Virus record (IMG/VR): IMGVR_UViG_3300038548_000688
Location: 1 to 26,686 of that record
DNA from: a virus
Length of the DNA: 26,686 nucleotides
Direction: 5' to 3' (one strand)
The stretch's first letter is position 1; each line of letters begins with the position of its first letter. Both the position numbers and the translations under genes were made by a program. Shown piece after piece: positions 1-26,686 of this stretch. The notes under the pieces were generated by a model. That model saw only the letters and a program-made list of their open reading frames with translations, searched no databases and had not been told where the DNA came from.

Positions 1-1
1 A

Positions 2-202
2 TCGTGGGAGAGAATCACATACGACATGAACGACGGTCCCACGAAGAAGTGCCATCAAACGGTCGTAAGGCTTGCACGAGGTCAAGTGCGGGCCTGGAGG
101 ACATGGCTGAAGCTTCGGTACAAAAGCAACCGATACGACAGTAAGCCAAAAGAAGAAAAAGTCGAAGAAAAAGTCGAAATAAAAGAAGAAGTAACAAAGT
201 AA
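2..202 (+). CDS. C-terminal part of an unidentified phage protein, cut by the window edge
   Basis: The frame is open from the first bases of the window and stops at TAA 200-202. The visible 66 residues are basic in the middle (repeated Arg, Lys and Trp) and end in a Lys/Glu-rich tail in which EEKV occurs twice in a row, encoded by a short direct repeat near 155-180. I recognise no family. Its place just before the tail tube gene is where siphophages often carry head-tail connector or tail terminator genes, but nothing in the residues proves that. An ATG at 26 could be the true start; a GGAGAG lies 13 nt before it, which is rather far, so I treat the gene as 5'-truncated. Confidence 0.55.
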   Translation, partial: SWERITYDMNDGPTKKCHQTVVRLARGQVRAWRTWLKLRYKSNRYDSKPKEEKVEEKVEIKEEVTK

Positions 203-251
203 AACTTCTAAGCTCGCCCAAAGCCGCTAACCAAACTTGACCACAGGCTGG

Positions 252-285
252 GCCTCCTTGGACAACTTTTCATTTCTAAGGAGGC
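252..285 (+). promoter_or_regulatory. Hairpin enclosing the Shine-Dalgarno of the tail tube gene
   Basis: GCCTCCTT at 252-259 is the perfect reverse complement of AAGGAGGC at 278-285, with an 18-nt loop between them. The second arm is the Shine-Dalgarno of the gene starting at 295. In a transcript the two arms could pair and hide the ribosome site. A control role is inference from complementarity only. Confidence 0.45.
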
Positions 286-294
286 AAGTAGACA

Positions 295-708
295 ATGGCC
301 AAAGAAGGTGTGTTTAATGGGTATATTGAGGTCAACGGCGTTGACCTTAGTGACCACTGCCAGACGTTCAGCGGTGAACTCGGGCACAATGACATCCCAT
401 TCCATGCAATGGGAGACACTTCGGAGTTCTTTACTCCGGGCCTGAAGACCGGGGCGATAGCCGCCACGTTCATTCAGGATTTCGTCGCTGCATCCGTTCA
501 TAGAACGCTTAGCCCGATCTATGAAAACCAGACCCTGGTCCCAGTTCGCTGGAGAGCCAAGACTGGAGAGGTTGCCAGTGCGTCGAACCCCGAATACTCG
601 GGAACGTTCTACGTTGGTTCGTACCGTGCTATTGGCGGTGACCATGGAGAGGGAACTCTCGCAACGGTCAGCTTCGTCAGAGCCGGTAACGTGATCAACA
701 CCGTCTAA
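295..708 (+). CDS. Probable major tail tube protein
   Basis: This 137-aa protein probably polymerises as rings to form the tail tube. Support is mainly position: it lies directly before the tail assembly chaperone pair and the tape measure, the standard siphophage order. The sequence is beta-rich with few charged stretches. It begins with a strand-like GYIEVNGVDLSDHC segment and has glycine-rich turns towards the end, in keeping with small tail tube folds such as lambda gpV or phi105-type tubes. The start is fixed by AAGGAGG at 278-284, ten nt before ATG. That Shine-Dalgarno can pair with an upstream complement (see the hairpin at 252-285), which would be a plausible control for a highly expressed structural gene. 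Assignment is by context and general character, not by a diagnostic motif. Confidence 0.65.
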   Translation: MAKEGVFNGYIEVNGVDLSDHCQTFSGELGHNDIPFHAMGDTSEFFTPGLKTGAIAATFIQDFVAASVHRTLSPIYENQTLVPVRWRAKTGEVASASNPEYSGTFYVGSYRAIGGDHGEGTLATVSFVRAGNVINTV

Positions 709-749
709 TAACAGACAAGGGCTAGAAAAGACAGAAGGAGAAAACCACC

Positions 750-1598
750 ATGCCTGACACTCCTAAAGAGGACTCTCAGACAAAGACAGAGAAGAAAGCT
801 CCAACACAGGCACCCCAAAACGTGCTGAACTGGGATGGCGACGAGTCATACTGGGAACTGACGGGTAAAGAGCAATGCTGGCCTCTGACCGTAGAGGAAT
901 CTGGCAGGATGTTCGAGATGGTACTGCAGATGAGCACCTATCTCGCCCGAGACTCGAAGCGCGTGCGTAGGGAGTCTGTAGTGCCTTCGAAGTTGCAAGG
1001 ACAAGAACTGATAACAGGAGGGGGGCGGGATGCACGAAACACCGCTCCCATCCTGAAGTTCTTCGACCAGCTCTTCATTTCGATCCTCAAGGTCAAGGAG
1101 AAAGATCCTGACGCGCATCGTAAGTTTTTCGATGAGCGACCGTATCTGAAGCTCCGCTGGTACAGGGAACTGCTGACTGAATTCACGGTGGAACACGAAC
1201 TCTCGCAAGATGAGGATGTTGACATCTTGAGTTTGGCCCAAGCTCCGACCCGCACGTACATCCTGAAGCAGGAGTTTTATTGTCCGGAGCGGGACCAGGT
1301 TTCGATTCTCACATGCAAGCACTCCATGAAGAAGGAGTCGCAGACCGACTATCTGAAGTTTGACAGAGCGACCGGTGGACGAATGAACATTCGAAGCCGG
1401 GAGTTTACTGCAGTCACCGACTGGGACGCTATTGAGCGCCTGTATGACGAGATGATGGCAGAGGTCATTGGCTTCAGGTTCAAGGGAGAACCGTGCACGG
1501 ATGCGAACAGGAAGAAGTGGCTGCCACTCATCCCTGTTGATCAGAAGATCTTAGCGATCGACGAAACGTTCTCGAAGGCCCGCTCAAAAAACGCATAA
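750..1598 (+). CDS. Tail assembly chaperone, short form (G-like)
   Basis: This is the 282-aa zero-frame product. It starts at ATG 750 behind AGAAGGAG and ends at TAA 1596-1598. In long-tailed phages the short form G and the frameshifted form GT coat the tape measure and recruit tail tube subunits, and they are absent from the finished tail. Here the evidence is position between the tail tube and tape measure genes, plus an A AAA AAC slippery heptamer four codons before the stop with a hairpin after it. The protein is hydrophilic, has a Lys/Glu-rich N-terminus and is mixed helical. It is much longer than lambda gpG (about 140 aa), so it may carry an extra domain. No catalytic motif is visible. 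Confidence 0.75.
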   Translation: MPDTPKEDSQTKTEKKAPTQAPQNVLNWDGDESYWELTGKEQCWPLTVEESGRMFEMVLQMSTYLARDSKRVRRESVVPSKLQGQELITGGGRDARNTAPILKFFDQLFISILKVKEKDPDAHRKFFDERPYLKLRWYRELLTEFTVEHELSQDEDVDILSLAQAPTRTYILKQEFYCPERDQVSILTCKHSMKKESQTDYLKFDRATGGRMNIRSREFTAVTDWDAIERLYDEMMAEVIGFRFKGEPCTDANRKKWLPLIPVDQKILAIDETFSKARSKNA

Positions 1599-2101
1599 TC
1601 GCAGAGCGCATTACGCGTGCTCTGCAACTGCGCAAACAGGCCGCGAGATCAGAAATGTGTATCCGTGAAGACAACTTCAGGGATATGTATGCTGTGTTGG
1701 GGGACAAGGACGCACAGGACGAGATTCGACTTGCAACGCCCAAGGCACAGCACTGTTTCTTTCTATCCCGTCATTCTCCTGGCTCTTGTGAGAGCCTGCC
1801 TTATGAGGTTGCGGGTCTTTACCCAGGAGAAATCTATCTTGAGGGATCTGTATGTCCAAACAATCCATACCACGCTGGAGGAGACTTGTGGGAACGACTC
1901 GGTCGGTATTCGCGGGTGTTGGAGATCTTTGAGACTTTTAAGGACGTGATAAATGTGGGGGGCTCCCCCGATTTGAGTATGCTTACACCGGAAGAGTTCG
2001 TCATCTTCAAGCTTGTGCAACAGAACAGGCGAAACGAGGACTTCATGGTTCAGGCTGAGATGTTTGGCTCTATGTTTGGCGGAAAAAAGGAAGACACATA
2101 A
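750..2101 (+). CDS. Tail assembly chaperone, -1 frameshift fusion (GT-like)
   Basis: This is the predicted 450-aa product. Codons 1-281 are read from 750 to 1592, then the ribosome slips back one base on A AAA AAC (1586-1592) and continues in the -1 frame from 1592 to TAA 2099-2101. The -1 frame is open from 1541, so the two frames overlap across the slip site. The T-like extension (169 aa) has two features: a Cys-containing middle with an ESLPYEVAGLYPGE stretch, and a C-terminus rich in Glu, Met and Phe that ends immediately before the tape measure ATG. The only ATG that could start it alone, at 1655, has no convincing Shine-Dalgarno. Frameshifting is therefore the better explanation, as established for lambda G/GT. 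Confidence 0.75.
1586..1625 (+). promoter_or_regulatory. Programmed -1 ribosomal frameshift signal
   Basis: The zero frame reads TCA AAA AAC GCA TAA, giving the heptamer A AAA AAC at 1586-1592. After an 8-nt spacer comes a stem: bases 1601-1609 pair with 1617-1625 (seven Watson-Crick pairs, one G-U, one C-G) around a 7-nt loop at 1610-1616. Heptamer, spacer and stem all fit known -1 signals, and the -1 frame leads into the GT extension. Confidence 0.85.
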
Positions 2102-5100
2102 ATGGGCGCTGGAACGACTTTAACATTTGAGGTCGAGGTAGACACTCGGGATCTTGAAAAGGGTCTGAAGCGAGTCGAAGGACGTCTGAAGCAAACAGGG
2201 CGCACCATTGGCTCCGAGTTCCAACGTGGAGCCAAAGACGTCGATACGTTCTCAAAGGGACTAGCGACGTTGGGGGGCAGCGCCAAGCGGCTCAGTGATA
2301 GACTGGGAAGCATTGGCCAGCAGCTCACCATTGGAGTCACGCTACCTATTGCTGCGGCTGGATTTGCGATCATCAAGATGGGCTCCGACTTCGAGTCGGC
2401 GTTTACCGGTGTTCGCAAGACGGTGGATGCCACAGAGTCCGAGTTCGCTGCCCTATCGAAGGGATTCCGGGAGATGTCAAAGGTGATACCCATCACCGCT
2501 ATTGAACTGGCGGGCATTGGTGAGGCTGCTGGACAGTTGGGCATCGAGACGGAGAATATCCTGGAATTCACGGAGGTGATGGCAAAACTGGGTGTCACCA
2601 CAAACCTGTCAGCCGAACAAGCCGCGACTTCACTCGCCAGATTTGCGAACATCATGGGTACTTCGCAGAGCCGCTTCGAAGAGCTGGGCTCCACCATTGT
2701 TGCACTCGGCAACAACTTCGCAACCACAGAAGCTGAGATCGTGGAATTCTCCCTCCGAATTGCCGGTGCCGGTAAGACAGTCGGACTCTCTGAGGACCAG
2801 ATCTTCGCGTTTGGAACGGCGCTCTCATCTGTTGGTATCAGGGCTGAGGCTGGAGGTACTGCGATATCGCGGATCTTCCTTGAAGTGGAAAAGGCAGTTG
2901 TTACCAGCTCGAAGGAACTGGAGTTGTTTGCTGCCGTGTCTGGGGTGGCTGCAGCAGATTTCGCCAAGGCATTCAAAGAGGACGCTGCTCTCGCTCTCTC
3001 TGGATTCCTTACAAGCCTCGGTGAAATGCAGGAGGGTGGAGAGAGTACGATCCTCGTGCTCGAGGCTTTGGGCCTGGATGCCATCCGCGTGTCCGATTCC
3101 ATTAGAAGGCTGTCTGGAGCAGGAGAGCTGCTGACTCGGGCTATGGATACCGCTTCCGAAGCGATGAAGAAGAATCAGGCTCTCACGAGAGAGGCGGAGC
3201 TTCGATTCGGTACGTTCGAAAGTCAGCTCAAGCTCATCAAAGCGGTCCTTGACGATGTCCGTGTTTCCTTGTTTGAGTCCATAAAGCCAGCCTTAGTCGG
3301 GGTCGTCCTTCCAGCAATCAGGGCCACCGTCAATGCTCTTGCCCTCATGGCCGATGCGTTCGCAGCGTTGCCTTCACCTATCAGAACTTTTACCGTCCTT
3401 ATGGTCGGTCTTATTGCCTTGATTGGCCCACTTCTGGGCCTAGGCAAGCTCTTCATCCTGCTTGGTGCGAAGACCCTGTTCTTTGCTGCGAGAACTGCCA
3501 TCGCTCGTGTGGTTATGGCACGCTTCGCCGGAAGTGTGGCGGGAGGCACTACTCAAATAGGGAAATTCCTCGCCCGATCAAAAATCATGAAATCCGCAAT
3601 GGATGCTGGCAGTAAAGCAACATCGAAGATGGCTGCGGGCTTTACACAGGCAGGTCAAAAGGCAACCGTGGCAGCTTCTAACATGGCCCAAGCTGCAAAG
3701 GCAACGAAAGCGGTAGGCACACAGGGCGTAAAGACCGTTAGCATCTTTCGAAGATTCACAGGCGTTTTGGGAAGAGGATCGAAAGCCGCTTTTACTTTCA
3801 TACGGGCTTTCAAGCCGTTTGCCGGTGCACTGGGTTTGATTGGCGGTATCATGGGGAGGATTGGCGCGTTTGTATTTGCTGGTCCGGTGGGTTGGATTAC
3901 TGGACTGTTCACGCTCGTACAACTCGTAGCCAAAGTGACCGGCCAAATGAAGGCATTCAACTCCGTAACTTCAGCCTTTGGAAATCTCGCTAGTTCGGTT
4001 TGGGGATTTATGGGCTCCATTCTTATCGTTGTGGGCCAGAAGTTCGCGAGTTTGTTCATCCTCATAGGGCGCGTTATGGGTGCAGGTGGAAGGCTCGCCA
4101 TCGTCATCGCGGAACTTACCGGCTTGATGCGTTTATGGCAAGCGGTAACGAAAGCGGTGGGCATAGTTTTGAACTTCCTGGCCAGCGCCATCAACAACGC
4201 TGCCAGCTTCTTCGACAAGATGGCGGACAAACTAGAGGGAGTGACCGCATCAGCGAAAGGGCAGGCTTTTGTTGTTCAAACCAATCTCCTGAAAGCTTGG
4301 GCCGAGCTGCGGCAGAAGGGAACGGAGCCGGTTAGGAGAGAACTCGACGCTCTCAGAAAGAACTTTGACCGCACAGGTAACATCGAAAAGTTCCAGCAGG
4401 GACTGATCAAGGTAAATGAGGCACTCCAAGCAGCCGCTGAAGGTGGCAAGGAGGTGAACCCGGAGATAGCACGCCTGACCGCTGAGATGCTTGCTGCGGA
4501 GGGTGCGACGACGAAAACGAAGACCGCTCTTGAGCAGGCGCTGGAGACATTCAAGAAGTTCGTTGCGGGACCAAAGGAGATGGTCAAGATCCTCAAGGCT
4601 GTCACCGTAGAATCAGGTGATATGGGTACGACCATCGTTGCATTGGGCATCGACCTGGCCGACCTCGAGCAGAAGATGCTTCAAGCAGCCGCTGCCGGTG
4701 ATATGGATGAGGCGGCATTCCTGAGAGCAGCCCTTGCGGCAGGCAAACTAGCCGAGAGCGCGAGGAATGCGACTCAAGCGCTGAAGGACTTCCAGGAAGC
4801 ACCGGCTAAGTTGGTAGCCATGATCATTGAGCAGGAGAAGGTAACGAACGACCTGTCTCTGGCTTTGGAGGTCCTGCAGCTCAGCTCGAGTACACTAGAG
4901 GAAGCATGGCGCAGGGCTCTCAAGGTTGGAGATCAGCGGTCGGCCCAGTTCCTGGAACAGGCCATTGCGGCAGCGAAAGCCAGGGAGAAGTTGGAAGAAC
5001 TGGGCGAAGCTACGGTCGTAATGGATGAAAGGTTCAAGTCCCTGGACGATGGTCTAAAGGCTATGAGGGACACCATACCAGCTCTCGGCAAGGATATCGA

Positions 5101-7657
5101 CTTCCTGAAGTCGAGAGGAGCATCGATGGCGGAGATAGCCGTACAACTGGGGTCCCAGTTGGAGGCTGCTGGAGAGCATGCTAGGGAGTTCGGAATCGAG
5201 TTGGACCCCACAATAAAGAAGCTGATAGAGATGGCCGAAGCGGCAAAGGATACAGAAGATGCCGCCAAGCAGTGGGATGATGCCTGGTCAACGGCTATGG
5301 GCAACATCGTGTCCGACTTCTCAAAAGGAGTTGCGGACATGATCTTCGAGGGCAAGGGCTTCTCAACAGACATAGTCGGCATCTTCAAGCAGCTAGGCAA
5401 GACGCTCCTCAGTACGGTTATCAGCGGAATCATCAAGCCCATTATCGCGCAGTTCTCCGGTCTTGGCCAAAGCATCGGTGGCATCCTCGGCAAGATGTTC
5501 TCGGGTTCAGGAAGCGGAGGTGGTGGGATCTTTGGTAGCCTCTTCAAAGGCATAAAAGGCCTCTTCGGTGGTGGCGATAAACAGAAGAGCATTTTCGAAG
5601 CTTTGGATATTGGCGGTGGCGAGAAAGCCTTCTCGTTTGGTAAACTAGCCACGTCGTTAAAGTCCGGGGCTGGAAAGCTGGCTGGCATTGCGAAGGGAGC
5701 GTTCGCCCAAATCGGCAAGTTCGCGGCATCTGGATTTCTGGGTGCAGCGACCGTTGGCTTAGCCATAGCGATTCCTATTCTAATCGCCATCTTCAAGAAG
5801 AACGTGTTCAAGTCCGGAGTCAAGGAAGCCATGCGGGATTTCGGAGTGGAAATCGATAAAGGAGCCTTGGAATCCTTTGCCAAAGCACGCGGTCTTTCGA
5901 AGGAAACGTTCAAGGGGATCAGGAAGGACATCGAATCGTCGCCTCAGTTCTTCAAGGAGATCTTACTTCCAGCAGCCAAAGCAGCCGGGACGGTAGAACA
6001 GCTGATAGAGAAGTTCAGCAAGCTGCAGGCCTTCGGTGAGACGTTTGACTTTAGCGCAGGTGTCCGTAAAGCAGTAGAGAGTGGGGACTTTACCGACTTC
6101 AACAACCAGTTCAACGAAGTGTTCGAGCGTTCGGCAGAGTTGAAACGAGTGCTCCCCGACTTTCAAGAGAAGCTCCTGGTCGGCGGTAAGGCAGGACTTA
6201 GCAAGGGGCCTGACCCTGACGCTGTTGAGTCGGCAGCGTTCAAAGAGGCCAAAGTCGCGGTTGGCGGTCAGCAGGTCATAGAAGAGCTGATGAAGATAGT
6301 CGAGATCGTGGGCAACATCTTCACATCGGTAGAAGGACTGCGGATGATCGTTGAAGCCATCATACAGGCGACCGGTGATGCCAGTCTCATCGATGCGATT
6401 GAGGAGATTGGGAAGATGATCGCAGATGGCCCTGCGGGCGAGGTAGTAGATGAGTTGGAGGAGATCTGCGATACTCTAGAAGAAATCAAGGATGCCGTCA
6501 AAAACGGAGATGAAGTCACAGGCCCGGATGCAGCGGATGCAGAGACAGCAGCTGTCACAGCCGCTGCTAGAGAAGCCGCTGTCGCAGCGTTGAAGGTGAT
6601 ACAGATCAACCCCTTCAAAGGCACTCCCTTTGGGGCTCAGAGTACAAACTTCGGAGAGGCACGTGTGGTCACGGGTGAGGCTGGAGGTTTCAGGGCGCTG
6701 CGTGAGGAGATGACCACGATCGTACAGCGTATCGCCGAGCTTGGTGGGACCGGAGGTGCTTTCGGATCGATCTTCGGTAAGGGCAAGCCAGACTCCAGGT
6801 CGGAAGAAGACTTAGCCGAATTAGCAAAACTGAGTGCACGACGGCTGGAAATCGCGCAGCAAATAAGAGGTGCTGCCATGAAGGACATCGCAGCAGGACG
6901 GATCAGTGGGGATCAGCTATTCGGCGGCAGAAACAAGCCCGCTTTTGATGCAGCATCTTTGAGGTTGGTAGCTAATCTTAGAGAGAAATTCGGTGAGGCA
7001 GCGAAGGGGTTCAGCGATACCGCGTTGGTGCAGACGCAAATAAGTCAGGACAGAGCGCTGCAGTTCATGAGTCCAGAGGCAATAAGCAAGCTGGATCTGG
7101 ACCTGGATTTCATACAGAGGCTTTCCAAGATCACAGAACTGTTGGACGCACAGGCGGTTGGTGTGACCGGCTCGTTTACGACTTTGCCAGCGGAGATAGT
7201 CAGGGAGCTGAACGAAAACCTCCAAGCAGGAGAAGTGAAGGATCTCAGCCTACCTGACATCGAGGATGCAGCGGACCAAGTAGAGGAGATTGGGAAAGGC
7301 GTCATCGACGCGGAGGACTTCGGTGCGCTTGATACACCCGTAGTAACCGATGGTGTGCCCGGTTCTACCGGTGGGGAGCCATTACCAACACCCACCCCTG
7401 GTGGAGTGCTGGATCTGCTCACGCAAATTCGAGACAGGCTAGATGAAGATTCCGCAAAGACACAGGAGGAAGAAAAACAAGACGTCAGCCTGGAGTTCAA
7501 CATCCACAGTCCTTCGGAAGACCTCGCACGAGTTACCCGTGAGGAAGTGATCCCGGAGATCATCAAGATCCTACAGCTCGGCGGGCCTCTGGCAGACGAG
7601 GTGATCCGCGTGGTCACGGTCGGTCAACAGGGCGCAACGAATAGGAACCGCACGTAA
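2102..7657 (+). CDS. Tail tape measure protein
   Basis: At 1851 aa this protein sets tail length and is probably injected ahead of the DNA. The N-terminal quarter (about residues 90-340) resembles the TP901-type phage minor tail domain: a FESAFTGVRKTVDATESE-like helix, then the conserved motif with IGEAAGQLGI and TNLSAEQAATSLARFANI. Hydrophobic helices lie near residues 428-465, 589-615, 631-675 and 1211-1236, with long Ala/Glu/Lys-rich helical stretches between them. A Gly/Phe-rich segment sits near 1140-1160. It starts one base after the stop of the chaperone fusion, with AGGAAG at 2088-2093. Its stop overlaps the next start as TAATG. At about 1.5 angstrom per residue it predicts a tail near 280 nm. 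No lysozyme or peptidase motif stood out. Confidence 0.93.
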   Translation: MGAGTTLTFEVEVDTRDLEKGLKRVEGRLKQTGRTIGSEFQRGAKDVDTFSKGLATLGGSAKRLSDRLGSIGQQLTIGVTLPIAAAGFAIIKMGSDFESAFTGVRKTVDATESEFAALSKGFREMSKVIPITAIELAGIGEAAGQLGIETENILEFTEVMAKLGVTTNLSAEQAATSLARFANIMGTSQSRFEELGSTIVALGNNFATTEAEIVEFSLRIAGAGKTVGLSEDQIFAFGTALSSVGIRAEAGGTAISRIFLEVEKAVVTSSKELELFAAVSGVAAADFAKAFKEDAALALSGFLTSLGEMQEGGESTILVLEALGLDAIRVSDSIRRLSGAGELLTRAMDTASEAMKKNQALTREAELRFGTFESQLKLIKAVLDDVRVSLFESIKPALVGVVLPAIRATVNALALMADAFAALPSPIRTFTVLMVGLIALIGPLLGLGKLFILLGAKTLFFAARTAIARVVMARFAGSVAGGTTQIGKFLARSKIMKSAMDAGSKATSKMAAGFTQAGQKATVAASNMAQAAKATKAVGTQGVKTVSIFRRFTGVLGRGSKAAFTFIRAFKPFAGALGLIGGIMGRIGAFVFAGPVGWITGLFTLVQLVAKVTGQMKAFNSVTSAFGNLASSVWGFMGSILIVVGQKFASLFILIGRVMGAGGRLAIVIAELTGLMRLWQAVTKAVGIVLNFLASAINNAASFFDKMADKLEGVTASAKGQAFVVQTNLLKAWAELRQKGTEPVRRELDALRKNFDRTGNIEKFQQGLIKVNEALQAAAEGGKEVNPEIARLTAEMLAAEGATTKTKTALEQALETFKKFVAGPKEMVKILKAVTVESGDMGTTIVALGIDLADLEQKMLQAAAAGDMDEAAFLRAALAAGKLAESARNATQALKDFQEAPAKLVAMIIEQEKVTNDLSLALEVLQLSSSTLEEAWRRALKVGDQRSAQFLEQAIAAAKAREKLEELGEATVVMDERFKSLDDGLKAMRDTIPALGKDIDFLKSRGASMAEIAVQLGSQLEAAGEHAREFGIELDPTIKKLIEMAEAAKDTEDAAKQWDDAWSTAMGNIVSDFSKGVADMIFEGKGFSTDIVGIFKQLGKTLLSTVISGIIKPIIAQFSGLGQSIGGILGKMFSGSGSGGGGIFGSLFKGIKGLFGGGDKQKSIFEALDIGGGEKAFSFGKLATSLKSGAGKLAGIAKGAFAQIGKFAASGFLGAATVGLAIAIPILIAIFKKNVFKSGVKEAMRDFGVEIDKGALESFAKARGLSKETFKGIRKDIESSPQFFKEILLPAAKAAGTVEQLIEKFSKLQAFGETFDFSAGVRKAVESGDFTDFNNQFNEVFERSAELKRVLPDFQEKLLVGGKAGLSKGPDPDAVESAAFKEAKVAVGGQQVIEELMKIVEIVGNIFTSVEGLRMIVEAIIQATGDASLIDAIEEIGKMIADGPAGEVVDELEEICDTLEEIKDAVKNGDEVTGPDAADAETAAVTAAAREAAVAALKVIQINPFKGTPFGAQSTNFGEARVVTGEAGGFRALREEMTTIVQRIAELGGTGGAFGSIFGKGKPDSRSEEDLAELAKLSARRLEIAQQIRGAAMKDIAAGRISGDQLFGGRNKPAFDAASLRLVANLREKFGEAAKGFSDTALVQTQISQDRALQFMSPEAISKLDLDLDFIQRLSKITELLDAQAVGVTGSFTTLPAEIVRELNENLQAGEVKDLSLPDIEDAADQVEEIGKGVIDAEDFGALDTPVVTDGVPGSTGGEPLPTPTPGGVLDLLTQIRDRLDEDSAKTQEEEKQDVSLEFNIHSPSEDLARVTREEVIPEIIKILQLGGPLADEVIRVVTVGQQGATNRNRT

Positions 7658-10600
7658 TGCCACTCAATCTTCAAGTCAAAATCCCGATGATCGGTTACGG
7701 TTTCGGTTCCACCAGCTCTGAAACGAACTGGAGTAAGGCCGACCTGTTCTTAGATGATGGAGACTACGACGGAGCGACCTATTACTTCGAGGTCAATGCC
7801 TGGAACGACCAGGGCCAAGATTTCGATATGTTTTTACTTGGTGGGGACGACACTGTACTTGCGACGATAACCATACCTGCCAATACCGGAACTTCGATCA
7901 GCCATAAGAGGTTCAGGTCTTCTGCGTTCACGCCACAATCGGGTCTGATCCGTTACCGTCCTAGAATTGAAGCGACAAACGGTAGCAACGATGTTGGGAC
8001 CATGGGTTGCTTTATCATCATCGACCAAGTTGACGCCACGAAGACTCGGACTCCGATAATGGGATCGTTTCGGGCGGGAGGAACGTCTCAGAACCAGAAC
8101 GGCTACATCGATGCCGTCGGTAGCGTTTTCGGAGAATACTCTGACATTCCCAATACTAACGGTTTCATTAAAGACGATTCCTGGTATGAAGGCGGCACGC
8201 TGACTTGGGAAATGGACGTAACTGCTCGCAGCAACACCGGAGCTGGCGGAGACGTTGAGCTATACAATCGTGATGGTGACGCCCAAATAGGCACCCTGAA
8301 TTTCACCACTGGGGCCATTGAGAACAAGATCCTAGACATCACGGCTTCCCTTAATTGGGGTGCTGTCACCGATATTCTGAACTGGCGGCATAGGAAGATT
8401 ACGAGTGGGAGCATGTTCACTTACAGGTGTCTGCTCTTCGCAAAGATTACCGGCGGGATGACGAAAGCCAGATGTTACCACGTCTGCGCCTTCAGCAACG
8501 TCTGGGCTACCAGTGAAGATCATCAGCGGAGAGACCTTTATGAACTAAGCAAGTTCTCTGACGGCACTACGGTCAAGCTCGCTCTGGGCGGCTTCATGCA
8601 TTTCGCTGATGGCGACATTATGATGAAGGTCCGTTCTTACGGTACGAATGACGGCCCTGGATCAACAGGAGGTGCTGATGTTGACGATACGGAGGTCGGG
8701 CTGTCGCCGTTTTTTACTATCGAGTATGGCGAATCGTCGAGTAACATCGCGTCGCTGTTGACTGAGGGTGATCGGTACGGAGGCGTGACTCGTCGCACAG
8801 ACACATCTCGCTACAACGCGATGGTCTTCATGGTGTTCGATGTAGAACAGGCTACCCACAAGGAGAGGGCAGTATCAGACCAGATGGTTCTGACCGATGC
8901 TGTTGCTACGTTGCGGTCTGAGCAACTCCAACTGGAGGTTTCCGAGGGCGCTTGGCCAGCGTATGCCGAGGACGTTTTACTGTTCGCTGCTGCTCACCTC
9001 ACCAGAGAGGTTGCCGATGACATAAACGCGGCCACCTGGGCAGACGCCGTAGCCGTAGATCTGGCGGTTCATCAAAGCTCCGGTGTGGGCGATGCAATGT
9101 CGATGGATGATGCTATTGCTGTCCAGCTGTCTGTCCATCTCGAGATAAACGTCTCCGATGACATGAACAACTGGCAAGATGAGGCTTCGGTCCCCGAGCG
9201 CTCTTTGTTTGTGGGGCTGTCTCCGAACGTGCTTGTTCTGTTTACCATGGAGCTGGAGGGCGGGAACGACTACACGTCAAGCATACCAGTACGCGGAGCC
9301 GACCGGTATTTTGAGGGACGAGTAGTGAACTTCGGTCCCATCGATCGCTCGATTCCTGTTCCTTCTGGGATACCGCGAATAGGTGATGGGTTCGTCGAAT
9401 TGGCCGACACCGATCAAAAGTACAGGAAGCTCTTTGCCGCGAACCCACCACAAGGCCGTGCGATAGACCTGGTCATGATGCCTCCGGATGAGCCGCTTTC
9501 CATGGCGGCGCGTATTTACCGGGGAGAGATAACCCACGTTGACTTCCCAGAAGGTAGCGCGATCATCAACTTTGCCGACATCTCATTCGGGTTCCTGGAC
9601 GAAGACATCCCGGCATTGGGGACACCCGACAACTTCCCATCTCTGCCAGATCCAACAGTGGAGGTCTTCGTTCCTATTCCTATCGGTTTCATCAGAGCGA
9701 CGACCACCGAGGGTGCTTATGCTGCTCCGCTTGTAGACACCATCAACAACCTGTACATCATCAGCCGTTACCCGATAGAGCAAGTCACGGTGGTGTACAG
9801 GAAATCCGGAGACGACCCGTTCTTTACTGCCGTTTTGCCTACCGAGTTCAACGTTGTGACTGAGGCACGTTTCATCGATCCGAACGACTATGTCTTCGTC
9901 TATATCCAGTTCGCCTCTGCTCAACCAGATGGGACCGAGATTCGAGTGGATGTGAAAGGTTGGGTTCCCCAGGACGACGTCGGTCTTGGTTCGACGACTG
10001 CACAGACCGATCCAGCCCTCGTCATTAAAGCGTTCCTCAAGGAGATATCACGGCGGACGAATGACCAGCTGGATCTCCCTTCTTTTGATACGACGGAGGC
10101 CTTGACGACTTCGCGTGGATATTTGGCTGCTGGAGTTTTCGAAAGGGGCATAAACCAGCGCTCTGCGCTGGCCCAGCTGGTAAGCTCGTTCCAGATTGAC
10201 CTCTTCCAGAACAAAGACGCGAAGATTGCCATAGACCTGGCCGATGTTGCGGTTCCCACTCGTCCCGTCTTTGATGACATCCTACGGCTGGTTCGCGGCT
10301 CCGTCCACAATGCCCTGCCCAACCCGTACTACAACAGATTCCGGTATCGCTACTCACTTGACCATTCTACGGGTGAGTGGGGTGCGGAGGACCAGTTCGA
10401 CAATGAGATCGAAAGAGGCGTGACCGGCAGCTTGGTGGAGGCACCCCTGGTCGATATGTACTTTGTCCGTGATGGAGCGACTGCCATCCAGGTGATCTCG
10501 GACATCGCTGCGTATTTCTCTTTGGGCTCCTTCCAGTTCAAATCCGCCTTGCCTGGGCCACAGGTGGTGGAGGACCTGGAGCTTGCGAAGAATATCGGCA

Positions 10601-12135
10601 TCACACACTATGGTGGCATCAGTGCTGGAGGACTTGGATACACGAATGTTGAGTTCAGGACGCACAAACTCCTCTTCGACCCGAACCTTCTGAAATACGA
10701 AGTGAGCGCTATTCGCAGAGTCCAGCCACCGGCTGAAGCGTTCGGAGTCATAGGCGAAGACGTATTCTGGTCGGCCAACTTGATACCGGGTCCGTACATG
10801 GCCATCAACGGGGTCTTTTACGGAGCCTTTCTTAACGCCAGTGATAGGAGCAAGGTACAGATTCAACAGAGCCAAGATTGGGGGCTTCATTGGGAAAAGA
10901 TAGATGAGGCGAATGCTCCAAATCTGACCGATGACATCGCGTCGCATGACACGTACTGGGACGAAGGAAACGATCTTGTCATGGAGATCGCGACTCAGGA
11001 GAACGTAACTGGTCGGGTTGCCTACCATCGTTTCAATATGGGTACTGGCCGGTGGGTCCTTGTCGATGAAGAAGTGTTCGTTCCCCCTACAAATCCGGTT
11101 GGGCAGCATTTCGTCTCGATCATCAAGACGCGGCAGAGCAAGAAGCTCGTTATCTTCTTTCGAGCTTCGGACACGGTTGGAGATACGGACCCGCATTTGG
11201 AAAGGCAGCAGCTGACTATCAAGCCCGTGGGCGGTGCGTGGTCAACCCCAATATTCATCGGCGATGAGGAGTCTGGCGGCAATCCGAACCCTCGGAACTT
11301 CCGGGGCAATCGGGTCGTCGCCGGGAAGGAAGATCTCATCCACTGTTTTTATATGGTGAGGGGCAGTTTATCAGAAGGCTGGCACACAGAGAGAATAGAA
11401 GACTGGCATACCACCATCGACAACAACGAGGTCAAGGGTGACGACCTCATTCGCTTTATAGGCAACATCGTTTACTATCACTCCTCATTGCCGTACGGTA
11501 TTCCTGCTGCGAAACAAGACGCAGACGGGGAAGTGCTGATCGATCTTCCGGTCCAAGGCTTCGTCGGCAGAACGTCGAGCTTTCCGTATACATCCGACGT
11601 GATACTGGAATTCCCTCCCGATCCAAACTTGAACGTAGTCAGCCAGCCGGAACAGATAAGCGAATTGAACGCCTTCCAAGGCGAAGCGACTTCCAAAGGA
11701 TCGACTCGCTATTCTCACATCACTATGATGAAGAACTTCACAAACAACGTACGCTATGTGATCTTCCCTGGTGTGAACGAGAGCGTGGTCCAAAAAAGGA
11801 TCGCTGGAGATCTTCCAAGATTCAGTCCCTGGGACCCTCCCTTTGGTGACGGGTTTAGCAATAAAGCCGGTCCGACTTGGAACGCGGTTAGTGGCGCGTT
11901 CTTCATGTCGAAGATGGCGGCTAGACTTTATACGATCAACGGCATCGACTACATTGCTTTTTTCATGCAAGGCGGAATGGATAACGATGACCGAGACATT
12001 ATAAGGGATAAAGGAGCATGGACTGGCTCTGGAGTTTCCGCGACTTTTTTTAGATGGTTTCGAGTTAACGATCTTCCGGATGACCCGTCGTTTACCCGGA
12101 GGGTCTTCATTCAGAGTATTGCTGACGCTTTTTAA
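7657..12135 (+). CDS. Giant tail hub/fibre protein, probable receptor-binding tip component
   Basis: This 1492-aa protein is translationally coupled to the tape measure (TAATG). It reads as a mosaic. Residues 1-400 are beta-rich and look like two related jelly-roll-type segments (each with SF-R or GSFRAGGT-type turns and a long strand series). Residues 406-512 hold about five degenerate 22-25-residue repeats, each opening with V-S/A/G-D or V-S-E and continuing with D-A-V/I and alternating hydrophobics. Residues 528-830 and the following Asn/Leu-rich part resemble central tail hub regions of siphophages. Near residue 1072 an Asp-box (S-Q-D-W-G-L-H-W, pattern SxDxGxxW) begins, as in sialidase/BNR beta-propellers, and the C-terminal 400 residues are beta-rich. 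Role in host recognition or glycan binding is inference. Confidence 0.7.
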   Translation: MPLNLQVKIPMIGYGFGSTSSETNWSKADLFLDDGDYDGATYYFEVNAWNDQGQDFDMFLLGGDDTVLATITIPANTGTSISHKRFRSSAFTPQSGLIRYRPRIEATNGSNDVGTMGCFIIIDQVDATKTRTPIMGSFRAGGTSQNQNGYIDAVGSVFGEYSDIPNTNGFIKDDSWYEGGTLTWEMDVTARSNTGAGGDVELYNRDGDAQIGTLNFTTGAIENKILDITASLNWGAVTDILNWRHRKITSGSMFTYRCLLFAKITGGMTKARCYHVCAFSNVWATSEDHQRRDLYELSKFSDGTTVKLALGGFMHFADGDIMMKVRSYGTNDGPGSTGGADVDDTEVGLSPFFTIEYGESSSNIASLLTEGDRYGGVTRRTDTSRYNAMVFMVFDVEQATHKERAVSDQMVLTDAVATLRSEQLQLEVSEGAWPAYAEDVLLFAAAHLTREVADDINAATWADAVAVDLAVHQSSGVGDAMSMDDAIAVQLSVHLEINVSDDMNNWQDEASVPERSLFVGLSPNVLVLFTMELEGGNDYTSSIPVRGADRYFEGRVVNFGPIDRSIPVPSGIPRIGDGFVELADTDQKYRKLFAANPPQGRAIDLVMMPPDEPLSMAARIYRGEITHVDFPEGSAIINFADISFGFLDEDIPALGTPDNFPSLPDPTVEVFVPIPIGFIRATTTEGAYAAPLVDTINNLYIISRYPIEQVTVVYRKSGDDPFFTAVLPTEFNVVTEARFIDPNDYVFVYIQFASAQPDGTEIRVDVKGWVPQDDVGLGSTTAQTDPALVIKAFLKEISRRTNDQLDLPSFDTTEALTTSRGYLAAGVFERGINQRSALAQLVSSFQIDLFQNKDAKIAIDLADVAVPTRPVFDDILRLVRGSVHNALPNPYYNRFRYRYSLDHSTGEWGAEDQFDNEIERGVTGSLVEAPLVDMYFVRDGATAIQVISDIAAYFSLGSFQFKSALPGPQVVEDLELAKNIGITHYGGISAGGLGYTNVEFRTHKLLFDPNLLKYEVSAIRRVQPPAEAFGVIGEDVFWSANLIPGPYMAINGVFYGAFLNASDRSKVQIQQSQDWGLHWEKIDEANAPNLTDDIASHDTYWDEGNDLVMEIATQENVTGRVAYHRFNMGTGRWVLVDEEVFVPPTNPVGQHFVSIIKTRQSKKLVIFFRASDTVGDTDPHLERQQLTIKPVGGAWSTPIFIGDEESGGNPNPRNFRGNRVVAGKEDLIHCFYMVRGSLSEGWHTERIEDWHTTIDNNEVKGDDLIRFIGNIVYYHSSLPYGIPAAKQDADGEVLIDLPVQGFVGRTSSFPYTSDVILEFPPDPNLNVVSQPEQISELNAFQGEATSKGSTRYSHITMMKNFTNNVRYVIFPGVNESVVQKRIAGDLPRFSPWDPPFGDGFSNKAGPTWNAVSGAFFMSKMAARLYTINGIDYIAFFMQGGMDNDDRDIIRDKGAWTGSGVSATFFRWFRVNDLPDDPSFTRRVFIQSIADAF

Positions 12136-12144
12136 GAGGTAAAT

Positions 12145-12615
12145 ATGAAGGCACAAGAAGAATTCATACCGATGCGCGGCTGCATCGAGGTAGCGCTCAT
12201 GAACGCCCGCGATGGCAGCGTCATAGCGCGGAGGAGAGTTGAGAATGCCATCGTTACTCAAGGCCGTGCTTGGGTTCTTGCGCACATGCTCAGCGGTCAG
12301 GCCATCTCTACTCAGTCGCTACAGGAGCTGGCTCTTGGGGCTGATACCACAGCGCCCACGACTTCCGATACTGCGCTTGGGAGTGAGTCGGCCAGGACTG
12401 CAGTAGCCACCTGGGACCTGGCCGGGACGACAGCTACGATCCCGTTCATCCGGGCCATCGGGCAGTATGGCACAGGTCAAGCCAACACGACCCTTGCCGA
12501 GTTGGGACTGTTCAACTCCAACATTGGGGGGACCATGCTGGGGCATGCGACGTTCGGCACACTTGACAAGCAGACCAGCAACACGCTGGGTGTGACCTAC
12601 ACGATCAGCAACTAG
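12145..12615 (+). CDS. Minor tail/tip protein
   Basis: A 156-aa protein, starting behind GAGGT. The pattern VENAIVTQGRAWVLAHML, then ELALGADTTAPTTSDTALG, then a C-terminal NTLGVTYTISN is one I associate with small phage virion proteins next to tail fibre genes. These have a strand-turn-strand fold with a Thr/Ala-rich middle. I cannot give a precise family name. It lies immediately behind the giant tail protein and ahead of other small tail genes, so it is probably a tip or fibre-associated component. No enzyme motif is visible. Confidence 0.6.
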   Translation: MKAQEEFIPMRGCIEVALMNARDGSVIARRRVENAIVTQGRAWVLAHMLSGQAISTQSLQELALGADTTAPTTSDTALGSESARTAVATWDLAGTTATIPFIRAIGQYGTGQANTTLAELGLFNSNIGGTMLGHATFGTLDKQTSNTLGVTYTISN

Positions 12616-12623
12616 GAGGAGAG

Positions 12624-12857
12624 ATGATCAAAGTAGAAATCGCGGGCGAAGGCACCGTGGTACACAACGACAAGATCATGATTGACGGGCAAGACATATC
12701 CAGGCACGTTACTGGATACAAAACCGAAGCCTACGTAGGCGAAATGAGGAAGGTGAAGCTGTTCGTCATCCATGATGGCCCCTTCAAGATCGACGCCGAC
12801 GTCGATGACGTCATCATTGAGATCAACGGCACGGAGTACCATCTGACCAAGGAGTAA
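12624..12857 (+). CDS. Small unknown protein of the tail tip cluster
   Basis: This 77-aa protein starts at ATG 12624 behind a strong AGGAGGA. The sequence is a succession of short beta strands (IKVEIAGEGTVV, KIMIDGQDIS, VKLFVIHD, DVIIEING) separated by Gly/Asp turns, suggesting a compact all-beta domain. I do not recognise a family. Its place between two tail tip genes, and its stop one base before the next ATG, suggest a small structural or assembly role. This is contextual only. Confidence 0.6.
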   Translation: MIKVEIAGEGTVVHNDKIMIDGQDISRHVTGYKTEAYVGEMRKVKLFVIHDGPFKIDADVDDVIIEINGTEYHLTKE

Positions 12858-12858
12858 A

Positions 12859-13635
12859 ATGCCGCAAGAAGCATCAGCAGTCCTAACCGGGAACCTCATC
12901 GCGACCGCCAACCTCACCTCGAGTTCGGAGGACAGCACCTTTGTGTTGAGCAACCTCAGAGACAAGATCGCTGCGAACGTTTTCAAATGGACGTCGGCAC
13001 CAACGGCAGGTGCCATCACAATCAAAGCGGACGATACAGACCCTCCCACGACCGTCGTTGCTTCACCAGCCCTGGCAGCAGGCAACGTCTGGGCTGATGT
13101 GGCTGTTACGTCGGCTCGCTATTTGAGAATCGAGGTGGACGCTCATTGGCTGCAGGTCGATTTCGGGTCATCCATCGCTTACGATACCGTTGCCATCATA
13201 AACCACAACTGGGACCAAACGGACCTCGATGCCCAACTCGGCGAACTGGTCGTAGAGACACGGACGGTTCTGCCCAGGGCTCATCGCTACGGCAAGTCCA
13301 GGATCATTGAAGAAAACGACACCATACATGAGACAATACGCGGGGTGGTGTGGGCTTTCCACTTGTTCGAGCGTAAGGTCCGGATCTTTACCTGGCGTAT
13401 CCTGGAGTCGCAACTCTCGACGTTCGAAGTTTTCCACCAGGCTGTCCAAGGACGGATTGAGCCTTTTGTTTTCATACTAGACGAAGCGATTGTAACCAGC
13501 GAGGTGCTCTACGTAAGAAAAGACAAGGACCTCGTTGCAAGAGAGCTGCGGAACCCGACGAGTCAAGGGACGGAACGTGTCTATGACGTTGGGTTGGCCG
13601 TGGTTGAAGAGAGTGCTGGCGAGGAGGTAACGTAA
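12859..13635 (+). CDS. Minor tail protein with a discoidin-like beta segment
   Basis: A 258-aa protein starting one base after the previous stop, with GGAG overlapping that stop. The middle (about residues 65-120) runs YLRIEVDAHWLQVDFGSS then TVAIINHNW. This resembles the W-x-x-V/I-D-F/L-G region of discoidin or carbohydrate-binding beta-sandwich domains, often found in phage tail tip and baseplate proteins. The C-terminal half has aromatic strands (TWRILESQLSTFEVF, EPFVFILDE) typical of tail hub-associated proteins. Exact function is not clear. Role in glycan binding or tip structure is inferred from the fold impression and neighbours. Confidence 0.6.
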   Translation: MPQEASAVLTGNLIATANLTSSSEDSTFVLSNLRDKIAANVFKWTSAPTAGAITIKADDTDPPTTVVASPALAAGNVWADVAVTSARYLRIEVDAHWLQVDFGSSIAYDTVAIINHNWDQTDLDAQLGELVVETRTVLPRAHRYGKSRIIEENDTIHETIRGVVWAFHLFERKVRIFTWRILESQLSTFEVFHQAVQGRIEPFVFILDEAIVTSEVLYVRKDKDLVARELRNPTSQGTERVYDVGLAVVEESAGEEVT

Positions 13636-13639
13636 CAGC

Positions 13640-13951
13640 ATGACAATAAAAACAGAGTCAAATAACGAAGCTGTAGTCGGTCATGACCTGGATTTCTGCG
13701 AAGTCCACGACCGCCTGCTTACTAGTCAAATCGAAGCTGCCCAGTTGCGTAAGCTGGTGAGAAGAATCTCCGGCTATGTGTTTTCGATGTATATGGCGGG
13801 AGACGGGTGCAAGGACCTAAAAGAGGTGCTGGAGCACATGGGCCAGAAGCGTTGCCCCGCCTGTCATTGGAACAGGCTGCTGCCCAGCACGTATCACTTG
13901 CTCGGGCTCCTGGGCATAACGAAGTCCATACCGAAGGGGATGGTCCAATGA
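13640..13951 (+). CDS. Unknown small protein with a CPxC motif
   Basis: A 103-aa protein behind GGAGG at the end of the preceding gene. It has an acidic start, a helical middle (EAAQLRKLVRRISGYVF) and CPAC at about residues 72-75, with further Cys and His (FCEVH at about 19-23, C57). The Cys/His set could bind zinc, but the spacing does not match a named finger I know. Its TGA overlaps the amidase ATG (ATGA at 13948-13951), so the two are probably made together. It may belong to the lysis region or to the end of the tail genes. Confidence 0.55.
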   Translation: MTIKTESNNEAVVGHDLDFCEVHDRLLTSQIEAAQLRKLVRRISGYVFSMYMAGDGCKDLKEVLEHMGQKRCPACHWNRLLPSTYHLLGLLGITKSIPKGMVQ

Positions 13952-14403
13952 AGACTCACATCGTCATTCACCACTCGCTCACTAAAGACAGCGGGTCCGT
14001 GTCCTGGGGAGCGATCCGTGACTATCACTTGGCCAAAGGCTGGCGCAAGATCGGGTATCACTACGGAGTCGAGTTGGTGGGAGACTTTCACGAGATTTTG
14101 ATTGGCCGGTTCTCAAACGAAACCGGGGCGCATGCCAGGGAGATGGGGATGAACAGGATAGCCATTGGCATCTGTGTGGTCGGAAACTTCGATAACGAAG
14201 TGCCGTCACATACCCTCCTCAACAGGGTGCGCAACCTCGTCCTTTGGAAGATGGACGAGCATGAAATACCAGCACAAAACGTCATCGGCCATAGGGAAGT
14301 GGGCAAGATGGCAGGATTCGATTGGAGAAAAGGAGAGTACAAAAGCTGTCCAGGATCGGGGTTCGATATGGCAGCGTTTAGACGATCTCTCTTGGAAACC
14401 TGA
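13948..14403 (+). CDS. N-acetylmuramoyl-L-alanine amidase endolysin (Amidase_2 type)
   Basis: This 151-aa enzyme should cleave the amide bond between N-acetylmuramic acid and L-alanine in peptidoglycan, releasing virions at lysis. The signature residues line up with T7 lysozyme. VIHHS gives zinc ligand H8 (T7 H17). GYHYGV gives Y37 (T7 Y46). GHREV gives H115 (T7 H122). KSC gives K132 and zinc ligand C134 (T7 K128 and C130). There is an insertion between H115 and C134. No cell-wall-binding domain and no signal peptide are present, so export probably relies on the nearby holin. I chose ATG 13948 rather than upstream starts because it overlaps the previous stop as ATGA and the domain begins right there. 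The frame itself is open further upstream. Confidence 0.9.
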   Translation: MKTHIVIHHSLTKDSGSVSWGAIRDYHLAKGWRKIGYHYGVELVGDFHEILIGRFSNETGAHAREMGMNRIAIGICVVGNFDNEVPSHTLLNRVRNLVLWKMDEHEIPAQNVIGHREVGKMAGFDWRKGEYKSCPGSGFDMAAFRRSLLET

Positions 14404-14429
14404 ATATGAACGATGAAAGGAGATCGCAT

Positions 14430-14957
14430 ATGTCAATAAAGGACAAGCTTGTAGAGGTCGTATCTGTCAGACTGTTCATCTATCTCCTCTTGGGAACCGG
14501 CAGCGGAGGCGTGGCCTTTGCCTGGGGTGCAGATATCTGGCAGTCGGTTGCCAGGTCCAAGGAGAATACAGAACAGCTCGCCACGATGTCCATAGCGATG
14601 GTGGCCCACAATATCGAAGAAGAGAGGCAGATGCAGCAGATCCAGGAGGACCTCCGGTATCTTAAGATGCTCACCGGCATCGCCCAGGTCCGCACGACCG
14701 GCGACGAACTGACCGCAGCCGTAAACACGAAGTCCCTGGCTCTAAGGTTCCGTCCCGGCCAGGAGGTCTGGGTGACGAACTACTCCGACCCTGGCGATGT
14801 CCGGGTCAAGGTCAAGATCGAAGAACGGTCGTTTCGGGGCGATGCTGACATTCTGATACGGCTCAGTAAGCGGGCAGGCGAGGCTCTGGAAGTAACAGAA
14901 GCTGAGATCGACGTCGGGCTCGAGCCCGTCATGCCTGAAACAAAGAAGGACGATTGA
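14430..14957 (+). CDS. Single-pass membrane protein of the lysis region, spanin- or holin-accessory-like
   Basis: A 175-aa protein with one hydrophobic helix at about residues 13-34, an amphipathic coiled-coil-like stretch at 45-82 (SKENTEQL through EDLRYLKML), and a charged, strand-rich C-terminal domain at 95-165. The start at 14430 is chosen over 14406 because AAAGGAG lies 7-8 nt before it. Position after the endolysin suggests an inner-membrane lysis factor such as an i-spanin, with the lipoprotein downstream as possible partner. The beta-rich C-terminus is unusual for an i-spanin, so the assignment is tentative. Confidence 0.65.
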   Translation: MSIKDKLVEVVSVRLFIYLLLGTGSGGVAFAWGADIWQSVARSKENTEQLATMSIAMVAHNIEEERQMQQIQEDLRYLKMLTGIAQVRTTGDELTAAVNTKSLALRFRPGQEVWVTNYSDPGDVRVKVKIEERSFRGDADILIRLSKRAGEALEVTEAEIDVGLEPVMPETKKDD

Positions 14958-14970
14958 AGGAGGAGAAACC

Positions 14971-15195
14971 ATGTCAGATTTCTGGGGGCCAGTAGGGAAA
15001 TGGGCACGCGGCCTGGTCGGTGCCTTCATCCAGGGCGGCGCGACCACCATCACGGTGATGATCGTCGATCCTGCGACTTTTAACATCGCAGAGGGGCTGG
15101 GGAACGTGGGCATCGTCGCTCTCGTCTCCGGAGGACTGGGCGCGGCCTTGTTCCTATCGAAACACCCGCTGCCACTATGGTTGGGAGGTGAATGA
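14971..15195 (+). CDS. Holin-like small membrane protein
   Basis: A 74-aa protein behind AAGGAGGAG. Two predicted membrane helices are at about residues 14-32 and 44-63, separated by the loop DPATFNIAEG, with a short C-terminal tail after KHPLP. Size, two-helix topology and place beside an endolysin without a signal peptide fit a holin, which would open the cytoplasmic membrane so the amidase can reach the wall. No family signature confirms this. The stop overlaps the next gene's start region. Confidence 0.7.
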   Translation: MSDFWGPVGKWARGLVGAFIQGGATTITVMIVDPATFNIAEGLGNVGIVALVSGGLGAALFLSKHPLPLWLGGE

Positions 15196-15581
15196 TGAAA
15201 CGAGCAACACCACTTTTGATTTTCATGCTGCTGGCTGGCTGTGCCGCTGGCAGGAACCCGCTCACGATTGAGCGGCCTAACGCTAGGACGCCGTTGGAGG
15301 AGCAGACCTACAACCTGATGCAGACGTCCATGACGCTGATCGAAACAGCTAAAGAGTGTGACACAAACCTCGAGGATGGTTGTGAGATCGCGGACTTCAT
15401 GCGTCCTGTGCTGGCCGTCCTGGAGGAGATACACAACGAGGCGCTGGAGGCGTCTCTTACCTATGTTGCTTTTCTTGATGTCGGAGCTAGCCCTTCAGCA
15501 GCCTCAATAGAGGACCTGGAGAACTTGATCCTGCGTCTAGAGCGGCAGGTAACTCGGATTGTATCAGGAGGAGGTGAATGA
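15195..15581 (+). CDS. Lysis-region lipoprotein, possible o-spanin
   Basis: A 128-aa protein with an N-terminal signal (MKRATPLLIFMLL) and a lipobox LAGC, placing the lipidated Cys at residue 16. The mature part is helical and acidic (ARTPLEEQTYNLMQTSMTL, then a Glu-rich C-terminus). Two adjacent ATGs exist at 15192 and 15195. GGAGG at 15184-15188 is 6 nt from the second and 3 nt from the first, so 15195 is preferred. Lipoproteins next to endolysin and holin are often outer-membrane spanin subunits that fuse membranes in Gram-negative hosts. This one is longer than typical o-spanins and not embedded in the i-spanin gene, so the role is uncertain. Confidence 0.65.
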   Translation: MKRATPLLIFMLLAGCAAGRNPLTIERPNARTPLEEQTYNLMQTSMTLIETAKECDTNLEDGCEIADFMRPVLAVLEEIHNEALEASLTYVAFLDVGASPSAASIEDLENLILRLERQVTRIVSGGGE

Positions 15582-15787
15582 TGCTGTCGTTATTGCTGGT
15601 AGAGATAGGGATGAAGATTCTTGCTGCGAAGCTTGGTGGCAAGGCCGAGGAGGTCGCCAAGATCCCTGGGCTGATTAGGGAGTACGTCGTCGCGCTGAAC
15701 AAGCTGGCTGTAGAGGAGACAGGACAGCCTATCGACTGGAGCACCATAACCGAGCAACACCACTTCAGCGGGCCAGACCCGGAATAG
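15581..15787 (+). CDS. Small unknown protein ending the rightward operon
   Basis: About 68 aa, with an amphipathic to hydrophobic N-terminal helix (LSLLLVEIGMKILAAKL) and a soluble remainder. As in the lipoprotein gene before it, two adjacent ATGs (15578, 15581) follow the identical 14-base junction GGAGGTGAATGATG, and spacing favours the second. It overlaps the end of the lipoprotein gene, indicating coupling. No family recognised. Its position suggests a lysis accessory role, and it is the last rightward gene before the convergent region. Confidence 0.55.
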   Translation: MLSLLLVEIGMKILAAKLGGKAEEVAKIPGLIREYVVALNKLAVEETGQPIDWSTITEQHHFSGPDPE

Positions 15788-15792
15788 TGGGA

Positions 15793-15912
15793 GGAGAGAG
15801 AAGCAAGCTGCTGCTCTCCCGAGCCGGAATAACAGGGGGATTCTAGTCGGCCACGGGACGGGTGACGAGGGTATTTCCGTTGGCTCCCCTTTGACTCGGA
15901 GATATCAAAGGG
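15793..15912. repeat. Structured repeat, copy 1
   Basis: Starts with an 18-base block (15793-15810) that matches copy 2 at 17 of 18 positions. It is followed by a possible GGAGAG/CTCTCC hairpin, then about 44 extra bases absent from copy 2. It ends in GGTATTTCCG, GGCTCCCC and an inverted repeat CCCTTTGA (15887-15894) / TCAAAGGG (15905-15912) with a 10-nt loop. The hairpin could act as a terminator in either direction, though a strong run of T is lacking. Confidence 0.6.
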
Positions 15913-15955
15913 TACACTGGGCTGTCCTAGGCATCCGAAATCAAGGAGAGGGCGC

Positions 15956-16040
15956 GGAGAGAGAAGCAGGCTGTCGCTATCCCGTGACGGTATCTCCGTG
16001 GCCTCCCCTTGAATTTTAGCATATCAAAGGGGCGTCGGCC
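15956..16040. repeat. Structured repeat, copy 2
   Basis: The 18-base block recurs at 15956-15973, 163 bases after copy 1. It is followed by GGTATCTCCG, GGCCTCCCC and a hairpin CCCCTT (16005-16010) / AAGGGG (16027-16032), flanked by GGCC on both sides. A moderately T-rich run (TTCATTT) follows on the plus strand. The hairpin is kept although its bases differ from copy 1, which hints at selection for structure. Confidence 0.6.
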
Positions 16041-16124
16041 TTCATTTAGGTGGGGCGTTCAACGGTGGCCAACGGGGATACTCTCGCGATACGCTCCGTG
16101 ACCGATCGGCGGGGTCCTCCGGAC

Positions 16125-16403
16125 CTAGACGAGGTGGAACATATGCCAGACGAGGATGCTGTCCTGGAAGGTGGCTATGTACCGCAGCGAGCCCAGGATC
16201 TCAGCCGGTATCGGGTTTCCTGTCCCGACGATGCGGAACCGGTGCTGCTTATTGGGGGCGTTTGCCTGCACGATTGCCCATAGGACCGGACGCTGGTATT
16301 GCATCTGGACAGTGAGAAACTTTGGCTCTCCAGGCATCTCCAGTGTGAACTCGTCAGTTACGTTGAACTCGAACTTCCAGATAGTCCATCCGTCTTTTTC
16401 CAT
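16125..16403 (-). CDS. Conserved phage protein, DUF7352-like
   Basis: A 92-aa protein whose pattern matches a widespread small phage family I know as DUF7352: an N-terminal W-x-I-W/Y-K-F, a central MPGEPKFLTVQMQ with RPVLWAIV, then FRIVGTGNPI, and a C-terminal VWHMFHL. Function is unknown; the fold should be a small beta barrel or sandwich. It starts inside the end of the upstream 123-aa gene (46-nt overlap), with AGGAA about 8 nt before ATG. It is the last gene of the leftward operon. The family name is from memory and should be checked. Confidence 0.75.
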   Translation of the reverse strand: MEKDGWTIWKFEFNVTDEFTLEMPGEPKFLTVQMQYQRPVLWAIVQANAPNKQHRFRIVGTGNPIPAEILGSLRYIATFQDSILVWHMFHLV

Positions 16404-16729
16404 TCGTCATATTCCTCTTTGTTTAGCATCACTATTGCCCCAAACACCCGGATCGGTATGTTGCGCCCGTGCTCTATCAGCTCCTCCAGCGTCGTCATCT
16501 CGCCGTCCGAACCTTTGGGGAACCCTCGTTTCTTCTTCGCTTCCACACCCCAATCCTGCAGGCGGATGAGCAGTTCGCTGCGGCAGGTCTTACAGACCCG
16601 CAGGTGGTACACGCCTCCGATCTCGCTGAATTCCGGTACGGCCTCCGTCAGATTGTAAAAGCAACTCATCACCACGGTGCGCTTGTCTAGACCGTGGGCA
16701 TAGCACAGCTGACAGGTGTTGTCATCCAT
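16358..16729 (-). CDS. Conserved phage protein with paired CxxC zinc-binding motifs
   Basis: A 123-aa protein with CQLC at residues 6-9 and CKTC at 46-49, a likely four-Cys zinc site. Conserved-looking segments follow: SCFYNLTEAVPEF, then LRVCKTCRSELL, then the C-terminal NIPIRVFGAIVMLNKEEYDEW. I recognise this arrangement from uncharacterised phage proteins, often near DUF7352-type genes, but no function is known. It overlaps the upstream 64-aa gene by 8 nt and the downstream gene by 46 nt. The Ser/Thr-rich last residues lie inside that second overlap, which may have shaped them. Confidence 0.7.
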   Translation of the reverse strand: MDDNTCQLCYAHGLDKRTVVMSCFYNLTEAVPEFSEIGGVYHLRVCKTCRSELLIRLQDWGVEAKKKRGFPKGSDGEMTTLEELIEHGRNIPIRVFGAIVMLNKEEYDEWKKTDGLSGSSSST

Positions 16730-16916
16730 CTTTCATCCTCTCTAGCATTTTTTCATTTCCATACTCTCGCTCGAACCGTCTGACCGCTCCTGTCTTCAGG
16801 ATGTTCGCACAGCTTTTGCAGGTATCGGCACGGGTCACGTAGTCGCAAATGCTGACGTCCAGAACGAAGAACTGGAACCAGAACTTGACGTGTTTGCATC
16901 GAATACACGGCCTCAT
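16722..16916 (-). CDS. Small zinc-finger protein, tandem paralogue A
   Basis: 64 aa, with CIRC at residues 4-7 and CKSC at 33-36, so a possible four-Cys zinc knuckle. A basic/acidic helical end (RRFEREYGNEKMLERM) follows. It is clearly related to the neighbouring 64-aa protein at 16913-17107: same length, the shared opening R-x-CIRC-x-HVK-x-WF, the second CxxC, and the same R-x-Y/F-EREY/F ending. The start ATG overlaps the paralogue's stop as ATGA. Function unknown; protein or nucleic-acid binding is likely for such knuckles. Confidence 0.65.
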   Translation of the reverse strand: MRPCIRCKHVKFWFQFFVLDVSICDYVTRADTCKSCANILKTGAVRRFEREYGNEKMLERMKDG

Positions 16917-17107
16917 CTCACCCTCGCTAACATCTCTTTGCGTTTACCACCATCCAGCTCCTTGTCAAACTCGCGCTCATAGTCTCTTACTGCCAACCGC
17001 TTCAGGAGCCAAGCGCACAGTCTGCATATCCGACTCCGGTTGTATGCTCCGAAAGAGAAAAACCGAAACCAGGGCTTGACATGCCCGCACCGGATACACT
17101 GCCTCAA
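16913..17107 (-). CDS. Small zinc-finger protein, tandem paralogue B, TTG start
   Basis: 64 aa with CIRC at 4-7 and CRLC at 28-31, followed by a basic helix and VRDYEREF. I place the start at TTG 17107 rather than at longer options because GGAG lies 8 nt upstream, the TTG overlaps the upstream gene's stop as TTGA, and the protein then has the same length and opening as paralogue A. The two CxxC pairs are 24 residues apart here and 29 in paralogue A. The function is not known. Confidence 0.65.
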   Translation of the reverse strand: MRQCIRCGHVKPWFRFFSFGAYNRSRICRLCAWLLKRLAVRDYEREFDKELDGGKRKEMLARVR

Positions 17108-17412
17108 TGCACCTTCTCCTTCTGGCCCTGCTCGTGGGTTGCGGGCCAATGGTGGCTCTCGTCTCTGTCCTTCGGGAACGCATCGACGAACACGTAAGTG
17201 ACGGTGACTGCATGAATCCACACAGCCCACCACATCACCAGGACCGAGAAAAAAACACCCCAGATCCAACCAGGCGCACCCAGCCTGTCCAGTAGAAGCG
17301 CCCAGACGACCTGGCTTATGGTCGGATTGCGCCAGGGCAGGTTCTCATACTTGAAGACCCTCCTACCCTTTTTGATTTTCTCGTTGATCTTTGTGGCGCG
17401 TAGGGCCATCAT
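17104..17412 (-). CDS. Small membrane protein
   Basis: 102 aa, starting at ATG 17412 with AAGGAG 5 nt upstream. It has a basic N-terminal segment (residues 5-30), a Trp-rich hydrophobic stretch from about 48 to 77 that spans the membrane once or twice, and a charged C-terminus with HH and Lys/Glu. I do not recognise a family. Its stop overlaps the TTG start of the next gene. The other frames across this interval look like shadows. Confidence 0.55.
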   Translation of the reverse strand: MMALRATKINEKIKKGRRVFKYENLPWRNPTISQVVWALLLDRLGAPGWIWGVFFSVLVMWWAVWIHAVTVTYVFVDAFPKDRDESHHWPATHEQGQKEKVH

Positions 17413-17599
17413 GTTTCTCCTTATCAAATGGGGTCAAATCGACGTATCGACGGTAAGGACCCGTTGGCTTCTCGACGAAATACCCCCGGATGCCGACTCC
17501 ATCTTTTAGTCCTTCTCTGTATCCACGGGAGTGGCCTATGAGATAGCCGAAACAGGCGCAAATCGAAGCGGTCGCGATGGCGGACAACAACATCAGCAT
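17363..17599 (-). CDS. Small membrane-anchored protein
   Basis: 78 aa, with an N-terminal hydrophobic helix at residues 2-23 followed by a Gly/Arg/Tyr turn (GHSRGYREGLKDG) and a polar tail rich in Lys and Asp. This helix-plus-GYxxGxxxG arrangement is common among small phage membrane proteins of unknown function. It starts at ATG 17599, overlapping the stop of the zinc-ribbon gene (TAATG), with GGAGGGG upstream. Its 3' end overlaps the next gene by 50 nt. Confidence 0.55.
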   Translation of the reverse strand: MLMLLSAIATASICACFGYLIGHSRGYREGLKDGVGIRGYFVEKPTGPYRRYVDLTPFDKEKHDGPTRHKDQRENQKG

Positions 17600-17904
17600 T
17601 ACAGCCCCTCCAGTACGGCACGTTTGATGTCAGCCCAGTTCTTGTCTATGGAGTATCCTTCTGCATTGGCCTGCTTCACCCAGAGACGGTAGAGGGCCTG
17701 GTAGTATGGGACTCTTTCCTCCGGAGTGAGGACGGACCAGCAATACTCGCATAAGGGGAAACAGCCGCCTCCCGGATGGTACTCCGTGGTGTGACTTTCG
17801 ACTGTGCACCATGGTCGCCAGCATCGTTCACACCCGGAATACCTGGGACAGAAGAAATGCTCGGGTATTGAGATCAGCCGACGAAAGAACAGAACCGCTG
17901 TCAA
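17599..17904 (-). CDS. Conserved phage Cys-rich protein, probable zinc ribbon, TTG start
   Basis: 101 aa with Cys at 19, 25, 28, 33, 48, 52 and 55 and His at 38 and 43, so one or two zinc sites. The string CERCWRPWC, then a His-rich stretch, then CFPLCEYCW and PEERVPYYQALYRLW matches a pattern I know from uncharacterised phage proteins. The likely start is TTG 17904, whose bases overlap the stop of the upstream frame as TTGA (17901-17904). There is no strong Shine-Dalgarno, so translation probably depends on coupling to the upstream reading frame. That matters because the upstream frame contains a UGA (see 17901-18164). Confidence 0.65.
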   Translation of the reverse strand: MTAVLFFRRLISIPEHFFCPRYSGCERCWRPWCTVESHTTEYHPGGGCFPLCEYCWSVLTPEERVPYYQALYRLWVKQANAEGYSIDKNWADIKRAVLEGL

Positions 17905-18164
17905 CGTTCGTATTCCAGTATGTACTCTTTCGATTTGTCACCTCCTGTTCGTCTTCTCATGCTGGGGAAGTGCCGAATCCACCCTTCGGGCTCACCCTCC
18001 GATCCTCCCTTGACGAACTCCGCGAAAGCAGCGACCGCTGCAGCTGCCGACTCGTATCACCAGCCTTCGAAGATGTAGTCATGGTCGTCGTGACGGATGA
18101 TCCTTGCCCTGTTGAAAGTGAGAGGGATGATGGCATAGTTCTTCAGCTCACTTAGCTTCTTCAT
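17901..18164 (-). pseudogene. Small phage gene interrupted by an in-frame UGA
   Basis: Starting at ATG 18164, 35 codons (MKKLSELKNYAI... to FEGW) run to a TGA at 18057-18059. The same frame then continues without further stops for 51 codons (YESAAAAVAAFAEF..., EPEGWIRH, MRRRTGGDKSKEYI) to TGA 17901-17903, which overlaps the next gene's TTG start. The second part has no upstream start of its own apart from an internal ATG leaving 19 codons. Both halves look like one small protein: an IIPLTFNRARII opening and a GWIRH...RRR...GD...KEYI ending that I associate with a recurring phage family. The UGA may be a loss-of-function mutation, a read-through site, or a sequencing error. Function is unknown. 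Confidence 0.55.
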
Positions 18165-18188
18165 GTTCTTTCTGAAGATTCGCAGTGG

Positions 18189-19757
18189 TCATTTCCGTTT
18201 CAGGTCCAGGGCTGCGTCGATGACCTTCTGTTTCTCGGTCAGCATGTCGGTCAAGACGGCGTCGATTGAGCGGTGCACCACCAGGTGCTGTACCAGGACG
18301 TTGTTGTGCTGCCCAATCCGATGCAGCCGGTCTTCGGCCTGGGAGATGTTGCCGGGAACCCAGTCCAGCTCGGCAAAAACGACCGTTGACGCAGCGGTCA
18401 GGGTGATGCCGACACCTGCAGCGCCTATCGTACCGATGAAGACCCGATTGAGGTCGTTGGCTTGGAAGGACGCGATTGCTACCTCTCTATCTTTGAGGCT
18501 GACGTCACCGGTAATCCATACGGGGTTGAAATCGACGAGCCCCAGCACCAACGCTTCCACCACTGCCTTGTGATGGGCGAAGATGACGACCTTGTCCTCT
18601 GACTCGAGCATCTGCTTGATGTGGTTCACGGTCCAAGGGACCTTGGCCAACGCCGTCTCCTTCCGGACTTTGACCAGCCTGGTCAGGGCGCTGCTGGCTC
18701 CGCCAGTGCTCATGAAGTCGATAACCAAGTCGAGGTCGCTCTTGTCGATGGACTTCTCGATTTTGGCCATCTCGGGTATGTCGCCTTGCGGGATGATGAT
18801 GGTCTGCCTGAACTTGCTTGGCAGGTCCTCCAGCACCTCCTCTTTCAGACGTCTGATCATGATGGTGCTGCGCAGGCGCTTCTGCAGCTCGTCCAGGTTG
18901 CTTGCTCCGCTGGCGTCCCATACCGTGTCCGTGTTTGATATCCACTTCCTGTGTCCGTCGCAATAGCGTTGGATGAAGTCGAGCCAGTGGTCCCAGTTGT
19001 CTGGGTCCAGAATACGCAGCAGGTTCCACAGTTCGGATGGCCGACTAAGGATCGGGGTGCCGGTCAGAAACAGAAGGCGCTTTGCCCTCTGCGCTACTTT
19101 TTTCACCATCTTGCTTCGCTGCGTCTTGCTGTTCTTGATGTAGTGGGCCTCATCGCAGATGAGCAGGTCCCACTTGCGCAGCACGACCTCGTCGAATCGG
19201 TGCAGGATCTCGTAGTTCATGATGACGATGTTCGTGTTCGGGAAGTCGTATTTGGGATAGGCCACACCAACGTCCATATCACGGGCGAGCCAGCGGTTGA
19301 GTTCATACTGCCAGACGAACTTGACACCTGCGGGGCAGACGACGAGGACGGACTTGATACTCTTGCGGTGGTTTATCAGGCCGATGGCCTGGATGGTCTT
19401 GCCCAGGCCCATCTGGTCGGCAATGAGCGTATTCGGTCGGCTGGCCGCGTACTGGATGCCGACCTTCTGAAATGGGAAATACTCAAGGTCCTCGGGTTTT
19501 TTGGACACAGATACAGATGAGCCTTGGGACCGTGATAGGAGAAGGGACGCTCGTTGTTTTTTGATTTCGGTTTTAATTCGACGCAGGCATGCGTCATCGG
19601 TGTGATCTAACAGGAGGGAGGCCTTGTAGGTGGACTTGGTCCACCAGACCTTGGAGGATGAGTCCCACGAAAAGCCAGCACGCTTGGGGATGTGCCGCTC
19701 GTCGTAGGACCCGTGGAATTCGTATCTGTCGTAGTCTTTGATGAAGTGAAGCATCAT
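18189..19757 (-). CDS. SNF2-family (superfamily 2) DNA helicase/translocase
   Basis: A 522-aa ATP-dependent DNA translocase. Visible motifs in order: Walker A ADQMGLGKT (residues 113-121, lysine 120), DEAH box (202-205), motif III TGTP (232-235), and motif VI EDRLHRIGQ (475-483) with its arginine. Motif III is followed by the usual WNLLRIL helix. The short N-terminal region (1-95) has a Trp/Lys-rich segment like the HARP-type extension of SMARCAL1 relatives. The length is that of a bare SNF2 engine with no accessory domain. In phages such proteins are usually placed in replication, recombination or repair, but the substrate cannot be read from the sequence. ATG 19757 overlaps the stop of the 306-aa gene as ATGA, so the two are coupled. 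Confidence 0.92.
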   Translation of the reverse strand: MMLHFIKDYDRYEFHGSYDERHIPKRAGFSWDSSSKVWWTKSTYKASLLLDHTDDACLRRIKTEIKKQRASLLLSRSQGSSVSVSKKPEDLEYFPFQKVGIQYAASRPNTLIADQMGLGKTIQAIGLINHRKSIKSVLVVCPAGVKFVWQYELNRWLARDMDVGVAYPKYDFPNTNIVIMNYEILHRFDEVVLRKWDLLICDEAHYIKNSKTQRSKMVKKVAQRAKRLLFLTGTPILSRPSELWNLLRILDPDNWDHWLDFIQRYCDGHRKWISNTDTVWDASGASNLDELQKRLRSTIMIRRLKEEVLEDLPSKFRQTIIIPQGDIPEMAKIEKSIDKSDLDLVIDFMSTGGASSALTRLVKVRKETALAKVPWTVNHIKQMLESEDKVVIFAHHKAVVEALVLGLVDFNPVWITGDVSLKDREVAIASFQANDLNRVFIGTIGAAGVGITLTAASTVVFAELDWVPGNISQAEDRLHRIGQHNNVLVQHLVVHRSIDAVLTDMLTEKQKVIDAALDLKRK

Positions 19758-20674
19758 CTCCTCACTGAAAAGATCGTGTTCTTCGGATCTTTCAGCGGCT
19801 TATCCGGTGGACCCTTCACGAAGGGCTCAATCCAAATAGGCTCATGACGGTTCTTGGATGGATACCACTGGTCCCGCCAGTGTCCGGTTACTGTCCATTG
19901 GCACTGCCAGTCGATCGTTCCGTGGCCTCCACCTTCCAGTTTCTGCTGGTATCGTCGTAGGGTTACGACCTTGACTTCCCAGTTTGGCCGCTTCTGCCTC
20001 TTCAATCGGCGGCGTTGGTAATGATCTGGGCTGTGTCTTTCTATCCCGACGATCTTCTGTCCCATGAAGTTGAACAGGGCCTGTACCCCGCAGCTGCGTT
20101 GGTCGCATCTTGACCCGACTTTCCATGCGCCTATGCTGTGTACCAAAGGACCCGAGACGTCAAACGAGATGATTGTGGCCTGCGTGAAACTTCCTAGCAG
20201 TACCGGCTGCGACTCATGTCCGAGTTTTTTGTCTATCTGGCCTCTCATCTCTTCGACATACTTGGCGTTTTCCTCGGTGATGGTTGAAGAGGATATCACC
20301 ATACACAGCATTGTGGCTTTGCCTAGTGGGCCTTTGTCGGACATCCAATCGGCTTCTACGTCTTGATCAGGGATGAAGATGACCGGCTTCGGAACGTACA
20401 CGTTGAACTCCGTGCCTATGAAGATTTCGCTGCCTTGCATGGCAGCAGAGAACAGGTTCGCTTTCCACAAATAAGGGTCGGCCATCTCCATCTGTCGAGC
20501 CACGACCTTCATTCCCAGGCCGATACCCTGCTGGCCCGAGCCAAATTTCGCAGACGAGTTCTCGGCGATGCTATCGGCGTAGGTCACCAGTATGTCCCGT
20601 AGTTCCTCGACCCAGCCAGCGGTCCCTGTCGGTGTCAGTGTTCGTCCTGATCCACCTTTCCTGTATCCGTTCAT
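19754..20674 (-). CDS. Unknown protein with a conserved Trp-rich C-terminus
   Basis: 306 aa, start ATG 20674 with GGAAGG 5 nt upstream. Residues 1-210 have mixed character, with Cys at 190 and 195 and no recognised motif. Residues 256-306 hold WQCQWTVTGHWRDQWYPS, H-x-P-I-W-I, K-G-P-x-D-K-P-L-K and a final S-V-R-R. I associate this C-terminal string with uncharacterised phage and actinobacterial proteins, where it follows a VVTLRR segment as it does here (235-241). A basic patch (RRRLKRQKRP, 221-230) could contact nucleic acid. It is paired with the helicase by overlap, which hints at a DNA-related role, but no function is established. Confidence 0.65.
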   Translation of the reverse strand: MNGYRKGGSGRTLTPTGTAGWVEELRDILVTYADSIAENSSAKFGSGQQGIGLGMKVVARQMEMADPYLWKANLFSAAMQGSEIFIGTEFNVYVPKPVIFIPDQDVEADWMSDKGPLGKATMLCMVISSSTITEENAKYVEEMRGQIDKKLGHESQPVLLGSFTQATIISFDVSGPLVHSIGAWKVGSRCDQRSCGVQALFNFMGQKIVGIERHSPDHYQRRRLKRQKRPNWEVKVVTLRRYQQKLEGGGHGTIDWQCQWTVTGHWRDQWYPSKNRHEPIWIEPFVKGPPDKPLKDPKNTIFSVRR

Positions 20675-20712
20675 GTTGTCCTTCCTTTCTTTTAAAGATC
20701 CTCCTGCCTGCG

Positions 20713-21174
20713 TTACGTTTCACTGCGCTTGCTCTCCAGGAACTTCCAGAGGAGCTGGGTCGCTATCTGCTCTTCAGCCCAGACTTTAGAGGCCATTGCT
20801 ATCGGGATCTGAAGACCGAAATAGTCGGCCTCCCCTTCCTCCAAGTTTTCCCAGGTCGGATCGATGACCAAGCCGGTGTCGCGGTCAACAAGCCAGGCAT
20901 GGTCTGTCGGAATGATCCGACAGGCATAGCCCTCGTAGTAGTCGTAATCGCCGAACATGGCGATCTTCTGTGCGTTCAAATAGCACTCCTTGACCTGGCA
21001 GTGATGCTCCGCTTTGAGCGAGCTGCTGAGGGCCAGGTCCATCTTGGGGAACTCGCTGCACAAATCGAGGAGCAACTCGAAGATTTCGACAGCTGGATTC
21101 ACCTCGCCATTCTGTCGGTCGGCGTTCATCTTGTGCAGGGTGAGTATCTGCTCGCAGTAGCGTTTCGAGTTCAT
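20713..21174 (-). CDS. Unknown protein with a transglutaminase-like Cys/His/Asp pattern
   Basis: 153 aa. Key pattern: ECYLNA (Cys64), YYEGYA (80-84), HAWLVD (His92) and VIDPTW (Asp105). Cys, His and Asp in this order match the triad order of transglutaminase/protease-like folds, and YEGYA...HAW...IDPTW recurs in phage proteins of unknown function. Whether it is an active enzyme is unproven. I choose ATG 21174: GGAGG lies 8 nt upstream, while ATG 21180 is only 2 nt from it and more upstream starts read through an intergenic hairpin. The upstream 90 bases are non-coding. Confidence 0.65.
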   Translation of the reverse strand: MNSKRYCEQILTLHKMNADRQNGEVNPAVEIFELLLDLCSEFPKMDLALSSSLKAEHHCQVKECYLNAQKIAMFGDYDYYEGYACRIIPTDHAWLVDRDTGLVIDPTWENLEEGEADYFGLQIPIAMASKVWAEEQIATQLLWKFLESKRSET

Positions 21175-21220
21175 TTTCATTTCCTCCTTTCCTTTATGGT
21201 GTTGGTATAGCCTTTGGGGC

Positions 21221-21247
21221 CTTCCCGTCCAACGGGACAAAGGGAAG
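21221..21247 (-). promoter_or_regulatory. Intergenic hairpin before the 153-aa gene
   Basis: On the minus strand CTTCCC (21247-21242) pairs with GGGAAG (21226-21221), and inside it GTCC pairs with GGAC around a CGTT loop, with a small bulge. It lies in the 90-base gap between the 366-aa and 153-aa genes. It could be an attenuator or processing site. No T run follows, so it is not an obvious terminator. Confidence 0.4.
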
Positions 21248-21263
21248 ACCCCTGCGCGATAGG

Positions 21264-22364
21264 TCACGCGGCTACATCGGTATTTGTGGAGCGCTTCAGC
21301 AGCGTCAAGCTGCCCGGAGCCACCGGACGGATTACGCCCGATTTCGCGAACTTGATCTTGACGTAGTGCTTGCCGGTCTTGCTGTTATGGTATCCAGCAA
21401 CCACCCCGGTCGATCCCAGCTTCGTAGCGGCCTTGCCATCGTACTCGATGGTGCTACCGAACGGGAAGTCGGCCATTTGAGGATAGTCCTCCTGGACGCC
21501 CATCAGGGTGTTGAGCACCTCTGTCTTCAGCACATCGACCTTCTTGGCCAGCGTGGTCGCATCCTTCGACAGCAGATCGCTGTACGCCGTGCACTTCCGG
21601 TGCAGCATCTTGAACTGCTCCAGCCTGGACTCGTAGGTGGAACCGCGAGTGAAGTTGGCAGCACTGAGCCGCTTGACTTCCTCAGCCGCTTCCTCGACCT
21701 CAGTCTCCAGGGCCTGCTTGGCGAGCCCACTCATCTGCTTGCGGGTCGCTTTCCCATCAGCGAAGGCCAGATGGTAGAGCGTACCGAAGGAGTCGCGCCC
21801 GTCATTCAAGATACCGAACAGCTGCTGCAACTTGGCGATGACCGTGTCATCCTGCACGAAGTAGTAGCCGCCGTTGTCCTTGAGGGCGATGCCACCCGTC
21901 GTCTTGACATAGCGCGTGATCATCGTTCGCAAGTCGCCAGAGGTGTGCAGCTCCTGGTACTCTTCAAAGAGCTGGGAGATCTCCGAGTTCTTGAAGTTGC
22001 CCCGGAACTGGATCTCCTGCGTCCTCTTGTCGTAGATGATGATGCTTTCCTTGGACAGCTTGATGTCGATTTTCTTCGGGTCAACGACCTCACGGACCAG
22101 CCCCATGGCCAGCACTTCGGCATCATTCCGGATCTTTACGACCCTGTTGTCCTCGGCAAGCGCTTCCAACGCCTTCTTCATGTTCCGCAGCTTTCTGGGA
22201 ACGGCAGGCATCCAGGCCTCACCAATAGAGCGGTCAAGCGCCTTGCGCAAGTTGCGCCTGGAGATCTTGTACTCGTTGATGGTCCAGAAGACCGCGTAGC
22301 CCAAGACCGGCAGTCCCTTGACTGCCTCCTCGATTTTCTTGCTTACTCTCTTTCTCGGTGTCAT
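21264..22364 (-). CDS. Unknown 366-aa protein, third member of the MoxR/VWA cluster
   Basis: Start ATG 22364 is fixed by GGAGG 7 nt upstream; longer starts read into the VWA-side gap. The N-terminal half is mixed alpha/beta, with a Lys/Arg-rich start, GYAVFWTINEYKIS at 22-35 and AWMPAVPRKLRNMKKALEAL at 50-69. The middle (about 210-290) is helical with AFADGKATRKQMSGL and Glu-rich segments. The C-terminus (about 318-357) reads like a small barrel of the KOW/SH3 type: TGVVAGYHNS, HYVKIKFA, VIRPVAPGSLTLL. I do not recognise a named family with confidence. Place and spacing (50 nt after the VWA gene) suggest it works with the ATPase and VWA protein. Confidence 0.65.
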   Translation of the reverse strand: MTPRKRVSKKIEEAVKGLPVLGYAVFWTINEYKISRRNLRKALDRSIGEAWMPAVPRKLRNMKKALEALAEDNRVVKIRNDAEVLAMGLVREVVDPKKIDIKLSKESIIIYDKRTQEIQFRGNFKNSEISQLFEEYQELHTSGDLRTMITRYVKTTGGIALKDNGGYYFVQDDTVIAKLQQLFGILNDGRDSFGTLYHLAFADGKATRKQMSGLAKQALETEVEEAAEEVKRLSAANFTRGSTYESRLEQFKMLHRKCTAYSDLLSKDATTLAKKVDVLKTEVLNTLMGVQEDYPQMADFPFGSTIEYDGKAATKLGSTGVVAGYHNSKTGKHYVKIKFAKSGVIRPVAPGSLTLLKRSTNTDVAA

Positions 22365-22413
22365 TTCTTTTCCTCCTGTAAATGACGTGGTGGGCCGAAG
22401 CCCACCGTGATTG

Positions 22414-23955
22414 TTAGATTGAGAACGTGGCATCGAATGCCTTGCCCTCGTTGCGGAGTATGTCACTGCCTAAGCCGATGACCTTATCCGAGAACGTGTC
22501 TAGCACGTTCGTTGCTGTCACCCCTGGGACGTCGGGGTCGAATGTGTAGCTGCTGATCCAGATGGAGTAAAGGCTGAAACCCATCTCCTTCTTGGCCTGC
22601 TTGAACTGGGCCAGGAAGCCCTCATCCAGGTTGGCCAGTCCGTCAGTGATGAACACGACGTCAGCATCTTTGTACACATCGGAGATCAGTGGACGACCAT
22701 CGAAGATGGTGCCGCTTCCGGACTCGTATTGCACGGTCCCACCGGGACTCCATTTCCCGTCTCCGTCGGGATTGCCAAGCGCTATTCTGCCCAGTATTGG
22801 GGCGAACTTGGTGCCTCCGTTGACGCCACGGGATAGGAACTCACAAAGGTCCTCCATGCGTTCCCCACCGGAATCGGCAGCGATCTGGATTTGGTCCTTG
22901 ACCTCCGTGTTGAACAGCACAGCAGCGAAAGCTCTCTTCTGCTTCCGGGCTATGAAGAACATAGCCAAGGCGATGGCCTTCGACCAGATGTCAGGTGGGC
23001 CTTCCATCGAGGTCGAGCAGTCGATTGCGACTACCACGGGTCCCTTGCCTTTGCTGTCCTTGCCACTCAGCTTGTACTGTGACAAGTTCGATTCCACATA
23101 GTCCTTGAGAAACATCAGCTCGAGGTCCGGATCGGCCAATTTGGCCAGCTCGGATGAGTCGAGGTCGTCCAGGTTGTTGCCTGTCTCGAGTCCTTCGATC
23201 TCCGTCCGCTCGTATTGGACCTTCTCTGCTTGCTTCTTCTCGGCTATGCGAATCATGCGCCCTGCGATGTTGGCGATCTCCTTGATTTTCGGATACTCGG
23301 TCAGCATCTTGGCCACTTGGATCTTCTCCTTGAGCGAAGCCACCGAGAGTTGCCCCTCGCTGTCTCCACAACCAAGCATTCGGGCTGCTGCTTCGGTTGC
23401 AGCTGCGTCCTCTTCGGCCTCTGCCAAACCGGCTCGCATTGCTTGCCTGATCTCGTCTTCATGGGCCTCCGCTATCGCCTCTCCTTGAGCCTGCGCCATC
23501 TGCATCTTTTCCTGCAGCTCCTTGAACGTGGCCATGGCATCCGGGTCGCTAGCGTCGAGGTCCTCCATGAGGTCCTTCGTCTGCTGCTCCAACTCGTCTA
23601 TCTCGCATTGGCGCTCGACTAGAGAGCTGGGCAGCTCGTCCAGGACGTGGTTGACGGCATTGAGCGCCGAGATGCTGTTCACCTCGTCGCCCCTGGTGAA
23701 GTTCCGTAGGTGCTGGAACTCCTCCAGCTTCATCATCTGCTGGATGATCCGCTTGGCCATCTTGCGTCCGGATGGCGCTTCGTCGCAGACCTGGGGGTCG
23801 TACTTGTAGAAACTGCCGAAACCATCGCAAAGCAAGTCCTCGTAGGAGGACAGATTCGGGTGGTCTTCGAGCATCTCCAGGACGCCTTGATTCAGCCCTT
23901 TGTATTCGTCGAAGAGCTGGACGTCCATGGAGTCAACGTTCACTACGTTGCGCAT
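22414..23955 (-). CDS. Von Willebrand factor A (VWA) domain protein
   Basis: 513 aa, start ATG 23955 with GGAGG 5 nt upstream. The C-terminal VWA domain has a complete metal-dependent adhesion site: D312-C-S314-T-S316, T382 in GGTKF, and D438 in ITDG. The VWA core begins about residue 306 (VVVAIDCSTS). The N-terminal 300 residues are almost all helical, with Glu/Lys-rich coiled-coil stretches at 110-185 and 205-275. This matches the general layout of ViaA/CobT-like partners of MoxR ATPases, which dock substrates for AAA+ remodelling. It is one junction after the MoxR gene (13-nt gap). That an Mg2+-bound VWA partner acts with the neighbour ATPase is well established for the family; the phage target is unknown. 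Confidence 0.88.
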   Translation of the reverse strand: MRNVVNVDSMDVQLFDEYKGLNQGVLEMLEDHPNLSSYEDLLCDGFGSFYKYDPQVCDEAPSGRKMAKRIIQQMMKLEEFQHLRNFTRGDEVNSISALNAVNHVLDELPSSLVERQCEIDELEQQTKDLMEDLDASDPDAMATFKELQEKMQMAQAQGEAIAEAHEDEIRQAMRAGLAEAEEDAAATEAAARMLGCGDSEGQLSVASLKEKIQVAKMLTEYPKIKEIANIAGRMIRIAEKKQAEKVQYERTEIEGLETGNNLDDLDSSELAKLADPDLELMFLKDYVESNLSQYKLSGKDSKGKGPVVVAIDCSTSMEGPPDIWSKAIALAMFFIARKQKRAFAAVLFNTEVKDQIQIAADSGGERMEDLCEFLSRGVNGGTKFAPILGRIALGNPDGDGKWSPGGTVQYESGSGTIFDGRPLISDVYKDADVVFITDGLANLDEGFLAQFKQAKKEMGFSLYSIWISSYTFDPDVPGVTATNVLDTFSDKVIGLGSDILRNEGKAFDATFSI

Positions 23956-23968
23956 GCGGTCCTCCTTT

Positions 23969-25066
23969 CTAGAGGTTCATTTGCAGCACGGTGGTGAGCA
24001 CTTCACGCTGCAGGTCATCGATTTTGGAACGGACCTCATCCACCTTGGCATTGTTGACTACGGTGGGGAAGCCTTTCAGCAGCTTCTTGATCTTGTCATT
24101 GGCTTCAGCACCGGCAGCGGTGGTGTCGGCTTCAAGGGCGTTCCCGTGTAGCTCAGTTACCGTATCCAGGATCACGAGTGCTTTCTCAAGTTCCGGATTG
24201 CAGAACGAAAAGATGATCTGGCGAACCTGACGTTGCTCGTCGGGCTGGTTCCAGAAGATGTTCGCTAACATCCCCAGGTCATCACTGGTGACTTCGTTTC
24301 GACCCTCAAACCAGGCGTGCGCCTGCAGGATCTTGTTGGACTCGTTCCACCTGCGAGGTGAGAACTCGAAGCCTTCGCGCTTCATTTTGGACCGCAGCTC
24401 AACGACCGTGTCCAGGATCGCTTCCGGGATCGTCACTTTGTCAACTTGGGCCTGAGCTTTTTCCAGCTCCTCAAGCGTGATCGTCTCGGTGATCTTGAAT
24501 CCGTTCATCTGCATCATCTTCTTGAAGTTCGCGTCGTCCACGATGTCGCCGACGTAATACCGCAGCAGGAACCTGTCCCACAGGGCATTGCCCATGTCCT
24601 CTGGCAGCTCATTCGAAGCCGCGAACACGGAGTGAATCGGCGTTTGGTAGGTCTGCCCGCTTTGGTAGAATCGACGGCTTTCGTCCGTGATTCGCAGCAA
24701 GCTGGCGTTGATGGAGTCGGAGGCTTTCCAGATCTCATCCAAGAAAGCGATATGAGCCTCCGGGAGCTGGTGCGTGGTGTTCCGTTCGTACTTGTCCTCC
24801 TTCAACTTGGTCACTCTCACCGGACCGAAGATGTCCTCGGGCTTGGTGAACTTGCCCATCAACCACTCGAAGTAGTTAGCGTTGGTGACGGACTTGCAGA
24901 ACTTCTCGCCTACCAGCGACTTTGCTGTTCCTGGGGGTCCGATAGCGAACAAGTGCTTCCGGGCCAGGACAGCCACGATGAAGCCCCGCAGGACCTCATT
25001 GCGCTCGACCAACTGGGAGTCCAATGACTCGAAGATGGCCCTGACTTTCTTCTGTTGTGCGTTCAT
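23969..25066 (-). CDS. MoxR/RavA-type AAA+ ATPase
   Basis: 365 aa, start ATG 25066 behind GGAGG. Motifs in order: Walker A GPPGTAKS (43-50), Walker B IAFLDE (106-111), sensor 1 ASNE (150-153) and the DRFLLR segment (164-169) with a candidate arginine finger. FEWLMGKFTKPEDIFGP at about 66-82 is the typical MoxR-family pore-proximal signature. Residues 180-330 form the helical lid, with FSPRRW (sensor 2 region). MoxR/RavA ATPases form hexamers that remodel proteins, usually with a VWA partner, and that partner is the next gene. The likely role is chaperone or maturation of a metalloenzyme or phage factor; the substrate is unknown. Confidence 0.93.
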   Translation of the reverse strand: MNAQQKKVRAIFESLDSQLVERNEVLRGFIVAVLARKHLFAIGPPGTAKSLVGEKFCKSVTNANYFEWLMGKFTKPEDIFGPVRVTKLKEDKYERNTTHQLPEAHIAFLDEIWKASDSINASLLRITDESRRFYQSGQTYQTPIHSVFAASNELPEDMGNALWDRFLLRYYVGDIVDDANFKKMMQMNGFKITETITLEELEKAQAQVDKVTIPEAILDTVVELRSKMKREGFEFSPRRWNESNKILQAHAWFEGRNEVTSDDLGMLANIFWNQPDEQRQVRQIIFSFCNPELEKALVILDTVTELHGNALEADTTAAGAEANDKIKKLLKGFPTVVNNAKVDEVRSKIDDLQREVLTTVLQMNL

Positions 25067-25105
25067 TTCCTTTTCCTCCTAAAGTTAAAGATTCGAAAAC
25101 GCGAT

Positions 25106-25129
25106 TTGGCTTTCACATTGAAAGGCCAA
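25106..25129 (-). promoter_or_regulatory. Hairpin between the 76-aa gene and the MoxR gene
   Basis: On the minus strand a 9-bp stem, TTGGC + TTTC pairing with GAAA + GCCAA with one bulged C, encloses the 5-nt loop AATGT. It lies in the 96-base gap just before the MoxR gene. After it comes sequence with TTTT and then the Shine-Dalgarno. It could be an attenuator or RNA stabiliser for the MoxR/VWA part of the operon. Confidence 0.45.
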
Positions 25130-25162
25130 TCCGCCCCTCAAAGGCAGGAGCGGACAAGCACT

Positions 25163-25393
25163 TCAGTCTCGCAATGGCTCCACCGGATTGCCGTTGAGGT
25201 CAAACCTGGTGGCGTCGTTGTAGAAGTCCAGCAGCTTGTCGATGGTTTTGAGCTGGCCGTCCAGCTCCACCAGCCACATAGCCCTCTCGGCTACTCGGAT
25301 CTTGCGTTTCCGCTTCACCGCCTTGATCATCGATAGCGTTCGGCTTCGTAATGCACTCAAGTTGCTGATGTCGTACCTGTCTACTTTGATCAT
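25163..25393 (-). CDS. Small unknown helical protein
   Basis: 76 aa, start ATG 25393, overlapping the stop of the 55-aa gene as ATGA, with AGGAGG 5 nt upstream. It is helical and basic in the middle (KAVKRKRKIRVAERAMWLVELD), then LKTIDKLLDFYNDA. No family recognised. It precedes the MoxR gene by 96 bases. Confidence 0.55.
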   Translation of the reverse strand: MIKVDRYDISNLSALRSRTLSMIKAVKRKRKIRVAERAMWLVELDGQLKTIDKLLDFYNDATRFDLNGNPVEPLRD

Positions 25394-25557
25394 CTTTTCC
25401 TCCTTTTTTCTTCGTATTTGGTTATGAACTCCTCAACGCTGTCGATGGACTCCTGAAGGAGGGCTGCTAGCTCGAACCTCTCGGGTTCCAGCAGGAGAGG
25501 GTCCTTCTTGAGGACCTTCTTCCTAGCTCGCTTTAATCCTTCCAGGATGTTTCTCAT
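25390..25557 (-). CDS. Very small unknown protein, 55 aa
   Basis: A 168-base frame from ATG 25557 to TGA. The start overlaps the stop of the 167-aa gene (ATGA) with GAAGGG upstream. The stop overlaps the next start (ATGA). The product is helical and charged (NILEGLKRARKKVLKKD, then FELAALLQESIDSVEEFI) and ends in RRKR. Both 4-nt overlaps and the helical composition argue it is real despite its size. Its last codons AGG AGG AAA AGA double as the next gene's Shine-Dalgarno. Confidence 0.65.
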   Translation of the reverse strand: MRNILEGLKRARKKVLKKDPLLLEPERFELAALLQESIDSVEEFITKYEEKRRKR

Positions 25558-26057
25558 GACACCCTTCTTGCTTCGTGCTCTGCATCTTCTCTGTAGATGT
25601 CGATGACGTCATCGAGCATGTGCACAACGAACTCACCAGCGGTGGCGAATTCCTGCCCAGAGGAGACAACGTTGTCATTGCCTGCCGTGGCATTCAGGCT
25701 CTTCCTGATCGCTTCGACTTGGTCCTCGTTCTTCTCGAACCAGGTCCGTACGGCTGCAGCGACTTCGTCTCTGACTTCATATCGGGCAATGCGCTTGCGC
25801 CCTTCTTCCATCGCTTCCCTCCGTTCCCTGTCCAGGATCAGCTCGATGGCCTCCCTGCAGTCCTGCAGCGAGCCGTTTTCGACCAGGCTGTTGCCGTGCT
25901 TCTTCCCTGTGGTGTCCACCACCAGCCACCAGCGATCTGCCCCTTTGGACTTGTCATGGCATTCGAAACGATCGTCGTGCGTTGCCCAATGAGCAACCAT
26001 TCTGACGACTCCCTTACCGTAGGTCATGTAGACCTTCTTTAATGTGACTTTTTTCAT
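25554..26057 (-). CDS. Unknown 167-aa protein
   Basis: Start ATG 26057 behind AGGAGG at the end of the 74-aa gene. The N-terminal part is strand-rich with WATHDDRF and DRWWLVVD. The rest is helical and acidic (QDCREAIELILDRERREAMEEGRKRIARYEVRDEV), ending in a Glu/Asp-rich tail. No recognised motif. It shares ATGA junctions on both sides. Confidence 0.6.
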   Translation of the reverse strand: MKKVTLKKVYMTYGKGVVRMVAHWATHDDRFECHDKSKGADRWWLVVDTTGKKHGNSLVENGSLQDCREAIELILDRERREAMEEGRKRIARYEVRDEVAAAVRTWFEKNEDQVEAIRKSLNATAGNDNVVSSGQEFATAGEFVVHMLDDVIDIYREDAEHEARRVS

Positions 26058-26278
26058 CTTTTCCTCCTATCTAGTTTGTTAACGAAGACCTTCCTGTACC
26101 TGAACCCTGCACGATATGCAGTGGCAGAAATGCTCCGATCGCCCTTCACCCTCCAGGTGTTCGGAGCATCGAAGCCCTTCCAGAAGGCCATACCGATCCT
26201 GCTGTCCGTCCAGCGCTTCCCATCCTTCATCGGTGGCACCCGGATGAGATCGTAGTACAGCTCTTGTAGTTTCTTCAT
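26054..26278 (-). CDS. Unknown 74-aa protein
   Basis: Start ATG 26278 is chosen because GAGGAGGT lies about 6 nt upstream and the ATG overlaps the previous stop as ATGA; a longer start would read through that junction. The product is basic (IRVPPMKDGKRWTD, AFWKGFDAPNTWRVKGD, SATAYRAGFRYRKVFVN) and ends in RRKR. No family recognised. As in the 55-aa gene, the last codons AGG AGG AAA AGA also form the next Shine-Dalgarno. Confidence 0.6.
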   Translation of the reverse strand: MKKLQELYYDLIRVPPMKDGKRWTDSRIGMAFWKGFDAPNTWRVKGDRSISATAYRAGFRYRKVFVNKLDRRKR

Positions 26279-26686
26279 TTGGCACCTCCTCTGAATCCAG
26301 CCACCAGGATGTCGCAAAACTCCTGGCAGCTCTGTTGTGTGTTCTTATCGTTCAGGACGATGTTGATGGCCATGGCCATCATCAGCCCATCGGCGAATAC
26401 GGACGGACCGACCCTTTGATTGTCAGCGACTACAGCCACTATGAACTGGGCGATCCGGTCCTCGTCACCCTTCTCTCTCCTGCAGTCCTCTATCAGCCCT
26501 GGGAAGTCGTCCAGCACCTTCTTGATCGTGCTCTTCATCGTGTCCATCATGTCGGTCAACTCCCCTTTCACGCCTGGCTTGTCAAGCAGCTCCACATAGG
26601 CGACGATGCCTTCCGCTGCCTCAGTGGCAACGTAGAAGTCGTCGGGCTCCGGTCCACTCCTGAAGCTGTGCTGGACGGTATGCCTG
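26275..26686 (-). CDS. Helical protein, 5' end outside the window
   Basis: The frame is open to the right edge. A possible internal GTG start at 26595 exists, but the 30 codons before it (HTVQHSFRSGPEPDDFY..., ATEAAEGIVAYVELLD) look coding, so I treat the gene as truncated. The visible part is helical (TDMMDTMKSTIKKVLDDFPGLIED, ADGLMMAMAINIVLND) with a Cys-containing end (SCQEFCDILVAGF). No family recognised. It is the first visible gene of the leftward operon. Confidence 0.6.
   Translation of the reverse strand, partial: RHTVQHSFRSGPEPDDFYVATEAAEGIVAYVELLDKPGVKGELTDMMDTMKSTIKKVLDDFPGLIEDCRREKGDEDRIAQFIVAVVADNQRVGPSVFADGLMMAMAINIVLNDKNTQQSCQEFCDILVAGFRGGAK

Follow-up and report, generated by a model that had tools for sequence, protein, structure and literature searches.

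A conserved MoxR-VWA-DUF6744 gene trio carried by phages and conjugative plasmids

Here we present a gene trio encoding a MoxR AAA+ ATPase, a VWA protein and a member of the Pfam family DUF6744, found in a viral DNA stretch of 26,686 nt (IMG/VR record IMGVR_UViG_3300038548_000688; hereafter the window). We regard it as nearly certain that the three genes make up one functional unit, which is seen in their intact genes, family membership and conserved co-occurrence. It is a variant of the known MoxR-VWA ternary systems; the version with DUF6744, a family for which no mention was found in the literature searched, is undescribed. To our knowledge, MoxR-VWA pairs are widespread and their substrates mostly unknown.

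Results

Organization of the locus

An initial annotation had placed MoxR, VWA and a third reading frame in this order on one strand, separated by 13 and 49 nt, and the rechecked coordinates agree. The features of the locus are as follows.

23969..25066, minus strand: gene for a 365-aa MoxR AAA+ ATPase of the RavA type that lacks the LARA region (bpMoxR and AAA_lid_8 matches, RavA profile and alignment)
24917..24940, minus strand: Walker A motif GPPGTAKS, MoxR residues 43-50 (sequence; 26 relatives all share G46, K49 and S50)
25074..25079, minus strand: AGGAGG ribosome-binding site of the MoxR gene (sequence)
22414..23955, minus strand: gene for a 513-aa ViaA-type VWA protein, whose N-terminal half is helical and is followed by the VWA/MIDAS domain (tblastn, profile, model, fold match)
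23008..23022, minus strand: MIDAS motif DCSTS, VWA residues 312-316 (all 23 relatives share D, S and S)
23960..23965, minus strand: AGGAGG ribosome-binding site of the VWA gene (sequence)
21264..22364, minus strand: third gene, whose product of 366 aa, counted from ATG, belongs to the DUF6744 family (PF20529 match; structure model)
21513..22310, minus strand: DUF6744 domain, residues 19-284 (Pfam match; pLDDT)
21267..21476, minus strand: C-terminal tail special to the window's DUF6744 protein, approximately residues 297-366, fold unconfirmed (no Pfam or PDB match)
22371..22376, minus strand: AGGAGG ribosome-binding site of the DUF6744 gene (sequence)

The ribosome-binding sites appear in the window as TCCTCC, a few nucleotides upstream of each of the three starts. 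Promoter and terminator scans gave no signal above shuffled sequence, and no tRNA genes were found in the window. Tail genes are also present in it.

The three proteins

The MoxR ATPase had been called intact, and indeed it retains the Walker A motif, a DE Walker B motif, sensor-1 N152, R165/R169 and sensor-2 R238, all of which are invariant or nearly so in 26 relatives. Pfam matches to bpMoxR (2.6e-49) and AAA_lid_8 (2.1e-17) place it among the MoxR AAA+ proteins. Among solved MoxR structures, its family profile is closest to RavA (5e-89), the next being MoxR 2r44 (1.9e-14). In alignment with RavA, the LARA region is missing from the window protein, and its C-terminal part is ~140 residues shorter.

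The VWA protein has the complete metal site and the long helical N-terminus that had been ascribed to it. MIDAS residues D312, S314, S316, T382 and D438 are each present, T382 being shared by 22 of 23 relatives and the other four by all 23, and the structure model has helices across residues 9-248 followed by the VWA fold. In a fold comparison, 204 residues of this model match the midasin MIDAS with a Z of 15.8. The protein is ViaA-like by tblastn, and the clade profile recovers ViaA at 3.5e-40, so that, with the RavA match given above, the original comparison with RavA/ViaA is right at the level of sequence. Sequence and model both give the ViaA-type architecture, in which a helical N-terminal region, putatively for binding the RavA-type partner, precedes a C-terminal VWA domain that carries the MIDAS. 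The Arg-rich C-terminal membrane helix, a feature of ViaA (PMC9489729), is missing: in the alignment the window protein ends KAFDATFSI where ViaA has MRSRLLRRWRR.

The third protein matches DUF6744 (PF20529) with an E value of 2.4e-17 and 63.3 bits, against a curated cut-off of 27, and its domain is modeled with a pLDDT of about 90 over most of its length. It is a divergent member, with 14-26% identity to its relatives. The family has conserved motifs, including RPSGG[VI]YF, of which RPSGG is kept only partly in viral members. A KOW-like barrel proposed for the C-terminal end could not be confirmed: the tail has no Pfam or PDB sequence match at E 10, a pLDDT below 50 and two short predicted strands, and the other DUF6744 proteins in the alignment lack it. 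For the DUF6744 fold, a PDB search gave nothing at E 0.001, and neither an enzyme fold nor a metal site could be recognised. A likeness to the soluble domain of CorA/ZntB (Z 12.4, rmsd 2.3, 97 residues), confined to the mostly helical part 158-301, is at chance level for helical bundles, and thus no function was drawn from it.

Co-occurrence of the three genes

When each of the three window proteins served as a single query against viral contigs, there were zero matches because these proteins are divergent, so alignments were required as queries. In a survey centred on DUF6744, MoxR was nearby at 38 of 44 distinct loci and VWA likewise at 38/44, always on the same strand; the next commonest gene family reached only 9/44.

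A second viral survey, centred on MoxR and counted from stop-to-stop frames, comprised 55 distinct loci, 5 of them already known. VWA was found at 54, DUF6744 at 49 and all three at 48, in a scan that favours this clade because its MoxR query rows were all drawn from DUF6744-linked loci. DUF6744 was on the same strand in 48 of 49 cases, with a median gap of 216 nt. Of 50 of these DUF6744 proteins, the window protein among them, 42 are recovered by Pfam's own model; reversed decoys gave no matches, and more than one DUF6744 gene was found at no locus. The order was DUF6744-MoxR-VWA at 33 loci, MoxR-VWA-DUF6744 at 11, MoxR-DUF6744-VWA at 2 and VWA-MoxR-DUF6744 at 1; with at least four gene orders, the trio survives rearrangement.

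The association extends to bacteria. In an evenly drawn sample of 399 Bacilli genomes, a VWA gene of the clade lay within 4.1 kb of 19 of 21 DUF6744 genes (median 1.7 kb; genome-level Fisher p 1e-24). The third family thus does accompany MoxR/VWA in phages, the question that the initial annotation had raised, and it does not occur chiefly apart from MoxR and VWA, the outcome that would have counted against the unit; the viral and Bacilli counts together support the view of the three as one unit.

Exceptions were found on both sides. MoxR/VWA without DUF6744 occurred in 6 of the 55 viruses and in phage CL131, and DUF6744 without such a MoxR in three viral records (G002, 52 kb; G418, 55 kb; G420, 152 kb). 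Among 31 strong VWA genes of Bacilli, 12 were without DUF6744, 11 of these being complete pairs at DUF6744-free sites, and no replacement third gene adjoined all 11. In a quick MoxR tree with long branches, which leave the window's own position unsure, the DUF6744-less Bacilli pairs nest within the DUF6744-linked clade; this suggests that these chromosomal relatives lost DUF6744.

Carriers and gene context

Many unrelated phages carry the trio, and so do conjugative plasmids, in which virion genes were not seen in the parts examined. A Brevibacillus plasmid is among the carriers. The description of the unit as one "in a phage" therefore holds for phages and is too narrow overall, since plasmids and integrative elements carry it as well. 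The haloarchaeal tailed virus HVTV-1 has all three families within one genome (DUF6744 at 3e-19, AAA and vWA), but there the DUF6744 gene is on the opposite strand at a distance of ~15 kb, and the AAA and vWA proteins are much more divergent. For Bacillus phage 0305phi8-36, a 2007 report (PMC2147016) places a two-subunit MoxR-type chaperonin in the non-structural region, with no third partner named in the part consulted.

The viral neighbours of the trio are replication and recombination genes, namely exonucleases, primases, DnaB, ligase and polymerase, and no head or tail family is among the 25 neighbour families listed. In MTATph1, which has Moorella as its host, over 30 kb separates the trio from the annotated virion genes, and the two are on opposite strands. 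Ribonucleotide reductase was considered as a target and rejected; its gene immediately precedes that of DUF6744 in MTATph1 and HVTV-1 and at no other checked DUF6744 locus.

Discussion

The closest characterized relative of the core pair is RavA-ViaA of Escherichia coli and Salmonella, with which the window shares a clear MoxR AAA+ module, a VWA homologue and the gene order. It differs in its shorter MoxR (365 aa compared to 509 in RavA) without the LARA-holding region, in a VWA protein without the Arg-rich helix, in the added DUF6744 gene and in being carried by mobile elements. The ternary MoxR-vWA-centric systems, with VMAP, iSTAND, FtsH or beta-propeller components (Kaur et al. 2020, PMC7159879), likewise pair an AAA+ MoxR with a vWA co-chaperone and add a third, conserved component. 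In the window, however, that component is DUF6744 rather than VMAP, iSTAND or FtsH, the VWA protein has no Pfam beta-propeller match and the third protein matches DUF6744 only; moreover, those systems are found mainly in multicellular bacteria, and the DUF6744 trio in phages and plasmids.

For contact among the three proteins, their order of action and their target, we infer the following scheme. The trio would be an ATP-driven protein-remodelling machine carried by mobile elements, in which MoxR, to judge from RavA, would serve as the AAA+ ring motor and the VWA protein as the coupler. As in ViaA and midasin, the helical N-terminal part of the latter may dock on the MoxR ring, and its MIDAS metal site may grip an acidic residue of a partner. 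DUF6744 would be a dedicated third subunit, most likely an adapter, or handle, that delivers a specific target; the analogy is with the LARA domain, which does that job in E. coli RavA and is missing from the window MoxR. Rather than the virion, the target would most likely be a DNA replication or recombination protein complex of either the element or the host, given the gene context and the presence on conjugative plasmids. Taken as a whole (MoxR motor, VWA coupler, DUF6744 adapter or client, and a DNA-metabolism or host-complex target), we give this mechanism slightly less than an even chance.

A client role for DUF6744 fits the same co-occurrence data. Here DUF6744 would be one of the element's enzymes or regulators, and MoxR/VWA would fold it, load it with a cofactor or switch it on; NorQ/NorD and CbbQ/CbbO serve their enzymes in this way. 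Dedicated MoxR-VWA pairs usually adjoin their client gene, and motifs such as RPSGG[VI]YF could be those of a client; however, DUF6744 has no recognised enzyme fold or metal site and RPSGG is merely partly conserved among its viral members, so that we consider this role conceivable but unlikely.

Entry exposes phages, conjugative plasmids and one archaeal virus group alike to host defence, and the mobile elements keep DUF6744, which chromosomal relatives are without. Both points would suit a trio that dismantles or blocks a host polymerase, nuclease or defence complex upon phage or plasmid entry. The neighbours, though, are replication and recombination genes and not anti-defence clusters, and we think such host takeover or counter-defence rather improbable.

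Virion assembly, one of the roles first suggested, has precedents in other viral MoxR-vWA pairs. The p618/p892 proteins of Acidianus two-tailed virus, a MoxR with a vWA-MIDAS partner, are involved in virion tail development (PMC7911831), but this MoxR is distant (27% identity over 45% of the query). Group 2.2 jumbo phages, for which a similar role has been proposed, also carry MoxR and vWA (PMC7824862); their vWA has a metallopeptidase domain, the part of the report consulted names no DUF6744 partner, and no such phage was among the matches when the window MoxR was compared to phage records by tblastn. The tail genes of the window would also favour a chaperone of virion assembly. Nevertheless, the presence of the trio on conjugative plasmids and its replication and recombination neighbours in viruses make this role unlikely, and the distance and strand of the trio in MTATph1 and the lack of head or tail families among the listed neighbours weigh in the same direction, leaving it a very small probability. 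Smaller still is that of a conflict system of the MoxR-vWA-VMAP kind turned by the phage against competing elements: the two core parts are shared and a conserved third protein is present (PMC7159879), but none of the three window proteins has an effector or peptidase domain in Pfam and PHROG scans, and the third is unlike all four known kinds.

Returning to the adapter scheme, we tentatively propose, with rather less than even confidence, that one dedicated MoxR-VWA-DUF6744 machine is common to phages, tailed archaeal viruses and conjugative plasmids and remodels a replication or recombination complex or a host complex, that DUF6744 selects the target, and that bacteria with the pair only have dropped DUF6744. 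A third gene kept with MoxR-VWA through rearrangement, in phages and plasmids alike, provides a direct handle on how the motor chooses its target, and DUF6744, an unannotated family, gains a testable role. The trio further suggests an unrecognised need, in replication or takeover, that is common to very different mobile elements.

Genomic context of the three genes

The IMG/VR record (26,686 bases) is probably a fragment; its + strand carries tail genes (major tail protein, tape measure), and the MoxR, VWA and third-protein genes lie on the - strand with intergenic gaps of 13 and 49 nt, followed on that strand by genes for a small protein, a 306-aa protein and an SNF2-type helicase.

Features of the window
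7657-12135, +, 1492-aa ORF directly after the tape measure gene
18189-19757, -, SNF2-type helicase, 522 aa, phrog_62 match
20713-21177, -, 154-aa protein just downstream of the trio, containing DHAW...VIDPTW
21264-22364, -, third-protein gene (DUF6744), AGGAGG ribosome site
22414-23955, -, VWA gene, AGGAGG ribosome site
23969-25066, -, MoxR gene, AGGAGG ribosome site

The helicase matches only positions 665-1137 (of 1881) of phrog_62 and is, by its sequence, a stand-alone helicase part. The 154-aa protein has neither a Pfam nor a PHROG match; judged by eye, its motif recalls transglutaminase/papain-like folds. A PHROG search with the 1492-aa ORF at E 0.01 gave no match.

DUF6744 accompanies MoxR/VWA pairs

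The third protein matches DUF6744 (PF20529) at 2.4e-17 over residues 19-284. The proposal of the initial annotation that the three genes form a unit turned on whether this family accompanies MoxR/VWA pairs, and it does so in three tests: DUF6744 loci, Bacilli genomes and viral MoxR loci. A search of viral contigs and 84,980 species genomes, supplemented with the window, phage MTATph1, two Brevibacillus plasmids and one faecal fragment, gave 44 distinct DUF6744 loci. MoxR and VWA were each found around 38 of these, on the same strand in every case, and the next commonest neighbour family around 9; several of the missing cases are contig ends or have the genes at another place in that genome or virus. 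Among 399 evenly drawn Bacilli genomes, 20 carried 21 DUF6744 genes (control genomes, 0/14), 19 of them within 4.1 kb of a VWA gene of the DUF6744-linked clade (median 1.7 kb; genome-level Fisher p 1e-24 for co-occurrence). Finally, a MoxR profile search of viral contigs, with a query drawn from DUF6744-linked loci, returned 69 loci, 55 of them distinct and 5 of these known beforehand, with VWA at 54, DUF6744 at 49 and all three at 48. In 48 of these 49 loci DUF6744 was on the MoxR strand; the median gap was 216 nt, and 45 loci had it within 3 kb. Reversed decoys gave 0 matches, no locus gave more than one, and the Pfam model, independent of our iterated profile, found 42 of 50 viral-locus proteins, the window included.

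Gene order and exceptions

DUF6744-MoxR-VWA is the prevailing order in Bacilli and occurs at 33 viral loci, MoxR-VWA-DUF6744 in the window and 11 viral loci, and MoxR-DUF6744-VWA (n=2) and VWA-MoxR-DUF6744 (n=1) are rarer viral orders. Since the trio stays together despite this reshuffling, it is most likely held together by function.

DUF6744 occurs without this MoxR in three viral records (G002, G418, G420) and a 15.8-kb faecal fragment, and MoxR/VWA without DUF6744 in 6 viral records, cyanophage CL131 and 11 complete Bacilli pairs. These 11 pairs (L104-L114) fall inside the DUF6744-linked clade in a quick MoxR tree, so that loss of DUF6744 is the simplest reading, and they look domesticated. 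CL131 encodes an LPD29 protein, MoxR, VWA and DnaN consecutively (L005 758-5785), possibly with an alternative partner in place of DUF6744. In about 38 further Bacilli genomes DUF6744 is absent and the ViaA-type protein is a more distant one (E 1e-37 to 1e-49).

Searching by fold with the window DUF6744 model pointed to HVTV-1, a virus of Haloarcula, whose gene 25 lies above Pfam's DUF6744 cut-off (3e-19) and has relatives in related haloviruses; the HVTV-1 AAA and vWA genes are about 15 kb away on the opposite strand. A ribonucleotide reductase large subunit is encoded just upstream of DUF6744 in MTATph1 (L002 9698-13172) and HVTV-1 (L116 5957-10966), and at no other DUF6744 locus checked.

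Protein features and a possible mechanism

The window MoxR matches bpMoxR (2.6e-49), AAA_5 and AAA_lid_8 in Pfam, and its family profile hits RavA at 5e-89 among solved structures (next MoxR structure, 1.9e-14). Pfam gives a weak VWA match for the VWA protein, which tblastn shows to be a ViaA relative; the full set of MIDAS and AAA+ signature residues is present. Comparison with Salmonella RavA and ViaA showed that the LARA-bearing region and the Arg-rich C-terminal ViaA helix are missing from the window MoxR and VWA protein, respectively. In E. coli, lipids are bound by both LARA and the ViaA helix, and LdcI by LARA (PMC9489729); with both elements missing, the RavA/ViaA membrane role need not apply here. 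In most Bacilli VWA proteins of the clade the last residues are AF[ED]I or similar (window, ATFSI), an ending that, by sequence, is possibly a docking tail.

The core of DUF6744 is modelled with confidence (pLDDT about 90 across residues 10-290), and the protein has no clear relative in the PDB. The VWA model fits MIDAS domains; among the matches listed, the alignment with the midasin MIDAS (Rea1, MDN1; 204 residues, Z 15.8 and 15.5, rmsd 3.6-3.7) is longer than the others, and these structures were solved with UBL ligands. In midasin, the MIDAS holds a factor on which the AAA ring pulls. By analogy, DUF6744 might be the protein held by the VWA MIDAS, or the holder of the target. That MoxR lacks LARA and the third protein is separate suggests DUF6744 as the part that chooses the target.

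Possible biological role and novelty

Exonucleases, primases and DnaB helicases are the commonest families around viral trios; ligase, polymerase, Sak4 and RecU are single finds. A RecB/Cas4-like PD-(D/E)XK exonuclease, the most frequent further neighbour, is near the trio in 13 of 55 loci, for example:
L187 (viral trio locus) 2680-4152, RecB/Cas4-like PD-(D/E)XK exonuclease

Most neighbours have no match, and none of the 25 neighbour families listed is a head or tail family. In MTATph1, over 30 kb separates the trio from the annotated virion genes, which are on the opposite strand. The trio-bearing Brevibacillus plasmids also encode type IV secretion and Flp-pilus ATPases, a TraM-type coupling protein and a relaxase-like replication protein. 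A role in virion assembly was put forward for other MoxR-vWA pairs of viruses (PMC7824862; PMC7911831); here, gene context and plasmids speak for a role in DNA metabolism or host takeover instead.

Viral MoxR-vWA pairs were already noted in jumbo phages and haloviruses, and in phage 0305phi8-36 (PMC2147016). Ternary systems are also described, with VMAP, iSTAND, FtsH or beta-propeller parts (PMC7159879), and a literature search of open-licence papers found none on DUF6744 (PF20529). Pairs and ternary kinds are thus known, and DUF6744 as the third part is a new variant.
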